A DNA stretch of 64,000 bases from an uncultured Fodinibius sp. (lineage in GTDB: Bacteria > Bacteroidota > Rhodothermia > Balneolales > Balneolaceae), in NCBI GenBank assembly GCA_913057775.1, contig CAJXOG010000008.1, forward strand, positions 62,001-126,000. Direction: 5' to 3'. Shown here in pieces: positions 1 through 64,000 of the stretch (position 1 is the stretch's first letter; every line of letters begins with the position of its first letter). The notes below the pieces were generated by a model. The model did no database searches. It saw only the letters and a list, made by a program, of their open reading frames with translations, and had not been told where the DNA came from. The translations under genes were made by a program, and so were the position numbers.

Positions 1-854
1 GCAGCAACCGAAAAATTTATCACAGTAGCGCCGGCAATAAGCACGCCTACGGGAATACAGACAAGAAGATCAAAAATATTGCTGCCCAGTACGTTTGCCA
101 TTGAGGTGACGGGATCTCCTTTTTGAGCTTTCTTTATACTCACAAAGGCATCGGGAATGCTGGTACCGGCTGCAATTACAGAGATTCCCCAGAGGAATGA
201 GGGCGTGCCCAGTAGATTTCCAAACTCAATGGCCGAACGCACTAATAGCTCAACACCAATTAAAATTACCGCTAAGCTAACGATGAGTATGCCCCATTCT
301 TTTAACGGATTAATGTTGCTCGAGTCACGCTCAGATACATAGTCCATCGTATCCTGGTACTGTATAAAAATGTAGAAGCCATATAACAGCAGGGGAAGTA
401 AGGCTAAAAATCTATCCATTTCTCCTAAAATGATCCCTTCTTTTGCGCTAATGGGGTTAAAAATTGCGGCAAAAGAAAAGGTGATGATTAATACTGCAAC
501 TGAAATAATGTAGAACTGAGCTTCTTTATATACCAAGTCCCGGTTTGATTCCAGTGGATCTTTAGAAACCAACCCGGCAGCGGCGGGAATAATGAGGATG
601 TTAAAAATAGCAGAACCCACAATGGCTGCTACGCCCAAGTCAAACTCTCCATGTAAGATGGTAGACAGCACAACGGTAGCCAGTTCGGGAAAGCTGGATC
701 CGATAGCTACGACCAACGCTCCCTGTACAATATCGGGCAGCTCATAATAGGTTGATAATCCCTCGCTGGAGTGTTCTAACCAGTCGCTTCCTTTCCATAA
801 AATACCCGTAGCTATAATAGCTACAGCGGTCCATAGTAATAATGATAAAACCAT
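1..854 (-). CDS. Calcium/sodium antiporter family membrane protein (3' end outside window)
   Basis: This gene reads leftward out of the window from an ATG at 852-854; about 284 codons are visible and the stop lies beyond position 1. The protein is hydrophobic and carries the two alpha repeats of the CaCA cation-exchanger superfamily. The first is GSSFPELATVV near residue 58, the second GTSIPDAFVSI near residue 235, each with the acidic residue that binds the cation. The family exchanges Ca2+ (or K+) against Na+ or H+ across the cytoplasmic membrane. The first repeat is followed by GSAIFNILI and the second by GSNIFDLLV, as in YrbG-like exchangers. A ribosome-binding GGAG lies just upstream of the start (863-866). 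The family is certain; the exact ions cannot be told from sequence. Confidence 0.9.
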   Translation of the reverse strand, partial: MVLSLLLWTAVAIIATGILWKGSDWLEHSSEGLSTYYELPDIVQGALVVAIGSSFPELATVVLSTILHGEFDLGVAAIVGSAIFNILIIPAAAGLVSKDPLESNRDLVYKEAQFYIISVAVLIITFSFAAIFNPISAKEGIILGEMDRFLALLPLLLYGFYIFIQYQDTMDYVSERDSSNINPLKEWGILIVSLAVILIGVELLVRSAIEFGNLLGTPSFLWGISVIAAGTSIPDAFVSIKKAQKGDPVTSMANVLGSNIFDLLVCIPVGVLIAGATVINFSVA

Positions 855-897
855 TATTGCTCTCCTAAATTTATTAGTTGGTCGAATCTAATAAAAT

Positions 898-936
898 AAG
901 ATTCCCACTCTCAAAAAAGAAGAGAATGGGAATCTT
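898..936 (-). terminator. Rho-independent terminator after the DsrE-like gene
   Basis: A 10-bp perfect stem (898-907 with 927-936) extends through one mismatch into four more pairs and closes on an A-rich loop. On the minus strand it is followed by a T-rich stretch. It sits just after the stop of the DsrE-like gene and separates it from the exchanger gene. Confidence 0.75.
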
Positions 937-966
937 AGGGGACCATGGAAGAGCAAAAGTTATATT

Positions 967-1323
967 TTAAAATGTAATTATTTGATAGCCGTCAACAATA
1001 AAATTTCGCAGGCTGGGGTGTTGATCGTATTCATCAAGTAATTCTATATCAGTTTTTTTAATTTCTTTAAACACCCCAAAAGCTTTAGCGCAAAAACGGC
1101 AGGCACCGTGAATATTATCCTTAACGGCTGCATACAGCGGATGCACGTCATGTTCTTCATCCTCTAATGCAGGAATCCACTCAGTGCCGCCTCCGTCAAA
1201 AACAATTTTGACCTCATCGTTGTTATCTTGTAATTCTTTGGCCAGTTCAAGGGCGTTTACAATGCGTCCCAAAGATTCATGGGATTCTGTGTCGGCTAAA
1301 ACCACAATTGCTACTTTATTCAT
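967..1323 (-). CDS. DsrE/DsrF-like family protein
   Basis: This 118-residue protein has the size and layout of single-domain DsrE/F-like proteins: an N-terminal beta strand (KVAIVVLAD), an LxLAKEL helix, a second strand ending KIVFDGGG, and Cys84/Cys87 (HGACRFCAKAF) in the position where sulfur-relay members carry their active cysteine. Members carry or relay sulfane sulfur, or serve as small soluble redox proteins. The gene is transcribed divergently from the TlpA/CcdA-like pair, which also handles thiol chemistry. A dyad at 1363-1393 lies between the two transcription units. The family call is firm, but the specific substrate is unknown. Confidence 0.8.
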   Translation of the reverse strand: MNKVAIVVLADTESHESLGRIVNALELAKELQDNNDEVKIVFDGGGTEWIPALEDEEHDVHPLYAAVKDNIHGACRFCAKAFGVFKEIKKTDIELLDEYDQHPSLRNFIVDGYQIITF

Positions 1324-1362
1324 AAATCAGGGTTCCTTTTTGGTATTGGTGATACTTAGAGA

Positions 1363-1393
1363 TGATCACAAGAGATAAAATCTTACGTGATCA
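1363..1393. promoter_or_regulatory. Inverted repeat in the divergent dsrE-like/tlpA-like intergenic region
   Basis: TGATCAC at 1363-1369 is matched by GTGATCA at 1387-1393, with a smaller inner dyad AAGA/TCTT offset by one base. No T-run follows on either strand, so an operator is more likely than a terminator. The binding protein is unknown. Confidence 0.4.
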
Positions 1394-1496
1394 AAATATT
1401 GAAATCCTTTTTTGGTGGATGTAAATTGTCTCCGGCTAAATAATTTGAGTCATTTAGTAAGAATCTATCTGTTCAGTTGTTCTGAAATGTAAACAT

Positions 1497-2051
1497 ATGA
1501 ATAAAATGAAAATGGCTTATCCTATGAATAAACTGATAACCGGTGTAATTACAGTTTTTACCCTTTTTTTAATTGCTGCAGGTTGTTCTTCTGAACAAGC
1601 AGAATCCTCGAGTGAGGAAAACACTGAAGAATTGAAAAAAGCTCCCAATTTTGAAATTGCTACCATAGATGGAGATACCGTTAGCCTTCAGAAATCCATG
1701 GAGGAGAATAAACCACTGGTCGTATATTTTACAGCTTCCTGGTGTCCCATTTGTGCTAAGAACTGGCCCGTGCTATCTAAACTCTATCCCGAATACAAAG
1801 ACCGACTTAACTTAGTAGCTATTGGCATTGATCCCACCGACGATGAAGAAGTGATGAGAAAATTATCCGAAGAGGAAGGGTTTACTTTTCCTGTTACGAG
1901 AGGAGAGCCTGATATTATGAGAGCATTTGGTGTTCAATCTCAGGCTACAACAGTGGGAGTAAATACTGATGGTACCATTGCCTTTCAGAAAAACAAGACA
2001 GCGCTGAGTGAAGAAGAGTATCGGGAACTATTTGACCAGTTAGTTAACTAA
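1497..2051 (+). CDS. TlpA-like thioredoxin-fold lipoprotein
   Basis: A 184-residue redoxin/TlpA-family protein. The N-terminus carries a hydrophobic signal ending in the lipobox IAAGC, so the mature protein is probably a lipid-anchored periplasmic protein. The thioredoxin-like domain follows from about residue 45, with the active-site motif WCPIC (CxxC) near residues 82-86 and a later FPVTRG loop. Such proteins reduce periplasmic disulfides or act in cytochrome maturation. They take electrons from a CcdA/DsbD-type membrane protein, and such a gene starts 8 bases downstream (2059), so the two are almost certainly one operon and one pathway. Several in-frame ATGs exist; the one at 1524 would give a more usual signal peptide (MNKLITG). 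Confidence 0.9.
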   Translation: MNKMKMAYPMNKLITGVITVFTLFLIAAGCSSEQAESSSEENTEELKKAPNFEIATIDGDTVSLQKSMEENKPLVVYFTASWCPICAKNWPVLSKLYPEYKDRLNLVAIGIDPTDDEEVMRKLSEEEGFTFPVTRGEPDIMRAFGVQSQATTVGVNTDGTIAFQKNKTALSEEEYRELFDQLVN

Positions 2052-2058
2052 CTATTAT

Positions 2059-2727
2059 ATGGAATTTGTTTATTTCTCGTTTGTGCAGGGTGTTTTGGCT
2101 TTTCTAGCCCCTTGTGCAGTAGCGTTATTGCCCGGCTATATTGTGGCCTTTATATCCCGGGATTCACAGAAAAAGCCAGGCTTAGCCAGGCGTTTGTACC
2201 GTGGTTTAAAACTGGCTCTGTTAAGTATTTTGGGTATTTTAATAGTCTATGCCGTAGCTGGTGTACTAATTATTGTAGCTGCTCAAGTGCTTAAGGATTA
2301 CATGATGTGGATTACAATCGGCATGGGCGCAGTACTCATTGTGCTGGGGATTTTTATGGTGTTGGGGAAAGACATTTCATTTTCGATCAACATGAATAAT
2401 CCTACCGACAGAACTGAGGCGGTCGAAGCATTTGTCTTTGGGATTGCCTATGCTATTGGTGCCCTGGGATGTCTGTTTCCCCTGTTTTTAGTGGTGGCAA
2501 CGCAGGCAATGGCAGCTCCAACGATATGGATGGGCGCGTCTTATATCGGCGCGTATTTTGTTGGAATAAGCGGGATGATGATTACAACTATTGTACTTTC
2601 AACTTTTGCTAAAGATATGCTTATGAAGTATCTGCGAAAAATCCTTCCCCATATGGTACGAATTACTGGAGGCTTATTGATTCTAGCGGGTACCTATGTC
2701 ATCTACTATCAATCGGTGTTGATTTAG
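2059..2727 (+). CDS. CcdA/DsbD-like thiol-disulfide transporter
   Basis: A 222-residue polytopic membrane protein with about six transmembrane segments, the size of CcdA. TM1 contains FLAPCAVALLPGY and TM4 contains GALGCLFP; these two Cys positions pair in CcdA to pass reducing power from cytoplasmic thioredoxin to the periplasm. The usual SPC/TPC proline context is kept in the first motif (APC) but altered in the second (LGC). The gene follows the TlpA-like lipoprotein by 8 bases, so that protein is the likely electron acceptor. No cytochrome c synthesis genes lie nearby, so the pair may serve general thiol reduction. Confidence 0.85.
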   Translation: MEFVYFSFVQGVLAFLAPCAVALLPGYIVAFISRDSQKKPGLARRLYRGLKLALLSILGILIVYAVAGVLIIVAAQVLKDYMMWITIGMGAVLIVLGIFMVLGKDISFSINMNNPTDRTEAVEAFVFGIAYAIGALGCLFPLFLVVATQAMAAPTIWMGASYIGAYFVGISGMMITTIVLSTFAKDMLMKYLRKILPHMVRITGGLLILAGTYVIYYQSVLI

Positions 2728-2764
2728 TAGCAATTGTTATAAAAGGTAAGGAGTTCTATTCTTG

Positions 2765-2950
2765 CTAATTCGGCGGAAAGGTAAATACAAACTTTGCACC
2801 GTCATGATCATTGTTAATTTTTATATCGGCTTCAAGCTGAGCTGTGAAGGTCTCAATTAATATTGATCCGAGCGAGTCTCCGTCACCGAGCTCAAAATCG
2901 TCAGGAAGACCGGGTCCATTATAAGCAATAGTAAGATTTACCTTGTTCTA
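2765..2950 (-). pseudogene. Histidine-kinase C-terminal remnant (HATPase tail)
   Basis: Read on the minus strand, this stretch encodes about 61 residues of an HATPase_c tail. It contains YNGPGLPDDF (the G1 box, normally DNGxGLPxDF), a LGSILIETFTAQL helix and GAKFVFTFP at the end, with a stop at 2765-2767. The same arrangement occurs at the C-terminus of the intact kinase at 19968-21134 (NGVGLPDDF, LGMNLIRTLTNQL, GASFAMQF). No start codon or upstream kinase sequence is present, so this is a broken leftover of a HisKA_2-type kinase. Confidence 0.75.
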
Positions 2951-3221
2951 GGATTTGGATCCCAGAATGCATAAAACCCACTAAAAATATTATTCCTAAT
3001 AGCCGATTTGTCACCTAAATACTGATATAAAAAACCGTTGAGTAATCTAATATATTTAAAACAAAGTTACAGGCTGATAAGGTATAATTCCTTTATAAAC
3101 TGGTGTGAAAGTAATGTTTAATGTAAAAAAAGCTGTAGTAGTGTAGATCAAAAAAGGTAAGATGATTGGCATTGACTCCATCAAATAGTTAAACATTAAA
3201 TTATGAATAAAAAGAGAAGAT

Positions 3222-3638
3222 ATGGATCAACTAAATAAATTATCGGGAATAGCACACTGGTTACCAAGACTGTCGCTGGCAGCTATATTTATCTATCATG
3301 GTTTTCCAAAAGTAGCCATGACAGGAGATGTATCCGCAATGATGGGAATGCCTTTTGCAATGGTACTAATACTTGGTATTGCTGAAATTGGCGGCGCGTT
3401 ACTGATGTTATGGGGAGGTTTTGGTCCCGAATGGACAACACGTATGGCAGGATTAATTTTTACTGCTATTATGATTGGTGCCATTGTGATGGTACATGCC
3501 CAATATGGCTGGAACTCTATTAATATGGGCAATAACGGTGGCCGAGGAATGGAGTTTCAGGTACTCATAATTGCCGTGTCACTACTCTATGCTTTAAAGG
3601 GGAATTCGATTAAAAAGAAAGTTGAAGTCGCTGTTTAG
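3222..3638 (+). CDS. DoxX family membrane protein
   Basis: A 138-residue protein with four predicted transmembrane helices and the DoxX pattern: LPRLSLAAIFIYHGFPKV at the start, a central GIAEIGGALLMLWGG helix, and a QYGW segment before the last helix. DoxX-family proteins are small inner-membrane proteins linked to quinone or redox and thiol-stress functions, but their reaction is not settled. The start is supported by an AGAGAAG ribosome-binding site. The gene stands alone and ends at a strong terminator. Confidence 0.85.
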   Translation: MDQLNKLSGIAHWLPRLSLAAIFIYHGFPKVAMTGDVSAMMGMPFAMVLILGIAEIGGALLMLWGGFGPEWTTRMAGLIFTAIMIGAIVMVHAQYGWNSINMGNNGGRGMEFQVLIIAVSLLYALKGNSIKKKVEVAV

Positions 3639-3663
3639 ATCAATATACCATCCCATACCCACT

Positions 3664-3700
3664 AAAGGGGAAGGCTGGAAAATGCCTTCCCCTTTTTTTA
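3664..3700 (+). terminator. Rho-independent terminator after the DoxX gene
   Basis: A 9-bp perfect stem (GGGGAAGGC at 3667-3675 with GCCTTCCCC at 3684-3692), an 8-base loop and seven Ts directly after the stem. Confidence 0.9.
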
Positions 3701-3849
3701 TTTCTCTAAGTTATAGATAAGTTGGGAATAGCTCATAGAATGGCGCTAAAGAAACTGTTTTATAACAGGAACTATCACACTAGCTGTAAAGTCTCAATAT
3801 TGTACCTACGTTAAGGAGTCAATTTTTATTAAAAAGTATTTTCAACATT

Positions 3850-4086
3850 ATGTCTGATACACTAGGAAGAAACGATCCATGCCACTGTGGGAGTGGCCGT
3901 AAATACAAAAATTGTTGTCGTGAGAAGGATAATTCATCAATAACTTCCAAGTTAGGGATTGGTATTTTGGTGATTGCAGTGGTACTAGGCTTGTGGTTTA
4001 TGGGGTCTGCTCTATCGGGAGGTGATGGCACACCAGATTGCCCAACCGGACAAAGTTGGTCAGATGCACATCAGCACTGTCATTAA
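3850..4086 (+). CDS. SEC-C motif protein with a transmembrane helix
   Basis: A 78-residue protein starting with a canonical SEC-C zinc-binding motif (GRNDPCHCGSGRKYKNCC, residues 6-23), the metal site found at the C-terminus of SecA and in many small proteins. A single transmembrane helix follows (LGIGILVIAVVLGLWFMG). The short outer tail is Cys/His-rich (CPTGQSW, HQHCH) and may be a second metal site. The function of such membrane-tethered SEC-C proteins is not known. Confidence 0.75.
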   Translation: MSDTLGRNDPCHCGSGRKYKNCCREKDNSSITSKLGIGILVIAVVLGLWFMGSALSGGDGTPDCPTGQSWSDAHQHCH

Positions 4087-4106
4087 ACATGCTGATAAGC
4101 TAATAT

Positions 4107-4862
4107 CTACCTATGCTCAGGATTTGGATGATCAAACCGACAACCCGCCTCCCATTCTGATCGCTGGTTTCCATGAGCAGGAATTCCTCCTGCCTGATCG
4201 AGCATGTGAGCCATATGCATCAGGTTCCAGGTCATAAAGGTAGTATTGCGTTGGGTAAACTCATTATCAAATCCAACCGGACCATCTTCACTTTCATCAC
4301 CGTAGCTGGGACCCGGACCTGCTTCGCCAATCCATCCGGCGTCGGCTTGTGGCGGAATCACATATCCCAAGTGTTGCAGCCCATAGAGGATACTCATCGA
4401 GCAGTGCTTAATACCATCTTCATTACCGGTGATCAAGCAACCGCCCACCCGACCATAATATGCATATTGACCCTTCTCGTTTAGATTACCGGAATAGCCA
4501 TACAGACGCTCAATAACCTTGGTAGCAACCGAAGATTTTTCGCCCAGCCAGATTGGTGAGCCGATAACCAAAATATTAGCATCCATCACCTTTTGCTGAA
4601 TCTCCGGCCAGTCATCTTCCTCAAAGCCGTGTGCAGTCATATCCGGATACACCCCCGGAGCAATATTATAATCCACGGGACGAATTACCTCAGTTGATAC
4701 GTTATTCTTTTCCAGTATTGATTGTGAAACTTCAATAAGCGTTTCAGTATGAGATTCTTTGGGGTTCGGTTTGAGCGTGCAATTTAAAAAGAGTGCGCTC
4801 AGGTTAGAAAAATCCCATTCACTTTCACTACACAGTTCTTCCTGTTTTTTGCTAAGAGGCAT
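4107..4862 (-). CDS. Flavodoxin-fold NAD(P)H-dependent oxidoreductase family protein
   Basis: A 251-residue cytoplasmic protein of the flavodoxin-like NADPH-dependent FMN reductase type. It opens the fold with ALFLNCTLKPNP, the first strand and phosphate-binding loop. GSPIWLGEKSS is the isoalloxazine-binding loop, and GGCLITGNEDG is the next strand and loop. Members bind FMN and reduce quinones, flavins or azo compounds. The N-terminal ~20 residues (MPLSKKQEEL) are an extension before the core. The gene is convergent with the SEC-C gene, with 20 bases between their stops. Confidence 0.8.
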   Translation of the reverse strand: MPLSKKQEELCSESEWDFSNLSALFLNCTLKPNPKESHTETLIEVSQSILEKNNVSTEVIRPVDYNIAPGVYPDMTAHGFEEDDWPEIQQKVMDANILVIGSPIWLGEKSSVATKVIERLYGYSGNLNEKGQYAYYGRVGGCLITGNEDGIKHCSMSILYGLQHLGYVIPPQADAGWIGEAGPGPSYGDESEDGPVGFDNEFTQRNTTFMTWNLMHMAHMLDQAGGIPAHGNQRSEWEAGCRFDHPNPEHR

Positions 4863-4900
4863 AATAGTTTGATTATTTTGATGAGCAGTTTATAATGATT

Positions 4901-5362
4901 TTATGTTCCTTTAGCTGCAGTTTGGGCAAATTTTTGAAGGGCACCGCTAATTTTCTGAAGCTCTTGGTCACAACCCTCAATACTGTGGCGTTTTTTAAGA
5001 TAGTCGATGGTATTATATCCTATCTTAACTTGTCCGTCCTTATCTTCCCACACCAGCATCTTTTGCGGTAAATCAATGGCTACTGATGGTGCGCATTGCA
5101 TCAGCGGGGTGCCTAGTTTGGGGTTCCCAAAAATAAGTAAGGTTGTTGGGGTAAGTTGCATATCAACTAAGGCAGCCCCTTCTTGGTGATCCACTTTTTT
5201 AAAGATGGTGAGCCCGTTTTCTGTTAATACATTTTCGAGTCGGTCTGTTGTTTCTTCTACGGAATACCGGCTTTGAATGATTTCCATTCCATCTTGGCCA
5301 TTAGCAGGAATAACAGTTACACCCAACATAAATATGATCGTTGTTATAATTACTTTCTGCAT
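4901..5362 (-). CDS. DUF302 domain protein with signal peptide
   Basis: A 153-residue exported protein. A signal peptide (MQKVIITTIIFMLGVTVIPANG) precedes a DUF302 domain recognised by SVEETTDRLENVLTENGLTIF near the start, then HQEGAALVDMQL and TTLLIFGNPKLGTPLMQ. The domain has a small alpha/beta fold of unknown biochemical role and often sits near thiol or redox genes, as here. It lies 38 bases downstream of the flavodoxin-family gene on the same strand and may be co-transcribed with it. Confidence 0.85.
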   Translation of the reverse strand: MQKVIITTIIFMLGVTVIPANGQDGMEIIQSRYSVEETTDRLENVLTENGLTIFKKVDHQEGAALVDMQLTPTTLLIFGNPKLGTPLMQCAPSVAIDLPQKMLVWEDKDGQVKIGYNTIDYLKKRHSIEGCDQELQKISGALQKFAQTAAKGT

Positions 5363-5422
5363 ATCATCTTTTAATCTACAATTAGCACTACTGCGAAAAT
5401 AAAATCATACCTTATAATCAAT

Positions 5423-5556
5423 CCTCCTGTCCTCCCAGCCTTCGCCGAAGCTAAGCTACGGCTACGCGCAGGCAGGCTTTTCTAAGGAGGAACCCTTTTA
5501 GTAAATACTGCTTTATAGTCCCTCTTGGAGAAGAGGGATTTAGGGAGATTGATCTT
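5423..5556. repeat. REP-like intergenic repeat with nested hairpins
   Basis: A G+C-rich block (CTTCGCCGAAG palindrome at 5440-5450, followed by a GCGCAGGCAGGC stretch) is followed by a hairpin CCCTCTT/AAGAGGG with a GGAG loop (5520-5537). It differs from its A+T-rich surroundings and has no coding content. I recall similar blocks dispersed in related genomes, but only this copy was noticed here. Confidence 0.45.
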
Positions 5557-5577
5557 CATTATTAAACCCATTTTGAT

Positions 5578-6138
5578 TTAGTATTTATATCCCTGTATCT
5601 CTTCTTCATTGGTTTCAACGCCCAACCCCAATACCATGCGGTTCACAAAATTGAAATAGCTGATAACCAGCACTGCATCCAGAATGGCTCGATCAGATAA
5701 TCCCGTATTTTTAAGCGGAGTTATATACTTATCATCATCTATGCTATTGGGATTAAGCGTTAGTTCCCTTGCCAGCTGACAAAGTCGCTTGTCCACATTG
5801 TTGAGGTCCAGCTTATTATAATTATCACGAAGCTGTTTTACACGGTCACCATCTTTCCAATAGTGATTAAGTGCTTCGCCATGGTGCAGTTGACAGTATT
5901 CGCAATCATTCGTGGACGAAACTACAACGGCCATCATTTCGCGTTGGGCCCTGCTCAGTGGCGACTTGCTAAACATGATGGACATATAAAGATCCATATG
6001 CGCCGTAATCGTCTCGGGATTAAGGCTCTGTAGCTTGTGAATTTTTGCGAGTTTGCCCCGCTTTTGTTCAAGCTCTTCGTAGATCTCCTTGAGATTGCCC
6101 GTTGCCTCTTTGGGTTCAATAATGTCTATAAATGCCAT
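5578..6138 (-). CDS. AhpD-like/carboxymuconolactone decarboxylase family protein (peroxidase-related)
   Basis: A 186-residue protein of the AhpD-like fold. It contains the redox motif CEYCQLHHGEAL (CxxC followed by His four residues later) near residue 100, as in the uncharacterised peroxidase-related branch. SPLSRAQREMMAVVVSS before the motif and LDAVLVISYFNFVNRM near the end are typical helices of the fold. Members reduce peroxides or act as small thiol redox enzymes. A second relative lies at 16710-17267. The gene stands alone, facing the same way as the DUF3179 gene 40 bases upstream. Confidence 0.85.
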   Translation of the reverse strand: MAFIDIIEPKEATGNLKEIYEELEQKRGKLAKIHKLQSLNPETITAHMDLYMSIMFSKSPLSRAQREMMAVVVSSTNDCEYCQLHHGEALNHYWKDGDRVKQLRDNYNKLDLNNVDKRLCQLARELTLNPNSIDDDKYITPLKNTGLSDRAILDAVLVISYFNFVNRMVLGLGVETNEEEIQGYKY

Positions 6139-6179
6139 GCAGCTAGCGTATTTCCTTAACGGTTAAGTGAAACGATAAT

Positions 6180-7262
6180 TTAATTCCAGACAAAAAATTC
6201 ACCAAACGCAAACTCGTATCCATAATATGAGCGTGTGGGGGTAAGCTGTTCTCCTTGTCGTGGTCCTTCGACGGCACGTCCCATAGCATTCCATCGGTTG
6301 CCCTCTTGGTCTTTCAAAATAACGGGTAAAGAATTTTGTACAGGTTCGAAATTTAAGGTTGTTCCGTCGGGAAGTTGTTTTTCAAATCCAATTACAAAGT
6401 CTAAATCTGAACTACCGGCAACAATATATTCTGTATCTCCAATTTCTCCCCTTTTCAGACTAATTCCGGAATCAAAATCTTGGAGTGTATAAATGATAGT
6501 GCTAGCCAAATCAATATCAATATCTTTTTCAATTACGATGTATTCACGTTTTTTATAAGTTTGGACGATTTTATCATCTACCGTTAATGGAAATAAGGGA
6601 GGAGTGTCTTCTTCAAGATAATTTTCGCCGTAAAGAAATATACTATAGTCTCTGTTATATCCTGTTTCAGTCGTTAGGACTTGAGCATCAGGAAATAGCT
6701 GTTTCCAAGTGGACCACTTAGTTTGAAATACTTGTAATGTTTTAAGTTGTTCTCCTTTTCGGGGGCCATTGACTCCGCGCATCTGCATTTGTGAGTAGTT
6801 AGTACCTGTTTTACGATCATAAGGAATGAGGTTATTGCGAAATAGAAGTCCTGATACTCCAAATTCAACTGGTTCTCCATCAATTAGGCGTTCAAAAGCA
6901 ATGCCTGTACCTGTTAGCGGGCAGTATGTAAAACAGACCGGAAGATTCCCAAATTGATCATTTGTTATTTCATGGTGGTCCATAACCTGGTGTGGATACC
7001 CCTTTATTATATCACCATGACGAACGCCGGTGATTAGACGCTCATTATTAACGTATTCAATTTCGTGTGTGGGTTTAAATTTGGGATCATCAATAGAGGG
7101 AATTCCATCTTTTGGTACTCCTCCGTTTATGACCTGTTCATTTGGGATCAGCCAATTACTGTTATTTGAAGAGTCGTCATTTCCAGAATTGGATGTGACT
7201 CCACTACAAGCGGTGAACAGCAAGAAAAGGCTGGATAAAAGTAGGGCGTTAGATTTCTTCAT
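6180..7262 (-). CDS. DUF3179 domain lipoprotein
   Basis: A 360-residue DUF3179 protein with a lipoprotein signal (LLFTACSG), so it is probably anchored in the envelope. The family hallmarks are GGVPKDGIPSIDDPKF, the segment YPHQVMDHHEITND, the cysteine region VCFTYCPLTG, and FGVSGLLFRNNLIPYDR. In the paralogue at 9718 the cysteine motif is CPLC; here the second Cys is replaced by Thr (CPLT), although another Cys lies four residues upstream. The family's function is unknown; repeated Cys and His motifs suggest metal or redox chemistry. The β-barrel gene at 7280-8236 is just upstream on the same strand, 17 bases away, so the two are probably co-transcribed. Confidence 0.85.
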   Translation of the reverse strand: MKKSNALLLSSLFLLFTACSGVTSNSGNDDSSNNSNWLIPNEQVINGGVPKDGIPSIDDPKFKPTHEIEYVNNERLITGVRHGDIIKGYPHQVMDHHEITNDQFGNLPVCFTYCPLTGTGIAFERLIDGEPVEFGVSGLLFRNNLIPYDRKTGTNYSQMQMRGVNGPRKGEQLKTLQVFQTKWSTWKQLFPDAQVLTTETGYNRDYSIFLYGENYLEEDTPPLFPLTVDDKIVQTYKKREYIVIEKDIDIDLASTIIYTLQDFDSGISLKRGEIGDTEYIVAGSSDLDFVIGFEKQLPDGTTLNFEPVQNSLPVILKDQEGNRWNAMGRAVEGPRQGEQLTPTRSYYGYEFAFGEFFVWN

Positions 7263-7279
7263 TGCATTGGTTGTTTGGA

Positions 7280-8236
7280 TTAAAAAATCACCTTTTCTCC
7301 AAAATTATAGAAAATTGAAATTGAAGTAGTGTAACTTGTTGTTGGTTGTAAACCATTTAAATATTGATAAACAGGAATTTTGCCGGATATTTTAGCAGAA
7401 AGCCCTTTTGTAAATTGATATTGTAGTGCGGGTTCTAAAGAAATCCATTTGCCTCCTGTGTTGGGTAGGGGGTTCCCATTGCGCTGGTCGGAACTTGTTG
7501 AACGATAACTGAGCATGGCTACATATGATAAATCTGAGAACAGTTTGTCAGTGATACCTGTATTGACAACCCATTCATTTCCAAACTTATATTTATCATT
7601 TTGATCGAAACGTTCAGCACTTCCGGTAAGTCTAAAAGTGTTATAGATAAAGAAATTTATAGTTGAAGCGGGAGCAAAAGTTTTTGAAAAATAAGACCAT
7701 GCAATTCCATCCCACGCACCAGTTCCCGGTTGCATATCCAGGTTCAAAGCTATGTTATCTTCTTTCAATGATGTTTTGCCCAATGGCGTCTTAGCCCCGC
7801 CCCCAATAGCCAGTTGATACTGTTCGTTCATTGTATTTTGATGCAGCACATATTTAAGAAGTATTACTCCGTCACCTATGCCACGAGTAATCAATTCCTC
7901 ATTATTTGCAATTGACAGTCTTTGTTTTTGAACATAGGTAAGCGTACCCGAAATAGTGAGTCGATTTGTAATACCGTAATTAATTTCCAAAAGAGAAGAC
8001 TGTGTATTACGTTCTACTGTATTGTTTTCGAGCTGTTGGCTGCCTGTGTAAAGGTTGTCAATTTCTTTGAATTCATAAGTAAGACCTACAAAAAGATTGC
8101 CTTTTGAGGCGGTACTAATGCTCTGCGAGCTAATTAAGGGTGCACCCGCACAGCTACAGGTTTGTGCCAGATTTATGTTTGGCAGTACCAAGCATAAAAG
8201 AAGTGAGACAGCCCATATTTTTGAAGAGTTCTTCAT
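7280..8236 (-). CDS. Predicted outer-membrane beta-barrel protein
   Basis: A 318-residue protein with a Sec signal peptide ending INLAQ, then an early Cys-rich stretch (TCSCAGAP). After it come alternating amphipathic strands typical of outer-membrane barrels (GNLFVGLTYEFKEI, LTISGTLTYVQKQ, GLSAKISGKIPVYQYL, TSISIFYNFGEKVIF), with an aromatic C-terminal residue. It is probably a channel or transport barrel like the poorly characterised COG4313-type proteins. It lies directly upstream of the DUF3179 lipoprotein, so the two may act together on the same substrate. No substrate can be named. Confidence 0.7.
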   Translation of the reverse strand: MKNSSKIWAVSLLLCLVLPNINLAQTCSCAGAPLISSQSISTASKGNLFVGLTYEFKEIDNLYTGSQQLENNTVERNTQSSLLEINYGITNRLTISGTLTYVQKQRLSIANNEELITRGIGDGVILLKYVLHQNTMNEQYQLAIGGGAKTPLGKTSLKEDNIALNLDMQPGTGAWDGIAWSYFSKTFAPASTINFFIYNTFRLTGSAERFDQNDKYKFGNEWVVNTGITDKLFSDLSYVAMLSYRSTSSDQRNGNPLPNTGGKWISLEPALQYQFTKGLSAKISGKIPVYQYLNGLQPTTSYTTSISIFYNFGEKVIF

Positions 8237-8498
8237 ACCGCTGAAAGTGGTTCTTATTTTAGGTGATATCGTATATTACTTATATGTAATATCTATCTAC
8301 ATTTCCTGATGAACTGAATAAGGATTTTCTTACCCAAACTTTTTAATTCCAATCGGTTTATTGCTTTGATAACTATCCCGCCACGAAAAGCAGTTAGGTA
8401 AGATTGTTGGTTGCTAATTCGTCTTTGTACCTATAAAGGCTAAGTCGGGGATACAGAAATGGATGAGAAAAAGCTGAAAGAGAATCGGTTTTATTTGA

Positions 8499-8690
8499 GC
8501 CGCAGGCTTATTGGGGTGGGGATTCTTTGGTTTGGGATATGCTCAAAATTTGGCTATTGATCACCCACTCTATCTGAAGAGCGGTCTATCATACATTTTG
8601 ATAACCTTACTTTTGCATCTTATATATGGATGGGTATTGGGTTATTTAAGTAGCCGGTGGTTGGTAAAGAGTTATAAAAAAGGAATCTGA
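8499..8690 (+). pseudogene. Frameshifted remnant of a small integral membrane protein
   Basis: In one frame this reads GWGFFGLGYAQNLAIDHPLY, then a hydrophobic helix (SGLSYILITLLLHLIYGWVLG) and a stop at 8688-8690. It matches the C-terminal third of the intact protein at 12867-13325 (GWGLFGFGDAHTLSATDPLY, then KYLISTLILHLVFGAVIG). The upstream ATG reading (8459, MDEKKLKENRFYLSRRLIG) is in another frame and stops at once after the shift. This is a frameshifted, truncated relative. Confidence 0.7.
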
Positions 8691-8711
8691 TCATTATTGG
8701 CGTTCCTGAGG

Positions 8712-8957
8712 CTATTTCTGACCATTCTCAATATTTTGCAGGGCTTCAAGCAAAGCCTTGTATTCTTCTCTGCAGCTTCCACATTTATCAAGATGATCTT
8801 TGACCAGTGGCATGGCTTCGGCGGGCGATTTGCCGGCTAGCTCCATCTCGGCAAGCTCGTGAAGCTCATCAAAGCACTCATCGCAGCCGATCTCATGCTC
8901 GATAGCCATTTGGGCTGATTTGATCAAATTTTTAAGTATGTCGGTCGTTAGTTCCAT
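8712..8957 (-). CDS. Small zinc-finger anti-sigma-like protein
   Basis: An 81-residue helical protein with the pattern CDEC (residues ~25-28) and HLDKCGSC (HxxxCxxC, residues ~55-62). The second motif is the core of zinc-binding anti-sigma (ZAS) factors. It has no transmembrane helix, so it would act in the cytoplasm. It lies 60 bases downstream of an ECF-type sigma factor gene on the same strand, the standard position for a cognate anti-sigma factor. The extra CxxC pair suggests a redox-sensitive metal site. The role is inferred from motif and position. Confidence 0.7.
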   Translation of the reverse strand: MELTTDILKNLIKSAQMAIEHEIGCDECFDELHELAEMELAGKSPAEAMPLVKDHLDKCGSCREEYKALLEALQNIENGQK

Positions 8958-9017
8958 GTTAAATTTGTTGATATCTTTTGTTACTCATAACCACTGATGT
9001 TCTTAGGCTAATAGATC

Positions 9018-9671
9018 TTACAGTTTATCAAGCATTTTGTCGGGATCAATGCCCTCAAGTTCTAATTTGTTCTTGATTTTGAGCCGTGCATCATGAACCA
9101 GTTTGTACAAGGCGTTGCGGTTGGTATCCATAAGTTTAACAACAGCAGGTATAGGTAGCCCTTGAATCATTAGCGCATTTATGGCCTTCTTTTGCTTGTC
9201 GGTAAGTTCTTCATTTATGATTTGCATCACTTTATCTATAAGCTGTGACTCGTGAAGGGATCGGTCGGGGCTGGTTTCGTCACTGGCAACGGTTAGCGAA
9301 AATACTTCCCGACTGCCATCTTCTGGTTTCAGATCTTCAATTGAAATATCATCATAACGCTTGAGACGAAGTTCGGTAAGTCCTTCGCGTACGGCAATTT
9401 TCATCGCCCAGGTAGTAAGCTTACTCTCCCCGCGAAAGGAATCAATATTATCTAACACTTTCAGAAGGGCATCTTGGGCTACATCCTCAACAAACTGATC
9501 CAATTCACGATCAACATATTTGTGCAAGGCCGGTTTAAGGCCTTGAATGAGTTTTTTTCTCAATACATCAACGGCTTGTTCGTCTACCGGTGGAGATAAA
9601 GCCTCAACCCATTCTTCATTGGTATCGTAAGATGTATTCTTATTACGACGTCTTTTAAACCAGTTGATCAT
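9018..9671 (-). CDS. RNA polymerase sigma factor, sigma-70/ECF type
   Basis: A 217-residue sigma-70-family protein. Region 2 is visible at about residues 45-115 (FVEDVAQDALLKVLDNIDSF, then SKLTTWAMKIAVREGL). Region 4 covers about residues 150-205 (LTDKQKKAINALMIQGLPI, ALYKLVHDARLKIKNKL). There is no region 1.1 or 3, which fits the group 4 (ECF) class, although the linker and N-terminus are longer than usual. It is followed by the zinc-finger anti-sigma-like gene and is divergent from the DUF3179 gene at 9718; the two starts are 46 bases apart, so that gene may belong to its regulon. Confidence 0.9.
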   Translation of the reverse strand: MINWFKRRRNKNTSYDTNEEWVEALSPPVDEQAVDVLRKKLIQGLKPALHKYVDRELDQFVEDVAQDALLKVLDNIDSFRGESKLTTWAMKIAVREGLTELRLKRYDDISIEDLKPEDGSREVFSLTVASDETSPDRSLHESQLIDKVMQIINEELTDKQKKAINALMIQGLPIPAVVKLMDTNRNALYKLVHDARLKIKNKLELEGIDPDKMLDKL

Positions 9672-9717
9672 GTTTTCTAAACCTTATTGTTCAATCAAAC
9701 GGTAAATAATAATAGTC

Positions 9718-10836
9718 ATGTCCCTATTCAAGCTTCGCAGCCTAAGTTATATAATAATCTTCTTATTTGGAATTAGTTTGGCAGCTTCCGGACAATCGCA
9801 AAACTTACCGGGTTGGAAAACCAATACAGATAAAGCTATTGTTGAACTTGATGAGCTTAAGCGAGGAGGGCCTCCCAAAGACGGCATCCCTTCCATTGAT
9901 AATCCCCAATTTATTTCTATTGATGAAGCAGAGTCGTGGATTGTTGATAAAGAACCGGTTATAGCAGTGGAATACGAGGGCTCCGTTCGTGCCTACCCAT
10001 TGCAGGTAATGATATGGCACGAAATTGTAAGTGATCGTATTAACGGGGACCCACTTTTGGTTACCTTTTGTCCGCTTTGCTATTCAGCCTTGGTGTTTGA
10101 GCGAACAGTTGATGGTGAAGTATTAGAGTTTGGGGTATCCGGATTTCTCCGCCATTCCGATTTGGTGATGTTCGATCGCAAGACTGAAACGCTTTGGCAG
10201 CAGTTTACCGGTAAAGCTATTGTCGGTGATTATGTAGGAACGACCCTTGAGCAGGTTCCCAGCCAGATTATTTCGTTCAATCAATTTAAACAGAACTATC
10301 CCAAAGGAATGGTGCTATCAAAGAATACGGGATATAACCGTAATTATGGCAAAAATCCCTATACAGGATATGACGATATCAATAATACCCCACTATTTGG
10401 GGCGGGTAATGATGACGGACGATTACCGCCCATGGAAAAAGTAATTGGTGTTAAATTAGATGAACAGCAAAAAGCATATCCCTATTCTGTTACGCGTGAA
10501 GAACAGGTTATTAATGATACCGTTGGAGATACCCCGCTACTCATTATCCATACGGATGGAGCGACATCGGCTATGGATGCTGCCCAAATAGCGGAATCCA
10601 AAGAGTCAGGTTCGACGGGTGTTTTCAAGCGAGTGCTGGGAGAAAAAGAGCTGACTTTTGCCATTGAAGATGGTAACATTGTGGATGAGCAAACCCAATC
10701 AGTATGGACGATTACCGGCAAAGCAGTAGAAGGTGAGCACAAAGGGCAACAATTGGAGGCTGTCACCTTTGGAGATTACTTTGCGTTTGCTTGGCTGGTC
10801 TTTTGGCCGGAAACAGAACTTTATACTAATAATTAA
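9718..10836 (+). CDS. DUF3179 domain protein, exported
   Basis: A 372-residue DUF3179 protein with a cleavable signal peptide (ending ISLAASGQ). The family landmarks are complete: GGPPKDGIPSIDNPQF, YPLQVMIWHEIVSD, the CxxC motif TFCPLCYSALVF, FGVSGFLRHSDLVMFDR, and NTGYNRNYGKNPY. A duplicated element at the end (GKAVEGEHKGQQLEAVTFGDYFAFAW) is also shared with the paralogue at 6180. The intact CPLC motif marks it as the canonical copy. The role is unknown. It starts close to the divergent sigma-factor gene and is followed, 17 bases on, by an alpha/beta hydrolase. Confidence 0.9.
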   Translation: MSLFKLRSLSYIIIFLFGISLAASGQSQNLPGWKTNTDKAIVELDELKRGGPPKDGIPSIDNPQFISIDEAESWIVDKEPVIAVEYEGSVRAYPLQVMIWHEIVSDRINGDPLLVTFCPLCYSALVFERTVDGEVLEFGVSGFLRHSDLVMFDRKTETLWQQFTGKAIVGDYVGTTLEQVPSQIISFNQFKQNYPKGMVLSKNTGYNRNYGKNPYTGYDDINNTPLFGAGNDDGRLPPMEKVIGVKLDEQQKAYPYSVTREEQVINDTVGDTPLLIIHTDGATSAMDAAQIAESKESGSTGVFKRVLGEKELTFAIEDGNIVDEQTQSVWTITGKAVEGEHKGQQLEAVTFGDYFAFAWLVFWPETELYTNN

Positions 10837-10853
10837 TACTTAAAATTTTAATT

Positions 10854-11612
10854 ATGGAAAGTAGGAAAATTGAATTTCCGGGTAGTCAAGGAGTCAAACT
10901 ATCGGCGCGAATGGATGAGCCGGATCAAGGAGTTACGAAAGGGACGGTATTATTTGCACACTGCTTTACCTGTAGTAAAAATCTGCGTGCGGTAGGACGC
11001 ATTAGTCGTACGTTAACAGAACATGGTATGGGGGTCTTCCGATTTGATTTTACAGGGCTTGGAGAAAGTGAAGGCGATTTTGCTGACACTAATTTTTCAT
11101 CAAATATTGATGACCTGCAAGCGGCAGCCGAATACATGGATCAGGAATGGTCTGCCCCAAGAATGTTGATTGGTCACTCCCTGGGCGGGGCTGCGGTCCT
11201 TCAGGCAGCGCATCAAGTTGCGTCTGTCGAAGCGGTAGCAACGATTGGCGCGCCCTGTAATCCTCAACATGTTGCTCATCTTCTTATGGATAAAAAAGAG
11301 GAGATAGAGAAAAAGGGGAAAGCCCGTGTTAAGCTGGCCGGACGTGTATTTACCATTAAAAAACAGTTTTTGGATGATCTCAAAGAACAGGCGATGAACA
11401 AGGTAATTGAAAACCTTGATAAGCCGTTGCTTATTTTTCACTCTCCGGTAGACCAAACTGTGGGTATTGATAATGCCGCCCATATTTACAAGCTGGCCAA
11501 GCATCCCAAAAGTTTTATCTCGCTGGATGATGCGGACCATCTGCTAAGTAATGAGGAGGATGCAAAATATGTGGGTTCGGTGGCAGCGGCCTGGGTTGAT
11601 CGATATTTGTAG
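10854..11612 (+). CDS. Alpha/beta hydrolase
   Basis: A 252-residue serine hydrolase. It has the oxyanion-region motif HCFTCSKN (near residue 35), the nucleophile elbow GHSLGG (Ser near residue 103), an acid in FHSPVDQTV, and the catalytic His in DADHLLS near the end. This arrangement is that of the hydrolase half often fused to an OsmC domain; here no OsmC domain is attached and none is adjacent. It is cytoplasmic, has no signal peptide and follows the DUF3179 gene closely. The substrate is unknown, probably an ester. Confidence 0.85.
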   Translation: MESRKIEFPGSQGVKLSARMDEPDQGVTKGTVLFAHCFTCSKNLRAVGRISRTLTEHGMGVFRFDFTGLGESEGDFADTNFSSNIDDLQAAAEYMDQEWSAPRMLIGHSLGGAAVLQAAHQVASVEAVATIGAPCNPQHVAHLLMDKKEEIEKKGKARVKLAGRVFTIKKQFLDDLKEQAMNKVIENLDKPLLIFHSPVDQTVGIDNAAHIYKLAKHPKSFISLDDADHLLSNEEDAKYVGSVAAAWVDRYL

Positions 11613-11672
11613 GGTGTGAAATAGTATCTAATAGTTTTTCAAAAGTATGTATACAATAATGCACTAATTTCT

Positions 11673-12443
11673 ATGATTCCCGCACTTAGTGGACTCGGTT
11701 ACCGGTTGGCTCGGTTCCTAACGCAAACAGACGAGGAGCATGAGTCTGTTACCACCTGCACGAGAGAAGCGTTGGAGGCAACGCTGCAGCCGGGTGATGT
11801 GCTGCTGATTGATGGCTCGAGTCGTATTAGCATGGCCATCAAATATATCACACAATCCACGTGGTCGCATGCTGCTCTTTGTGTAGGAAAAGGTATGGGT
11901 GATAGGGAAGGTGAAGGCCTTAACTCAGAACCACAACTTATTGAAGCTGATGTAACGGAGGGAGTTCGAGCGGTTCCGTTGGGTAACTATTGTAAAAATC
12001 ATACCAGAATTTGCCGACCTTTAGGCCTTTCATCTAAAGAGATAAAACAGGTGATCAATTTTATGAAAGAGAGAATTGGTTATAAGTATGATTTGAAGAA
12101 TATTTTTGACCTGGCTCGCTATCTTATCCAAACACCGCCGGTGCCTCAAAAATATCGGCGCCGACTGTTGGCTCTGGGCAGCGGCGATCCTACCAAAGCT
12201 ATTTGTTCTTCGTTGATCGCCCAGGCATTTCAGTCGGTAAGCTATCCCATCCTGCCAAATATTGAGGCTGATGAAACCAACAGTAAGGCCGCAAAAAAAT
12301 CACAGGAAGAGATTTTACACATTCGTCACCATAGCTTGTTTGCACCGCGCGATTTTGATGTGTCACCCTATTTTCAAATAGTGAAGCCTTCTCTTCGAGA
12401 AGGTTTTAATCATCGTGAGCTAAATTGGGCTAATAAAGGATAA
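11673..12443 (+). CDS. YiiX/YebB-like NlpC/P60-superfamily cysteine hydrolase
   Basis: A 256-residue protein of the permuted NlpC/P60 papain-like group. QPGDVLLIDG marks the start of the domain, STWSHAALCVG carries the catalytic His, and KAICSSLIAQAF carries the probable nucleophile Cys. Relatives hydrolyse amide or ester bonds in lipids or cell-wall peptides. The N-terminus is short and not a signal peptide. The gene is convergent with, and abuts, the minus-strand membrane gene at 12444. Family assignment is reasonably sure, substrate unknown. Confidence 0.75.
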   Translation: MIPALSGLGYRLARFLTQTDEEHESVTTCTREALEATLQPGDVLLIDGSSRISMAIKYITQSTWSHAALCVGKGMGDREGEGLNSEPQLIEADVTEGVRAVPLGNYCKNHTRICRPLGLSSKEIKQVINFMKERIGYKYDLKNIFDLARYLIQTPPVPQKYRRRLLALGSGDPTKAICSSLIAQAFQSVSYPILPNIEADETNSKAAKKSQEEILHIRHHSLFAPRDFDVSPYFQIVKPSLREGFNHRELNWANKG

Positions 12444-12794
12444 TTAGGCTTTTGCCTCTTCCTCCTGAATGCTGCGCTTTTTTTGTTTAACGGATTTCAG
12501 GGTGGAATAGATAGCATAGACAATGATGGCAATAATCAGTCCGTACACCCAGTAGGGCACATTTTTACCCACAAAAATCAAATATACATACGACGAAATT
12601 GCGCAACAGCAAGCCATTATAACCGGTCCTGCTACAGAGCGATTATTGCGGATATTTTTTGCCAGCCACCACATTGATGCCCAGAAAAAAGGAATAGCTC
12701 CAACATAAATAGAGCCAAATATTACAGGGTTAACCCCGTATGGTTCCCCGAGGCTCATGAACCAGTTATAAATCGGATCAAATTCCATTATCAA
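12444..12794 (-). CDS. Small integral membrane protein, unknown
   Basis: A 116-residue protein with three or four predicted transmembrane helices (VIFGSIYVGAIPFFWASMWWL, AGPVIMACCCAISSYVYLIF, VPYWVYGLIIAIIVYAIYS) and a basic, glutamate-rich tail. I do not recognise a family. It reads toward the cysteine hydrolase gene without a gap. The membrane gene at 12867 lies upstream on the same strand. Confidence 0.6.
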   Translation of the reverse strand: MIMEFDPIYNWFMSLGEPYGVNPVIFGSIYVGAIPFFWASMWWLAKNIRNNRSVAGPVIMACCCAISSYVYLIFVGKNVPYWVYGLIIAIIVYAIYSTLKSVKQKKRSIQEEEAKA

Positions 12795-12866
12795 TTATTA
12801 GAAACACTGATTTCAATAGGTCAGATTGTTCAAATGCTATTAATAATAAGATATACTTATTTTAGC

Positions 12867-13325
12867 TCAGGAAGTAACCCACTTTGCATTGCCAAGCCCT
12901 ATGACAGCTCCAAAAACAAGATGTAAAATTAAGGTGCTAATAAGATATTTTGGACCGGCCTCCAGATACAACGGATCAGTTGCTGACAACGTGTGGGCAT
13001 CACCAAAACCAAACAAACCCCATCCAATAATTGGGCTATAGATGATCATCATAATAAGCCACGCTCCCAAGGCTATAGCCAAACCCTTTTTTGTGTCAAC
13101 ATTATCTTCATATAAATATACTAAAAGAACAGACCAGAATGCTCCGTATCCAAAATGAACGATTAAGCCCAATGGTTGGGCGGGTAGTCCCAGTTCAATT
13201 AAGAAAGCTGCAGATGGCGGTGTATTGAATGGTGCAAACCCCGTCCCGTGAATTCCAAGCATCATTAACAAAAACATAATTAAACTTCCCAGTAAGCCAA
13301 CGCCTGCTGCTTTTGTCCATTTCAT
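12867..13325 (-). CDS. Four-helix integral membrane protein, unknown
   Basis: A 152-residue hydrophobic protein with about four transmembrane helices and a long conserved-looking loop, GWGLFGFGDAHTLSATDPLY. The same signature is found in the broken copy at 8499-8690, so this is the intact member of a family with at least one decayed relative in the window. The protein at 16175 shares the general layout (short basic N-terminus, GLLGS, FGHYGNG) and may be a distant relative. No biochemical function can be assigned. Confidence 0.6.
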   Translation of the reverse strand: MKWTKAAGVGLLGSLIMFLLMMLGIHGTGFAPFNTPPSAAFLIELGLPAQPLGLIVHFGYGAFWSVLLVYLYEDNVDTKKGLAIALGAWLIMMIIYSPIIGWGLFGFGDAHTLSATDPLYLEAGPKYLISTLILHLVFGAVIGLGNAKWVTS

Positions 13326-13427
13326 ATTTTATCCGATTTATTAATTAGTGTTCAGCTGTTTGATGGGGAAAAATCATTCAATCTTACAAGATTGGTATTT
13401 TCTGTAATATTGTTGAATACATTACCA

Positions 13428-14795
13428 TTACAGTGGTTCGAGGTTTTCCAGCATGGTGGGGATGAGTTCCGATACCGTAGGATGAATATGTACCGCATCT
13501 CTGATGGTAGTGTATGGCTCATCGGCATACATGATATCAATGATGGAATGGATAATCTCGTCGCCTTCGATACCTAGAATAGCGGCGCCGAGAATCTTTT
13601 CGGTGTCAGTATCGACGAGCACTTTCATAAATCCCTTGGTTTCTCCCTTTTCTTTGGCTCGTGCAATACGGCTCATCGGGCGTTTTCCTATCAGCACATT
13701 TCTGTCAGATTCTTTGGCTTGGGCTTCGGTCATTCCCACGCGGCCCAGGGTAGGATCAATGTACAATCCATAGCACATAATACGATCAGAAAGGCGGCGC
13801 GGATTATCATCAAAAAGGTTGGCTGCTACAATTTCGAAATCGTTGTAGGCCGTATGAGTAAAAGCGCCTTCGCCATTGCAATCCCCGAGGGCCCAAATGC
13901 CATCTGCAGTAGTTTTAAGCTGGTCATCAACCTGAATATATCCACGGTCATCCGTTCTAACAGAAGTGTTTTCCAGTCCTAAATCATCGGTATTGGGTCG
14001 GCGTCCGGTGGCCAACAGCAGATGAGATCCTTTAATTGTTGGTGGACCGTTTTCGCAATTTACATCCACAACTACTTGTCCATCTTCATTCTTTCCACCA
14101 ATGCATTTGGCATTAAATCGAAAGTTCACCCCCTCATCTTCCAGTATTACTTGGATGGCTTCCGAGACGTCTTCATCCTCTTTGGGGAGCAGGTGATCGC
14201 CCAGTTCAATAATGGTTACTTCGCTGCCAAACCGCCGGTACATCTGTCCGAATTCCAGGCCTATATATCCTCCGCCCACAATAATAAGATGTTCCGGAAC
14301 TTCGTCCAGCTCCATGATGCTGGTATTCGTAAGGTAATTGACCTCTTCAAATCCTGGCGGTACAAATGCACGTCCACCTACATTGATAAAAATATTGTCT
14401 GCTTTTATCTGTTTATCTCCTACTGACAAAACCTTCGGCTCTTCAAAACGAGCATGTTCCTCATACACCGTGAGATTTTCAGTGCTTTTTAGCCAGTTTT
14501 CGACGCCTTCCGTTGATTCTTTGACAATGCCATCTTTCCGGGCTTTCACTTTCTCCATATCTACAGAGACAGATCCTTCAATATCAACTCCAAAATCGTC
14601 CATCCGCCGAGCCATATAGGCGGCGCGGGCACTGGCCACCAGCGTTTTGGTAGGGGTGCATCCGGTATTTACGCAGGTTCCTCCAAACAGATGGCGCTCA
14701 ACGACGGCCGTCTTTAATCCCTCTTGCGCGCAGCGGGCTGCTAACGAAGGTCCTGCTTGTCCGGTTCCGATAATGGTGGCATCGTAGTGTTCCAT
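13428..14795 (-). CDS. Mercuric reductase-like FAD-dependent pyridine nucleotide-disulfide oxidoreductase
   Basis: A 455-residue class I flavoprotein disulfide reductase. It begins with the FAD-binding GTGQAGPSLAARCA, then the redox pair CVNTGCTP (CxxxxC, near residues 41-46). The NAD(P)-binding GGGYIGLEFG follows near residue 175, then the second FAD motif ALGDCNG, and the C-terminal dimerisation segment with HIHPTVSE carrying the catalytic His-Glu. It lacks the N-terminal heavy-metal domain and the C-terminal Cys pair of true MerA. It is therefore best called mercuric-reductase-like, possibly a general NAD(P)H-dependent reductase. No lipoyl-enzyme or mer genes lie nearby. Confidence 0.85.
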   Translation of the reverse strand: MEHYDATIIGTGQAGPSLAARCAQEGLKTAVVERHLFGGTCVNTGCTPTKTLVASARAAYMARRMDDFGVDIEGSVSVDMEKVKARKDGIVKESTEGVENWLKSTENLTVYEEHARFEEPKVLSVGDKQIKADNIFINVGGRAFVPPGFEEVNYLTNTSIMELDEVPEHLIIVGGGYIGLEFGQMYRRFGSEVTIIELGDHLLPKEDEDVSEAIQVILEDEGVNFRFNAKCIGGKNEDGQVVVDVNCENGPPTIKGSHLLLATGRRPNTDDLGLENTSVRTDDRGYIQVDDQLKTTADGIWALGDCNGEGAFTHTAYNDFEIVAANLFDDNPRRLSDRIMCYGLYIDPTLGRVGMTEAQAKESDRNVLIGKRPMSRIARAKEKGETKGFMKVLVDTDTEKILGAAILGIEGDEIIHSIIDIMYADEPYTTIRDAVHIHPTVSELIPTMLENLEPL

Positions 14796-15234
14796 AAGAT
14801 AAATGGCGTGTTTTTGGGTTTAACAGGTAATCAAATATTGAGTACGATATAATTAAATATGGTAACAAAAAGATTTGCCGGGCATTTCAATTCCCGGCAG
14901 ATCAGGTAGTCTAAGTTGGGATGAACTTAGAGTATGTGGATTTATTTACCAGGGCTATGGTAAATGTGTGTGCTTCAAAATCAATTAATGTTATAAGTAA
15001 AGTTATATCGAAAATAGTAGTTATCATGATTATTGATGATCCTTCCTGTATATGTATTACTAACTTTTTCAAAAAGTAATATTATTCTTCCTGATTTGAT
15101 TCAGAATGGCAAGAATTCCCTTTTCCTTGTCGATTCTTCCTTTATGGAATCATTTATGACTGATTAAAACAGTAAGGTTATGAGGGATTGTCGCATCAAA
15201 AATGAGAAAAGAACACCAACGATGATCTTTGTTA
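14796..15234. other. Intergenic region with one hairpin (14876-14899)
   Basis: This region separates the divergent reductase and AraC genes. It is A+T-rich and shows no coding potential I can support. A 7-bp stem TGCCGGG/CCCGGCA (14876-14882 with 14893-14899) has a 10-base loop. No gene reads into it, so it may be a regulatory dyad rather than a terminator. Confidence 0.4.
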
Positions 15235-16068
15235 ATGGTTTATTCATTTACAGATACTCAGCTAGACAGCCAAATAGTATTGGCCGACGAGGAAACTGAT
15301 TTTTATCGCTATAAAAACAATGATTTCTTCAAGATAATATGGAATCGTGGTTCTGCGATATCCTTTGATGTGGACGGTGAAAACGTGCCGTTAAAGCAGG
15401 ACCAGATGATCTGCCTGACGCCCATACAAAATGCGGATCTTTCGAGCCTTGTCGGTGAATATTATGTGCTGATGTTTAATCGTGAGTTTTATTGTATCCA
15501 TGAAAATGACCAAGAGGTTTCCTGCGAAGGCTTATTATTTTGGGGATCATCAGAACTGCCCGTCATAATGCTGGATGAACAGGAGAAACCTAAGTTCGAA
15601 ACGTTATTCCAAGTATTTATGGATGAGATGAATACCAAAGATGGGATACAGGGAGAGATGCTTCGAATGTTACTCAAGCGCCTGATTATTAAAGGAACCC
15701 GCCTTGCTCGCAAACAGCTATTCCCCAATAAAGTGGGAAGTAAGCAAACCGAATTGATTCGTCGATTCAATATTCTGGTGGAACAGCATTTCAGGGAATA
15801 TCATCAAGTGAGCGATTATGCCAAGATGTTATACAAGTCTCCCAAAACGCTTTCGAATATGTTTTCAGAAGCCGGGCACAAAACCCCGCTGCAGATGATT
15901 CACCACCGCATTACCCTTGAAGCCAAGCGTCAGCTTACGAAGACCGATAAACTCTCCAAAGAGATTGGGTTTGAATTAGGATTTGAGGAACCGGCCCATT
16001 TCAGCCGCTTCTTTAAAAAAGAGACTGAATTGTCGCCTTCGCAGTATCGAAAACAAGCTGAGGTATAA
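15235..16068 (+). CDS. AraC-family transcriptional regulator
   Basis: A protein of 277 residues from the ATG at 15235; an in-frame TTG two codons upstream is also possible. The N-terminal ~170 residues form a beta-rich cupin-like sensing part. The C-terminal ~100 residues are the double helix-turn-helix of AraC/XylS regulators (VSDYAKMLYKSPKTLSNMF, then SKEIGFELGFEEPAHFSRFF and SPSQYRKQ). It precedes a membrane gene and an AhpD-like gene on the same strand. These are the likely, though unproven, targets. Confidence 0.9.
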   Translation: MVYSFTDTQLDSQIVLADEETDFYRYKNNDFFKIIWNRGSAISFDVDGENVPLKQDQMICLTPIQNADLSSLVGEYYVLMFNREFYCIHENDQEVSCEGLLFWGSSELPVIMLDEQEKPKFETLFQVFMDEMNTKDGIQGEMLRMLLKRLIIKGTRLARKQLFPNKVGSKQTELIRRFNILVEQHFREYHQVSDYAKMLYKSPKTLSNMFSEAGHKTPLQMIHHRITLEAKRQLTKTDKLSKEIGFELGFEEPAHFSRFFKKETELSPSQYRKQAEV

Positions 16069-16174
16069 AACAAAGGAAAAATTGATAAGGATACGGGAAT
16101 AGCTGTCATTCGCCTTCCGGTTTGTTTCAATCATATTAGATTTGAATCGAAATTGAAACAAACTATTACTCGCT

Positions 16175-16615
16175 ATGAACAATCTAAACTGGAAGAAGGC
16201 AATTATCGCCGGAATTATCGGAACGATTTTGTTTGATATCGTTGGTTTACTTTTTACCGGCCAATGGTGGGATATTCCCGGTTTGCTGGGAAGTAAAACA
16301 GGATTGGGACTTGTCTATGGAATTTTTGGTCACTATGGAAACGGTATTTTACTGGCCATTCTGTATACTGCAATCGCTCCTCACCTCTGGGGACCGTATT
16401 GGGTACGTCCACTTATCTTTGTAACGGCTGAGACTATCGCACTTGTCTGGCTCTTCATGCTTCCGTTGCTCGGAGCAGGAGTCGCTGGAATCAATCAGTC
16501 GCCCATGACGCCGGTCGTAACATTACTACGTCACTTCGCTTTTGCTCTGCCACTCATTTTCTGGGTCAATCAGGAATTTATCAATCCACCTAAACAAGCA
16601 GAAGTGACCACATGA
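16175..16615 (+). CDS. Integral membrane protein, unknown
   Basis: A 146-residue protein with about four transmembrane helices: AIIAGIIGTILFDIVGLLF, IFGHYGNGILLAILYTAIAPHL, ETIALVWLFMLPLLGAGVAG and HFAFALPLIFWV. The mixed GLLGSKTGLGLVYGIFGHYG loop resembles proteins of the type at 12867. It lies between the AraC regulator and an AhpD-like gene, all in the same direction. The function is unknown. Confidence 0.6.
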   Translation: MNNLNWKKAIIAGIIGTILFDIVGLLFTGQWWDIPGLLGSKTGLGLVYGIFGHYGNGILLAILYTAIAPHLWGPYWVRPLIFVTAETIALVWLFMLPLLGAGVAGINQSPMTPVVTLLRHFAFALPLIFWVNQEFINPPKQAEVTT

Positions 16616-16709
16616 AATTTTAACAAATAAAATCGTGTCATGCTGAACTTGTTTCAGCATCTGAGATACACAAATACTTTAAACTCTTAACAAATAACGA
16701 AATACCACT

Positions 16710-17267
16710 ATGGACTTTACAATCTATAACACAGAAAATGCACCCGAAGAATCACAACCACTGCTTAAAGCAGCCAAGGAAAACTTTGGCTTTGTCCCTA
16801 ATCTGCTGGGAGAATTTGCCGAAGCCCCGGCGGTACTTGAAGGCTATTTATCGCTGAATGAACTTGTCGGCAAAACCGACTTTTCTCCTGCAGAACAACA
16901 GCTGGCTATTCTGGCTGTTAGCATCGAAAACGAATGCCATTACTGCTCAGCTATTCACTCCACCATTTTGAAGAATCAGATTGGAGTAGATGAAAACATC
17001 GTAAATGCAGTACGCAACGGCGATTCGGTACCTGACGCTAAACTGAATGCGCTGGTGACCTATGTAAAAACGACTGTTGAAAGCCGTGGTTTTGTAGATG
17101 AAGCCGACGTACAAGCATTTCTGGATGCCGGTTACAGCAATCAGAATGTATTGGAGGTAAATCTCATCATCGCCTTAAAGACGATCAGTAACTACACCAA
17201 TCATTTGGCTAAAACACCTCTTGATGAGCCCTTTCAGCCGGAGAAGCTGGAATTTGCAAAGGTGTAA
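16710..17267 (+). CDS. Carboxymuconolactone decarboxylase/AhpD-like family protein
   Basis: A 185-residue AhpD-like protein with ECHYCSAIHSTIL (CxxC plus downstream His) near residue 76 and the flanking helix SPAEQQLAILAVSIEN. The opening segment FGFVPNLLGEFAEAPAVLEGYL is typical of this branch of peroxidase-related carboxymuconolactone decarboxylase proteins. It differs considerably from the copy at 5578, so this is not a recent duplication. Regulation by the AraC gene upstream is plausible. A strong terminator follows. Confidence 0.85.
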   Translation: MDFTIYNTENAPEESQPLLKAAKENFGFVPNLLGEFAEAPAVLEGYLSLNELVGKTDFSPAEQQLAILAVSIENECHYCSAIHSTILKNQIGVDENIVNAVRNGDSVPDAKLNALVTYVKTTVESRGFVDEADVQAFLDAGYSNQNVLEVNLIIALKTISNYTNHLAKTPLDEPFQPEKLEFAKV

Positions 17268-17297
17268 AATTATACTGAAAATATACTGTTAGGATGG

Positions 17298-17323
17298 AGC
17301 CTGCCCGTTTGGGCAGGCTTTTT
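17298..17323 (+). terminator. Rho-independent terminator after the AhpD-like gene
   Basis: AGCCTGCCC at 17298-17306 pairs perfectly with GGGCAGGCT at 17311-17319 across a GTTT loop and is followed by a T run. Confidence 0.92.
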
Positions 17324-17603
17324 AATTGATTTATACTAATAATTGTATGTGCAAGCATTTTTATAATTGCAAGCTTTATGTGCTTCTATCACTTTATTTT
17401 AGGTCAATAAAAGTTAATGGAGGTCTTTTCCATATTTATGGAGGGGGAAATAAAAGTTCGAAAAGTGATTTTAAAGATTTGCAGCAATAGTATATTTAGA
17501 GATCTTTCAATAAGGGGTTGCTAAGAAAAATCTTTACTTTATCTGCAATTCAAATCTGTGTATTAAATACAGGACCAATAATATATTGTCATAGTTTCTC
17601 TTT

Positions 17604-19613
17604 ATGGTTTTAGCTGTAGAACTTCCGTTTTTAAATGAACTTGTGGCACTTTTCTTGGTAAGTGTGGGAATTGCCTATCTATGTTACCGGCTTAACCTGG
17701 TACCCATTGTCGGATTTCTTATTGCCGGTGTCATTATTGGTCCGAATGCCTTGGCATTGGTACCCGACCAGGAGCTGGTGGATATCCTTGCTGAGATAGG
17801 AGTAATTCTGCTACTGTTTACGATTGGTATAGAATTCAGTCTCGAAAAATTAAATCGCATCCGAAAGGCGATTGTTATAGGCGGCGGATTTCAGGTGGCA
17901 GTAACCACATTAGTAGTGGTGGGATTACTGTCGTTTTTTGAGGTATCATTAAACACCTCAATTTACACAGGCTTTCTGGTAGCATTGAGCAGTACGGCCA
18001 TTGTGTTGGGGTTGTTTGCACAACGTAAGGAAACCGATACTCCTACCGGTCAGCTTTCTTTGGCAGTACTAATTTTCCAGGATCTGGCCATTGTGTTAAT
18101 GGTACTGCTGGTTCCAATTTTAGCAGGGCAATCCGAGTCGGGATATGATATATTCTGGATACTTGGGAAAGCCGCTCTCCTTATTTTTGGTGTTATCGTT
18201 TTGGCGCGCCGCGTTGTTCCATGGATATTGGAAAAGGTAGCAAAAACAAGGAGTCAGGAATTGTTTTTACTAACAGTAGTAGCGTTTTGCTTTGGAACCG
18301 TAGCACTTAGCAGTATGGCCAATGTAAGCTTGGCCCTTGGGGCATTTTTGGCCGGATTGGTAGTAAGTGAAAGTGAATTCAGCGAGCAGGCACTCAGCGA
18401 GATATTACCATTGAGAACTATATTTAACGCCGTCTTTTTTGTTTCTGTAGGGATGTTGCTGGATCTTAGTTATGTATTAGAATATCCTCTTTTACTACTT
18501 GGCATTGCAGTTTTTGTAATCTTGCTAAAATTGATTATCACTTCCGCCGGGTTGCTTACGCTTGGATATCCCGTACGAATTGCTGCTGCTTCGGGATTGG
18601 CACTGGCCCAAATTGGTGAATTTTCTTTTGTACTTGAGCGCGCCGGACGTGCTGCCGGAATGTCTCCTGCAGGTATGGGGGAGCTGGGATCACAAATCTT
18701 TATTGCTGTTTCGGTGTTATTGATGATTGGAACTCCTTTTATGTTAAATGCCGGCCCCCGATTGGGAGAATTGCTTAGCCGTACCCCACTAAACAAATTG
18801 GGAGAAGATGCAAAGGGTAAGCAAACCGAGTACAAGCAGAACTTAGAAGATCACGTAATAATTATCGGTTATGGCCCGGCCGGACGCCATTTAGAGCAGG
18901 TACTGCATGAAACCGGCATTCCCTATGTAGTTATCGAAATGAATCCTGATTCGGTTGAAGAGATGAGAGAGAATGATATTCCCGCTATCTATGGAGATGC
19001 AGGTCGTTTTCATATCCTCGAAAAGGCAGGCATCGACAAGGCCAAAATGTTGGTAATTGCTACTAACGATCCTTCTGCCAGTCCACGAATTATTCGAATA
19101 GCACGGCATCATAATCCTACGCTGCAAATTGTTGTTCGCACTCGCTATCTGTCAGATGTTGATCAGCTTGAAAATTTAGGTGCTGACAATGTGATTCCTG
19201 AGGAGATGGAGACAACGGTACGGATCTTCTCACAGGTGCTTGGAGCTTACATGGTACCGCAGTATGAGATAGATGATCACATCCAAACGTTGCGTGCGCA
19301 CGATTATGAAATTATGAGGGGCAGTGTTCAGGAGGCTCATCTTATGGTACTACAGGGACTTGATGAGGAAGGCTTGCATACGCGTGGGGTTGTTGTCCGC
19401 GAGGGAGCACCGGTAGTTGGAAAAACACTTCAGGAGTTGCAATTACGCAACAAATACAATTTAACAGTATTGGCTGTAAAAAGGGATGACAAAACCATTG
19501 GCAATCCTGTCGGTGATTTTAAACTGCACCCCGGAGACCGGTTGGTAATGGTAGGTTTGGCAGAACGATTCTCTGAATGTGCAGCATTATTCCGAGTGCC
19601 TCGAGAAGGGTAG
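17604..19613 (+). CDS. CPA2-type K+/H+ antiporter with TrkA-N and TrkA-C domains
   Basis: A 669-residue KefB-type transporter. The first ~390 residues are a Na+/H+ exchanger domain with about 12 transmembrane segments (IAGVIIGPNALALVP early, STAIVLGLFAQRKETDTPTG in the core with the FQDLAIV motif). A TrkA-N Rossmann domain starts with IIGYGPAGRHLEQ near residue 420 and includes YGDAG, with an NAD-binding GxGxxG-type loop. A TrkA-C ligand domain ends the protein (about 590-669). Such proteins regulate K+ efflux and cytoplasmic pH, gated by nucleotides. It stands alone with a 335-base upstream gap that is A+T-rich and, apart from the terminator at its left end, featureless. Confidence 0.92.
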   Translation: MVLAVELPFLNELVALFLVSVGIAYLCYRLNLVPIVGFLIAGVIIGPNALALVPDQELVDILAEIGVILLLFTIGIEFSLEKLNRIRKAIVIGGGFQVAVTTLVVVGLLSFFEVSLNTSIYTGFLVALSSTAIVLGLFAQRKETDTPTGQLSLAVLIFQDLAIVLMVLLVPILAGQSESGYDIFWILGKAALLIFGVIVLARRVVPWILEKVAKTRSQELFLLTVVAFCFGTVALSSMANVSLALGAFLAGLVVSESEFSEQALSEILPLRTIFNAVFFVSVGMLLDLSYVLEYPLLLLGIAVFVILLKLIITSAGLLTLGYPVRIAAASGLALAQIGEFSFVLERAGRAAGMSPAGMGELGSQIFIAVSVLLMIGTPFMLNAGPRLGELLSRTPLNKLGEDAKGKQTEYKQNLEDHVIIIGYGPAGRHLEQVLHETGIPYVVIEMNPDSVEEMRENDIPAIYGDAGRFHILEKAGIDKAKMLVIATNDPSASPRIIRIARHHNPTLQIVVRTRYLSDVDQLENLGADNVIPEEMETTVRIFSQVLGAYMVPQYEIDDHIQTLRAHDYEIMRGSVQEAHLMVLQGLDEEGLHTRGVVVREGAPVVGKTLQELQLRNKYNLTVLAVKRDDKTIGNPVGDFKLHPGDRLVMVGLAERFSECAALFRVPREG

Positions 19614-19967
19614 ATGTACATTAATACCAATGTCTGCTTAAATTACTTTCCATACTACCAGCGTCTTTTTCACGACGGCCATATTACTTCTGCCTCCTAT
19701 TTCCTTGGTATACTCTTGATGCATTATTTCAACAAGGAAACATTTATTCGCCACATCTTGGAGTATAGCTATGATTGATTTTTTAGATTACTTTTATCTG
19801 GATGTTGAGTCTGGAGTCAAGAGTAGATAAAAACTAAAGTGTCTATCCCAATACTAATCATAATTACATCCTCGAGAATAAAGTATAACGAATCGAATTA
19901 GTAGAATTAGTAATATTTTTTTTATAATGGTTTAATATCGAAGCTTTAGGATACAGAGAGAAACTTT
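19614..19967. other. Intergenic region, nothing recognised
   Basis: Between the antiporter and the histidine kinase no ORF with family resemblance, tRNA or clear terminator was seen. The last ~60 bases are very A+T-rich and probably hold the kinase promoter. Confidence 0.4.
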
Positions 19968-21134
19968 TTGGGAAAAATTGGTGTGGGTATAAAAGAAAAG
20001 ATAGGACAGGCAGTTCAAGTCTTAGAATCCGGGGTACAGCTATCTGACGAAACTATGTGTTTCGTAGTTGATACGTTAAAAAAGTCCGAAAAAGAAATAA
20101 CGAAAGTTAGAAGGTGGATTCGATCAGCGGAACACCTTGCGGATATAGGGATTTGGGAGGTAGCTCATCAACAGGATGAGATTTATTGGTCGGATAAAAT
20201 GTATCGCATTTTGGGACAGGAACCAGAAGAGCTTGAGCCTTCCTACAAAGCTTATTTGAGTCGGATGTCTCCCCAAGAGCAGGAGCGGGTTCATCTGAAA
20301 TTTATGGAGTCGTTGTACAACAAAACTTCGTTTAAGGATACGTACCGCATTAAACTTCCCAATAATCAAATCAAGTATGTCGAAGCCCATGCGATACATT
20401 TTTATAATGATGCAGGGGAGCCATTTTTTACTATTGGAACCAGCCAAGATGTGACAGATCGGATGCTTGACAAACAACGATTGGAAAAATCATTAGAAGA
20501 AAACCAAACATTGTTGGGAGAGATCCATCATCGGGTAAAAAATAATCTGGCAGTTGTGGCAGGTTTGCTACAGCTGCAGTGGCTAAAAGAGGATGATCCA
20601 ACACTTGTCAACACGCTTAAAGAGGGTGCAAACCGCATGAGAGCAGTAGCCGGAATTCACAAACAGCTATATGAATCTGGTGATTATAGCACTATTGCGG
20701 TAGGTGAAAATATCACCAGGTTGGCAAGGGATATTGTTAACGCCATGGTGTCTGAAAAGGAGATTAAAATTGAAAGTAATTGTGATCGGGTTTATTTAAG
20801 TATTAAACAGATGATGCCTTGTACGTTGATTGTTAATGAATTGGTAACTAATAGCCTTAAATACGCATTCGAGGGAAGAGCAAAGGGAACAATTACAATT
20901 GATTTAACAATGTCAGAGGATCTTGTAAAATTAGAAGTTAGTGATAATGGGGTAGGTTTACCCGATGATTTTGATCGCAAGAAAAAGTCGCTCGGAATGA
21001 ATCTAATTAGGACCTTAACGAATCAACTGAATGCTGATTATAATTTTAGATCATCTGAAGAAGGGGCAAGCTTTGCTATGCAATTTCGAAAAGAGGAAAA
21101 GGAGAATAGGAATCAGCAAAGTGGGACCGGCTAA
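19968..21134 (+). CDS. Cytoplasmic PAS-domain histidine kinase, HisKA_2 type
   Basis: A 388-residue sensor kinase without transmembrane segments. A PAS domain covers about residues 45-165 (IGIWEVAHQQDEIYWSDKM at its start, FTIGTSQDVTDR at its end). The phospho-acceptor box LGEIHHRVKNNLAVVAGLLQ is the HisKA_2 type, with the His near residue 188. The ATPase domain has the N-box NELVTNSLKYAF, the G1 box DNGVGLPDDF and the tail GASFAMQF. The start is a TTG behind a purine-rich AGAGAGAAA; no better ATG precedes the PAS domain. No response regulator lies beside it. A broken relative lies at 2765-2950. Confidence 0.85.
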   Translation: MGKIGVGIKEKIGQAVQVLESGVQLSDETMCFVVDTLKKSEKEITKVRRWIRSAEHLADIGIWEVAHQQDEIYWSDKMYRILGQEPEELEPSYKAYLSRMSPQEQERVHLKFMESLYNKTSFKDTYRIKLPNNQIKYVEAHAIHFYNDAGEPFFTIGTSQDVTDRMLDKQRLEKSLEENQTLLGEIHHRVKNNLAVVAGLLQLQWLKEDDPTLVNTLKEGANRMRAVAGIHKQLYESGDYSTIAVGENITRLARDIVNAMVSEKEIKIESNCDRVYLSIKQMMPCTLIVNELVTNSLKYAFEGRAKGTITIDLTMSEDLVKLEVSDNGVGLPDDFDRKKKSLGMNLIRTLTNQLNADYNFRSSEEGASFAMQFRKEEKENRNQQSGTG

Positions 21135-21279
21135 ATGAGTGATTGATAGTGATCAGTTGGTCATTAAAATCACTTTTGTGAGAATTGATAGGGAGGGGGT
21201 TTTACAATGTTCATAAATCTTGCCATATTGGAATTGCTATGGGAGTTAATGGTAACTAGGGAATAAAGAGAGAGTAATT

Positions 21280-21606
21280 ATGAGTGGAAAAACTACGCCT
21301 ACTGCAAGAGATCTCAGGATGTTACGGTTTGAAGTCATAAGCGACAACGAAAAAAATAACAAACCTTTGTGCGCAGGAAATTACAAAGAAGTTTTAGGTT
21401 ATCTTAAACATCATGAACTGGACGGGTTGGCAGTCATGGCAGTGGATGTTGACAGCTGGAGTAGCATGGATCCGATCCCAGCCGAAAGTTTTATGAAGTG
21501 GTATAAATTAATTGTTGTCCCGCAACTAAAGGATGCAAAATATATAGAGGATACAGATGTCTACTTTCCAAACGAGCATCTGCAATTAGCTGAAGGAAAA
21601 ACTTGA
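21280..21606 (+). CDS. Hypothetical protein
   Basis: A 108-residue acidic soluble protein that I do not recognise. It has an alpha/beta appearance (EVLGYLKHHELDGLAVMAVD, ESFMKWYKLIVVPQLKDAKY) with a hydrophilic N-terminus (MSGKTTPTARDLRM). A good ribosome-binding site (AGAGAG) precedes the ATG. It lies 145 bases after the histidine kinase in the same direction and could be its partner, but nothing in the sequence proves that. Confidence 0.5.
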   Translation: MSGKTTPTARDLRMLRFEVISDNEKNNKPLCAGNYKEVLGYLKHHELDGLAVMAVDVDSWSSMDPIPAESFMKWYKLIVVPQLKDAKYIEDTDVYFPNEHLQLAEGKT

Positions 21607-21994
21607 AGCTTATATACTTGTCTTTTCACTAAGGGTAACAAAATTATCTGTAAACACGAGGCCTTCCATCATAGCATAGGGTTGCTATATGTTGACTGCA
21701 TATATTTACGAAATTCGATAAAACATAGTGTATAATTCTGAGTGACCACAACTACTATTCTGGACCAAATCAAAAAGTTATCGATCCCTTTTGTGATTGT
21801 TTTTGTAATCCTGATAGAAGTTGAAAAAACCTTAAATAACCCAAAAAGGCTGCCTGACTCAGAGAGATAATACGGAATAGTACTAAATGATTCCTTAGTT
21901 GAAATAACTATTCTAGCAAACCTGTTGGGTATATAATAGTCAATTTTCGAAACTGAGAGGCACATCGGTATTGGAGTTTCACTGATTGAAGGGC

Positions 21995-22036
21995 AAAGCC
22001 TTCAAACCTGATACTTGTGGGGGCCTTTTTATTGCT
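21995..22036 (+). repeat. Degenerate terminator-like repeat, copy 1
   Basis: The stretch shares CTGATACTTG and a TTTTTATTGC ending with the clear terminator at 23255-23292, but its own stem is imperfect. The surrounding gap (21607-22296) contains no gene I can support. Confidence 0.4.
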
Positions 22037-22134
22037 GGAAACGTTAAAACAACCTAATGTAACTATTTGTCCTTTAAAGTGTCTTACCAATAACTGTTCA
22101 TGAAGGAAGACATCGTGAGAGGACAGGGTAAAAG

Positions 22135-22168
22135 GCTCCCATTCCTAATAGGGATGGGAGCTTTCTTT
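22135..22168 (+). terminator. Rho-independent terminator in the gap before the lipoprotein gene
   Basis: GCTCCCAT (22135-22142) pairs with ATGGGAGC (22154-22161) and is followed by TTTCTTTTG. It lies far after the hypothetical gene at 21280, so it may end a longer transcript or a small RNA. Confidence 0.7.
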
Positions 22169-22296
22169 TGTATGTAATTGGGTTAGACAAATGCTCATAA
22201 TTCAAGTTTATGATATAGCAAGACGTCTCACCTCATGTGTTGATAAAAAAATTAATCTAATAAAATTTTAATTAGTTATACCGAACAAATAAGTGT

Positions 22297-22304
22297 TAAA
22301 TTTG
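22297..22304 (+). promoter_or_regulatory. Candidate Bacteroidota-type -7 element
   Basis: TAAATTTG fits the TAnnTTTG -7 consensus known for the primary sigma factor of Bacteroidota, 51 bases before the ATG of the lipoprotein gene. The -33 element is weak (TTAG at 22272). Confidence 0.3.
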
Positions 22305-22355
22305 GATGTATTGAACAGCAAATAATACCCACCAAATATAAAGGGTACATACAAT

Positions 22356-23033
22356 ATGAAAATATCATCAAGCAAAATCATTGCCCTCTTAGTAACTGTT
22401 TTAATTTTCGGGGGAATTTCCTGTAAAAACGTAACAACGGGAAACACAGATAATATTCTAGACTCTTTTGAGCCGGTCGAAGAAGTTATCCCGGTTGAAA
22501 GTGGAGAAAATGTGTCTCTTACCGTCAATATAAACGCTGAAAAACAAGCCTATTTTGATCTCGATTTGGAAAATTTAGAGGCGAATAAGGTAATTAGTAA
22601 TGGAAAATTTGACGGATGGTGTATAGATGTTTTCAAACCACTAAACACGAATGATGGGGTTTATAATAACGTAAAGCTTTTTTCGACGGATATGGTTGAG
22701 GGGTGGCTACAAATTAATTACCTGCTGAATATTCGAGAAGAATTAAAAGCAAATGACAGTGATCTTACATGGCGTGATATTCAAGTTGCAATATGGTCAA
22801 TGCTTGCTAATCCGAAATTTAGTTTGGATGATGTTCCACTTACAGAACTTCCCAGTCGGTTCCATGAGGATGGAGAACCGTTGTTCAGCTATCAGAAGGT
22901 CGAAGAGATATTAGAGTTAGTAGGCAGCGAATATGAGCAGTTTGACTACACTCAGCAGGGAACAAAATATGCTGTCATAGTAGAACTCCCGGTGGATGTC
23001 CAGACGGTATTTGCAGTAGTTGAAAAGAACTAG
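22356..23033 (+). CDS. Lipoprotein with thioester-domain-like motifs
   Basis: A 225-residue exported lipoprotein (signal ending GGISCKN). The mature part contains FDGWCIDVF near residue 88 and WRDIQVAIWSML near residue 145. In Gram-positive thioester (TED/TQXA) adhesin domains an internal Cys-Gln thioester forms between a Cys in an aromatic-Cys-hydrophobic-Asp context and the Gln of a (T)QxA(aliphatic)W motif. WCID and IQVAIW fit that pattern well. This is inference from motifs, and the rest of the protein (acidic, beta-rich) is not diagnostic. The alternative is an unrelated domain of unknown function. It is monocistronic, with its own promoter candidate, and the next downstream feature is a terminator at 23255. 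Confidence 0.55.
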   Translation: MKISSSKIIALLVTVLIFGGISCKNVTTGNTDNILDSFEPVEEVIPVESGENVSLTVNINAEKQAYFDLDLENLEANKVISNGKFDGWCIDVFKPLNTNDGVYNNVKLFSTDMVEGWLQINYLLNIREELKANDSDLTWRDIQVAIWSMLANPKFSLDDVPLTELPSRFHEDGEPLFSYQKVEEILELVGSEYEQFDYTQQGTKYAVIVELPVDVQTVFAVVEKN

Positions 23034-23254
23034 AAAGATGGCGAGAGGGTAGATAAAATTAGAGATCTTAGAACTCTATCTTATAGGCTACAATAGATGG
23101 GAAAACTTAGTTGGTATTTCGTAGGTGTTTTCCGCTATTACAGATAGGTGTTATCTGCTATTTTAAGCTCTGAAGCCCGATTTTATTGGAATAGGTTGAA
23201 GGAAAGTGTATTATAGGGTGAGCCTTTTTAAGGCTCTCTCTCTTGATGAATAGT

Positions 23255-23292
23255 AAGCCCTTGTAACTGATACTTGCAAGGGCTTTTTTTAT
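23255..23292 (+). terminator. Rho-independent terminator (repeat copy 2)
   Basis: AAGCCCTTG (23255-23263) pairs with CAAGGGCTT (23277-23285), followed by a run of Ts. It shares the loop sequence CTGATACTTG with the degenerate copy at 21995-22036. Confidence 0.85.
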
Positions 23293-23435
23293 TGCGGTAC
23301 GCACAATATTCGACTGTTTAACAGCTTAAAATAAGTAGGGCTTTGCCTTATTTCCTGATACCAGCCTAAAATTATAGGTTTTAACAAAGGGTTTTGGGGA
23401 AAATAAATAAGTCCATAACTTATTGCGAGTTTAGG

Positions 23436-23485
23436 TGGTACGCCCGGAAGGATTCAACCCCTAAATCTTCTGATCAGGAGTCAGA
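23436..23485 (-). pseudogene. 3' fragment of a tRNA-Arg(CCT) gene
   Basis: On the minus strand this holds a complete anticodon arm (TCTGA, loop CTCCTGA, TCAGA; anticodon CCT), a variable region, a T-arm whose loop has lost one base, the 3' acceptor strand and an encoded CCA. The D-arm and 5' acceptor strand are missing. Such 3' halves are left at the distal end of elements integrated into tRNA genes. The T-arm defect shows it is not a working tRNA. Confidence 0.75.
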
Positions 23486-23531
23486 AAATAACTAGGTACT
23501 ATAGTTTTTTCAGGGCAATTACAGGGATTGG

Positions 23532-23551
23532 TGTATCACTATATGTATCAC
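23532..23551. repeat. Paired direct repeats beside the tRNA fragment
   Basis: TGTATCAC occurs twice (23532-23539 and 23544-23551) with a 4-base spacer, about 45 bases from the tRNA fragment on the side where an integrated element would have been. This could be a relic of integrase arm-binding sites. Confidence 0.4.
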
Positions 23552-23581
23552 CAAAAATGAAATATCTGAATAGATTTAATT

Positions 23582-23704
23582 TTAATTTTTAATATCTAAA
23601 TATGCTGCTCGAAGCATTTCATAGTATTCCTCTGTTCCATTCTAGGTGAAATAGCTTTTATCATCACCTTCTATATTCAATTTAATACGAGTTCTATAAT
23701 CCAT
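23582..23704 (-). pseudogene. Small reading frame broken by an in-frame TAG
   Basis: Forty-one codons run from an ATG at 23704 to a TAA at 23582-23584, interrupted once by TAG at 23642-23644. The two halves (DYRTRIKLNIEGDDKSYF, and GTEEYYEMLRAAYLDIKN) both look like protein. It is probably a decayed small gene, perhaps of the lost element next to the tRNA fragment. The family is unknown. Confidence 0.35.
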
Positions 23705-23861
23705 AAACGATATATTTATTGGAAGGGATTACATGCTATAATGATATTACGCATAACCGGCAGGTCCCAGAGTATCAAATTAGTTTCAAAACGAAAGGGA
23801 GGCAATCAGATAGTGATGTCTGTCTGAGTTAATGCGCGGGGTATATTGCTCCTATTTATGG

Positions 23862-24719
23862 TTATTGTAACTTATACTGTTGAGCCCATTTGGTAAACTC
23901 CCCGCCGATATTGTCCATTTCATTTAAGTACTCTGTTTTTGAAGTTGGATTCCATGTATGATTTTGAAGTTTGTTTAAAAAAGCTTTCCCCTGATATTTA
24001 TACACCTTCTCTACTTTTAATAAAAATACTACTTGAAACCAAGCATAGTTTTCAACTCCTACGTTGACATACATCTCTTCAAAATCATCCAGGGTAGTGT
24101 GTTGGGGAGTTATCTCTTTTACCAGGATTTCCGATACATCAATCCAAATATCACGTTCTCTGGTAAAGTTTTGATCCAGGTAAAAATAGGCGAAATAGGT
24201 CGCTGCGAATTCAAACGTCCATTTATTTGGGAAAGTAGCGCCATACGAATTGGCGTAAATATGACCCAATTCATGAAAACCAATAAGCGATACAAAAAGG
24301 TCGACGATTTCTTTATTTGTTATTCCATATTTAGCATTCAATTCATATCCGTCAATTGCAGTTGCAATAGTATTTGAAAGAACATTTTCTGAGTTAGCTG
24401 GAATGCAAACGATATAAGGCGGGCCCGATACAAATGGGAGGCCGTAAGTTATAGAGGTTATTTTTTTCCAATCGGCCGAATCAATAACAGCAATAGAGAA
24501 AGTTTGGTCCACTGTAAAATGTTCTGCGAAGAATCTAGTGGATTGTGATAGAAGGTGTAAATTAGCTTCCGCACGATCCTCATATCCAGCCGAGTAATAG
24601 GTCTTGATGTCTCCACCAATGAAATTAAGGTCTAAAGCTCTTACTTTTTCAAGAGTAGATGGAGTGGAGCTATTACATGAAATGCTAAAAACCAAAAGTA
24701 TAATATAAGTCAAGCGCAT
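23862..24719 (-). CDS. Lipoprotein with HExxH zinc-protease motif
   Basis: A 285-residue protein with a lipoprotein signal (VFSISCNSS) and a metalloprotease signature GFHELGHIYANSYG (HExxH) near residue 155. Downstream, WTFEFAATYFAYFYL supplies a Glu in a helix about 20 residues later, which suits a gluzincin. The catalytic residues are complete, so it could be an active envelope peptidase. I cannot assign a MEROPS family by eye. Its direction matches the next minus-strand genes, including another HExxH protein at 24857, so these may have related roles. Confidence 0.6.
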   Translation of the reverse strand: MRLTYIILLVFSISCNSSTPSTLEKVRALDLNFIGGDIKTYYSAGYEDRAEANLHLLSQSTRFFAEHFTVDQTFSIAVIDSADWKKITSITYGLPFVSGPPYIVCIPANSENVLSNTIATAIDGYELNAKYGITNKEIVDLFVSLIGFHELGHIYANSYGATFPNKWTFEFAATYFAYFYLDQNFTRERDIWIDVSEILVKEITPQHTTLDDFEEMYVNVGVENYAWFQVVFLLKVEKVYKYQGKAFLNKLQNHTWNPTSKTEYLNEMDNIGGEFTKWAQQYKLQ

Positions 24720-24856
24720 AATTTACTCCCTCTGGGTAATGATCGAGTTTTTTTGCAATATAACAGGCTGGCATTTAAGCAGTTTTGCCGTCAATGGCCG
24801 GAGAAGTGTAGAAAACTCCTAATTTTTACCCTTTTTAGATTTTGTTATCCACGTTA

Positions 24857-26059
24857 TTATAAAGTTGGCACTGTTTCTCCAGTAGCAACACTTGCTTTAA
24901 GCAAATCCTCCAAATATAAATTCTCTTTAAAAATTTCCTTTTTCCATTCAGGAGCTGTCCGATCTAATAGCATTGCTTGAAGCATCCCCAGATAATAAAA
25001 TCGGCTTTCTCCACTGCGAGATGCTGCTCTCCTTACTTCACCAATTTGCTGTTCAAGGTAAGTGTTACTGTCTTCGTAATGTTTAAAGTCACTCAACGTT
25101 GATATTATTGGTGCCGATTCATAAAGTGTTATTTCTGAAGCAACGATACCGGTCTTTAGCTCCACGTACTTTGCTAATCCTTCAAGCCACTCCCTTTTTT
25201 GCTCATATTCGATGAGCTGTGGCGATATGTTAGCTAAGGTTCTTCTTTGGTCGCGGTGCTTCAAGAATTCGCTTATATGGTGATTCAAAGAAGTATCAGA
25301 TACACTGTTATAAGCTCGTAGTAGTAGATCGGCTTCTTGATTCCATCCTTTCTGGTTTTCAGGTGATTCCCAGGGATAATCTGACGACAGCCGAGCAATA
25401 GATTCAGCTTGTTCAAATTTGTCATAAACAGATATTCCCTGGTAGGCGTGAAATGCCTCGTGTATGAGTCCGCTAACATAGTTGTCTGCATTTCCCATAA
25501 TGAGGTTCCAGAATATTTTATAGGGGAACACCCAATTTATAACAGGGGGTAGTTCATCCCGGAACCCATTATAAAACGCAACTTCCGCGTACTCTCTTGT
25601 TTGCATGGTACTAACCCAACTGTCACCAACTGTAACTGTGAAGTTTTCAGGAGTTATGTTTTTATCAGGCAGAGGATGTCGGTGATATGGCATGTCTAAA
25701 AAACGATCATTTTCTACTTTTTCCCATGGACCGCCCCGGTGTTCTCGCGATGGCATTTTATACCAGCCGGGTTCAGGTTGTTCAATACCAATCAGGAACG
25801 CATATTCTTCGTTGTATACAATGATAGGAATTTTGACGTCACCAAAACCAGGCCAAATGCTGTTTGTTATCTCATTTTGCAGGTGCATATATTCTGCCAG
25901 ATATGCTTTTTGAGGATTCGTCAGTTTTTCAGTAATTGAAGATGAATCCGGTAGCGTTAAGTTGTACAATCCAGAGAGTAAAAGAAGCCCTATTAAAATG
26001 ATGAGGACCCATTTCAATCCCTTTCCAAGAATACATAGGATTTTCTTTAGCGTGTTCAT
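24857..26059 (-). CDS. Membrane-anchored HExxH protein
   Basis: A 400-residue protein with an N-terminal membrane anchor (GLKWVLIILIGLLLLSGLYNL) and a large outer domain. SGLIHEAFHAYQG near residue 195 gives HExxH, and KREWLEGLAKYVELKTG about 90 residues later could provide the third metal ligand (E in the EGLAKYVE helix). This arrangement is seen in several uncharacterised predicted metallopeptidases. Its stop codon is 137 bases from the start codon of the other HExxH gene, in the same direction. The serine hydrolase gene lies 11 bases upstream, so the three may be one unit. Confidence 0.6.
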   Translation of the reverse strand: MNTLKKILCILGKGLKWVLIILIGLLLLSGLYNLTLPDSSSITEKLTNPQKAYLAEYMHLQNEITNSIWPGFGDVKIPIIVYNEEYAFLIGIEQPEPGWYKMPSREHRGGPWEKVENDRFLDMPYHRHPLPDKNITPENFTVTVGDSWVSTMQTREYAEVAFYNGFRDELPPVINWVFPYKIFWNLIMGNADNYVSGLIHEAFHAYQGISVYDKFEQAESIARLSSDYPWESPENQKGWNQEADLLLRAYNSVSDTSLNHHISEFLKHRDQRRTLANISPQLIEYEQKREWLEGLAKYVELKTGIVASEITLYESAPIISTLSDFKHYEDSNTYLEQQIGEVRRAASRSGESRFYYLGMLQAMLLDRTAPEWKKEIFKENLYLEDLLKASVATGETVPTL

Positions 26060-26070
26060 GTCTCTTGCAT

Positions 26071-27240
26071 TTAACTGTGTTTTATTTGGCCATTACTCGA
26101 ATGATCAGTAGTTCTGCTTTCAAGGATTGGAGCTTGGCTTTTTATGCTTTGAAGAAGGAAAAAACCTAAAGAACTAATATTAGATGCGTGTTCGTGTCCC
26201 GATGAAATATTGGATAAGATCACCACTCCTTTTTTGCTATCCAGATGCAGGACCAGCATTGAGCGATAACCACCTGTACCGCCACTGTGCCAGTACAGCT
26301 GCTTTGCATCTTGTTTGCGGATGAACCAGCCCGAGGCCATGTCCCAATCGCTGTTTACGGTAAAGGTTTTTTGTTGCTGTAGTCTCAAGGCTCTGTTGTT
26401 GGGATCAAAATTAGCTAGCGCAAATTTGGTTAGATTCTCTGCTGTGGAGACAATAGCGCCGGCCCCGGGAATTGCTCCCAAGTCCCAATAGGAGGTTGGG
26501 TTACCTCTCTTGTTAAGTCCGGTGACTAACCTATCTTTAACCAATTCACGTTGCGTTGTAGAGTGCTGCATATTTAGAGGATCAAAAATTCGTTGCTGAA
26601 GCATTTCTTCATATGAGCGTCCATCCACCTTTGTTAATGTATAGCCCAGAATACCCGCCCCGATATTGGAATACTGCCATGCGGTTTCCGATTCGTCGGC
26701 AAGCTCCATTTCGTTGCTCATATAATCCCGCAATTTTTCCTCGTCATAATCTTTATAGGGATTATCCATGTGCCAAAGCGATTCCCAGACAAAGCCGGAG
26801 GGAATGCGTGGCAAGCCCGATGTATGATTGGCCAATTCTTTGAAAGTTATCTGCAAACTGTCGTGAAGTGGAAAGTCCAGGTACTTCTGGATAGGCTGAT
26901 CGAGCTGTAGCTTGTTTTCGGTTGCCAAGTCTGTAAGCAAGGCAGCGGTAAACACCTTGGACAGCGACCCAATTTCAAACACGTTGCTTTTATTATCGAT
27001 GGTTTTCAGCGTGTCATTAGTTCTCACAGCCCCATAAAAGGTGACGCTGCTGTCAGCAATGAAGGCGATGGAAAATTGCGTTTGATTTGGGAAATAGCGG
27101 AGTGTTTGAAAGATACTGTCGATCTGCGTACCGGATACACCGGGACGTGGCTCAAGGTTGTTAACAGCCCTCTCCGGATTACTAACGCTACTACAGGCTG
27201 CAAATACGGCTAAAAATATGATCAGGTATAGTTTTTTCAT
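26071..27240 (-). CDS. Beta-lactamase-fold serine hydrolase, lipoprotein
   Basis: A 389-residue class C beta-lactamase/PBP-like hydrolase. The lipobox is FAACSS. Catalytic elements are SLSK (SxxK, in GSLSKVFTAALL near residue 92), the YSN triad (WQYSNIGAG near residue 193) and HSGGTGG (the KTG-equivalent, near residue 317). Members hydrolyse peptides, esters or, rarely, beta-lactams; here the enzyme is tethered to the envelope. Its stop is 11 bases before the start of the HExxH membrane gene, so the genes are probably co-transcribed. Two more members of this family occur at 32320 and 37974. Confidence 0.85.
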   Translation of the reverse strand: MKKLYLIIFLAVFAACSSVSNPERAVNNLEPRPGVSGTQIDSIFQTLRYFPNQTQFSIAFIADSSVTFYGAVRTNDTLKTIDNKSNVFEIGSLSKVFTAALLTDLATENKLQLDQPIQKYLDFPLHDSLQITFKELANHTSGLPRIPSGFVWESLWHMDNPYKDYDEEKLRDYMSNEMELADESETAWQYSNIGAGILGYTLTKVDGRSYEEMLQQRIFDPLNMQHSTTQRELVKDRLVTGLNKRGNPTSYWDLGAIPGAGAIVSTAENLTKFALANFDPNNRALRLQQQKTFTVNSDWDMASGWFIRKQDAKQLYWHSGGTGGYRSMLVLHLDSKKGVVILSNISSGHEHASNISSLGFFLLQSIKSQAPILESRTTDHSSNGQIKHS

Positions 27241-27244
27241 GGTT

Positions 27245-27915
27245 TTATAGCCTTTCTGGTGAAATAGTTTTCTGTCGCCTGAATAAGATGGCTAGCGAGA
27301 TGGTTGATCCCGGAAAAGTTATTGCCCATAAACTGGCCACAAAGATGAGGGGATGATAGTACATCTGGAATACAAGAAACGGTATTAGCAGGCCATTGGC
27401 AGTGAGAAACCATCGAACCCTTTTTTGCAAACCGTCGCCGGTGAATACTCTGGCCGCGAATAGTGTTGCCACACTCATAAAGCTATATCCCAGTATATCT
27501 ACTGCATATAAAAAAGAGTCGAACGGAGTAAATATCAGCAGCTGAATATCTTGAGTATTCCCACTCATGAGTCGTGGTACAACCAGGGTAAGCTGCACAA
27601 AGTAAACGATGCCAATCAGAACAGTATAGGCTGTTGCAAATGAAAGTCCCAAGTGGCTCCAGATCTTGTCGTTTTCGGAGGCACAGTAGTGAATGCTAAC
27701 CATGAGGATCAAAAATGAGATTCCCAGCAGTAAAGAAGGAGTCAGCAGCCAAACGAGCCCCATAGGAGTGCTCATACTTTCCGGTCCACCTTGTGATCCG
27801 AGTAGTCCCATCCACTCTATTAATTGCGCTATGATGTAGGCGATACTGAACACCGATGAAAATATTGCTGACCAATAGCCTAATGACCGCACCGATGGCG
27901 AGAGTTGTGGTTTCA
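27245..27915 (-). CDS. Polytopic membrane protein, unknown
   Basis: A 223-residue protein with about six transmembrane helices (YWSAIFSSVFSIAYIIAQLI, MGLVWLLTPSLLLGISFLIL, FATAYTVLIGIVYFVQLTLV and others), similar in hydropathy to DUF4386-type proteins. The ATG at 27915 is preceded by GAGAGGAA, which decides the start over an in-frame TTG five codons upstream. It lies 4 bases upstream of the serine hydrolase gene on the same strand, so they form an operon. Confidence 0.6.
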
Positions 27916-27993
27916 TAATTATTCCTCTCAAACTGTATTAAGAAGCGTAAGGAAATAAGCTGAGCCAATATTTTACGCTACAATGATAAAATA

Positions 27994-28019
27994 CCGGAAA
28001 CAGTAACTACTGCTTCCGG
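27994..28019 (-). terminator. Rho-independent terminator after the beta-barrel gene
   Basis: An inverted repeat (CCGGAA and CAGTA arms against TACTG and TTCCGG) forms a long hairpin, followed on the minus strand by TATTTTAT. It lies just after the stop of the 28031 gene. Confidence 0.7.
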
Positions 28020-28030
28020 CTTGAAGGTTG

Positions 28031-28618
28031 TTAGAAGGTTCTCGAAATACCTATTGAGGTATTGAAAACAGTCAAGTCGATATCTGTGGTTGTATTGCCT
28101 ACCTCAATATCTCTGGATAGTGAACGGTAGCGAACACCTGGTTTTAGCATCCAACGGTTGCCAAAATCGAATGCAAGTCCACCCTCAATTTGCCAGCCCA
28201 GTCCGTGACCGGAATCTACAGTAATATCTCCGTCACTACTCTCCACTTCAATATGATTGTAGATACCACCGCCGCGGATATAAAAATCTAATGGTGAGTT
28301 ACCCAACGGATGCAGGTATTCTACACCAAACGTATATCCTGTTTCTTCAAAATCCATGTTTGCACCGGCAAATGAATCATCTGAACTAAAGTGATGCCAC
28401 CCCCATCCTCCAAATACAGAAGTATGTGTCATAAATCGATAGGATAGGATTCCATCAAAACCAAATCCTGTGTTGAGATCGGCATTGCCTAATTCCTGGG
28501 TAGCAAAGTTAATACCTGTCCGGATTTCCCAGCTGATACGGCTTTGAGCACTGGCTACCTGTACGGTTAACATAAGTACCATTCCAAGAATTGATAAAAG
28601 TGATATGAGTCGTTTCAT
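28031..28618 (-). CDS. Outer-membrane beta-barrel protein, OmpA/opacity-like
   Basis: A 195-residue protein with a cleavable signal peptide (LTVQVASAQS) and about eight alternating strands (GFGFDGILSYRFMTHTSVF, YTFGVEYLHPLGN, LDFYIRGGGIYNH, GWQIEGGLAFDFGNRWML, LKPGVRYRSLS) that end in Phe, typical of small eight-stranded barrels. There is no peptidoglycan-binding domain, so it is a stand-alone barrel. It is monocistronic with its own terminator. The function is unknown. Confidence 0.75.
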   Translation of the reverse strand: MKRLISLLSILGMVLMLTVQVASAQSRISWEIRTGINFATQELGNADLNTGFGFDGILSYRFMTHTSVFGGWGWHHFSSDDSFAGANMDFEETGYTFGVEYLHPLGNSPLDFYIRGGGIYNHIEVESSDGDITVDSGHGLGWQIEGGLAFDFGNRWMLKPGVRYRSLSRDIEVGNTTTDIDLTVFNTSIGISRTF

Positions 28619-28934
28619 GATACGTCCTTATTAAGATTAAAATCATATCGTACTACTCTGCAAAATCCAGAGCTCAGTACTACTTTTATCAATGCAATTA
28701 ATGTGCCCATATGAGAAAATCAGGGTGATACTTATCGAATGATATTAATGGCTGAAAATAATATACCTGCTGTCGGTTAGGGTATGCAGATCTGCGAATT
28801 TAGACTTGGATTTATCGCAAGATTGCAATAGTGAGATACACAAAATGAAGTCTCATTCAATTAATTGTGAGGGCATCATATTGGCACAATCTTTTCTGTA
28901 TAAGTAACGTACTGTGATCTATAACTGACTCGCT
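28619..28934. other. Divergent intergenic region, nothing coding seen
   Basis: This region lies between the beta-barrel gene and the plus-strand operon at 28935. It is A+T-rich and should hold both promoters. No convincing operator or fragment of a gene was recognised. Confidence 0.4.
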
Positions 28935-29813
28935 ATGAAATACCGGAAATCAATTACCATTTTGTCATCGATAATAATTTTACTGGCTGTTGTCGCTGCA
29001 TCAATGGGCATTTTTTCAACCGGCGGTCCCGGTCCGTATGATATTGAAACGGTAAGAGGAGAAACGGTGACTGTTTATGGGAAAGGACTCTATAAACACA
29101 TGTCGCAGGACGTTGCTCCGCAGGGCATCGCCCAGGATTATGTCACCCTGTTAGTAGCAGTGCCACTGCTATTGCTATCACTTATTTGGGCTCTCAAAGG
29201 GTCTCTCAAAGGTCAATTTCTCCTGGCCGGTACGCTGGGATACTTCCTGGTGACATACCTGTTTTACCTGGTGATGGGGATGTATAATGTGTTGTTTCTT
29301 GTATATGTGATACTTCTCGGCACATCATTTTTTGCATTTGCTCAGACGCTGCTTTCATTCGACCTCACCAATCTGGCTGAACGATTTCACGAATCCACGC
29401 CAGTAAAATGGGTAGGGGGATTCCTGATTTTTAACAGTCTGGCCATCGGGGTCATGTGGTTGCAGGTGATTGTACCGCCACTGTTGGACGGGTCGATCAT
29501 TCCCGGGCAAGTGGAGCATTACACCACATTAATCGTACAGGGGCTGGATCTCGGCTTACTTTTGCCACTCTCCTTTGTTTCCGGCGTACTGTTTATTAAG
29601 AAAAAGCCGTTTGGGTATTTACTTACCCCCGTTTACTTCATTTTCTTGTCTATATTGATGACAGCCCTGACCGCAAAAGTTGTTGCTATGGGTGTGCTTG
29701 GGCAAAATGTGATGCCGGCAATCGTAATTATACCATTCTTCGGATTGGTCTCTATTATTTGCTCGGTTCTAATTTTTAAAAATATCAGGGAGGCAGCTCA
29801 TGAACACGCCTGA
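28935..29813 (+). CDS. Integral membrane protein, operon leader
   Basis: A 292-residue polytopic protein. An initial membrane helix (SITILSSIIILLAVVAASMGIF) is followed by an outer segment of about 50 residues (GGPGPYDIETVRGETVTVYG) and seven or eight more transmembrane helices. I recognise no family. It overlaps the next gene by 14 bases and is the first member of a five- or six-gene operon with several overlaps (28935-33929). Confidence 0.65.
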   Translation: MKYRKSITILSSIIILLAVVAASMGIFSTGGPGPYDIETVRGETVTVYGKGLYKHMSQDVAPQGIAQDYVTLLVAVPLLLLSLIWALKGSLKGQFLLAGTLGYFLVTYLFYLVMGMYNVLFLVYVILLGTSFFAFAQTLLSFDLTNLAERFHESTPVKWVGGFLIFNSLAIGVMWLQVIVPPLLDGSIIPGQVEHYTTLIVQGLDLGLLLPLSFVSGVLFIKKKPFGYLLTPVYFIFLSILMTALTAKVVAMGVLGQNVMPAIVIIPFFGLVSIICSVLIFKNIREAAHEHA

Positions 29814-30252
29814 CAAAAGACCTATCAGTTTCTATGGGCTTTTGACTTTATTGTTTTTCCAGGCAGCAAGCGGACTGTATGGCGGGGCCGCTTTGATATG
29901 GGATCCTACCGGTGATGTTCTGGCATTACCGACGACCCTTCTTGAGGGGACACCCTTTCACAATTTTCTGATTCCCGGCATTATCCTTTTCACTTTTTTG
30001 GGGGTTCTTCCGCTGATTGTATTCTTTGGCTCGTGGCAGCGAAAACCATGGGCATGGCTTGGAGCAGTATTGATAAGTATAGCATTGATTATTTGGATTG
30101 GTGTGCAAATAGCAATGATCGGCTATGCATCTGAACCACCGCTGCAACTTATTTATGGGTTAATGGGGATCTTATTATTGATTTTAACCCAACTGCCGAG
30201 GGTACGTGCGTCACTTCAGTCAAAATCTAAGCATTATGAAACCAACAGTTGA
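29800..30252 (+). CDS. Small integral membrane protein, unknown
   Basis: A 150-residue protein with about four transmembrane helices (FYGLLTLLFFQAASGLYGG, FLIPGIILFTFLGVLPLIVFF, WAWLGAVLISIALIIWIGVQ and LIYGLMGILLLILTQL). It overlaps both neighbours, which implies translational coupling. The function is unknown. Confidence 0.65.
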   Translation: MNTPDKRPISFYGLLTLLFFQAASGLYGGAALIWDPTGDVLALPTTLLEGTPFHNFLIPGIILFTFLGVLPLIVFFGSWQRKPWAWLGAVLISIALIIWIGVQIAMIGYASEPPLQLIYGLMGILLLILTQLPRVRASLQSKSKHYETNS

Positions 30253-31231
30253 TTTAGAAAGGCTTATAGAATATGCGATAAAAGCACCATCGGGACACAA
30301 TACTCAGCCCTGGCACTTCACCATTGGAGAAGGTGAAATCCACATTCATCCTGATTTTAATCGAGCATTACCGGTGGTGGACAGCGATAATCACGCCCTG
30401 TATATAAGCCTGGGATGCGCTGTCGAAAATATTGTTTTGGCCGCAAGCCACTATAAAATGCGGGCTGATGTTCGCATTTCTCAAAAAGATAATGAACCCC
30501 ATTTTATTACGATCTCAGTGGAAAGCGATAGCACCATTGAAAAGGACGAACTCTTTGACTATATCTCTGAGCGGCAATCCACCAGAAATGAATATACCGA
30601 CAAAGAAGTGCCGAAGAGGGACTTAAAGGAATTGAAAAATTCCTTTGAATTTGAGGGTGTTGATCTGATAACCCTAACCGAGGAAAGTGAAATTGATGAA
30701 CTGGAACCGCTTATCATTGAAGGGAGTAATAGGCAGTTTCAAAATAAGGATTTCGTTAAGGAACTAGTTGACTGGTTCCGGTTTTCAAAAGCCGAGGCAG
30801 AAAAGAAAGGCGATGGACTGTGGATCAAAAGTATGGGACTGCCCAACATGCCTCGTTTTATTGGCAACATCGTGATGAAACATTTTGTCACTGCAAAAAG
30901 CGAGGCAAAACGCTGGAAGAAGCTTATCGATGCAACATCTGGATTTGCACTGTTTACCACAGCTCAAAACGATATTGCTCACTGGATTAGGCTGGGACGG
31001 TCTTTTCAACGGTTTGGACTCACTGCAACGAAACTGGATATCAGCCATGCCCACGTGAACATGCCATGTGAAGAACTGGAGGTAAGAAAGGAGCTCGCCG
31101 CAAAATTTAACCTTGGCTCGAAGCACCCTCTTCTCTTAATCCGATTCGGCTATTCTGAACCAATGCCCTATTCATCAAGAAGAGATTTGGAAGAAGTGCT
31201 AACAAACAAAAAGGGAAAAACTCATGGCTAA
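30236..31231 (+). CDS. Nitroreductase-fold (Acg-like) protein
   Basis: A protein of 331 residues from the ATG at 30236, which sits inside the end of the previous gene. It begins with APSGHNTQPWHF, the FMN-binding opening of nitroreductases, and continues with RQSTRNEYTD, another conserved flavin contact. The length and the poor match elsewhere fit the Acg-type branch of duplicated or degenerate nitroreductases rather than a classical enzyme. An upstream in-frame ATG (30206) would add ten residues but has no good ribosome-binding site. It overlaps the next gene by 8 bases. Confidence 0.75.
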   Translation: MKPTVDLERLIEYAIKAPSGHNTQPWHFTIGEGEIHIHPDFNRALPVVDSDNHALYISLGCAVENIVLAASHYKMRADVRISQKDNEPHFITISVESDSTIEKDELFDYISERQSTRNEYTDKEVPKRDLKELKNSFEFEGVDLITLTEESEIDELEPLIIEGSNRQFQNKDFVKELVDWFRFSKAEAEKKGDGLWIKSMGLPNMPRFIGNIVMKHFVTAKSEAKRWKKLIDATSGFALFTTAQNDIAHWIRLGRSFQRFGLTATKLDISHAHVNMPCEELEVRKELAAKFNLGSKHPLLLIRFGYSEPMPYSSRRDLEEVLTNKKGKTHG

Positions 31232-32342
31232 AATATTTTTTTCACTCATCATCTTTCTTCATGGATTGATTCATATTCTGGGATTTGTCAAAGCGTTTGA
31301 ATTAGCGCAGGTTGACCAACTAACACAGGACATATCCAAACCTGTTGGATTGCTTTGGCTATTTTCTTCTCTTCTTTTTCTTCTGGTACTGGCTCTTTAT
31401 CTGAAGGGAAATGACATGTGGTGGATAATTGGAATGGTAGCAGTAGTTTTGTCCCAGATTCTCATTATTCTTTCCTGGAGTGACGCCAAATTTGGCACTA
31501 TTGCCAATATCATTTTGATGGTACCTATCATTATAGCTTTTGCCGGTCAATTGCCGAATAGTTATCAAAATCAATTTAAAACAGAGGTTGAAAAAAGGGT
31601 AAATCAAAATATTGCGGAAAACCTTCTAGCTGAAGGGGACATTGCCCATCTTCCGGCGCCCGTACAAAAGTACCTCAGGTATACCGGGGCCATTGGGAAA
31701 GAAAAACCCCATAATTTCCGAGCTGTTTTCAAAGGTCAATTTAAACCCAGTCCGGATTCTGAATACCTTGATGTAACGGCCATTCAATACAACTTTTTCG
31801 ATCCGCCTTCCAGACTCTTTTTTATGGAGTCTTCGATGTATGGAGTACCTATAGAAGGGCTCCACAGGTATGTAGGGTCAACGGCTTCGATGCAGATAAA
31901 AATGGCCTCTTTGCTTGAAGTTGTGAATGCAAGAGGCCCGGAAATGAATAGGAGTGAAACGGTCACCCTGTTCAATGATATGTGTTTTCTTGCACCAGCT
32001 GCACTAATTGATAAAAGTATTAAATGGGAAATTATTGACTCTACTACGGTAAACGCAACGTATACGAACCAAGGAAATACCATAAAAGCTACACTCTATT
32101 TCAATGAGAATGGCGAATTAATCAACTTTTCATCAGAAGATAGATCTGCATCAGCCGATGGTAAAAATTACAGTAACTACAGATGGACTACCCCATTAGG
32201 AGAGTATCAAGATTTTGAAGGAAGAAAACTGCCATCTCGTGGTAAAGCAGTTTGGCACAAGCCGGAAGGAGAATATACCTACATAAAATTACATCTAGTG
32301 GAAATAAATTATAACTGCGATGAAATGGAATGGCTTAAATAG
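31224..32342 (+). CDS. DUF6544-like membrane protein
   Basis: A 372-residue protein with three or four N-terminal transmembrane helices (residues ~5-110) and a soluble domain that begins LPAPVQKYLRYTGAIG. It continues with RAVFKGQF, PPSRLFFMESSMYGVPIEGL and NDMCFLAPAALID, a pattern I associate with the DUF6544 (formerly DUF6920) family. The fold is a beta-rich ligand-binding type, and no reaction is known. The gene overlaps the nitroreductase-like gene before it and the serine hydrolase after it, so all are translated together. Confidence 0.7.
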   Translation: MAKIFFSLIIFLHGLIHILGFVKAFELAQVDQLTQDISKPVGLLWLFSSLLFLLVLALYLKGNDMWWIIGMVAVVLSQILIILSWSDAKFGTIANIILMVPIIIAFAGQLPNSYQNQFKTEVEKRVNQNIAENLLAEGDIAHLPAPVQKYLRYTGAIGKEKPHNFRAVFKGQFKPSPDSEYLDVTAIQYNFFDPPSRLFFMESSMYGVPIEGLHRYVGSTASMQIKMASLLEVVNARGPEMNRSETVTLFNDMCFLAPAALIDKSIKWEIIDSTTVNATYTNQGNTIKATLYFNENGELINFSSEDRSASADGKNYSNYRWTTPLGEYQDFEGRKLPSRGKAVWHKPEGEYTYIKLHLVEINYNCDEMEWLK

Positions 32343-33858
32343 CCTGATAGAGAAATTGATCAAACAAAGAATTCATCAATTGTCAGTCCTCTCAATTATA
32401 CTCTTGGTAAGTGTGGGATGCACTTCTCAATCAATAGAACAGGGAGGCCCGGTTGATACCTTTACTCAACATCTGGATAACCGTGTTTTGACCTTGATGG
32501 ACTGGTACAATATACCCGGTACCTCCATAGCACTTGTTACCGATGGGAAGTTAGTATGGTCTAATGCCTATGGCTACGCTGACATTGACCGGGGAAAGGC
32601 GATGAGCGTCGATGCAATCTGCCGGGCGGAATCTATTTCAAAGCCAGTGACCGCCTGGGGCGTAATGAAATTAGTAGAGCGGGGCCTGTTCAACCTGGAT
32701 GATCCAGTCCAGCAATACCTGCGTGATTTTTCCCTGCCTGAATCAGAATACAATATAAATGACGTAACTATCCGAAGATTGTTGAGCAATAGTGCCGGGA
32801 TGCCCTTGGGATCATTTGGTGAGGAATATTCGCCAAATAGCGAGAAACCCTCACTGAGGCAGTACCTAAGAAAGGAGGTACATTTGGAATATGTACCGGG
32901 GACAAAGTTTGAATATTCCAATCCCGGTTTCAACCTTTTGGAACTACTCATCGAAGAAGTGACCGGGCGGGACTTTAACGAGTATATGGAGAATGAGGTG
33001 TTGCTACCCTTGGGCATGCATAACTCAAGTTTTAACTGGAATGAAGAAATGGTCTCAAGAGTGCCCATGGGATACGATCTAAAGGGCAAACCGATTTCCC
33101 CGTATGTGTACCCGTACAAAGCGTCGGGCGGCCTGTTTTCAACTGTTGAAGATATTGCACGCTTTGCAATTGCTGAGATCCCCACGAGTAAAGGAGAGCA
33201 GAAGGTGCTCAATGAGGAAAGTCTCCAGGCTATGCAAAGCCCACATATCGAAACATCCGGTATCTATGGATTTGTGGCTGAAGCGTATGGATTTGGCCAC
33301 TTCATAGAAACACTGCCGGGTGGCAAGAAGGCGATCTGGCATGGGGGGCAAGGTCATGGGTGGATGACTCACTTTCATATTATTCCGGAAACAGGTGACG
33401 GTATTGTCATATTCACCAATAGTCAGCGTAGTTGGCCCTTTATGGCAACTATTTTGAAAGAATGGTCCGAATGGACAGGTGAAGGCACGGTAAAATTCAG
33501 CGTAATTAACAAAGCAGTAGTTGCTTTGTGGATTGTAACCGGAGCAATTTTTCTAATTGCACTCTACCTCGGCGGAAAAGCTATCTATGGACTATTTACA
33601 AATAAGCGCAGGCTGTTACTTTCACTGCATCACTATTCCAAAATTCGTGTTATTGAATTCATTCTCTGGGCTGTACTGACTGCTATTCTGTTGTGGTCGG
33701 TCAGCCAAGATTATCTATTCATATCATCTATTTTTCCTGCTGGTGCTTCCTTGTTAGGATGGGGATTATTGTTGCTGTCGTTCGTCCTGTTATTCTCAAT
33801 TATTTTCCCGATTTATGAGAGTTCCAAATATTCCCCCTCTAGATTCAGTACCACATGA
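32320..33858 (+). CDS. Beta-lactamase-fold serine hydrolase with C-terminal membrane domain
   Basis: A 512-residue lipoprotein (lipobox LLVSVGC) with SISK (SxxK, in AESISKPVTAWG), the YSN motif (EYSNPGFNLLELL) and HGGQGHGWMTHF in the KTG-equivalent position. The last ~130 residues add three or four transmembrane helices (VALWIVTGAIFLIALYLGGK, IEFILWAVLTAILLWSV and others), an architecture found in some peptidase S12-like proteins. The start overlaps the preceding gene by 23 bases. The substrate is unknown. Confidence 0.85.
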   Translation: MKWNGLNSLIEKLIKQRIHQLSVLSIILLVSVGCTSQSIEQGGPVDTFTQHLDNRVLTLMDWYNIPGTSIALVTDGKLVWSNAYGYADIDRGKAMSVDAICRAESISKPVTAWGVMKLVERGLFNLDDPVQQYLRDFSLPESEYNINDVTIRRLLSNSAGMPLGSFGEEYSPNSEKPSLRQYLRKEVHLEYVPGTKFEYSNPGFNLLELLIEEVTGRDFNEYMENEVLLPLGMHNSSFNWNEEMVSRVPMGYDLKGKPISPYVYPYKASGGLFSTVEDIARFAIAEIPTSKGEQKVLNEESLQAMQSPHIETSGIYGFVAEAYGFGHFIETLPGGKKAIWHGGQGHGWMTHFHIIPETGDGIVIFTNSQRSWPFMATILKEWSEWTGEGTVKFSVINKAVVALWIVTGAIFLIALYLGGKAIYGLFTNKRRLLLSLHHYSKIRVIEFILWAVLTAILLWSVSQDYLFISSIFPAGASLLGWGLLLLSFVLLFSIIFPIYESSKYSPSRFSTT

Positions 33859-33929
33859 AATGGCTATCATTAATATTTCTTCTACTTTTATTTGCCTCTG
33901 GCTGTACAGGAAAAACAGACGAAAATTGA
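33855..33929 (+). CDS. Tiny lipoprotein-like ORF (24 aa)
   Basis: The start overlaps the stop of the hydrolase gene in an ATGA arrangement. The 24 residues form a complete lipoprotein signal with lipobox FASGC followed by only eight residues (TGKTDEN at the end). It could be a short lipoprotein of the entericidin kind or a truncated larger lipoprotein. Confidence 0.5.
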   Translation: MKWLSLIFLLLLFASGCTGKTDEN

Positions 33930-34011
33930 TTATTACAGAACAGCAGAGAGTTAAGGAAAGAACAGAAGCATACAAAAGCTAATTGAAACTATGAATAATG
34001 GAGAAATAATT

Positions 34012-34437
34012 ATGGATCACGTTGTATACCTTGATGCGAAAGCAAATGAGTTGGAAAGATTATTGGATGGACGTAAAACAATGATTATTCGTGGGGCAAC
34101 CGGGAGAAAATTACCATACGGAAGAGTTAACGAAGGTGATATTTTATACTTCATCAATAATAATGCAGAAGGCGTTATTAAAGCGAAAGCAATTGTAAAT
34201 ACAGTATATAATTCTGAGAAAATGTCTTCCGAAGAATCAATTTCTTTGGTAAAAGAGAATCAGGACAAACTACAATTAACGGATGCTCAGTTTAAAAAGT
34301 GGGCTGGTAAAAGATATATAGTTCTAATTGAATTAAAGAGAATAGAGGAAATAGAATCATTTGTAATAGATAAAAGCAGTTATGGGAATATGGATGATTG
34401 GCTTCCAGTAGAAAAAATTGAAACAGTTAGAATTTAG
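34012..34437 (+). CDS. ASCH/PUA-like small protein
   Basis: A protein of 141 residues from the ATG at 34012, which has a GGAG ribosome-binding site 12 bases upstream; an earlier in-frame ATG exists at 33991. The sequence has an ASCH/PUA-like look: LDGRKTMIIRG, LPYGRVNEGDILYFINN, a beta strand GVIKAKAIVNTVYN, and a final strand IELKRIEEI. Such domains bind RNA or modified nucleotides. The assignment is tentative and the biological role unknown. It lies between the hydrolase operon and the msr pseudogenes. Confidence 0.5.
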   Translation: MDHVVYLDAKANELERLLDGRKTMIIRGATGRKLPYGRVNEGDILYFINNNAEGVIKAKAIVNTVYNSEKMSSEESISLVKENQDKLQLTDAQFKKWAGKRYIVLIELKRIEEIESFVIDKSSYGNMDDWLPVEKIETVRI

Positions 34438-34446
34438 AGTACATTT

Positions 34447-34714
34447 TTAAGCGGGATTAATGATTACAACACTCCATATAGGATCTTCCCAAAGATCTGA
34501 ATTATCGATCTCTTTCAGCGACCGTTCGGCAATTTCTTTTTGCTTCTCATTGTAATAGAAAATGACCGATCGATATTGTGGCCTTTGCTGAATTTTGGCT
34601 TTCTATTTGTCCCTCATCTTTGGATGATACCTAATTGTTTGGGCCGGAAGTTGTTATTGCCGTGATACTTATCAATAAGAGGCCGGTTAATATGATTGTG
34701 GTTAGCTTACTCAT
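34447..34714 (-). pseudogene. msrA: Deleted msrA remnant (methionine-S-sulfoxide reductase)
   Basis: On the minus strand the beginning is a signal peptide from the ATG at 34712-34714 (MSKLTTIILTGLLLISITAI), closed by a TAG at 34631-34633. The far end encodes the MsrA C-terminal region, QQRPQYRSVIFYYNEKQKEI, then EDPIWSVVIINPA and a TAA at 34447-34449. The segment between, which includes the catalytic GCFWC region, is absent. The start overlaps the restored msrB stop in an ATGA arrangement, showing that the two were an operon. The gene cannot make an active enzyme. Confidence 0.75.
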
Positions 34715-35318
34715 TGCTGTACCTCACTTTGATTTTCTAAATTAGCATTCTTTTCAAACTGGAGGGCGGTTGAATTCATACAATATCGCACCCCGTTGGT
34801 TCTGGACCGTCCTCGAATACATGGCCAATATGGGAACCACATCTGGCACATACTATTTCGGTACGGGTCATGAAATAGGAGTTTTCTTCCCGTTCTCCCA
34901 CAACCTTTTTATGAATCGGCGCCCAAAAGCTGGGCCATCCGGTACCAGATTTATACTTGGTATCGGAATGAAAAAGCGGCAGCCTACATGCTCGGCAATA
35001 ATATATCCCGTCTTCCTTGTTATCCCAGTACTCATTGGTGTAGGGTATTTCCGTTCCCTGTTTTCGGAGAATCCTATATTCGGACTTGGTAAGTTGTTTC
35101 CTCCATTCTTCTTCGGTTTTGGTGATTTTCTCGATTTCGAAATCAATAGTATCAGCCGACACGCTCTTTATAATTTGCTGAGCAAGAGCGGAAGAATGCA
35201 TTGTTGCATGCTTGGGCGTATCAGAAAACTCCTTCGAACCACAAGACTGCAGAAACAGTATCGGTATTACTAACACCAAGAAGATATTTGGAGGCAGTAG
35301 TTCTTTAGCGTGATGCAT
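34711..35318 (-). pseudogene. msrB: Frameshifted msrB (methionine-R-sulfoxide reductase)
   Basis: The first ~180 residues form a nearly complete MsrB with a lipoprotein-like leader (LFLQSCGS). The zinc pairs CRAC and CARC, GTGWPSFW and GHVFEDGPEPTG are all visible. The frame then ends prematurely at CDIV. In the next frame the sequence continues GVRYCMNSTALQFEKN to a TGA at 34711-34713, which is the missing C-terminus with the catalytic Cys of RYCxN. One base is missing in the C run at 34791-34794. This is either a real mutation or a homopolymer sequencing error. If real, the enzyme lacks its nucleophile. Confidence 0.8.
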
Positions 35319-35724
35319 AAGACTGTTCGTTTGTGGTTAAATTTGAAGTTGAACCATCGATGAATATTAACGTGCAAAAAAGTATCATAGATATATAATA
35401 TTTTGTTGTAGAATCTATCACACTATGAGGGCAATAACGGGAAAAGTAATTGAATAAGGTCAGGTTCAATACCCTTAGAAATACTTGCAGAACCCCATTT
35501 TAACTTATATTGGTCGATATACGTTCCCATCCCATTAATCTAATGAATTTCTTTAAAATCGACTCTCAACCCATTTGGTCTTGACGGAATTGCATCAAAA
35601 AGCAGATAGTATGTTTAGGTAGATCATGCAACTTGAATCCTGCAACCTTTATCAAAAATTCATTCACCTTTACTATATTAAGCTGATTTCAAATCAATTA
35701 CTCAACCTCTAGATACAGAATGTA
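35319..35724. other. Intergenic region, no supported gene
   Basis: This stretch lies between msrB and acetate kinase. Short fragments on the minus strand look faintly protein-like (for example MGTYIDQYKLKWGSA from 35530), but none has a family, so I call no gene. It presumably carries the acetate kinase promoter. Confidence 0.35.
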
Positions 35725-36948
35725 ATGATCGTACTTGTGATCAATTGCGGCAGTTCATCCGTAAAATACAATCTCATTGAAACCTCCGAACAAAAAGAGA
35801 TCTGCTCCGGTATCGTGGAACGTATCGGTGCCGTTACTTCCATTGTTAAACATGAGCCTGCGGGATTTAAATCGATAAAAGATACCCGTAAGATCGAGAA
35901 TCATGTTCAGGCTTTGAAGGATATTATGAATTTCCTGATGGATTCAGACAACACGGCAATCTCATCGACGGATGATATCAAAGCGGTCGGCCATCGGGTT
36001 GTTCACGGCGGTGAAATGTTCAAGGACTCGGTTCTTATTGATGAAGATGTCATGGATGCCATCCGGCAGGCATTCGACCTGGCACCGCTTCATAATCCCC
36101 CGAACTTAAAAGGAATAGAAGCCGCAAAAAAGTATCTGCCTGAAATACCCCATGTTGCGGTATTTGATACGGCATTTCACCACTCCCTCCCTGCCGAAGC
36201 ATATCTCTATGGCATCCCAAATCGGTTATATCGCCGTTATAAAATTCGCAAGTATGGATTTCACGGAACATCACACTATTATGTGAGTCGTCAATATTAC
36301 AAAATCACCGACAAACCAGTGGAGGATACCAGGGTGATTACCTGTCACCTGGGAAATGGAGCTTCCGTTTCGGCTGTAAAAGGCGGCAAGTCGATTGATA
36401 CTTCTATGGGCTTCACTCCGCTATCAGGATTGGTAATGGGTACCCGTTCAGGAGACATTGATCCGTCTATCCTCTTTTACCTGGTTGAAAAAGAAGAGCT
36501 GTCTCTTAATAACCTGCATGCACTGTTGAATAAACATAGTGGTTTATTGGGACTGAGCGGTTATGCAGCAGATATGAGAGAACTAACTGAAGAAGCAAAA
36601 CGGGGGGACCGTCGCTGTCAGCAGGCGATTGATGTATTCTGCTATGATTTAAAGAAATATATCGGCTCGTATATTGCAGCTTTAAACGGTTGTGATGCCA
36701 TTATCTTTACCGCCGGAATCGGAGAAAATTCGGCAATGGTCCGTCGGCAGTCTCTCGAAAATATGGAATCACTGGGTATTGAAATTGATCCCGGGAAAAA
36801 TAAATCAACGGAATCGGGCACAATGCAGAAAATAAGCAGCGATGCATCCAAAACGGAAGTCTGGGTCATTCCCACCAACGAAGAGCTGGTTATTGCCATA
36901 GACACGGCAAAAATTGCACAGGCCTCCGAGCAATCCCCCTGGGTGTAG
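35725..36948 (+). CDS. ackA: Acetate kinase
   Basis: A 407-residue protein with all acetate kinase signatures: VINCGSSSVKYNLIE at the start, GHRVVHGG near residue 90, HHSLP and KYGFHGTSHYYV in the middle, GNGASVSA, MGTRSGDIDPSI and the late GIGENSAMVR. It interconverts acetyl phosphate plus ADP with acetate plus ATP, the substrate-level phosphorylation end of acetyl-CoA metabolism. No phosphotransacetylase gene (pta) neighbours it, which is less usual. The start is the first ATG; the preceding ACAGAATGTA offers only a weak ribosome-binding site. Confidence 0.95.
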   Translation: MIVLVINCGSSSVKYNLIETSEQKEICSGIVERIGAVTSIVKHEPAGFKSIKDTRKIENHVQALKDIMNFLMDSDNTAISSTDDIKAVGHRVVHGGEMFKDSVLIDEDVMDAIRQAFDLAPLHNPPNLKGIEAAKKYLPEIPHVAVFDTAFHHSLPAEAYLYGIPNRLYRRYKIRKYGFHGTSHYYVSRQYYKITDKPVEDTRVITCHLGNGASVSAVKGGKSIDTSMGFTPLSGLVMGTRSGDIDPSILFYLVEKEELSLNNLHALLNKHSGLLGLSGYAADMRELTEEAKRGDRRCQQAIDVFCYDLKKYIGSYIAALNGCDAIIFTAGIGENSAMVRRQSLENMESLGIEIDPGKNKSTESGTMQKISSDASKTEVWVIPTNEELVIAIDTAKIAQASEQSPWV

Positions 36949-37149
36949 CACATATCCTTTTCGTACTTTGAGAAACGATAAATGAATCTTTTGCTCTGGC
37001 ATTATGCAATTGGGTCCCGCCTCGGATATATCCCCTCGACATTTTATTATTCGGGTGTAAAAAATATTTTATATAGTGTAACATTTATTTTACATATCCG
37101 TAGATACTCCAGAATGATAAGATTAATTATTAAATCTGGAGTATTAACA

Positions 37150-37602
37150 ATGTCACGGAAAGAAATTTACGCTTGGAGCTCCCTTGTATTAACACTGGCA
37201 ATATTGGGATACTATTTGATATCAGTGTTTGGATTACCTGCGGAGGTTGAAAATTATAGTGAACAAATTACAGCATTAATTTGGAAGGTGATAGGGATTG
37301 CCTTTTTAGTACAGCTTGTGTTAGATCTACTGGACTCTACGAAAATTGGTGGAGTTGCCAAAGATGAACGGGATAAGCTAATTGAATCTAAGGCGTTCAG
37401 GAATGCTTATTATTTTCTCATGGTAGCGGTAATTACACTGATTGTAAATGTGCTAATTACTGATGCTGTAAGCCAAGCCTCAGGAGAAAAATTATTTTTG
37501 GCTTTACCTTTTATGATGTTTCATATTCTTGTTTTCGTACTGTTTACTGCTATCCTTATAAAATCAGGCACCCAAATTTTTTACTACCAACGGGGAATTT
37601 AA
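37150..37602 (+). CDS. Four-helix membrane protein paired with an XRE regulator
   Basis: A protein of 150 residues from the ATG at 37150, which has a TGGAGT ribosome-binding site; longer in-frame starts exist but lack one. It has four transmembrane helices with KDERDKLIESKAFRNAYYFL between the second and third. This loop and layout resemble DUF2178-type membrane proteins that sit directly before a small XRE regulator, and the regulator follows here after one base. The two are almost certainly co-expressed, perhaps with the regulator sensing through the membrane protein. Confidence 0.75.
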   Translation: MSRKEIYAWSSLVLTLAILGYYLISVFGLPAEVENYSEQITALIWKVIGIAFLVQLVLDLLDSTKIGGVAKDERDKLIESKAFRNAYYFLMVAVITLIVNVLITDAVSQASGEKLFLALPFMMFHILVFVLFTAILIKSGTQIFYYQRGI

Positions 37603-37603
37603 T

Positions 37604-37819
37604 ATGGGTGAATTTCAAATTGAGAATAATATTCGAGTTCTCAGATTTCAAAATGGAGAGATGACCCAAGATGAATTGGCCCAAAAGGCAGGAGTAACTC
37701 GTCAGACTATAAATGCTATTGAAGCAGCGAAGTATTCTCCATCTTTGGAATTAGCTTTTAAAATAGCAAAGGTCTTTGATGAGCCATTTGAAAATGTCTT
37801 TCAGTACACCAAGGAATAA
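37604..37819 (+). CDS. XRE-family helix-turn-helix regulator
   Basis: A 71-residue single-domain regulator of the Cro/CI-like YgzD type. The HTH lies at residues ~20-55 (MTQDELAQKAGVTRQTINAI, then YSPSLELAFKIAKVF). This small class is typically linked to the DUF2178-like membrane gene just upstream, as here, with the two stop/start codons one base apart. Confidence 0.9.
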   Translation: MGEFQIENNIRVLRFQNGEMTQDELAQKAGVTRQTINAIEAAKYSPSLELAFKIAKVFDEPFENVFQYTKE

Positions 37820-37973
37820 ATAAAATCTTGTGAGGCAGCTAACGGTCAGGCACTTAACGGGGAGCTTAGAATTGGTTCTTTAAAATCAGTATCGCGATCA
37901 AGTTCCTTTGAAACGGGGATCTGTGTAATTTAAATTTGTTGGAGCTTAAGCAGTAACGATTCATTATTTGCTC

Positions 37974-39701
37974 CTATTGACATGATGATCTCACTTTTTC
38001 CACTGCCCGGACAAGGTTGCGAAAATCCAGATCATATTCATCCATGAACCGAATGGCAATTACACCACTTGGGAAAAACCACGCATAGTTACCGCCGTAT
38101 CCCAACATATAAGATACTTCTACGTCACATTTGGGAGATCTGATAGTTTTGGACCAAAAAGAATGCCGGTATCTACTGCCTCGATAGTCATTATCAGTAA
38201 TGTAACCAACCCATGGTGTGCGGCCAAGCGCTTCACGGGTTTTTTCTTTGTGCAGCAGTTGTTGTCCCTGATAGCTTCCTTCATTAGAGAGCAAGAACGC
38301 TATTTTTGCAGCTTCATCGAGTGTGGGAAGTGCTCCATAAGCCAGAATAGGAATGCCTTTTGATCCATGGGTTTCCAGGGTTTGCCTTACGGTAAAATAC
38401 TCAGCACCTATAGGTTCCAAAACATTCTCGTTAACCAAGTCCCAATAGTTAGTTTGCTTGCCTTCTTTTTCTTCAACATAGTTTTGTAAGGCATAGGACA
38501 ACACAAACAGATTGGTGGAGGCATAGTTAAAGGTTTCCCCGGGTGCTGCCGAAGCATCCCCGAGTGTGGCAATATTCTGTATAGACTCTTCTGCAGTACG
38601 GGCCTTTATAAGAATCTCGAAAAGATGCTCTGATTGCTCACTTCCCACCGTGCCGGTAACCATGTTTAAGGCATGAGAGAACGTTACCCCCTGCCAACCG
38701 GGATGGTCAGCCAGTGCCGGCACATATTCAGTAATCAATTCATCAAAAATTTCTTCGCCATAACGTTCAGCAAAATACAGGAGCGAAAGCGCACCTGCCA
38801 TGCTTTTGGTAACAGAGTAGACGCCGTGTCGCATCTCATTTGGATAAGGATACAGCCCGTGACGTGTCTTGGGTGGGTGCACGTAAAGCTTTCCATCCAT
38901 TAATACCGCTCCCACACTCGTTGGAGCATTTGTATGCAAAGATTTCTCAAAATAGTTAGCAATTTCATTATTTGTGTCAATTGCACTTAATGGATAGACT
39001 GGAAGTTTTTGCGATTCAAATTGTTTATGCTGTTCAATCACCTGAGTCGAATCAGCATTAAGTCCAGATTCGTACTCAGTCTGCAGCATAACCCGGATAT
39101 TCCCTACCTGATGATCATTAAGGTCAGCCGTCTCCTGGCTACATTGCACGTATACATTACTCATTACTTGCGGCTTGTAAACGAACGTTGCTACACAATT
39201 TCTGGCTTGTCCGATATACCTGTCGGTGAGCGTCAAGGGAAAAGATGCGCGGCTCCATTCACCATCTTCTTTCTCCTGCCAAACTGCTCCAGTGCCAACG
39301 ATCACATCCCAGAGACTCTTACTTTGTTTTCTCGTACTTATTTTATCTTTCCGAGTTGGAATGAGTTCTACACCATGTGAAACAAAGGCTATGGTGAATT
39401 CCGGGAAAATATTCTCCCCGGAATATGGATCTCTTTCTTTGGGGAAAATCAGTTCTGTATCCTTAAAAGAAATGGAACCGGAGAAGTTATGTGCAGCCTC
39501 ACCCGCCCATTCAGGTTTTGCAAAAAAACTCATGTCAATTAAAGAAGGGGTGCTGTCTTTTTGCAGTTGGTCAACGGTTAATTGATCACGTGGTTGCGTA
39601 AGTTTCGGACCATTCCAGGGGGTAGGATTTTCCCGCAAGCAGGAATTAATTGTCAAGACGGCACTACATGTTAGCAGCAAAACTATTTTTAGATTATACA
39701 T
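37974..39701 (-). CDS. Beta-lactamase-fold serine hydrolase, lipoprotein
   Basis: A 575-residue lipoprotein (lipobox LTINSCL) of the serine hydrolase family. An N-terminal ~260 residues form an extra domain of unknown function, then the hydrolase part begins with SVTKSMAGALSLL (SxxK). It continues with the Y-x-N element NYASTNLFVLSYAL and GYGGNYAWFFPSG in the last motif position. The catalytic region lacks an obvious HxG motif, so the C-terminal site may be altered. It is monocistronic and is the largest of the three relatives in this window (see 26071 and 32320). Confidence 0.75.
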   Translation of the reverse strand: MYNLKIVLLLTCSAVLTINSCLRENPTPWNGPKLTQPRDQLTVDQLQKDSTPSLIDMSFFAKPEWAGEAAHNFSGSISFKDTELIFPKERDPYSGENIFPEFTIAFVSHGVELIPTRKDKISTRKQSKSLWDVIVGTGAVWQEKEDGEWSRASFPLTLTDRYIGQARNCVATFVYKPQVMSNVYVQCSQETADLNDHQVGNIRVMLQTEYESGLNADSTQVIEQHKQFESQKLPVYPLSAIDTNNEIANYFEKSLHTNAPTSVGAVLMDGKLYVHPPKTRHGLYPYPNEMRHGVYSVTKSMAGALSLLYFAERYGEEIFDELITEYVPALADHPGWQGVTFSHALNMVTGTVGSEQSEHLFEILIKARTAEESIQNIATLGDASAAPGETFNYASTNLFVLSYALQNYVEEKEGKQTNYWDLVNENVLEPIGAEYFTVRQTLETHGSKGIPILAYGALPTLDEAAKIAFLLSNEGSYQGQQLLHKEKTREALGRTPWVGYITDNDYRGSRYRHSFWSKTIRSPKCDVEVSYMLGYGGNYAWFFPSGVIAIRFMDEYDLDFRNLVRAVEKVRSSCQ

Positions 39702-39959
39702 GAGTTTCTCAGTTGATCATGTTTAAATACGCTCAAAACTTATGCGTACAAGGCTAGTGCAAAATCTGCAGGTATTCACTCTTCCCTTAATAAAAAAGAA
39801 GGTTAGCTAAAAAATGGAAAACGGCCAAGACGGAAAGGGTGTATACTCTGTTATTTTAATAACACCTATCCAACCTGTAAGGGCTATTATGCTGATATCG
39901 ACTAGTCGTGAAAAATGCTTCAAATCTAAACTTTGTTCGGCTTGTTTAGAGCTATTAAA

Positions 39960-40676
39960 TCACCCCAACAAATACACTACAACCACCAAATAGCTGCATA
40001 AAAGAAAGATACTTAAAGGAATCATCACTTTTCGTTCTTTTGCGCTTTGGGAGTTGAAGTTGCCCACTATACTTCCCAGAAAAATGATTGTAAGCAAAGA
40101 TACAATGATCCTTGAAATATTTTGCGGAATCAGATTTATAAAATCCGTGGAAGAGAGCACAGAAAAACCGGCAATAATCAGCAGCAAAAAAGAAATAAAA
40201 CTCCAAATTCTGAGTGATCTGGGGAGTTTTTTGTGAAATCCACCCCAGGCCCATTCACCCCACGGAACCCCAAGCGCGAGCAGCAGCTGAAATACAGACA
40301 GCCCAAAAGTAAGCACGGCTGCAAATCCCCCGGCTACTCCTTCCAACCGGATGTATTGCCGATACACCGATCCCGTCACGGTAGCTTCATCCGATAAACG
40401 AACGGTACATTCTGTGGAATTAAGCGTGTAGATGGAATGGACGGAAATTTCTTCAGGATCCTTTCTATAGCTGAGTAGATTCCCGGTATCTAATGTGCGC
40501 TGAACGTCTTCTACCGACTGCCCTTTTTGAAACATGGAACACAGGATCCGCACTTCTTTTTCAGCTTCAAACCAGTAGATGACAATAATTAAAAATCCCA
40601 AAACGGCCAGCAGTACAGTGGTGATTTTTATGAATGTTTTCATGATTGGGAGTATTTGCGATATGGTTGTCTGCAT
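39960..40676 (-). CDS. Membrane protein, unknown
   Basis: A 238-residue protein with one N-terminal helix (ITTVLLAVLGFLIIVIYWF), a ~70-residue outer segment with paired cysteines (RILCSMF, STECTVRL), and four more helices toward the C-terminus. No family is recognised. An ATG at 40643 is an alternative start that would remove eleven residues and fit the signal-like helix better. Confidence 0.55.
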   Translation of the reverse strand: MQTTISQILPIMKTFIKITTVLLAVLGFLIIVIYWFEAEKEVRILCSMFQKGQSVEDVQRTLDTGNLLSYRKDPEEISVHSIYTLNSTECTVRLSDEATVTGSVYRQYIRLEGVAGGFAAVLTFGLSVFQLLLALGVPWGEWAWGGFHKKLPRSLRIWSFISFLLLIIAGFSVLSSTDFINLIPQNISRIIVSLLTIIFLGSIVGNFNSQSAKERKVMIPLSIFLLCSYLVVVVYLLG

Positions 40677-40855
40677 TTCCTAAAGGCAGACAACCCACTG
40701 CATGAGCTCTTTTTTATCAATTTGGTACGAACTTTTATCCTAATAGGTGATAATTTATTCAAAGAATATACTAGTATAGCACTCTGGATTCCTGATTTTT
40801 TATCTTTTTTCGAAAACAGAGTTTCCAAATATCCCGGGTATTACTTTATTATGTT

Positions 40856-41308
40856 ATGAAAACATCCCATTCATATTCCCTGAATGATTATGTAATCAGG
40901 CGTAATGGCCTTCCGCTGGGGGCTTCCGGATCGCTTACAAAGATGCTGAGATGCTCTTTCACAGCTCCTTCTCCGCGTATTTTCTGGCAATACTGGAATC
41001 CGATTTTTGGGTATTACCTTGGAAAATATGTGTTCACCAACTTCCGAAAAATCCTTCCCTCTTCCCTGTCTATCATCTTTACCTTCATCGTAAGCGGAAT
41101 GATCCATGACCTGGTAACCATCGCCGTAAAAGGTTACACGAGTTTCTTTTTTTCGTTGTTCTTCTTGTTACTGTCTATGGTGGTTATTCTCGGAGAGTTT
41201 GCAAACTTCAATCTCTCAAAGTATTCCAAAGCAGTTCGGATCACTTTTAATCTCTTTTATCTGATCTCCAGCTTTTCAATTACTTATTATCTTATCTACC
41301 TATTTTGA
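40856..41308 (+). CDS. Short MBOAT-like membrane protein
   Basis: A 150-residue membrane protein that resembles the C-terminal part of the membrane-bound O-acyltransferase family. PRIFWQYWNPIFGYYLG is like the MBOAT RFWxxWNxxF element, and IVSGMIHDLV provides the conserved His in the position of SGxWHG. It has three or four helices. As MBOAT proteins are usually 400 or more residues, this is a reduced relative. No upstream part is found in the neighbouring sequence. Whether it is active is unclear. Confidence 0.55.
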   Translation: MKTSHSYSLNDYVIRRNGLPLGASGSLTKMLRCSFTAPSPRIFWQYWNPIFGYYLGKYVFTNFRKILPSSLSIIFTFIVSGMIHDLVTIAVKGYTSFFFSLFFLLLSMVVILGEFANFNLSKYSKAVRITFNLFYLISSFSITYYLIYLF

Positions 41309-41410
41309 GTAAATAATATTTGCTATCCCACACAATTATTGAATAAGTCGATGAATAAATGACAAAATTCATTAAACTTCTGCTGGATACTAAATTATAA
41401 GTAAATAGCA

Positions 41411-42391
41411 GTGGCAGAAGATGTGAAAGCGGCATTATTCAAGGCCTACGGGAGCAAAGGTGCAATTGTAGTTCAAGATATTGCCAGCCCTGTGCCAAAA
41501 GAAGATGAAATCCTTATAAAAGTGAAGGCTACGACTGTTACTGCGGTGGATGCCATATTTCGTTCGGGCAAAGATTTTTTCCCACGATTGGCTACAGGAA
41601 TATTCAAACCAAAAATTAAAACACTCGGCACCGAGCTTTCGGGTGTGGTTGAAAGGGTGGGTGATAACGTAACCCGGTTTGACGTTGGAGACGAAGTGAT
41701 AGCCGACAGCGGTACCAATTATGGAGCTCACGCAGAATACGTTGTTGTTTCTGAAAAAGATCCTATCGTCCATAAGCCGAACCATTTGTCTTTCAAAGAA
41801 GCGGCTGCTATTTCATACGGATCTTTGACGGCACTCTCCTTTTTGCGAGATCATGGAAAGATCAAGCAAGGCAATCAGGTGATGATCATCGGAGCGTCCG
41901 GTAGTGTGGGGACATATGCTGTTCAACTGGCAAAATACTATGGCGCCGAAGTTACCGGTGTATGCAGCTCAAAGAACATCGCGTTGGTGAAGTCGCTGGG
42001 AGCAGATCACATCATCGACTACCGAAAAACATCCCTTAAAGATCTGCAGGCCCAGTTTGACATTATTTTTGATACTGTTGGAAAATATTCCTTCGGCAAA
42101 ACAAAGCATCTTTTAAAACCCAAAGGTATCTATTTGACGACGATCCTAAGCCTGCGCTCTGTTTTTGATATGTTGAGAACGGGACAAGGCAAGCAAAAAA
42201 GCATTCTCGCTTTTACCGGACTTCGAAAGAATAAGGAGAAAACCGACGATCTTGGTTTTATCACTGGATTGTTCAACAATCATAGCCTTTCAGCCGTCAT
42301 TGATAAAGAGTATAGCTTAGACACTATTAGCGACGCTTTTGATTACGTAGCGCAGGGGCATAAAACGGGAAATGTGGTTATTACCATGTAA
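41411..42391 (+). CDS. NAD(P)-dependent MDR-family reductase (quinone-reductase-like)
   Basis: A 326-residue medium-chain reductase. The N-terminal GroES-like domain has GTELSGVVERVGDNVTRFDV, and the Rossmann domain has GASGSVGTYAVQLAKYYGA. It lacks the structural zinc cysteines and catalytic zinc ligands, so it belongs to the zinc-independent quinone oxidoreductase branch. The start is a GTG (41411), with no other plausible start nearby. It overlaps a reading frame of the next gene only by an unlikely upstream start. The exact substrate is unknown. Confidence 0.85.
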   Translation: MAEDVKAALFKAYGSKGAIVVQDIASPVPKEDEILIKVKATTVTAVDAIFRSGKDFFPRLATGIFKPKIKTLGTELSGVVERVGDNVTRFDVGDEVIADSGTNYGAHAEYVVVSEKDPIVHKPNHLSFKEAAAISYGSLTALSFLRDHGKIKQGNQVMIIGASGSVGTYAVQLAKYYGAEVTGVCSSKNIALVKSLGADHIIDYRKTSLKDLQAQFDIIFDTVGKYSFGKTKHLLKPKGIYLTTILSLRSVFDMLRTGQGKQKSILAFTGLRKNKEKTDDLGFITGLFNNHSLSAVIDKEYSLDTISDAFDYVAQGHKTGNVVITM

Positions 42392-42422
42392 TATCAAAAT
42401 TGATGATGCAACTGCAGCTACT

Positions 42423-43115
42423 ATGGAACCAATAAATTATAAAAGACTTGCCCGGATTACCGGGATCTTATACCTGATTATCATTGTTTTTGCGGGATTT
42501 AGTCAGGGGGCAGTTAGGGAACTCTTGGTTGTCAATGGAGATGCCGTTGCTACCGCTCAAAATATTTTGGGTGATTCTTTTCTTTTTAAGATTGGATTGA
42601 CGACCGACCTGATTGCTTTTTTATGTGATGCAGGCGTTTCCATCTTACTCTACTATTTGCTGAAACCGGTCAGTAGAGGTCTGGCAATGACGGCTGCTGC
42701 ATTTCGGTTAATTGCTCATCCGGCAATAGGAAGCCTGAACCTGCTGAATCATTTTGCTGCGCTTGAAGTACTGGATTCACCTGCATTTTCGGCTTCGTTT
42801 GATCCCCTTCAGCTTCAGGAATTCTCGCTGTTTTTTATGGAGCTGCACAACATGGGATATTTGATCGCGGGGGCATTCTTTGGCATTCACTGTCTGTTGC
42901 TTGGATACCTGTTATACCAATCAAAGCTGTTTCCAAAATTTCTCGGTGTACTACTGACTTTTACAGCTTTTGGATACCTGATCGAATCTTTTGGGTTTAT
43001 CTTCTTCCCGGAATTGAAAAACATTTTTTCCCTGATCGTGGGTGTATCAGCCGGTGTAGGCGAAGTTACACTGGCGTTTTGGCTGCTCATTAAAGGGGTT
43101 AGAGATCAGTCTTGA
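42423..43115 (+). CDS. DUF4386 family membrane protein
   Basis: A protein of 230 residues from the ATG at 42423; the frame extends upstream, but the extra residues are unlikely. The sequence begins with the family-typical YKRLARITGILYLIIIVFAG and continues with six transmembrane helices and the motif ELHNMGYLIAGAFFGIHCLLLG. DUF4386 is widespread and its role is unknown. It is followed by an AraC-like gene in the same direction. Confidence 0.8.
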   Translation: MEPINYKRLARITGILYLIIIVFAGFSQGAVRELLVVNGDAVATAQNILGDSFLFKIGLTTDLIAFLCDAGVSILLYYLLKPVSRGLAMTAAAFRLIAHPAIGSLNLLNHFAALEVLDSPAFSASFDPLQLQEFSLFFMELHNMGYLIAGAFFGIHCLLLGYLLYQSKLFPKFLGVLLTFTAFGYLIESFGFIFFPELKNIFSLIVGVSAGVGEVTLAFWLLIKGVRDQS

Positions 43116-43293
43116 AATGTCAGCGACTTCAAAATACAATGAAGACTTGATCAATTTCTCTCTGCTGTAACTCGTTTGGTAACAAAAATATTTAGTTTAC
43201 AAAAAGAGAATCTATGAGTTGATTCAGCTACCTTATCCAAAAATTATTTACATTTCAGTAGTTCGAAACAGTTGATACCTCTCATATGGATGA

Positions 43294-44313
43294 ATGATGA
43301 GTTTTGTTTTAAAAAGCATATTCAAAAAAGTTGTTGATCAGGCTGAAAAAGAAGGTTTGCCTACTGATTCCATTTCACATTTGGGAATCTCAGACATTCT
43401 TCAGAGTGAATACAAATATGCTCCAACAGAGCCTTTCTTTGAATTGTACGAAATCATTGATCAGTATCTGGAACCTGGATTTTCCATTCGGGTTGGTCAA
43501 CTAATGGTATTGGATGATTATGATGTTTTAGGTCTAGCCTGGAAAACCTGCATGTCTCCGAGAGATATGTTCAAAAGGTGCGAGCGTTTTTTCATCTTGA
43601 TGACAGATACACAACTCTACAAGATTCATGATGAAGGAGAAACCGGCAGCATCTTCATCTTCAGAGAGGCTACTCGAAGAGGAATTGAGATCTCAAACGA
43701 ATCTTCTTTGGTAGCGACTCTCACTGTGATTCACAAGATAACCGCCGCAGATATCCGACCTCTCAAAGTGTCTTTTGCCCATAAAGGACCTGAAGAAACC
43801 GGAATTTATGAAGATTTTTTCTCCTGCGAGGTTCAGTTTGGTCAGGGGTTTAACAGACTGGTCTTCAAGTCCAAAGATTTGGACACTAAATCGTCGAAAG
43901 CGGACAAGAGCATTAATCAGTTTATGATGGAGCGCCTGAAAGAGAAGGCAGATGGTGTGGAAGTGCTTGCTAATAAATTGCTGAATGACACCCGTAATCT
44001 TATCAAAGACGCATTGCCCAGCGGCATTCCATTTGCTGCAGAGATCGGGAAACATCTTGGGATGAGTACACGAACGCTCAGCAGGAGACTTTCAGAAAAG
44101 GGAACCACATACCGACAACTGGTACAGGATACCCAAGAAAAGATCAGCACCAAACTTCTTAGAAATACCTCAGAAACGATAAGTGAAATCGCCTTTCAAA
44201 CCGGATTCTCTGAACAGAGTGCCTTTAACAGAGCCTTTAAACGCTGGACAGGTCAATCTCCATTGGAATACCGAAAAAGCTCAGATTCCTCTCCTTTTGG
44301 CTTGAACGGATAA
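43294..44313 (+). CDS. AraC-family transcriptional regulator (Arabinose_bd-like N-terminus)
   Basis: A 339-residue regulator. The N-terminal ~190 residues resemble the ligand-binding half of OruR/ArgR-type AraC proteins (EPFFELYEIIDQYLEPGFSI, then WKTCMSPRDMFKRCERFF). The C-terminal ~100 residues form the DNA-binding double HTH (IGKHLGMSTRTLSRRLSEKG, then SEIAFQTGFSEQSAFNRAFK and SPLEYRK). It lies upstream of the DUF1772 and NmrA-like genes and may control them. Confidence 0.9.
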   Translation: MMSFVLKSIFKKVVDQAEKEGLPTDSISHLGISDILQSEYKYAPTEPFFELYEIIDQYLEPGFSIRVGQLMVLDDYDVLGLAWKTCMSPRDMFKRCERFFILMTDTQLYKIHDEGETGSIFIFREATRRGIEISNESSLVATLTVIHKITAADIRPLKVSFAHKGPEETGIYEDFFSCEVQFGQGFNRLVFKSKDLDTKSSKADKSINQFMMERLKEKADGVEVLANKLLNDTRNLIKDALPSGIPFAAEIGKHLGMSTRTLSRRLSEKGTTYRQLVQDTQEKISTKLLRNTSETISEIAFQTGFSEQSAFNRAFKRWTGQSPLEYRKSSDSSPFGLNG

Positions 44314-44389
44314 ATCTTTGGCAGTTTTTGTCAAGTTCGTACGCTCTGGTGATTCGATATTACCTCTGAACTCAAACAATGTGGTAAAT

Positions 44390-44881
44390 ATGGAAATCAC
44401 CGTTAAAATCATCGTTTTGTACTTCGCTATTCTATTGACCGGACTGTCTGCCGGACTCTTCTATGCATGGCAGGTTTCGGTCATTCCCGGGACGAAACGG
44501 ATCCAGGATTCGACATACATCGAAACGATGCAGAAGATCAACCGGGCGATTATTAATCCGCTCTTCATGCTGGTATTCCTCGGGGCGCTTCTCATACAAA
44601 TTCTGAGTGTTTTTCTGTATTGGGATAATGGAATGACCTTTTGGTTTCTTCTTGCTGCTACTGTGTTGTATGGCGCAGGTACTGTGATAGTTACCGGATT
44701 AGGAAATGTGCCGCTTAATGACGCTCTGGATTCATTGTCATTGCACGAGCTGAGTGAAGAGAAAATCTCCCGGGAGCGGCAGAATTATGAAGCACGGTGG
44801 AACCGACTGCATCTCATCCGTACCGTTTTTTCAGTGATTTCATTTATGCTGTTTCTGCTTGCCACATTCATCACCACTTAA
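44390..44881 (+). CDS. DUF1772 family membrane protein
   Basis: A protein of 163 residues from the ATG at 44390, which replaces a long non-hydrophobic upstream extension. It has four helices and the DUF1772 (anthrone oxygenase-like) pattern: LTGLSAGLFYAWQVSVIPG at the start, INRAIINPLF, then GNVPLNDALD and the WNRLHLIRTVFSVISF ending. The original family members act in polyketide oxygenation; most bacterial ones are uncharacterised. The gene starts 77 bases after the AraC stop and is followed by an NmrA-like gene, a pair often found together. Confidence 0.8.
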   Translation: MEITVKIIVLYFAILLTGLSAGLFYAWQVSVIPGTKRIQDSTYIETMQKINRAIINPLFMLVFLGALLIQILSVFLYWDNGMTFWFLLAATVLYGAGTVIVTGLGNVPLNDALDSLSLHELSEEKISRERQNYEARWNRLHLIRTVFSVISFMLFLLATFITT

Positions 44882-44917
44882 TTCAAACATTAATTCTGAA
44901 CACAAAATCTTACTGAT

Positions 44918-45757
44918 ATGGAAACCAATTATTTAATTATCGGAGGAACCGGTAAAACCGGCCGAAAAGTAGTATCAAATCTCAAAGAACATGGATATAA
45001 CGTACGGGTCGGATCCAGGAACGGGTCTCCCTCCTTTCGGTGGGAGGATCCGTCAAACTGGAGTGATGTGCTTGAAGGTATCGACAAGATGTATATTGTT
45101 TTTTATCCTGATTTGGCTGTACCCGGAGCGTATGAAGCCATTCAGAAACTTGTGGAGGTGGCAAAATCAGCCGGAGTGAAAAAAGCCGTGTTGCTTTCAG
45201 GTAAGGGAGAAAAAGAAGCAGAACGATGCGAGCAACTCATAGCGAATTCAGGGCTGAACTATACCCTCGTGCGAGCCTCCTGGTTTAACCAAAACTTCAG
45301 CGAAAGTTTCTTTGTTGATCCCGTAATTTCGGGGGATGTAGCCCTGCCCATGCCGGATGCAAAAATTCCCTTTGTAGATACCGATGATATTGCCGATGTG
45401 GTAACCGCTTCCCTTACAGATGACCAACACAACGGACAAACCTACGAAGTGACCGGCCAACGGAAACTGAGTTTTGCCGAGGCTGTTGAGGAAATTTCAA
45501 AAGCTACTGGCAGAGTCATTACCTACCGGCCGATCTGCCTGGCGGAATACACTGAAGGAATGAAAATAGCCGGGCTTCCTGCCGATTATGTCTGGCTTTT
45601 TGAATACCTCTTTAAAGAGGTTCTTGGGAACCCTAAAAACCAAGTGGTGAGTAATGATGTGGAGCGGGTATTAGGACGGAAAGCTAAGGACTTTTCTGAG
45701 TTTGCTGCAGCTGCTGCTGAAGCCGGTGTCTGGGAGCCGAAAGTCTCATATATTTAA
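44918..45757 (+). CDS. NmrA-like NAD(P)-binding protein
   Basis: A 279-residue protein of the atypical short-chain dehydrogenase group. It begins with the nucleotide-binding IIGGTGKTGRKVVSNL and continues with NVRVGSR and VKKAVLLSGKGEKEAE. RASWFNQNFSE and PFVDTDDIADVV follow, as in AFUA_2G17970-like/NmrA proteins. The catalytic Tyr-x-x-x-Lys is not evident, so it is more likely a redox sensor or a specialised reductase. It lies 36 bases after the DUF1772 gene. Confidence 0.85.
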   Translation: METNYLIIGGTGKTGRKVVSNLKEHGYNVRVGSRNGSPSFRWEDPSNWSDVLEGIDKMYIVFYPDLAVPGAYEAIQKLVEVAKSAGVKKAVLLSGKGEKEAERCEQLIANSGLNYTLVRASWFNQNFSESFFVDPVISGDVALPMPDAKIPFVDTDDIADVVTASLTDDQHNGQTYEVTGQRKLSFAEAVEEISKATGRVITYRPICLAEYTEGMKIAGLPADYVWLFEYLFKEVLGNPKNQVVSNDVERVLGRKAKDFSEFAAAAAEAGVWEPKVSYI

Positions 45758-45909
45758 CCATATTAATGGTCTGCATGCAATGAAGTTTAAATACTTAATA
45801 CTTTTCCTCATAGTTTAGCTATTATCAGCATTGCGGCTTCTGAACCGTAGGTAGATCTGAATGGGATGCTTCTGGGAAACCATATCATTTGTTAAAATGG
45901 AATTAAAAA

Positions 45910-46131
45910 ATGAAACAATTCGATAAGTTACGGCCGATTTTTCAGTGGATTATTGCCATTGCATTTGCCGTGATACTCGGCTTACTCCTGTATGGCTGGA
46001 TCGTGAAAGTAAATGAATCCACTATCTGGGCCCTAGGGATCTTTGTAATGGTTCCGGTCATACAGTTTTTCATTACCCCGCTGTTCATGCTGCTGGGATT
46101 CTACACCTATTACTCCATGGATTATACGTAA
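45910..46131 (+). CDS. Small membrane protein, unknown
   Basis: A 73-residue protein with two transmembrane helices (FQWIIAIAFAVILGLLLYGWI and WALGIFVMVPVIQFFITPLFML) and a short polar linker. Its family is unknown. It follows a 152-base gap that contains a short, stop-interrupted signal-peptide-like frame. Confidence 0.45.
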   Translation: MKQFDKLRPIFQWIIAIAFAVILGLLLYGWIVKVNESTIWALGIFVMVPVIQFFITPLFMLLGFYTYYSMDYT

Positions 46132-46188
46132 ATAAAGCTATCAGTTCAGTATGATTTGCTCTCTTCATTGGTAGCTAAAGTATTGATG

Positions 46189-46839
46189 TTACTTCATAGT
46201 TCGATTCCGGTCAATCCAGTATCCCCATCCAACAAACAGCCACTGCAAGTGGCCTACCCATGCAATTGATTCGGTATTGCTTGGTGTTGGCCCAAATACA
46301 TTGCCAAAATAAATGATCGTTAAAAAAGTGGCCAGTCCCCAAAATGTATATTTACCAACCCTGTTTTTCGCTTTTGTCGTGTTGAGATAAAGAGCTATTC
46401 CAATACCAAAGAAGAGAAATTCAACGAAAAGCGTACCTATTAATGAGTTCCATAATCCGAATCCTAATTCAGGTGATGCTCCGGGAAACAATGGTAAATC
46501 CGGGCGGTGTACAATTAAGTCCAGTACCCAATGGCTTACTACACACAGACCTAAAATGATGGCTGCTTTTGTATTTTTTCGAAAAAGCCAATACCCCACT
46601 CCAAAGAGTATCCCCCATATACATACCATGAGCAGGCTGTGTGAAAAGGGATAACTGACAAAATCCAGAGGCGTTACGGTTGTGATACCCGGAGCTATCT
46701 TAACATGTTCTATACCCAAAATGAGAAGAGTGGGCCAGAGTAAATCAACAAATAGTACTGCTAGAATTAGGGTGCCAATAGACACCTTCGGTGCTACTGA
46801 CTTGGCTCCAAATCCAACACCAAAATGACCTAATAACAT
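46189..46839 (-). CDS. YdjM-like metal-dependent membrane hydrolase family protein
   Basis: A 216-residue protein with five or six transmembrane helices. The conserved polar motifs of the YdjM/DUF457-type family are visible: LLGHFGVGFGAKS (His near the N-terminus), YPFSHSLL (His in a membrane loop) and SHWVLDLIVHRPDLP (SHxxxDxxxHR). These His/Asp residues are thought to bind a metal. The family is annotated as membrane hydrolases without proven substrates. It is monocistronic. Confidence 0.7.
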   Translation of the reverse strand: MLLGHFGVGFGAKSVAPKVSIGTLILAVLFVDLLWPTLLILGIEHVKIAPGITTVTPLDFVSYPFSHSLLMVCIWGILFGVGYWLFRKNTKAAIILGLCVVSHWVLDLIVHRPDLPLFPGASPELGFGLWNSLIGTLFVEFLFFGIGIALYLNTTKAKNRVGKYTFWGLATFLTIIYFGNVFGPTPSNTESIAWVGHLQWLFVGWGYWIDRNRTMK

Positions 46840-46879
46840 TATAATTTATATTTAATATCCGATTACAATTTTCAATTGG

Positions 46880-47041
46880 TTAGCTTACGTCACAATAGAA
46901 TATCTTCGGTGTCTTGATGAACAGTTCTATCGGATAACAGCGTATCCAAATTTCGGATAAGTTACGACCAATTATAATATCTTCAAATACCTGAACCTCT
47001 AAATGATCCTGCAATGATTGAATTTTTTCCGTAAGCCCTGC
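46880..47041 (-). pseudogene. Unidentified coding relic
   Basis: A 53-codon open stretch ends in TAA (46880-46882) and opens right after a TAG with no start. It reads like a real protein tail (GLTEKIQSLQDHLEVQVFED, then GRNLSEIWIRCYPIELF), but I recognise no family. The rest of the 46840-47140 gap shows nothing. Confidence 0.3.
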
Positions 47042-47191
47042 CTATTCCAGTTTTATGGTGACTAATAATTTTTGCTATCCCAACAGACCCTTAGAATGGG
47101 CAACAAAACTTGTAATTAAGGAAGTTGATTAACGCAAATTGTGGGAAACCCCACAGTGGGAAAGGTAAATAAAGAAAGAATATGTAGTGCT

Positions 47192-47458
47192 ATGAATTCT
47201 GTAGAAAAGAAAAAGGAGTACGATGCGAAGCTCGACTCCAAAAAGCGCCTGACCATTAGAGGTGACCGAACAAAGCATTATTATGTCACCGAATATGAGG
47301 ATGGCTCTGTTGAACTCAGCCAACGGGAGCTTATCCATCCCGATGAAATTTCCAAAAGGACTCTGGAAATGATGGACAAGGCGATGAAGAATCTTGAAGA
47401 AGGTAAGGTCTCAAAGCCGATGGATATGGAAGAACTCGAAAAGCTGCTTCAGGACTAA
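47192..47458 (+). CDS. Orphan antitoxin-like small protein
   Basis: A protein of 88 residues from the ATG at 47192. It starts KKKEYDAKLDSKKRLTIRG and continues with YYVTEYEDGSVELSQRELI and a helix-rich acidic C-terminus ending in EELEKLLQD. This arrangement recalls type II antitoxins: a short beta-strand DNA-binding part followed by a toxin-binding helical tail. No toxin gene of the expected size follows. The frame extends upstream to a GTG (47141), but the ATG is preferred. Confidence 0.45.
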   Translation: MNSVEKKKEYDAKLDSKKRLTIRGDRTKHYYVTEYEDGSVELSQRELIHPDEISKRTLEMMDKAMKNLEEGKVSKPMDMEELEKLLQD

Positions 47459-47580
47459 TCGCATAGGGTTAACCACCAGAAAAAGAAGAAATTTCATGTA
47501 CCATCATATGTAACATCAGTATGACTATTATTGCCGGTTTCTTGAAATAGCCCCATCCGAAAGAGTGGCAATAAAATAAG

Positions 47581-47609
47581 CAATGCCCACCTGGAATAGG
47601 CGGGCATTG
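47581..47609 (-). terminator. Terminator associated with the tRNA-Arg fragment
   Basis: CAATGCCC pairs with GGGCATTG (47581-47588 with 47602-47609), extended inward by CCT/AGG past one mismatch, with a GGAAT loop. On the minus strand it lies just after the tRNA fragment's 3' end and is followed by a T-rich tail, as for a tRNA transcript. Confidence 0.7.
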
Positions 47610-47616
47610 TTGTGAA

Positions 47617-47664
47617 GTACGCCCGAAAGGATTCGAACCCTTAACCTTCTGATCCGAAGCCAGA
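47617..47664 (-). pseudogene. 3' half of a tRNA-Arg(TCG) gene (attachment site)
   Basis: The minus strand reads an anticodon arm (TCTGG, loop CTTCGGA, TCAGA; anticodon TCG), the variable region, a normal T-arm with loop TTCGAAT and the 3' acceptor strand CGGGCGT. The D-arm and 5' acceptor strand are missing, so it is not a complete tRNA. Its 3' end points left and the tyrosine integrase lies 245 bases to its right. This is the geometry expected for the distal attachment site of an element integrated in tRNA-Arg. Confidence 0.8.
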
Positions 47665-47790
47665 TTTGAGCCATTTCCGTAGGTTTCCGAGCACGTACAA
47701 ATATTTCGGTAAATCGTTGCATTTCATGGTTTTATAGCGTAATCTACTTCCGGGTGGTTACGAGCATTTACGGCCCAAGCCAAGTATTCT

Positions 47791-47827
47791 GTTACCCAAA
47801 TGTTACCCAAATTTCGATTTGGGTAAC
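47791..47827. repeat. Direct and inverted repeats upstream of the integrase
   Basis: GTTACCCAAAT occurs at 47791-47801 and 47802-47812, and its exact inverse at 47817-47827. The second and third copies form an 11-bp perfect hairpin with a TTCG loop. No T-run follows. The arrangement suggests integrase arm-binding sites or a regulatory hairpin ahead of int. Confidence 0.6.
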
Positions 47828-47908
47828 AAGAAATAAAACGCTGAACTAGTACCCTTCCACGTCTGATTTATGGTCAGACAAGGCAGGGTTATTAATTTTA
47901 AAATTACT

Positions 47909-49195
47909 ATGCCTTCAAAAAGACTAACTCATAAATTTGTCGAGGGATTAAAACCCCCGAAAAAAACCATAGAATATTATGATGAAAAGGAGTCGGGATT
48001 AATTTTAAGACTATCAAAAGCCGGTTCTAAAACCTTTGCATATAGATACCGTTTCGCTGGTAAAAATAGGCGATTTACTATTGGTAGATTTCCTGCTGTT
48101 GGTCTTTCTGATGCAAGGGCTAAGGTGATGAAGTTAAAGGTCAAGGTTAATGATGGCATAGATCCACAGGCAGAAAAGGAGAAGCGCAGATACAAGCCCA
48201 ACGAATTAACTTTTCGGGAGCTTGCCGATATCTTTTCTAAACAGCACTTGCCTACCCTTGCAGAAAGAACACAAGCTGAATATCAGCGCCATATTGATGT
48301 TGAGTTAATAGAGAATCACAATTGGGGTGAGATACCTGTTTCTGAATTTACCAGTCAACATGTACGGGAGGTTCTAAATCAAAAGGGTCAGGTAGAGGGT
48401 AAATTTACTATGGCCAATCGCATTAGGTCGACTGCATCTAAGATTTTCGATTTCGGTTTAACCAATGTAGGAATAAAGCTTGAAAGGAATCCAGTTGAGA
48501 ATACCCCCGTATTTGATCAAGGTGAGAATGTGAGAGATCGAGTTTACAACGAAGAAGAAATTAAGGAGCTATGGAAGTACTGGGAGACGAAGCCAGAACC
48601 GATCCAATCATATTATAAAATATTGCTTTTAACAGGGCAGCGAAAAACCGAAACGATGCTTATGGAATGGTCAGAAATAAGCTGGAATAAAGCATGTAAG
48701 CGCATAAGAATCGGCGAAGATGGAAAGCCTAAACAAGAAGCCTTTTTAGCGGATATTTGGACAATACCAGGAGAAAGGGCCAAAAATAATGAGGAGACCG
48801 ATGTACCTTTATCTGATATGGTTAAAGAGATATTGGAAAAGCTAAAGCCAATTACCGGAGATAGTAAGTATGTTTTTGAGTCACCTCGTATCAAAGGTCA
48901 GCCATTAAATAGTGTTAAGAGTACGGACGAAAAGATTCAAAATGAAACGGATGTTTCCGATTTTAGGATTCATGATTTAAGGCGCACAGTAGCAACTAAG
49001 TTGGAGGAAAGTCTCGTTGATCAAATTGTGATTCAAAAAATAATGAATCATAAGATTGAAGGAGTTACAGGCAGGCATTACCAATGGTACAACTATAACG
49101 ATAGAAAGCTTGAGGCATTAAATCGGTGGAGTTGGAGAGTTAGGAGCATTATATCTGGAGAGAAAGCAGAAACAAAGATTCATAAATTAGGATAA
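47909..49195 (+). CDS. int: P4-type tyrosine site-specific integrase
   Basis: A protein of 428 residues from the ATG at 47909. The N-terminal arm-binding domain (DUF4102/PF13356 type) reads LKPPKKTIEYYDEKESGLIL and FAYRYRFAGKNRRFTIG. The core-binding domain covers ~residues 95-200. The catalytic domain keeps the tetrad: Arg in LLTGQRKTE, His-x-x-Arg in IHDLRRTVA, and the nucleophile region in GVTGRHYQWYNY. The gene is the left-hand operator of the element and sits immediately inside the tRNA-Arg fragment. The reaction is integration and excision at the tRNA 3' end. Confidence 0.93.
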   Translation: MPSKRLTHKFVEGLKPPKKTIEYYDEKESGLILRLSKAGSKTFAYRYRFAGKNRRFTIGRFPAVGLSDARAKVMKLKVKVNDGIDPQAEKEKRRYKPNELTFRELADIFSKQHLPTLAERTQAEYQRHIDVELIENHNWGEIPVSEFTSQHVREVLNQKGQVEGKFTMANRIRSTASKIFDFGLTNVGIKLERNPVENTPVFDQGENVRDRVYNEEEIKELWKYWETKPEPIQSYYKILLLTGQRKTETMLMEWSEISWNKACKRIRIGEDGKPKQEAFLADIWTIPGERAKNNEETDVPLSDMVKEILEKLKPITGDSKYVFESPRIKGQPLNSVKSTDEKIQNETDVSDFRIHDLRRTVATKLEESLVDQIVIQKIMNHKIEGVTGRHYQWYNYNDRKLEALNRWSWRVRSIISGEKAETKIHKLG

Positions 49196-49206
49196 CAGGA
49201 ATAGGA

Positions 49207-50016
49207 ATGGATTTAATTGATCGGGATATCATACAACAAAAATATGATCGCTATGTGGAGCATTATAATAAGTCGAATAATCTTATTGCTACTTATGCTG
49301 AGTTATTGACCATAAAAGAAGGTCTCCAACAGCGACTCCAAGAGTTAAATGAAAAGATCGATTTATTTATTGATGATATAGAATACTATTTGGAGAAAAT
49401 TTACGACTCTACTACCTCCTCGGACGGGAAGGATATAGAAGAGGATTTAGTAGTATCCAACCATGTAAAGCTGGTGGAAAATATCATTGAGCATATCAAA
49501 TGGGAAGTAGGCCACTTCTTACATATTTCCCAACCAAATGATTTTGTTAATCAAAATTATAGGCAGATTGAAAAAGTTTTTAATGCTTACTCCCAACATG
49601 GACAAGAGCAAAAAACGAGAAGAGCCTTGGAATCTATAACTTTTTACGGAGAGGAATATGAGCAAGTTTATTACCATCTCAGTGGGATAAAAGCAGTTAC
49701 CAGTAAAATTATTGATAGAGATTACCCTACAGAGCTAAAGGATTATAGAGATCTGCAAGAACAGGAAAAGAAAGAGATTGCTGAAGAGTACAGGCCTCAT
49801 CATAATACTCGTGAAGGGTTAGTTGAGGACTTACAAAAGGTTATTCATGATATTCAGACGCAACCTCGGTTTTTTCATAAGGATGGTACGATTAAGCATA
49901 CAACCGTAGCTGGTTATGCTGTTTCTCAAAAGTGGTTTGCCGATAAGTATGGTTATGGAGAGAGGGGGCTTCATGGGCATATTAAAAAAATAAGCAAGGG
50001 TATGAAGAGTACATGA
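49207..50016 (+). CDS. Element-encoded hypothetical protein (coiled-coil/helix-rich)
   Basis: A 269-residue, charged, largely helical protein. Heptad-like segments appear near residues 30-65 (QQRLQELNEKIDLFIDDIEY) and again near residues 165-190. A C-terminal segment (KHTTVAGYAVSQKWFADKYG) could be a winged-helix or helix-turn-helix motif. It starts 11 bases after the integrase and is probably co-transcribed with it. I recognise no family; a role in excision or replication control is only a guess. Confidence 0.5.
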   Translation: MDLIDRDIIQQKYDRYVEHYNKSNNLIATYAELLTIKEGLQQRLQELNEKIDLFIDDIEYYLEKIYDSTTSSDGKDIEEDLVVSNHVKLVENIIEHIKWEVGHFLHISQPNDFVNQNYRQIEKVFNAYSQHGQEQKTRRALESITFYGEEYEQVYYHLSGIKAVTSKIIDRDYPTELKDYRDLQEQEKKEIAEEYRPHHNTREGLVEDLQKVIHDIQTQPRFFHKDGTIKHTTVAGYAVSQKWFADKYGYGERGLHGHIKKISKGMKST

Positions 50017-50104
50017 AAAGTACTTACTCTTCTTAATCTTTTCCGTGCAGTAACGGTAACATGCGGTCAGTTACAAACGAAAACACTAAAAGTAATTGAC
50101 CGTT

Positions 50105-50305
50105 ATGGAAAAATTAATACGCCCACAAGTACTCGCAGACAAACTAGGAATTGGCCTATCTACCCTTTATGACAGGATGAAGGAGCCTGACTTTCCCCGC
50201 AAAGTCCAGATTTCTAAAAATGCCGTTGGCTTCCGTGAGTCTGAAATCATGGAATGGATTGAAGCTAATACCGAAAATAAAGCAATTCATAAATTAGTGG
50301 AATAA
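50105..50305 (+). CDS. AlpA-like helix-turn-helix regulator
   Basis: A protein of 66 residues from the ATG at 50105; an in-frame TTG at 50096 is also possible. It contains the AlpA pattern IRPQVLADKLGIGLSTLYDR followed by FPRKVQIS and VGFRESEIMEWIEA. AlpA/excisionase-like proteins control integrase or replication genes of P4-like elements. It overlaps the next ORF by one base (TAATG). Confidence 0.85.
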   Translation: MEKLIRPQVLADKLGIGLSTLYDRMKEPDFPRKVQISKNAVGFRESEIMEWIEANTENKAIHKLVE

Positions 50306-50559
50306 TGAGGTCAGACCTACTAAAGGTAGGTATGATCTCTAATACCGTCACCATAGAGAAAGAAAACCAAAATGGTGAGGAGGTATGCCTACCTGAATTC
50401 CCAGATCACGTGCATAAGGATGTCCAAAGTATTGCTGAGTTATATCATCAATTAGGTGACCAGTCTAATGCATTTGAGCCTAATTTACAATACGTAAGGG
50501 AAAAGTATTCTGTTTTTGAATGGCCTGAAATAAGAACTTCATACAAAACTACTTTTTAG
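50305..50559 (+). CDS. Small element protein, unknown
   Basis: An 84-residue hydrophilic protein with no recognised domain, coupled to the AlpA-like gene by a TAATG overlap and 1 base away from the helicase gene. Its place in the operon suggests a regulatory or replication accessory part. Confidence 0.5.
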   Translation: MRSDLLKVGMISNTVTIEKENQNGEEVCLPEFPDHVHKDVQSIAELYHQLGDQSNAFEPNLQYVREKYSVFEWPEIRTSYKTTF

Positions 50560-50560
50560 A

Positions 50561-51997
50561 ATGCAGCAATTAACACCAGAAATAATAAAGAATGGTGTGT
50601 TAAAACACGCCAAGCCACCATCCCCTACGCCTCACGAAGAAGTACTTAAAAGGCTTCTTGGCATGGTAGAGGACGTCAACTTTTACCAGGAAGCTGGAAC
50701 CGATAAGCCCAATAAGAAGCACTATATAGTAATTACGATTGAGAAAATATTAGAGCTCGCTGAAAACAATAATTGGGGATTATGTAAAAAGCATGACTTT
50801 ATATACCTGTACAATGGGGCTTATTGGAGTCAGCTTGAGGAAGACCAATTGGAAACCTTTTTAGGCCAAGCAGCCCGAAAGATGGGGGTCAATAAATTTG
50901 ACGCCCATTACTATCAATTTCGTGAAAAATTGCTCAAGCAATTTATGAGTATTGCTCACCTGCCCACTCCCGAAAAGCCGGATGAACTTGTTCTTATCAA
51001 CCTTAAAAATGGAACCGTTGAAATTAATCCAGCGAGTAAAGAGCCGGTTAAGATTCGCCCTCCCAGGCAAGCGGATTTCCTAACCTATCAGCTACCGTTT
51101 GGATATAATAACAAGGCGTCTTCGCCAAGATTCATCCAGTATTTGGATGAGGTACTACCTGATAGGGACATGCAGCAGTTACTTGCTGAGTTTGTTGGGT
51201 ATGTGTTTGTTAATACCTCCACACTTAAGCTTGAAAAAGCGTTAATACTACTTGGTCCCGGTGGGAATGGTAAGAGCGTGTTTTTTGAGATTGTCAATGC
51301 TCTCCTTGGCAGTGAAAACGTCTCCACCTATACTCTTCAGTCGTTAACAGACAAATCCGGGTATTATCGGGCAAAATTGGCTAACCGACTGGTTAATTAT
51401 GCGAGTGAGATCAATGGGAGTATGGATACAGCTCTGTTTAAACAGCTGGTATCCGGAGAACCTGTTGAAGCTCGCTTGCCCTACGGTGAACCCTTCACTC
51501 TTATTGATTATGCCAAGCTTATCTTTAACTGTAATGAGCTACCAACTGATGTTGAGCATACCACTGCCTTTTTTCGTCGGTTTATGATTGTTCCTTTTGA
51601 CAAAACCATTCCCGAAGATCAGCAGGATAAGGAGTTAGCCGCGAATATTATTCGGAACGAGCTTTCAGGTGTGTTTAATTGGGTCTTGGATGGACTTCAA
51701 CGACTTTTAAAGCAAAGAGGATTCACATCCTGCGAAGCAGTAGAGAAGCAAAATGAGAAGTATCGTATGGAGTCTGATTCGGTGTTGAAGTTTCTGAATG
51801 AAAGTAATTATAAAAAATCCATTGAGCTATATGTTACACTTTCCACAATATTCAGTGAGTATAAAGGATTTTGTGGTGAAGACGGATACTATCCGGTAGG
51901 GAAGAGTAAATTTAAGAAGCGACTTCAAAATAGTGGAATAAAGGTGACGCGAAAATCAGTTGGCAACGTCGTCTATCTACGGAAACCCCAACAATAA
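50561..51997 (+). CDS. D5/P4-like SF3 helicase (replication protein)
   Basis: A 478-residue protein of the phage/plasmid primase C-terminal (P4 family) class. After a ~200-residue D5_N-like region, the SF3 helicase core has Walker A GPGGNGKSVFFE near residue 232, a B/B' region (VNYASEINGSMD) and the sensor motif LIFNCNELPT near residue 325. The C-terminus carries a small winged-helix (KSKFKKRLQNSGIKVTRKSV). No primase domain precedes it; the Toprim-like gene at 52116 supplies that function. It would unwind the element's origin. Confidence 0.88.
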   Translation: MQQLTPEIIKNGVLKHAKPPSPTPHEEVLKRLLGMVEDVNFYQEAGTDKPNKKHYIVITIEKILELAENNNWGLCKKHDFIYLYNGAYWSQLEEDQLETFLGQAARKMGVNKFDAHYYQFREKLLKQFMSIAHLPTPEKPDELVLINLKNGTVEINPASKEPVKIRPPRQADFLTYQLPFGYNNKASSPRFIQYLDEVLPDRDMQQLLAEFVGYVFVNTSTLKLEKALILLGPGGNGKSVFFEIVNALLGSENVSTYTLQSLTDKSGYYRAKLANRLVNYASEINGSMDTALFKQLVSGEPVEARLPYGEPFTLIDYAKLIFNCNELPTDVEHTTAFFRRFMIVPFDKTIPEDQQDKELAANIIRNELSGVFNWVLDGLQRLLKQRGFTSCEAVEKQNEKYRMESDSVLKFLNESNYKKSIELYVTLSTIFSEYKGFCGEDGYYPVGKSKFKKRLQNSGIKVTRKSVGNVVYLRKPQQ

Positions 51998-52022
51998 AAA
52001 CTTTTCTTTTGAACCTGCATTT

Positions 52023-52098
52023 GCTACATCAGCTACACAGTACCTTGATTTAAACGATGTAGAAGACTTTAGGATGTAGGAAATGCAAGAAATGTAGC
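52023..52098. repeat. Clustered CTACA/TGTAG repeats ahead of the primase-like gene
   Basis: GCTACAT at 52023-52029 has an inverse partner ATGTAGC at 52092-52098; GCTACA recurs at 52032 and GATGTAG at 52056 and 52073. They lie just upstream of the 52116 start codon. They may be protein-binding sites or a structured leader. Confidence 0.4.
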
Positions 52099-52115
52099 TC
52101 TATAAAAAACTTTTT

Positions 52116-53108
52116 ATGAGACAGGATATTACAACATATCGTTACAGACTTGACGAGAGTAGTAAGAAGTTTCAGTGTCCGCAATGCCGAAAGAAACGGT
52201 TTGTTAGGTACACAGACTATCAAACCGGTAAGTATATTGATGATGAATTTGGACGTTGTGACCGGGAAAGTAGCTGTGGGTATTTTAAAGATCCGTACAG
52301 GAATGGCTATGGGCAAGAGGATGATTCCTATTGGCACCAAAGAAGCGTTTTAAAAGCAGAGCCCCAACGTATCGACCACATACCTCAAAAGTTTTTTACG
52401 GCCAGTTTAAAAGGCTATAACCAAAATCACTTTATCCAATATCTGCACTCGCTTTTTGACAGAGAGGTTGTTCAAGAGCTCATAAACACCTACCACATTG
52501 GCACTTCCAAACATTGGGATGGAGCTACGGTTTTCTGGCAAATGGATGGCCAGGGCAACGTCCGAACAGGTAAGGTAATGCTATATGATATCTATGGCCA
52601 TCGAGTTAAGGATCCCTATCCTCATATTAACTGGGTACATAGCTTATTATATGATAGTTATAATCTTCAACAGTGTTTCTTTGGAGAGCATCTGTTGATA
52701 AGTGATAAGCGTATTCCCGTAGCCATTGTTGAAAGTGAGAAAACAGCAATCATTAGCAGCGTATATTTCCCCGAATTTATTTGGCTTGCAGCAGGGTCTA
52801 AGTCTAATCTTAAGCCTGAACGTTGCAAGTCATTGATTGGACGAAGTGTGACGCTATTTCCTGATTTAGGAGCTTACCAGGATTGGCAAAAGAAAGCCGA
52901 AAGTCTATCATACTTTTGTGACATTGGAGTTTCGGATATCCTTGAAGCAAGTACTGATAGTAATGACAAAGAAGAGGGATATGATTTAGCTGATTATTTG
53001 ATTCAGTATAAGGTTGATAGATTTCTTAAAGCCGCAGAGTCTATTAACACTAATATCGACGTTGAACTAAACGAAAAGGGATATCCAGCTTCCTGGGATG
53101 ATCTTTGA
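52116..53108 (+). CDS. DUF6371-like zinc-finger/Toprim primase-like protein
   Basis: A 330-residue protein. The N-terminus is a zinc finger of the CPQCRK...RCDRESSCGYF kind, as in primase and DUF6371 proteins. The later VAIVESEKTAIISS (Glu) and VTLFPDLGAYQDW (Asp) correspond to the acidic motifs of a Toprim fold. Together this fits a mobile-element primase or primase-like protein paired with the SF3 helicase upstream. It is followed by the iteron-like cluster at 53193-53305. The DUF6371 label is from memory of the pattern. Confidence 0.75.
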   Translation: MRQDITTYRYRLDESSKKFQCPQCRKKRFVRYTDYQTGKYIDDEFGRCDRESSCGYFKDPYRNGYGQEDDSYWHQRSVLKAEPQRIDHIPQKFFTASLKGYNQNHFIQYLHSLFDREVVQELINTYHIGTSKHWDGATVFWQMDGQGNVRTGKVMLYDIYGHRVKDPYPHINWVHSLLYDSYNLQQCFFGEHLLISDKRIPVAIVESEKTAIISSVYFPEFIWLAAGSKSNLKPERCKSLIGRSVTLFPDLGAYQDWQKKAESLSYFCDIGVSDILEASTDSNDKEEGYDLADYLIQYKVDRFLKAAESINTNIDVELNEKGYPASWDDL

Positions 53109-53192
53109 TGGTTATTCAAAATTGGGCTAAAGCTATTGTTTGTTGGTAATTCTTCCCATTTGCTCAGGTCCATTTTTTTCAATTAAAATGAC

Positions 53193-53305
53193 AGGGGTCC
53201 AAGTTGGGGCCAAGCAGGGGTACAAGCTAGGGGCCATGCTCTCAAAAGTCTCTTCAATAACACACAAGGGGTGTTTTAGCTTATTTGATAAGGGGCCCAA
53301 GCTCA
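53193..53305. repeat. Iteron-like direct repeats (candidate replication origin)
   Basis: Four copies of an AGGGG(T/C)(C/A)CAAG-like unit start at 53193, 53205, 53216 and 53229 (spacing 11-13 bases), with related units at 53267 and 53291. The rest of the 53109-53550 gap is A+T-rich and non-coding. Position beside the primase and helicase genes suggests an origin or replication-control region. Confidence 0.5.
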
Positions 53306-53571
53306 GAACTTTTTCAGTCAATTATATTTCTAATTATTGGCAGTAAACAAAGAATAGTGCCGAAATATAGATATGATTGACTATTCCGATGACATGATAT
53401 TTTGATGATGAGATAGGTAATGTCATCATACGAACTTAAATGAAAGGTGCTATCGCCAGATTGATGAATTTAGATTTAGGCTAATCAAAATATGTGTTTT
53501 AGATAATTTTTTAGTTATTACCTGCAAAAAGGGTCGAACTTCCGCCCATATTGAAGGTGAAAAATAAAATT

Positions 53572-54381
53572 ATGGCTGATAATCACTACGAATACTTAGA
53601 TTCCTTTTTGGATCGGCAAAGAAGCCGGGGCCGTTTTACGTTTACTGCAGATGAGGTAAAGAAAGAGTTTGAGTTGTCTGAAAATGCTTTTAAAAAAACG
53701 ACTCAGCGATTACTTGAACAGAACAAAATTTCTCGACTACGGAACAAGTTCTATTTAATAATACCACCTGAATATTCTACGCGACAGACCCTTCCGTTTG
53801 GATATTTCATTGATGATTTAATGACCTTCCTGGATCGTGAATATTATGTTGGTCTATTGACGGCCGCCATGTACCATGGTGCTGCTCACCAACAACCTCA
53901 GCAACAATTTATCGTTCATGATTCATCCTATATTCGTCCTATAGACAATCGGCGTCAATCTATAGTTTTCTGTTTAAAAAAGGAGTGGAATAAAAAAGAT
54001 ATCCAAGAACAAAAAACAGATGCAGGTTTTATAAATATTTCATCACCTGAGCTAACAGCTTTTGATCTGTTATTCTATGTAGATCGGATTGGTGGATTTA
54101 ATAGAGCAGCTACTGTTTTATCTGAATTAGAAAGTAATATTGAATCGTCAGATCTCTTTAAAGCAGCACAAAGATTCAACCAAACAACGACCCTTCAACG
54201 ATTAGGATATATATTTGATGAGGTGCTCAGTAAAGTTAAATTGGCAGATGCTATTTATGAAGCTCTTGATGTACGTACATGTTATCCTACTAAACTAAGT
54301 ACGTCTGAAGAAAGCGATAATCAACGCGCTCCAAATCGTTGGAAAGTAATACCGAACATAGAAATAGAAGTAGAATTATGA
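53572..54381 (+). CDS. AbiEi-type antitoxin/transcriptional regulator, unpaired
   Basis: A protein of 269 residues from the ATG at 53572. The N-terminal winged helix reads FTFTADEVKKEFELSENAFK and the following part LRNKFYLIIPPEYSTR is typical of AbiEi family antitoxins. The middle contains YVGLLTAAMYHGAAHQQPQQ and the later ISSPELTAFDLLFYVDRIGG. AbiEi proteins normally repress and neutralise an AbiEii nucleotidyltransferase toxin whose gene follows directly. Here hsdR follows instead and no such gene is present. It may have lost its toxin or regulate the restriction genes. Confidence 0.75.
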   Translation: MADNHYEYLDSFLDRQRSRGRFTFTADEVKKEFELSENAFKKTTQRLLEQNKISRLRNKFYLIIPPEYSTRQTLPFGYFIDDLMTFLDREYYVGLLTAAMYHGAAHQQPQQQFIVHDSSYIRPIDNRRQSIVFCLKKEWNKKDIQEQKTDAGFINISSPELTAFDLLFYVDRIGGFNRAATVLSELESNIESSDLFKAAQRFNQTTTLQRLGYIFDEVLSKVKLADAIYEALDVRTCYPTKLSTSEESDNQRAPNRWKVIPNIEIEVEL

Positions 54382-54494
54382 TATCGAGGATTTAAAATAC
54401 ATGCGAAGATAATTTGATCTCCGCCTTTTTCTGTTATAATCATTAAAGAAATATCATTACGTTGCGCTATTGATCTTTACTAATTAATTCATCT

Positions 54495-56870
54495 ATGAAG
54501 AAAAGCGAGCTTTCCGAACAGGATATTCGGACGAAATATATTACTCCAGCTATTCTTGATGCCGGATGGGATCGAGAGCGGCAGCTTAGGGAGGAATATT
54601 CTTTTACAGCTGGTAAGGTAATCGTCCGTGGTAGAAAATGTAAGAGAGGACAACCCAAGCGTGCTGACTATATTCTTAGCTATAAAGCAAACATGCCTTT
54701 GGCCGTTGTTGAAGCAAAGGCTAACAATAAATCATTGGGCACTGGCATCCAGCAAGCAAAGGATTATGCTGAAACGCTTGATATCCCTTTTGCCTATAGT
54801 TCGAATGGTGATGGGTTTATAGAATATGATTTCACTAAGAGTGAAGGCGAAATTGAGAAACGAATCGGATTAGATGAGTTCCCTTCACCTGAAGAACTTT
54901 GGCAGAGATACCGCTCCTGGAAAGGATTTGACGAGCCCGAAGAGGAATTAGTCACCCAACCTTACTATTATGATAAGGATGGTCTTTCTCCGCGCTATTA
55001 TCAGCGTATAGCGATTAACCGGACCGTGGAAGCAATTGCAAAAGGCCGGGATCGAATGATGCTGGTGATGGCCACTGGTACTGGGAAGACGCTTACGGCA
55101 TTTCAGATTATTTGGCGGATTTGGAAAGCTGGAAATAACGAACGCATTCTATACCTGGCAGATCGGAATATCTTAGTTGATGATCCGAAGAAGAAATATT
55201 TTAGTCCATTCGGAGATACGGTTACTAAGATTTCACGCCAGAACGTAAGTAAGGCGCATCAGATCTACTTTGCACTTTACCAGGCGGTGACCGGATATGA
55301 TGATTATAAGGATGTATTCCGTGAATACTCCCGGGATTTCTTTGATCTGATTATCATTGATGAGTGCCATCGGGGGAGTGCCGATGAAAATTCCGAGTGG
55401 CGCGAAGTGTTAGAATATTTTTCTCCGGCTACGCAGATTGGACTTACGGCGACACCGAAAGAAACAAGTGATGTATCAAACCAACACTATTTTGGAGAAC
55501 CCATCTATACTTATTCTCTCAAGCAAGGTATTGAAGATGGGTTTCTGGCTCCCTACAAGACCATTCGATACACATTGGATCGCGATGTAGAAGGCTGGCG
55601 TCCAGAGCAAGGTAAGAAGGATGCCTATGGGAATGAAATACCTGATCGGATTTACAACAAGAAGGATTTTGATCGCAATTTGGTACTTGGGACTCGTACT
55701 GGGGTTGTGGCGCAGAAGGTTACGGAGTTTCTACAGGAGAATGAGCCATATGCCAAGACAATTATCTTTTGTCAGGATATAGAGCATGCCGATCGGATGC
55801 GGCGCGCGATGGTGAATCTGAATCCGGAGCTGGTTAATAAGAATAGCCGGTACGTGGTAAGGATTACCGGTGATGTACCGAACGCTCAGATGGAGTTAGA
55901 TGATTTTATGAATCCGGAAGAAACCTATCCAGTGGTGGCAACTACTTCCAAACTCTTGACGACCGGGGTTGATATACCAACCTGTAAGTTAATAGTCCTT
56001 GATGCAGAGATTAACTCAATGACAGAGTTTAAGCAGATTATCGGACGAGGATCCCGTATTGATGAGGATAATGAAAAGATGTATTTCACAATTATGGATT
56101 TCAGAAATGTTACGCGCCATTTCGCTGATCCTGATTTTGATGGTGAACCTGTTCAAGACGGAGATTTTACGCCAGATCAGCCACCTCAGTTGCCAGATGA
56201 TGGTCCAAGGGATGAAGATGAGCCAGAAGACCTCCCGAATGATGGTGGAGTTATCATTGATGGACCTATTGAAGTGCCTGGTGGGGAGATAGAGGATGAT
56301 GACCCTAAAAAGTTTTACGTCAATGATGTTGAGGTCAATGTAATTAATCAGCGAGTCCAATATTACGGCGATGACGGTAAGCTAATCACAGAATCGGTAA
56401 AAGATTATTCCCGAGATAAAATTCTTGATGAGTTTGAATCCCTCGATGTATTCCTGAGGCATTGGAAAGAAACCGATCGTAAACAAGCTATTGTCGATGA
56501 GCTTCGGGAGAAAGGGGTATTCTTTGAGGAGCTGGAAAAAGAAGTGGACAAGGATTTGGATCCCTTTGACCTGATTTGCCATGTAGCTTATGATCAGCCG
56601 CCCCTAACGCGACAAGAGCGTGCCAAACAGGTACAAAAGCAGGATTACTTTGGGAAGTACTCCGATACTGCTCAGAAAGTGTTGGAGGGTTTACTGGAAA
56701 AATATGCCGACGAAGGCCCTAAGAATCTCGAAGATCCTAAAGTGTTAAAGCTGGATCCATTTAATCAGATGGGATCTCCAATGGAGCTGATCGAAGAATT
56801 TGGCGGTCGCGAAGAATATGAGAAAGCGATTCAGCGGATCGAACAGGATCTTTATAATACTGCTTCTTAG
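54495..56870 (+). CDS. hsdR: Type I restriction enzyme, R subunit
   Basis: A 791-residue HsdR. The N-terminal nuclease domain has RADYILSYK and AVVEAKANNKSLG (the ExK element). The helicase has Walker A TGTGKTLTAFQ, DECHRGSADEN (motif II), GLTATPKE (motif III) and QIIGRGSRIDED (motif VI). A C-terminal EcoEI-type domain has FDLICHVAYDQPPLTRQERA. The length and order match the EcoEI/IB-like branch. It cleaves DNA after translocation when the target is unmethylated. A 93-base gap separates it from hsdM, and no internal stops are seen. Confidence 0.95.
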   Translation: MKKSELSEQDIRTKYITPAILDAGWDRERQLREEYSFTAGKVIVRGRKCKRGQPKRADYILSYKANMPLAVVEAKANNKSLGTGIQQAKDYAETLDIPFAYSSNGDGFIEYDFTKSEGEIEKRIGLDEFPSPEELWQRYRSWKGFDEPEEELVTQPYYYDKDGLSPRYYQRIAINRTVEAIAKGRDRMMLVMATGTGKTLTAFQIIWRIWKAGNNERILYLADRNILVDDPKKKYFSPFGDTVTKISRQNVSKAHQIYFALYQAVTGYDDYKDVFREYSRDFFDLIIIDECHRGSADENSEWREVLEYFSPATQIGLTATPKETSDVSNQHYFGEPIYTYSLKQGIEDGFLAPYKTIRYTLDRDVEGWRPEQGKKDAYGNEIPDRIYNKKDFDRNLVLGTRTGVVAQKVTEFLQENEPYAKTIIFCQDIEHADRMRRAMVNLNPELVNKNSRYVVRITGDVPNAQMELDDFMNPEETYPVVATTSKLLTTGVDIPTCKLIVLDAEINSMTEFKQIIGRGSRIDEDNEKMYFTIMDFRNVTRHFADPDFDGEPVQDGDFTPDQPPQLPDDGPRDEDEPEDLPNDGGVIIDGPIEVPGGEIEDDDPKKFYVNDVEVNVINQRVQYYGDDGKLITESVKDYSRDKILDEFESLDVFLRHWKETDRKQAIVDELREKGVFFEELEKEVDKDLDPFDLICHVAYDQPPLTRQERAKQVQKQDYFGKYSDTAQKVLEGLLEKYADEGPKNLEDPKVLKLDPFNQMGSPMELIEEFGGREEYEKAIQRIEQDLYNTAS

Positions 56871-56963
56871 ATGGTGTCATAATTGTAAAAGTAGCAGTTG
56901 TAATCCAGTCAGATTTTAAATTCATTTTCACAGAGCTAAACCAAACAGAAGAATAAATTTCAG

Positions 56964-58394
56964 ATGGCAATAAGCAACGTTATTAAGTCTATCCAGGATA
57001 TCATGCGGAAAGATGCCGGTGTGGATGGTGATGCCCAGCGGATCTCTCAACTTGGATGGATGATCTTTTTAAAAGTATTTGATGACAGCGAGAAAGAACT
57101 GGAAATGATGAATGAGGAGTATCAATCTCCTATTCCCGAGAAGTATCGCTGGCGAAATTGGGCTGAGGATGAAGAAGGCATTACTGGGGATGAGTTGTTA
57201 GCCTTTATCGATGAGATGTTCGATGAGCTCAAGGATATGGAGCTGGATGATCAGAGCTCCGAGCGAGCTTTTGTGGTGCGGGATGTGTTTGAGGATTCCT
57301 ACAACTACATGAAATCAGGGACGCTGTTGCGTCAGGTGCTCAACAAGCTTAATGAGGTGAACTTCAATAAGAAGGCCGACCGGCACCAATTTAACGAGAT
57401 CTATGAGAAGATTCTGAAGGATCTGCAAAGCGCCGGAAATTCGGGTGAATATTACACTCCTCGTGCCGTCACCAAATTTATGACACAGATGGTAGATCCG
57501 CAGCTTGGTGAATCGGTATTGGATCCGGCCTGTGGTACGGCTGGTTTTCTAGTGGATTCAATCGAGCACATGAAAGAGCAGGCTGATTCGGTTGAAGATT
57601 ATGAAATCCTACAGGAGAACGTACAGGGCGTGGAAAAGAAGCCGATGCCTCACTTACTGGGGACAACCAATTTGATCCTGCATGATATCGAAGTTCCGAA
57701 TATCAGGCATGATAATACGCTAAAAAAGCCACTTACCGACTACAAGCAGAAAGATAAGGTGGATGTGATTCTGACGAATCCACCCTTTGGTGGACAGGAG
57801 GAAACCGGTATTGAAAAAGGGTTTCCCTCCCGTTTCCAGACGCGGGAAACGGCCGATCTGTTTCTGGTACTGATTATGCGTCTGCTGAAAGAAGGCGGAC
57901 GAGCGGCCCTGGTACTGCCCGATGGTTTTCTGTTTGGGGAAGGCGTGAAGACACGCATAAAAAAGAAACTCTTGAATGAGAACAACCTGCACACCATTGT
58001 TCGGCTGCCAAAAGGCGTCTTTTCCCCTTATACAAGTATCAATACCAATTTACTTTTCTTTGAAAAAGGCGGCTCAACCGATGAGGTGTGGTACTACGAG
58101 CATCCCTACCCGGAAGGATACAAAAGCTACTCCAAGACCAAGCCGATCCGCATTGAAGAGTTTGACCGAGAAAAAGAGTGGTGGGATGACCGCGAGAAAA
58201 ACGAGTACGCCTGGAAGGTGACCATTGATGAGATTAAAGAAAGGGACTACAACCTGGATGTCAAAAATCCACATGATGGCGATGAAGAAAGCTACGATGT
58301 GGATAAGCTGATCAACCGGCGCGCTAAGCTACAGCAGGAGATTGATTCCCTTCGTTCTGAACTGAAGAATGAATTGAAAGAGACACTGGCATGA
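56964..58394 (+). CDS. hsdM: Type I restriction enzyme, M subunit
   Basis: A 476-residue adenine-N6 methylase. An N-terminal HsdM_N domain covers ~residues 1-150. The catalytic domain has GEYYTPRAVTKFM, the SAM-binding DPACGTAGFLVDS and the catalytic NPPFGG near residue 273. The C-terminal helical tail (AKLQQEIDSLRSELKNEL) contacts HsdS. It overlaps hsdS by 4 bases in an ATGA arrangement, so M and S are translationally coupled. Confidence 0.96.
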   Translation: MAISNVIKSIQDIMRKDAGVDGDAQRISQLGWMIFLKVFDDSEKELEMMNEEYQSPIPEKYRWRNWAEDEEGITGDELLAFIDEMFDELKDMELDDQSSERAFVVRDVFEDSYNYMKSGTLLRQVLNKLNEVNFNKKADRHQFNEIYEKILKDLQSAGNSGEYYTPRAVTKFMTQMVDPQLGESVLDPACGTAGFLVDSIEHMKEQADSVEDYEILQENVQGVEKKPMPHLLGTTNLILHDIEVPNIRHDNTLKKPLTDYKQKDKVDVILTNPPFGGQEETGIEKGFPSRFQTRETADLFLVLIMRLLKEGGRAALVLPDGFLFGEGVKTRIKKKLLNENNLHTIVRLPKGVFSPYTSINTNLLFFEKGGSTDEVWYYEHPYPEGYKSYSKTKPIRIEEFDREKEWWDDREKNEYAWKVTIDEIKERDYNLDVKNPHDGDEESYDVDKLINRRAKLQQEIDSLRSELKNELKETLA

Positions 58395-60793
58395 GCATGA
58401 ATTTAGAGCAATTAATAGATCAGTTTGACTTGGTTACGGATAATGAAGAGGGATTAGAGCAACTTAGGAAACTTATTCTAAAACTAGCAGTGCAGGGGAA
58501 GTTAACCAAGCAAGATTCCAGTGATGAGTCAGTCGAAGATCTTTTAGAACGAATTGAACAGGTTAAAAATAAGCTCTATGAAGAAAGGAAAATTCGAAAG
58601 CCAAGATCACTGAAACCATTAAAACCTGACGAGATCCCTTTTGAAATCCCTTCTAATTGGGAATGGTGCAAAATAGGCGATATCGGAAAAATACAAGGAG
58701 GTGGTACTCCCAAAACCTCAAATGATGAGTATTGGGCTGACGAAGGAATTTCATGGCTTACTCCAGCGGATTTAAATGGAAATGGTAAATACATAAGTAG
58801 AGGACGAAGGGATATTTCGAAAAAGGGTTTAGAAAACAGTTCCACATTTCTATTGCCTAAGGGAACTGTATTGTTTTCTAGTAGAGCCCCAATAGGTTAT
58901 GTAGCTATTGCAGATCAGGATCTTGCTACGAATCAAGGTTTTCAGTCTTGTATTCCTTACGAGCAAGGGATGAATAGCTATATTTATTACTATCTAAAAT
59001 ATGTTGGTGAAATTCTGGATGAGCGGGCATCAGGTACTACATTTAAGGAGGTTTCAGGTACTTTTGTAGCAAATGTTGAGTTCCCACTTCCTCCACTGGA
59101 AGAACAGCAACGAATCGTCCAAAAAATAGTAACGCTTTTTTCCCAGGTCGATGAGCTGGAGAAGAAAGTCCAGCAAGATCGAGAGGTAGACGAACGTCTG
59201 CAGGTAGCCGTACTGGATGACTTACAGTCCGCCGAAACGCCCGAAGTCTCCAAGCAAAGCTGGCAGCGACTCACCGACCACTTCGAGCAAATCTACCGCA
59301 AGCCCGAGCACATTGACCAGCTTAAACAAGCTATTCTCAACGAAGCCGTCCGTGGTAGATTAGTGCCTCAGAATCCCGATGATGAATCAGCAGAGAAACT
59401 GCTGGAGCGCATCAAAGAAGAAAAGCAGCGATTGTATAGTGAGGGTGAGATTCGTAAGCCTAAAGATTTAGATCCGGTTTCAAGTGAGGAGATTCCATTT
59501 GGTCTTCCTCGAAATTGGAAGTGGGTGAGACTTGGAGATATCTGTCAACTAATAACAGATGGAGCTCATCATACTCCAAACTATATTGAAGATGGAGTGA
59601 GATTTATTTCTGTTAAGAATATCAGTGGAGGTGAGATTGACTTTACGGATTGCAAATACATATCAGAAAAAGAACATGAGAAGTTAAGTCAACGCTGTAA
59701 TCCAGAAAGAGGTGATATTTTATTAACCAAAGTAGGTACAACTGGAATACCAGTTGTTGTAGAAACAGATATCGAGTTTAGCATATTTGTCAGTGTGGCC
59801 TTGCTAAAAATTAATACAGATTTTGTGAATCCATACTTTCTAAAATATCTAATACAATCACCTTTAGTTTATTCACAGTCCTTAGAAAATACCCGTGGCG
59901 TAGGTAATCAAAACCTTGTTTTAAGAGATATAAATAACTTTACTATACCTTTTATGCCATATAAGGATCAAATAAAGCTGACCGAAGAAATTGAGCGGTA
60001 TTTTACTTGGTGCGATGATCTCAAAGAAAAGTTAAGCCGCTCCCAGCAAACCGATCAGCGGCTGTTGGAGGCATTGGTGGATGGTGCCTTAGAGGACGAT
60101 GGAAAAAGTAAGGAGTCTGAGGAAGCAACTATTTATCAGATGCCTGGCAGTAGAGTTAGGGAGAAAAAGATTGCGAAAGTTTCAGGTATGGATGCAACCG
60201 ATGTTCAAGCTGGAATCATGGCCCGTGTGATCAATGGATATGAAAGATATAATGGTGAAAAAAAACATCTGGGACGTACTAAAATGGAGAAAGTTTGTCA
60301 CATAGTTGAGTCACATACACGTTTAGACCTTGGTCGAAAGCCTAAGCGCATGCAATTTGGATCGGCTGATTATACTAGATTAAGAAATAAGGTAGAGCCC
60401 AGAGCAAGAAAGTTAGGGTGGTTTAACTTTGAAGAGGATGAAAATGGGATTGTGTATTATAAAAAAGGAACTCGATTCCATGAGCCTTTCCAAAAACTTG
60501 GCCATAAGCTCGTAGATAAGTCAGATGAAATTGATCGCATTATAGAACTATTTATTCCACTCTCAACTCGTGATGCGGAAGTTCGTCAAACAGTCTATGC
60601 GGCATGGCATGATCTTATTGCTTATGGAAAGGAACCAACTGATGAGGAGATAGTACTGTTTGCCAGTACAGAGAAGTATTGGGCCAAAGAGAAAGAAGAT
60701 ATCCCAAAGAAAGAGTTTTATGAGGGTATTGGGTGGTTGAGAAAAAATGATCTTGTGCCGGATGGAACCGGGAAGTTAACGGTAAAGAATTAA
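58391..60793 (+). CDS. hsdS: Type I restriction enzyme, S subunit with C-terminal extension
   Basis: An 800-residue specificity subunit, about 200-400 residues longer than usual. The first target-recognition domain (~residues 80-235) reads IPSNWEWCKIGDIGKIQGGG and the second (~365-545) IPFGLPRNWKWVRLGDICQL. Each is followed by a helical spacer (LEEQQRIVQKIVTLFSQVDE). Two TRDs mean a bipartite target, which cannot be read out here. Residues ~590-800 are an added domain: LGRTKMEKVCHIVESHTRLD, then RKLGWFNFEEDE and a final KKEFYEGIGWLRKNDLVPDG. I associate this winged-helix-like region with DUF4065-like or HsdS-linked C-terminal domains, but this is uncertain. Confidence 0.92.
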   Translation: MSMNLEQLIDQFDLVTDNEEGLEQLRKLILKLAVQGKLTKQDSSDESVEDLLERIEQVKNKLYEERKIRKPRSLKPLKPDEIPFEIPSNWEWCKIGDIGKIQGGGTPKTSNDEYWADEGISWLTPADLNGNGKYISRGRRDISKKGLENSSTFLLPKGTVLFSSRAPIGYVAIADQDLATNQGFQSCIPYEQGMNSYIYYYLKYVGEILDERASGTTFKEVSGTFVANVEFPLPPLEEQQRIVQKIVTLFSQVDELEKKVQQDREVDERLQVAVLDDLQSAETPEVSKQSWQRLTDHFEQIYRKPEHIDQLKQAILNEAVRGRLVPQNPDDESAEKLLERIKEEKQRLYSEGEIRKPKDLDPVSSEEIPFGLPRNWKWVRLGDICQLITDGAHHTPNYIEDGVRFISVKNISGGEIDFTDCKYISEKEHEKLSQRCNPERGDILLTKVGTTGIPVVVETDIEFSIFVSVALLKINTDFVNPYFLKYLIQSPLVYSQSLENTRGVGNQNLVLRDINNFTIPFMPYKDQIKLTEEIERYFTWCDDLKEKLSRSQQTDQRLLEALVDGALEDDGKSKESEEATIYQMPGSRVREKKIAKVSGMDATDVQAGIMARVINGYERYNGEKKHLGRTKMEKVCHIVESHTRLDLGRKPKRMQFGSADYTRLRNKVEPRARKLGWFNFEEDENGIVYYKKGTRFHEPFQKLGHKLVDKSDEIDRIIELFIPLSTRDAEVRQTVYAAWHDLIAYGKEPTDEEIVLFASTEKYWAKEKEDIPKKEFYEGIGWLRKNDLVPDGTGKLTVKN

Positions 60794-60872
60794 TTTCTAA
60801 ATCATTTTACTATTTTATAATTCATGTATTATTTGAATCATTTTTAAATGATATTGAACAAAGAAAAAAACT

Positions 60873-60980
60873 ATGGGAAATATTACTAAAGATTATCTTC
60901 AGCAAAGTAGAATAGTTATTCCACCATTATATAATATTCAAGAATTTCAACATCAGGCTACTAGAGAAAGTTGTGATTAG
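60873..60980 (+). CDS. Very small ORF, possibly a fragment
   Basis: A 35-residue frame (MGNITKDYLQQSRIVIPP at the start) lies in the 360-base gap after hsdS. Its only support is an AAGAAAAAAA purine run upstream. It does not resemble a known family and may be the truncated 5' end of a lost gene. The rest of the gap (60981-61162) shows nothing. Confidence 0.25.
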   Translation: MGNITKDYLQQSRIVIPPLYNIQEFQHQATRESCD

Positions 60981-61162
60981 GAGGGGATAATTCTTAAGGG
61001 GTTAAAACCAAATATTTCATGTGAGGAGAAGTTATATTAATTCCAAAGTAGGAATGTTATTGGTTATACTTTGTTTTTAACTAGATACTTTTCTAGGGTT
61101 GTAGTGACACTTTACCACCGCCAAGATCAATAAAAGGGAATAAATTTAAGTTTTTGGGGATT

Positions 61163-61978
61163 ATGGATGCTTTGCCGCAAAAAAGAATATTTAAAAAAGA
61201 TAGCTGCTTAGAAAATCTTATCGATGAAAGACAAAAAATAAATTCTATTAATAAAAAAATTCAGTACTTCCCAGATCCAAGTACTGAGTTTTGTAATGGG
61301 ATTAAGTGGGGCTCTTATAAAGAGGTTTTTACACCGGCTTACTGGAAATTGCAGTATTTAATACATGAAGAAAGTGAAGAAAAAATAGAAAATAGATTAG
61401 GTACAGATATATTAGAAGAAATTTCAGCCTGTATGCTTGGAGGGTTTGGGATCCCTTCAAACGTTGGTATAGCTGCATTCCATCGCTTAAAACAAAATAA
61501 TTTGCTTAAGCCTGGAGCTAGCAAAACAAAAATCCAAGAAGTATTGTCGGAACCAATACAAACTTCATCGGGGAATACAGTGCATTATCGATTTGTCAAC
61601 CAAAAGAGTAAATATTTGGCATTGTTTCTAAATAGAGACGATATATATGATATACCAACAGAAGATGCCTATGAGTTAAGGAAATGGCTATTGCAAATCA
61701 AAGGAATTGGCTTAAAAACAGCTTCTTGGATAACACGAAATTGGTTGGAAAGTGATAGAGTTGCAATTATAGATATACATTTATTGCGTGCGGGTAGGTT
61801 GACTGGAATATTTCCAGAAGTGAACGATATAAATTCTCATTATTTATTTTTAGAATCTCAATTTGTAGAGTTTTGTGAAAAATTAAATGTTAAAGCTTCA
61901 ATAATGGATGCTATAATGTGGCACCAAATGAGACGCTCAAATAGTTTTGCATTAAAAATGCTAAATACAATTAACTAA
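61163..61978 (+). CDS. OGG-like HhH-GPD DNA glycosylase (defence-associated)
   Basis: A protein of 271 residues from the ATG at 61163; a TTG three codons upstream is possible. The N-terminal ~150 residues are a helical, unusual front part. The C-terminal half is a helix-hairpin-helix glycosylase: LLQIKGIGLKTASWITRNW with the Lys at the position of the bifunctional OGG1 nucleophile, and VAIIDIHLLRAGRL with the catalytic Asp. The enzyme would be expected to remove an oxidised or modified guanine and nick the DNA, if these residues act as in OGG1. The sequence is A+T-rich like its downstream neighbours, with which it forms a compact operon. Confidence 0.85.
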   Translation: MDALPQKRIFKKDSCLENLIDERQKINSINKKIQYFPDPSTEFCNGIKWGSYKEVFTPAYWKLQYLIHEESEEKIENRLGTDILEEISACMLGGFGIPSNVGIAAFHRLKQNNLLKPGASKTKIQEVLSEPIQTSSGNTVHYRFVNQKSKYLALFLNRDDIYDIPTEDAYELRKWLLQIKGIGLKTASWITRNWLESDRVAIIDIHLLRAGRLTGIFPEVNDINSHYLFLESQFVEFCEKLNVKASIMDAIMWHQMRRSNSFALKMLNTIN

Positions 61979-61985
61979 ATATAAT

Positions 61986-62303
61986 ATGTCAGGATCATCA
62001 GGTGGAATTGGACCCTCTATTGGTCAGGAGGAAAGTTGCGAAGACCTTTCAATTCAAACTCATTTATCATCTCCAAATCCCGATATAATTGATACACTTA
62101 ATGAAGGAGATATTTTAACTATACGTTTAGGTGGAGCAACAGGACCTATTGAACTCGTTACGAATGAAGGCGAAGTGGTGGGTTCTTTACTCTCTGGTCG
62201 ACAAATGAAGTTGATTGAGTGTATTAATGATGGCCATCAGTATATTGGTGAGATAAGACAGATTGAAGAGGGTAATTGTGAAATATTGATAAGGTCATCA
62301 TAA
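61986..62303 (+). CDS. Small protein with a conserved Gly/Ser-rich N-terminus
   Basis: A 105-residue protein with an N-terminus MSGSSGGIGPSIGQEESCED, then LSIQTHLSSPNP, DTLNEGDILTIRL and a beta-rich end (GHQYIGEIRQIEEGNCEIL). The compact C-terminal part looks like a small beta barrel. The flexible Gly/Ser head is unusual and I recall similar small proteins beside defence genes. It starts 7 bases after the glycosylase and overlaps the following gene by one base (TAATG). No enzymatic motif is present; it may be a carrier or a target of modification. Confidence 0.6.
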   Translation: MSGSSGGIGPSIGQEESCEDLSIQTHLSSPNPDIIDTLNEGDILTIRLGGATGPIELVTNEGEVVGSLLSGRQMKLIECINDGHQYIGEIRQIEEGNCEILIRSS

Positions 62304-63508
62304 TGAAAATAGTTGGTGGAACTTATGGGGAGTATTGCCTAGAACCTCATTGGGAACAGATTTTCGGTTCTGGACTTAGAGCATGCCTATCAATTAGAGG
62401 TTTAGACAAAGATTATCCATTAAACCTTTTTACGACGGCTGACAATAGGATAAGGCAGTATTTATTGTCATTGAAGGAATCTCATAATCTTAGCTTAAGT
62501 ATTGAGAATATATTTAAGTCGCCTACTTTTGAATATGATTATCCTTTAGCTACGCCAAGGATCAATCCAAGACCAGATGCATACTTTAAAACTCGTCCCT
62601 TATTAGAAGTTGCGGATGACAATGTTTTGTACTTTGGAATGCTAGAAGCAGATGTTAATGTAAAGGGCGATAAGGTTGTTTATGATCCTCAATCTCCTTC
62701 AGTTCCAAAATTATTTTCGGATACGGTATCTGAGGCTAATCAACTAGTTACGGTAGTTAATTTATCAGAAGCTCAACTAATGAGTGGTGAAACCGAGTTA
62801 GATGATATAGTTGAGTATTTTTTTAAAGAAGAAGATTGTTATGGGTTGATTCTTAAAATGGGTGCTAAAGGTGCTTTTCTTTTTGAGGATAAGCAGACTA
62901 GAGTAAATATTCCTGTCTATAAAACAAATAAAGTTTGGCCTATAGGGTCTGGCGACGTATTTACTTCTATTTTTGCATATTTTTGGTTCAATGGCAAATC
63001 TTTAGAAGATTCAGCTAAGAAAGCTTCATTAGCAGCTGCAAGTTATGTCAATTCAAAGGGTTTTAATTTTGAAAGAGCTTTTAGAAATGAACCTTTTGAT
63101 GAGTTATATATTAAGGACTTTCCTAAAGAAAGCATTTATCTTGCAGGTCCTTTCTTCACCTTTTCTCAAAGGTGGTTAATCAGTCAAATCCGCAATTGTT
63201 TAAGTGGTATGGGATTAAAAGTTTTTTCTCCCTTACATGAAATCGGCATTGGAGATGCAGATGAAGTAGTTGAAGAAGATATCAATGCCATTGAGAATTC
63301 AGATTTAATTTTTGCGGTAGTGGATGGTTTAGATTCGGGGACACTATTTGAAATCGGATATGCAGTTTCAAAAGGAAAGCAGGTTATTGCATATACTGAA
63401 AATGAAACTGAAGAATCTTTGAAAATGCTGAAGGGTACCGGTTGTAAAATTGAGAAGGATTTAACTACAGCTATATACAAAACCTTTTGGGAGTTATGTA
63501 ATGGCTAA
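62303..63508 (+). CDS. PfkB-family kinase fused to nucleoside 2-deoxyribosyltransferase
   Basis: A 401-residue two-domain protein. Residues ~1-270 resemble a PfkB/ribokinase fold: the GGTYGEYCLEPHWEQIFGSG opening, NLSEAQLMSG, LILKMGAKGAFLF and the anion-hole motif PIGSGDVFTSIF, which takes the place of the usual GAGD. Residues ~275-400 are a nucleoside deoxyribosyltransferase: SIYLAGPFFTFSQRWLISQI, VFSPLHEIGIGD, DLIFAVVDGLDSGTLFEIGY and GYAVSKGKQVIAY. Glu in TLFEIGY is in the usual nucleophile context. It may split a deoxynucleotide and phosphorylate a product. The gene overlaps both neighbours. Confidence 0.8.
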   Translation: MKIVGGTYGEYCLEPHWEQIFGSGLRACLSIRGLDKDYPLNLFTTADNRIRQYLLSLKESHNLSLSIENIFKSPTFEYDYPLATPRINPRPDAYFKTRPLLEVADDNVLYFGMLEADVNVKGDKVVYDPQSPSVPKLFSDTVSEANQLVTVVNLSEAQLMSGETELDDIVEYFFKEEDCYGLILKMGAKGAFLFEDKQTRVNIPVYKTNKVWPIGSGDVFTSIFAYFWFNGKSLEDSAKKASLAAASYVNSKGFNFERAFRNEPFDELYIKDFPKESIYLAGPFFTFSQRWLISQIRNCLSGMGLKVFSPLHEIGIGDADEVVEEDINAIENSDLIFAVVDGLDSGTLFEIGYAVSKGKQVIAYTENETEESLKMLKGTGCKIEKDLTTAIYKTFWELCNG

Positions 63509-64000
63509 AGCAATATTACTTTCAGGAGGTTTAGATTCAATTGCTTTAGCTTATTGGAAAAGGCCTAACTATGCAATTACCATAAATTATGGTCAAAAAC
63601 CCGCTGAAGGTGAGATTCGAGCTTCCAGAGCTGTAGCCAAAAACTTGGGTCTAGAACATTCAGTTGTAGAAGTTGATTGTAGTAAACTAGGATCTGGGGA
63701 TCTTGCAGGAAAAGAAGCATTAGAGATGGCTCCAGAAAGTGAATGGTGGCCTTATAGAAATCAACTACTTGTAACGTTGGGTTGTATGAAAGGCATTTCA
63801 TTAGGAATTAATGAAATTATTTTGGGTTCGGTAAATTCAGATGATTTTCATGTAGATGGGACTCCAGAATTTTATGAAATGATAAATGAGTTGATATCGC
63901 TGCAAGAGGGTGATATTAAGGTAACTACGCCTGCAATCGAGTATTCAAGTGTAGAATTGATTCAGAAATCAAAGGTACCTAAGAAAGTTTTGTTTTGGGC
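63501..64000 (+). CDS. QueC-like 7-cyano-7-deazaguanine synthase family protein (cut by window end)
   Basis: The first 166 residues of a QueC-like PP-loop ATPase. The ATP-binding SGGLDSIALAYW lies near residues 8-20, then NYGQKPAEGEIRASRAVAKNL and WPYRNQLLVTLG. The last part reads GSVNSDDFHVDGTPEFYEMI, with IKVTTPAIEYSSVELIQKSK. The order matches QueC, but the RN motif context (YRNQ instead of GRN) differs, and the zinc cysteines of the C-terminus lie outside the window. The start overlaps the preceding gene by 8 bases. Divergent QueC copies occur in type IV CBASS (Cap9) and in Qat systems. Confidence 0.85.
   Translation, partial: MAKAILLSGGLDSIALAYWKRPNYAITINYGQKPAEGEIRASRAVAKNLGLEHSVVEVDCSKLGSGDLAGKEALEMAPESEWWPYRNQLLVTLGCMKGISLGINEIILGSVNSDDFHVDGTPEFYEMINELISLQEGDIKVTTPAIEYSSVELIQKSKVPKKVLFW

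What the first reader, a model, noticed from the sequence alone, without database searches (positions are those of the whole stretch)
61163..64000. Base-modification operon at the island end resembling the ancillary module of type IV CBASS
An OGG-like glycosylase, a small protein, a PfkB/deoxyribosyltransferase fusion and a QueC-like enzyme lie in one overlapping operon behind a type I restriction system. I recall that type IV CBASS operons carry QueC-like (Cap9), TGT-like (Cap10) and OGG-like (Cap11) genes, and possibly a deoxyribosyltransferase. This set shares at least two of these. No CD-NTase, TGT or effector lies inside the window, so it could be an undescribed defence system that uses modified guanine chemistry without a CD-NTase.
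Basis: partly seen in the sequence, partly recalled or inferred. Interest (0 to 1): 0.9.

Follow-up and report, generated by a model that had tools for sequence, protein, structure and literature searches.

The report
Guanine-tagged DNA-end-binding protein defence system
This operon belongs to a widespread, mobile family of apparent anti-virus systems in bacteria and archaea that probably glue a modified guanine onto the tip of a small DNA-binding-type protein, a chemistry known so far only from two other bacterial immune systems.

Summary
The four genes are real and continue past the window: OGG-like glycosylase, 105-aa protein, PfkB/deoxyribosyltransferase fusion, QueC-like ligase, SagB-like flavoprotein. 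Comparison of 94 loci (bacteria and haloarchaea, plasmids, proviral contigs) shows an almost invariant core: small protein, PfkB/NDT, QueC. OGG is in 78 loci and SagB in 67.

The small protein is the key. 93 of 95 copies can start M-[S/G/T/A/C]-G, mostly MSGSG or MGGSG (about 4% for background ORFs). A variable linker and a HIRAN-like fold follow. Type IV CBASS CD-NTases (MGGS) and QatB (MGTS) carry such tips as QueC-family substrates.

The QueC-like enzyme is closest in structure to Cap9, the CBASS protein deazaguanylase. Where actinobacterial hosts lack the queuosine pathway, queD and queE lie in or next to the operon, pointing to 7-carboxy-7-deazaguanine as substrate.

Loci without OGG sit beside PARIS, Kiwa, TIR/8xMP or dGTPase genes, and flanks are rich in mobile and defence genes.

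Best reading: a third QueC-based protein-tagging defence system, without CD-NTase or TGT. The QueC/PfkB-NDT pair was published in 2026 as probable purine salvage. The mechanism is inferred; nothing has been tested in cells.

The parts
61163..61978 (+). OGG-like (archaeal-type Ogg2/PF22175) DNA glycosylase; catalytic HhH Lys and Asp conserved in all 77 aligned relatives
   Evidence: Pfam Ogg-HhH 1.3e-15; nearest solved structures N-glycosylase/DNA lyases 3fhg, 9o00; K152 and D171 of the aligned region 100% conserved
61986..62303 (+). Small acceptor-like protein (105 aa): MSGSSGG tip, flexible linker, HIRAN-like domain
   Evidence: Tip conserved across loci; model pLDDT 87 with low-confidence (disordered) residues 1-17
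61986..62003 (+). Predicted modification tip (M)SGSSG of the small protein
   Evidence: 93/95 relatives have an M[SGTAC]G start; choosing starts by Shine-Dalgarno fit alone gives it in 83/95; background 4.0%
62040..62300 (+). HIRAN-like beta domain of the small protein (residues 19-105)
   Evidence: VIA-align Z 12.2 to lp_0118 (3k2y), 9.4 to HLTF HIRAN, 8.4 to Rad5 and to HamB of Hachiman
62303..63508 (+). PfkB-family kinase / nucleoside 2-deoxyribosyltransferase fusion (401 aa)
   Evidence: Pfam; kinase GSGD Asp and NDT Asp/Glu at least 99% conserved in 90 relatives
63501..64000 (+). QueC-like ligase, PF06508 'Cluster 4' type, Cap9-like; continues to 64091 outside the window
   Evidence: Pfam QueC 5.2e-24; family motifs; nearest structure Cap9-CdnD-NDG complex 9nto, Z 22.3

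Best explanation
A mobile, predicted anti-phage system built round a third QueC-family protein-conjugation pair. Shown by sequence: a conserved core of small HIRAN-like protein, PfkB/NDT fusion and QueC-like ligase, usually with an OGG-like glycosylase and a SagB-like flavoprotein, no CD-NTase or TGT, catalytic residues intact. Inferred, in order of confidence: (1) the QueC-like enzyme adenylates 7-carboxy-7-deazaguanine (CDG, made by QueD/QueE of the host or of the operon) and joins it to the N-terminal amine of the small protein after Met removal, as Cap9 does to the CD-NTase; (2) the HIRAN-like domain binds DNA, possibly 3' ends or single strands exposed during phage replication, and carries the tagged arm there; (3) the tag is read, or processed to a nucleoside or nucleotide, by a partner with a purine pocket: the PfkB/NDT fusion in every system and OGG in most; (4) a partner effector acts on phage or host: OGG base excision in most systems (this one included), or dGTPase, TIR/membrane protein, PARIS-like or Kiwa-like genes elsewhere.
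For: Tip: 93/95 small ORFs have an M[SGTAC]G start against 4.0% of background ORFs; the stricter M[SGT]G[SG][GS] is in 51/79 small ORFs against 4/1801 other ORFs, none of those four at a first start. A type IV CBASS CD-NTase starts MGGSGGGFF and a provirus small protein MGGSGGGFSP. Published: Cap9 puts NDG on the CD-NTase N terminus; QatB needs its MGTS tip (PMC11996544, PMC13279940). The QueC-like model is closest to Cap9 (Z 22.3, 2.0 A over 174) ahead of QueC (19.2, 3.2 A) and QatC (14.7); the Asp that reads the guanine edge in Cap9 (D117) is invariant here. Four actinobacterial loci carry queD and queE (three adjacent, one 4.4 kb away) in genomes without canonical QueC. Architecture of disordered arm plus folded HIRAN-like domain. 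Defence context: matched flanks of 20 loci against housekeeping queC regions of the same genomes; partners KwaAB, AriAB, ThsB/8xMP, PADLOC OGG, Gabija beside L112. Patchy: 4 of 198 phylum-mates have a full-length match, 1 of 396 actinobacteria.
Against: No experiment. In 78 of 93 small proteins the exposed residue would be Ser, not the Gly of CBASS and Qat. The Tyr that stacks on the base in Cap9 is His here. Some carriers show no QueD or QueE (Rhizobium BK251, two MAGs; Blastococcus lacks QueE), so the CDG source there is unclear. Adjacent PARIS, Kiwa or Gabija genes may be ordinary island neighbours. HIRAN is a fold match; no HIRAN sequence model was hit at E<=1. The loci are related, not independent, and only the best 80 of 301 genome hits were studied.
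Confidence: 0.62

Rival explanations
1. Modified-nucleotide pathway: the QueC-like enzyme makes a free 7-deazaguanine base, NDT swaps it onto deoxyribose, PfkB phosphorylates it, and it enters DNA; OGG (and Dam where present) form the reading or restricting arm, like a restriction-modification system.
For: QueD/QueE-QueC-NDT-kinase is a chemically sensible route to a modified dNMP; NDTs accept purines (established knowledge); OGG catalytic residues intact; Dam-like genes in 29 loci; Brig1/Brig3 show that glycosylases can be anti-phage effectors (PMC13160076).
Against: Leaves the conserved MSG/MGG tip and near-obligate small protein (92/94 loci) unexplained; no TGT or Cap10-like gene near any locus; canonical QueC motifs are altered.
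Confidence: 0.16
2. Purine salvage operon, as suggested for PF06508 'Cluster 4' with its PfkB-NDT partner.
For: PMC13329287 reports PfkB-NDT next to about 89% of Cluster 4 members and suggests purine salvage; our QueC-like protein carries its CH(x)5CxxCxGCxK signature.
Against: Mobile and defence surroundings, plasmids, proviral contigs, patchy distribution; partners OGG, PARIS, Kiwa, TIR; the tip of the small protein.
Confidence: 0.08
3. The small protein is a carrier on which a nucleobase-derived molecule is built (SagB-like dehydrogenase, NDT, kinase) and from which it is released, as in peptide-scaffold biosynthesis.
For: SagB-family match (TIGR03605 2.7e-18); two invariant Cys in the small protein.
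Against: SagB not found in 27 of 94 loci, including complete cores; no other gene recurs that would release or export a product.
Confidence: 0.06

Closest known systems
Type IV CBASS (Cap9 QueC-like, Cap10 TGT-like, CD-NTase)
   Same: QueC-like enzyme closest to Cap9; acceptor protein with MGGS/MSGS tip; the PADLOC OGG model is hit in the related locus L156
   Different: No CD-NTase, no TGT/Cap10; the acceptor is a small HIRAN-like protein; has a PfkB/NDT fusion and a SagB-like protein
qatABCD
   Same: QueC-family enzyme plus a partner protein with conserved tip and disordered arm
   Different: No KAP ATPase or TatD gene found; QueC-like protein lacks the QatC extensions (196 aa); QatB is alpha-helical with MGTS, here a HIRAN-like beta domain with MSGS
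PF06508 Cluster 4 with PfkB-PF05014 (Libby et al. 2026, PMC13329287)
   Same: Same QueC subfamily signature and the same fused neighbour
   Different: That paper reads it as likely purine salvage; the text read here does not mention the small protein, OGG, SagB or queD/queE linkage
Brig1/Brig3 anti-phage DNA glycosylases
   Same: DNA glycosylase in a defence operon
   Different: Uracil-glycosylase kin with a known modified-cytosine target; here Ogg2 family, target unknown

Membership tests
Type IV CBASS | CD-NTase in the operon | tested here: not met
   No cyclase match in operon or downstream genes; a type IV CD-NTase query hits one locus only, L041, where a separate CBASS cyclase without the tip lies 4 kb away
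Type IV CBASS | TGT-like Cap10 | tested here: not met
   No Cap10 or TGT homologue in any of 94 loci; the only TGT of the genome is on another contig
Type IV CBASS | QueC-like Cap9 | tested here: met
   PADLOC QueC 1.2e-17; nearest structure 9nto Cap9
Type IV CBASS | OGG of the CBASS kind | tested here: inconclusive
   Own OGG has no PADLOC match; the related locus L156 carries a gene matching PADLOC OGG at 1.4e-33
qatABCD | QatA KAP ATPase and QatD TatD nuclease | tested here: not met
   None among operon and downstream genes scanned
qatABCD | QatC N- and C-terminal extensions | tested here: not met
   QueC-like protein is 196 aa and covered by the QueC core
PF06508 Cluster 4 | CH(x)5CxxCxGCxK and PfkB-PF05014 neighbour | tested here: met
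   CHKNSIACGNCRGCTK; fusion gene adjacent. The other motif reads YGQ(x)5E here against YGQ(x)6E as printed
HIRAN domain | HIRAN fold | tested here: met
   Z 12.2 to 3k2y, 9.4 to HLTF HIRAN, above SmpB at 6.8
HIRAN domain | Match to a HIRAN sequence model; DNA-end binding | tested here: inconclusive
   No HIRAN model hit at E<=1; DNA binding not testable here
Dpd 7-deazaguanine DNA modification | DpdA (TGT-family) and Dpd partners | tested here: not met
   No TGT homologue; the helicase outside the window matches DpdE/DrmD well below the curated cut-offs

The most novel reading that the evidence does not exclude
The PfkB/NDT fusion turns the conjugated 7-deazaguanine into a protein-linked (deoxy)nucleotide, so that a HIRAN-type DNA-binding protein carries a covalent nucleotide arm which licenses OGG or another swappable effector: a modular immune system with one constant tagging core and exchangeable effectors.
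Probability: 0.2. Interest if true: 0.95.

Novelty: new variant of a known kind. Interest (0 to 1): 0.82.

Why it matters
Protein deazaguanylation was reported in 2025 and is known from type IV CBASS and, by inference, Qat. A third system with an unrelated acceptor would make it a general immune chemistry. It would also give the QueC 'Cluster 4' proteins a testable function in place of purine salvage, and identify a small HIRAN-like acceptor. The queD/queE-carrying actinobacterial loci make the substrate question directly testable.

Tried and rejected
Type IV CBASS proper: no CD-NTase or TGT. Qat: no ATPase or TatD gene. Housekeeping role: flanks of 20 loci against the same genomes' housekeeping queC regions differ clearly. 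The downstream Mrr nuclease and PLD helicase as core parts: a Mrr relative is in only 3 other loci and no helicase relative clustered. A single-sequence viral-contig scan found nothing; the alignment scan found seven contigs. A broad actinobacterial sample gave no further carriers for the queD/queE test. Literature searches on QueC with OGG, HIRAN or NDT found no paper describing this operon. A QueC family tree was not built, because without an outgroup it would not say whether Cap9 is the sister.

Full report
OBSERVATION. Pfam identifies an Ogg-HhH glycosylase (1.3e-15), a fusion of a PfkB kinase (1.5e-16) with a nucleoside 2-deoxyribosyltransferase (8.4e-19) and a QueC-family protein (5.2e-24); the 105-aa protein has no family. 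The window lies in contig C8 of a 3.1 Mb genome. Beyond the window QueC ends at 64091; a SagB-like flavoprotein (TIGR03605 2.7e-18, just under its cut-off), a Mrr-type nuclease and a PLD/SNF2 helicase follow on the same strand, then on the other strand an unassigned 242-aa gene, a dGTPase (PADLOC 7.2e-61) and a SIR2-HerA pair. No CD-NTase or TGT is present.

CONSERVED UNIT. A QueC profile scan returned 80 genome loci (301 relatives in all) and seven IMG/VR loci; six plasmid loci were added. Of 94 loci, 92 hold the small protein, 93 PfkB/NDT, 94 QueC, 78 OGG, 67 SagB, 29 a Dam-type methylase and 20 a dGTPase-like gene; some contigs end inside the operon. The order small-PfkB-QueC(-SagB) is almost invariant; OGG lies upstream on the same strand in 33 loci or convergent downstream in 45. 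PfkB and QueC overlap by 4 bases at the median. In all-against-all clustering, apart from these core genes, the Dam-type methylase (25 loci) and the dGTPase (17), nothing recurs in more than 6 loci. Carriers span many bacterial phyla and haloarchaeal plasmids. Catalytic residues of OGG, kinase, NDT and QueC are 98-100% conserved.

THE SMALL PROTEIN. It has a conserved N-terminal tip, a linker of variable length and a conserved C-terminal domain. An M[SGTAC]G start exists in 93 of 95 copies; when the start is chosen by Shine-Dalgarno fit alone, 83 of 95 still give it, against 4.0% of background ORFs. The stricter M[SGT]G[SG][GS] occurs in 51 of 79 small ORFs and in 4 of 1801 others, at internal Met only. 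A distant relative (QueC 26-27% identical) keeps the gene set and a MGSTGSG tip. A haloarchaeal copy has a long acidic linker and MGGGSGG. The model has low confidence at residues 1-17 and high confidence from 19 to 105; its domain matches lp_0118 (Z 12.2) and the HIRAN domain of HLTF (Z 9.4), then Rad5 and HamB of Hachiman. HIRAN domains of HLTF have been crystallised with DNA (titles). Invariant residues are M1, G3, C18, G66 and C79.

WHY PROTEIN TAGGING. Cap9 conjugates CDG to the N-terminal Gly of a CD-NTase with an MGGS tip (abstract, PMC11996544; PMC13279940), and Qat defence needs the QatB MGTS tip. A type IV CBASS locus fetched here has a CD-NTase starting MGGSGGGFFSNSD; the small protein in L124 starts MGGSGGGFSPSG. 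By profile the nearest solved relative of the QueC-like family is Cap9 (1.5e-13), practically tied with QueC (2.6e-13); by structure Cap9 leads (Z 22.3, rmsd 2.0 over 174; QueC 19.2, rmsd 3.2; QatC 14.7). Cap9 D117, which reads the guanine edge, corresponds to an invariant Asp; Cap9 Y115 is replaced by His.

SUBSTRATE. In L112, L117 and L118 queD and queE follow QueC directly, and in L111 they lie 4.4 kb downstream. In these actinobacterial genomes the only full QueC-type match is the one in the operon, and queD and queE are found there. This points to CDG, the product of QueE, as substrate. In the window's own genome queD and queE overlap elsewhere on the chromosome and no canonical QueC exists; this is true of all 24 searched genomes of its order, so it is a trait of the lineage and not specific evidence. 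Against: Rhizobium sp. BK251 and two MAGs show neither QueD nor a convincing QueE; Blastococcus lacks QueE with the model used. The QueE model used is the B. subtilis type and misses or under-scores other types.

DEFENCE CONTEXT. Flanking genes of 20 loci were compared with genes round housekeeping queC in the same 20 genomes. Case flanks give Dam-type methylases (7), dGTPases (6, best 2.5e-151), DrmD, pPIWI-RE, PDC-S28, Fic, Tn7-like genes, resolvases and phage repressors; control flanks give only a few weak cross-matches (best 3.5e-26). Loci that lack the usual OGG are telling: KwaAB next to the small protein (L157), AriAB overlapping QueC (L087), ThsB-type TIR plus 8xMP (L039), a PADLOC OGG match plus 8xMP (L156), dGTPase directly after QueC (L038, L093). 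Gabija follows L112. Plain island co-location cannot be excluded for any single case.

MECHANISM. Shown: gene set, intact active sites, tip, fold, queD/queE linkage, context. Inferred: CDG adenylation and transfer to the N terminus (probable); DNA-end binding by the HIRAN-like domain (plausible, fold only); reading or processing of the tag by PfkB/NDT and OGG, which have purine pockets (speculative); effector action by OGG, or by a substitute (plausible). The role of the SagB-like protein is unknown. Brig3 is a precedent for a DNA glycosylase as effector (PMC13160076).

KNOWN OR NEW. PMC13329287 describes this QueC subfamily as Cluster 4, with PfkB-PF05014 in about 89% of neighbourhoods, and suggests purine salvage. 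Its supplementary tables could not be read, so other neighbours may be listed there. No paper found describes the full operon or the tagged-protein reading; only open-licence papers are searchable. It fails the defining features of CBASS and Qat and is best placed as a new variant of QueC-based protein-conjugation immunity.

Noticed in passing
window 53551-54381: AbiEi-type antitoxin gene (PADLOC AbiEi 1.4e-93) directly before the type I restriction genes; no AbiEii toxin was seen next to it.
   Followed up: no
genome G000 and 23 relatives of its order: No canonical QueC in any of these genomes although QueE-like genes occur in 23 of 24, and QueD and TGT in the own genome; who makes preQ0 in this order is unclear.
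   Followed up: partly
L002 14790-19152 (window 64789-69151, outside): Mrr-type nuclease followed by a PLD/SNF2 helicase of 1081 aa with only weak similarity to DrmD, DpdE and DpdK.
   Followed up: partly
L003 3309-6927 (window 73308-76926, outside): HerA and SIR2 defence pair on the opposite strand.
   Followed up: yes
L002 19153-19881 with L003 1-1223; also L073, L093: A dGTPase followed by an unassigned 242-aa protein (possibly nucleotidyltransferase-like by eye) recurs beside this system in three Bacteroidota loci.
   Followed up: partly
L151 1-923: IMG/VR contig with an OGG-like gene and a short QueC-like ORF near ORFs that look like phage structural genes.
   Followed up: no
L113, L114, L126: Operons with two small proteins and two PfkB/NDT genes round one QueC.
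   Followed up: no
L037 9311-9850: VUT-family (queuosine-precursor-type) transporter gene close to the operon on a Roseivivax plasmid.
   Followed up: no
small protein, C18 and C79 (window 62037-62039 and 62220-62222): Two invariant cysteines of unknown role.
   Followed up: no

Follow-up and report, generated by a model that had tools for sequence, protein, structure and literature searches.

A fusion of a PfkB-like kinase with a nucleoside deoxyribosyltransferase (NDT) lies near the 3' end of the window, a stretch of 64,000 nucleotides from an uncultured Fodinibius sp. (GCA_913057775.1, contig CAJXOG010000008.1, positions 62,001 to 126,000 of the forward strand). With moderate confidence, we interpret this fusion as the sugar- and phosphate-handling enzyme of a QueC-based protein-modification cassette that is probably an anti-phage system. 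The observed basis of this model is the gene set, the folds, the conserved residues, the queD and queE genes of the host, the tail motif of a small protein, natural gene swaps and a covariation; from these we infer the chemistry of the cassette, each step and the order of steps, and its role in defence.

The features assigned to the fusion are as follows.
62303..63508, + strand: PfkB-nucleoside deoxyribosyltransferase fusion, 401-aa ORF (Pfam and AlphaFold2 model)
62303..63106, + strand: ribokinase (PfkB) fold domain, residues 1-268 (PF00294 and fold alignment)
62942..62956, + strand: IGSGD anion-hole motif with the catalytic-type Asp218, residues 214-218 (conservation in relatives)
63125..63505, + strand: Nuc_deoxyrib_tr domain, residues 275-401, with the conserved Glu350 (PF05014)

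The fusion had been proposed in a preliminary description, and Pfam, the fold model and the relatives all confirm it. In Pfam, both domains were matched, PfkB (PF00294) at residues 122-254 (1.5e-16) and Nuc_deoxyrib_tr (PF05014) at residues 278-370 (8.4e-19; 68.3 bits against a cut-off of 28.8), the NDT half being positioned by this match alone. The preliminary description had staked its assignment on a ribokinase fold in residues 1-270; this fold is present, since residues 1-267 of the AlphaFold2 model (pLDDT 95.7, pTM 0.93, from 48 aligned sequences) align to ribokinase-fold kinases, the best being 7agh_A (Z 25.3, rmsd 2.8, 252 aligned). Nucleoside kinases are among the nearest folds, and the PfkB half is a predicted sugar or nucleoside kinase by fold and catalytic residues.

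A set of 116 fusion loci, including that of the window, was gathered from genomes, plasmids and viral contigs; in one relative search, 80 of 362 candidates were kept. The kinase motif reads GSGD in 99 of these relatives, GTGD in 16 and GAGD in one, so that GxGD is common to 116/116; the kinase Asp is likewise kept in 116/116, as are the Asn (115/116) and the Glu (116/116) of the NxxE motif. IGSGD had been taken as a hint of altered kinase activity, but 115/116 relatives read G[S/T]GD and the Asp and NxxE are conserved; the motif is ordinary for this family, and the idea that it marks a weakened kinase is rejected. The NDT Glu (Glu350 in the window), presumably the catalytic nucleophile of nucleoside 2-deoxyribosyltransferase, is kept in 111/116; the five fusions without it are those of four TGT-carrying loci (L016, L203, L191 and L192) and of L096, which is cut by a contig end. 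Judged from sequence, both active sites of the fusion look intact. Full-length relatives were found across many phyla, so the fusion is not a chance event, and a chance fusion or an assembly error is ruled out. Among phage sequences, 12 records match the NDT part only.

Profiles built from the window proteins were used to search the ORFs of the 116 loci. The QueC-like gene was found in 110 loci, the small protein in 109, a gene for an 8-oxoguanine-glycosylase-like protein (OGG) in 94, a SagB-like gene in 81, a dGTPase-like gene in 15 and an Mrr-like gene in 10; the corresponding counts in the 101 loci with wide flanks are 99, 97, 86, 73, 15 and 10. The six loci scored without QueC comprise three that carry a gene resembling adenylosuccinate synthetase (PurA-like) instead, one whose contig stops 108 bases past the fusion, and two whose flanks were short and in which QueC was present once wider flanks were fetched. 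The idea that the fusion always occurs with QueC fails, in the strict sense, in the three loci where the PurA-like gene replaces it. Among plasmids, the closest matches to the fusion and the closest matches to QueC fall in one and the same set of 24 records.

The gene order in the window is OGG, small protein, fusion and QueC-like gene, with AbiEi-like and type I restriction genes located 5' of the cassette; beyond the end of the window, the QueC-like gene is followed on its 3' side by the SagB-like gene, an Mrr-like nuclease and an SNF2/PLD helicase.
61154..61978, + strand: OGG-HhH DNA glycosylase/lyase-like protein, 274 aa from a TTG start (PF22175, 1.3e-15)
61986..62303, + strand: 105-aa HIRAN-like protein with an N-terminal tail, candidate substrate of the QueC-like ligase (family in 109/116 loci; fold model)
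61986..62036, + strand: N-terminal tail of this protein, residues 1-17, low-confidence and probably disordered (pLDDT 58 in the first block and 72 in the second)
63501..64000, + strand: QueC-like ATP-dependent ligase, which runs past the window end and is whole in L003:7501-8091 (PF06508, 5.2e-24 for the whole protein)
L003:8096-8752, just outside the window and directly 3' of the QueC-like gene: SagB-like dehydrogenase (TIGR03605)

The OGG-like protein also matches NF002305 (7.2e-21, under the cut-off of that family), and its aligned relatives retain a Lys (92/94) and an Asp (94/94) that we take to be the catalytic residues. The profile matches show that the QueC-like and glycosylase-like neighbours named in the preliminary description are both real. 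A pathway shared with them, acting on a base, sugar or phosphate substrate, had been suggested as well; the tie between the genes stands, and the common role is plausible. That description overlooked the 105-aa tailed HIRAN-like ORF, the SagB-like gene just beyond the window and a likely role in protein modification. In three loci a Dam-like adenine methylase gene abuts the convergent OGG gene (L009:9249-9917, L012:9237-9914 and L195:9224-9973). At L003:13152-15222 (- strand), a dGTPase-like gene lies beside a 242-aa gene that lacks a Pfam match, a pair that recurs in some related loci.

The QueC-like enzyme differs from canonical QueC (preQ0 synthase) in having HVDG instead of YPDC, and it scores 76.4 bits for TIGR00364 against a cut-off of 150.3. 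Arg86-Asn87, Asp119 and the four zinc cysteines are each conserved in 110/110 members, and the ATP loop SGGxDS in 104-108 of 110 per position. Asp119 aligns with the Asp of Cap9 and of QueC that reads the guanine edge, a role described for Cap9 by Gao et al. (PMC13279940). At the position of the stacking Tyr of QueC, the 110 members have His (99), Tyr (5), Phe (5) or Met (1). A GSG[D/E]L loop is common to the QueC-like enzyme and Cap9 (9NTO), and is absent from the canonical QueC structures 2PG3 and 3BL5. In the window genome, queD and queE-like genes are adjacent, the QueE-like match lies under the family cut-off and canonical QueC was not found, so synthesis of 7-carboxy-7-deazaguanine (CDG) and its flow to the QueC-like enzyme are putative. 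A QueE-like match was present in 14/14 genomes checked, always under the curated cut-off, and a QueD-family match in 13/14.

Libby et al. 2026 (PMC13329287) define a QueC Cluster 4 with which the QueC-like enzyme shares the cysteine pattern CHx5CxxCxGCxK, SGGxDS and the PF00294-PF05014 neighbour; the spacing from YGQ to Glu is 5 in the window protein, against 6 in the Cluster 4 motif YGQ(x)6E. Their article places the fusion beside Cluster 4 in ~89% of neighbourhoods and reads the pair as purine salvage. The fusion would then swap bases between deoxynucleosides and phosphorylate the product, the QueC-like enzyme would make a free modified base, and the small protein would be a regulator or scaffold. 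We consider such purine or deazapurine salvage unlikely. The PfkB and NDT domain content, this published reading, the nucleoside kinases among the nearest folds and the dGTPase-like HD gene in 15/116 loci speak for it, yet it leaves unexplained the conserved M-[S/G]-G tail and the transfer of that tail to a TIR protein, the OGG and SagB-like genes, and the patchy spread. The words nitroreductase, glycosylase and HIRAN have 0 occurrences in the main text of Libby et al., and a tailed protein, which distinguishes the cassette described here, is not mentioned in the portion of the article consulted.

The small-protein gene lies between OGG and the fusion, directly 5' of the latter. Its product starts with M-[SGATC]-G in 100/106 members; in the baseline, made up of 940 ORFs from related loci that are at least 200 aa long, 14 start in this way. 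Residue 2 is Ser in 93 members, Gly in 10, and Thr, Ala, Cys or Lys in one each, and residue 3 is Gly in 102/107. The tail is rich in Gly and Ser and comprises about 17 residues in the window protein, being longer in other loci. In the fold model (pLDDT 87.2), residues 19-105 resemble lp_0118 (Z 12.2) and the HIRAN domain of HLTF (4xzg_H; Z 9.4, rmsd 2.2, 85 aligned), followed by the HIRAN folds of Rad5 (Z 8.3) and HamB (Z 8.2, with a poor rmsd of 8.2). Pfam HIRAN did not match the window protein, nor was it among the 25 of 34 Pfam families listed for 63 members. The modelled domain is best described as HIRAN-like, a likeness of fold that does not prove binding to DNA ends; compared with HLTF, Rad5 and HamB, it stands alone and carries a tail. 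Two Cys residues (18 and 79 in the window) are invariant in 63/63 aligned small proteins. The haloarchaeal members (L014, L198 and L199) are longer, with an acidic or Gly-rich linker and apparently two copies of the domain.

The HIRAN-like and OGG domains are DNA-directed, NDT and the kinase could together yield a deoxynucleotide, and a Dam-like methylase adjoins OGG in several loci, all of which would suit a system of DNA modification or sensing. A modified deoxynucleotide would be made, the product of the QueC-like enzyme would enter DNA rather than protein, and the HIRAN-like protein and OGG would recognise it in DNA or excise it. This alternative is improbable: the main type of locus lacks a transglycosylase that could insert the base into DNA, TGT occurring in six divergent loci only, and the conservation of the tail is unexplained.

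Modification of the tailed protein itself has parallels in known systems. Deazaguanylation of a protein by a QueC-like enzyme is established for type IV CBASS and suspected for qatABCD, and the tail of the small protein resembles those on which the QueC-like enzymes act in the former and, probably, in the latter. In type IV CBASS, Cap9 and Cap10 likewise combine a QueC-like enzyme that has the GSG[D/E]L loop, a Gly-rich N-terminal tail as substrate and a partner of a base-glycosyl family; in the present cassette the tail is borne by a HIRAN-like protein and mostly has Ser2, an NDT-PfkB fusion takes the place of TGT, and a SagB-like enzyme is added. Type IV CBASS operons also contain OGG. No CD-NTase was found by Pfam among 10 distinct proteins around the fusion. 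The qatABCD system also pairs a QueC-family protein with a partner whose disordered tail bears a conserved N-terminal motif; QatA (KAP ATPase) and QatD (TatD) had no match among the scanned neighbours. Gao et al. (PMC13279940) give the tails as MGGS in the CBASS CD-NTase and MGTS in QatB, and report a Thr in QatC at the CDG-recognising Asp, which the cassette enzyme keeps. Published work describes Cap10 as a member of the TGT family and as a binder of the modified tail. Wassarman et al. (PMC11996544) and PMC10952713 also belong to the prior work.

In the proposed mechanism, the host would make CDG, and the QueC-like enzyme would activate its carboxyl with ATP and couple it to the amine that Met removal exposes at the tip of the small-protein tail (Ser2 or Gly2), the reaction that Cap9 performs on the CD-NTase. 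In Ser2 or Thr2 cassettes, the SagB-like enzyme would act on the side chain of residue 2. At the glycosylic position, the NDT half would then attach a deoxyribosyl group to the conjugated base or take one off, and the PfkB half would phosphorylate that sugar, which would set the state of the conjugate. Finally, OGG would act at DNA ends, to which the HIRAN-like domain may recruit the conjugate. Protein modification is favoured by the conserved gene set, the M[SGATC]G tail, the kept residues of the QueC-like enzyme and its GSG[D/E]L loop, the appearance of the tail on a TIR protein, the exchange of NDT for TGT, the loss of QueC together with a change of the tail, the adjacent queD and queE-like genes, and the patchy spread. 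Against it, most tails have Ser2, whereas the CBASS modification uses Gly2; the stacking Tyr is mostly His; the window genome yielded no canonical QueC and a QueE-like match under the cut-off; SagB and OGG are not universal; the main type has no obvious effector; and Cluster 4 is read as purine salvage in PMC13329287.

Two natural swaps bear on this mechanism. In the rhizobial-type loci (L015, L016, L203, L204, L191/L205 and L192/L206), the NDT half is degraded and a TIR-TGT protein is present. The TGT profile matched in these six loci only, and not at the locus of the window. The gene after QueC encodes in 6/6 of them a ThsB-like TIR protein that starts with MGGGGGG or MGGGSSG (in L205 and L206 the mechanical ORF begins a few codons 5' of MGGGSSG), and L016 has two further TIR proteins that lack the tail. 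Pfam supports the TIR-TGT assignment in L016 and the ThsB assignment in L016 and L015, the other loci being assigned by profile or likeness. In three other loci, the PurA-like gene occupies the QueC slot (PF00709 at 5.2e-42 and 2.5e-43 in the two proteins scanned, the third being assigned by profile), and the small-protein tail reads MSKR in L052 and L076 and MKGG in L065.
L016:7246-8646: TIR-TGT fusion (PF13676 and PF01702, scanned in this locus)
L203:7246-8646: TIR-TGT fusion
L204:7201-8604: TIR-TGT fusion
L052:8222-9406: PurA-like gene in the QueC slot
L065:8115-9365: PurA-like gene in the QueC slot
L076:8125-9369: PurA-like gene in the QueC slot

Both swaps fit a reaction that places a base onto the tail. 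The degradation of the NDT half where TGT appears also suits a base-handling rather than a killing role for this domain. It could otherwise be a hydrolase effector that depletes nucleotides or deoxynucleotides on phage infection and is merely switched by the protein modification, as the conservation of its Glu, the dGTPase-like neighbour in 15/116 loci and the TIR proteins of the divergent type might suggest; given this degradation and the kinase Asp kept in every relative, we regard such an effector as improbable.

The SagB-like enzyme is so named, and not classed as a SagB member, since its best family, TIGR03605 (2.7e-18), scores 66.1 bits against a cut-off of 78.4. Of the Lys-Tyr motif, which we take to be a feature of azoline dehydrogenases, Tyr is present in 82/82 SagB-like proteins and Lys in only 52/82. 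SagB-type azoline dehydrogenases act in the formation of thiazole/oxazole peptides; the substrate of the cassette enzyme would be a protein N-terminus. No YcaO cyclodehydratase was found among the scanned neighbours.

The presence of the SagB-like gene covaries with residue 2 of the small protein. Among 102 loci, Ser2 or Thr2 occurs in 79 with the gene and 11 without it, and Gly2, Ala2 or Cys2 in none with it and 12 without it (Fisher 1e-9, kinship ignored). This count drops 14/116 loci: nine have no called start (L015, L016, L037, L074, L191, L192, L202, L203 and L204), four have no QueC match (L052, L065, L076 and L096) and one has a short flank (L091). In twelve cases the start was assigned manually, with the tail and not SagB as the guide; in L037, where SagB is present, no ATG, GTG or TTG precedes the tail and residue 2 is unreadable. 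A Pagel-type test gave LR 24.6 (p 6e-5) on a tree of a quick kind in which several Gly2 rows sit on long branches, the largest LR in 20 simulations being 6.4. A phylogeny-aware pair test was not significant; of five independent supported pairs, two agree, none opposes and three show no difference in most pairings. Three held-out loci, found after the rule was set, agree 3/3 on SagB (L212 and L213, MSG with the gene; L214, MGG without it). Position 67, in a loop of the QueC-like enzyme, also tracks residue 2, being Asp in 86/91 Ser2 or Thr2 loci against 2/12 others; the association is weaker within SagB-less loci (8/12 against 2/12, p 0.036), and the held-out Gly2 locus L214 has Asp67, counter to the trend.

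The covariation hints at chemistry on the Ser2 side chain, for which an oxazole may be the simplest SagB-like product. In canonical QueC, a second ATP-dependent step converts the amide to the nitrile. We tentatively propose a new protein modification, a nucleobase-oxazole cap made without YcaO, although this is a doubtful extension of the model. The QueC-like enzyme would acylate Ser2 with CDG, a second ATP step would allow the Ser2 hydroxyl to attack the activated amide and form an oxazoline, and the SagB-like flavoenzyme would oxidise the latter to the oxazole. NDT and PfkB would then convert the base to a protein-linked 7-deaza-deoxynucleotide.

The cassette is sparsely distributed, being carried by 6/394, 3/369, 4/385, 1/395 and 4/384 genomes in five draws (the centre genome is counted in each draw) and by 22 of 5,426 complete E. 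coli genomes. Restriction, AbiE, TIR or dGTPase genes lie near several of the loci read, and the two E. coli copies read have integrases nearby, as well as a gene with the annotation anti-phage dGTPase. One E. coli cassette, in strain ABWA45, lies at L208:12001-15614. The patchy spread and these neighbours, tallied without a background rate, fit a defence role. PADLOC matched only the QueC-like gene among the four cassette genes tested, and the SagB-like gene was also unmatched.

The pairing of the fusion with QueC is already known, and within a literature search that lay outside most subscription papers and preprints, the cassette is not described beyond this pairing in Libby et al.; the same search gave no account of the HIRAN-like protein with its tail, of the link to SagB or of the swaps. 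If the model is true, the cassette represents a third and broader deazaguanylation family, in which the tail is constant and the carried domain varies (CD-NTase, QatB, HIRAN-like or TIR); the 'purine salvage' Cluster 4 acquires another role, with a kinase and a deoxyribosyltransferase that act on a protein-linked base, and a new cap chemistry is added. The copies in E. coli genomes make work in laboratory strains feasible. Near a plasmid cassette, a VUT-family gene, annotated as queuosine salvage, is located at L011:8501-9040.
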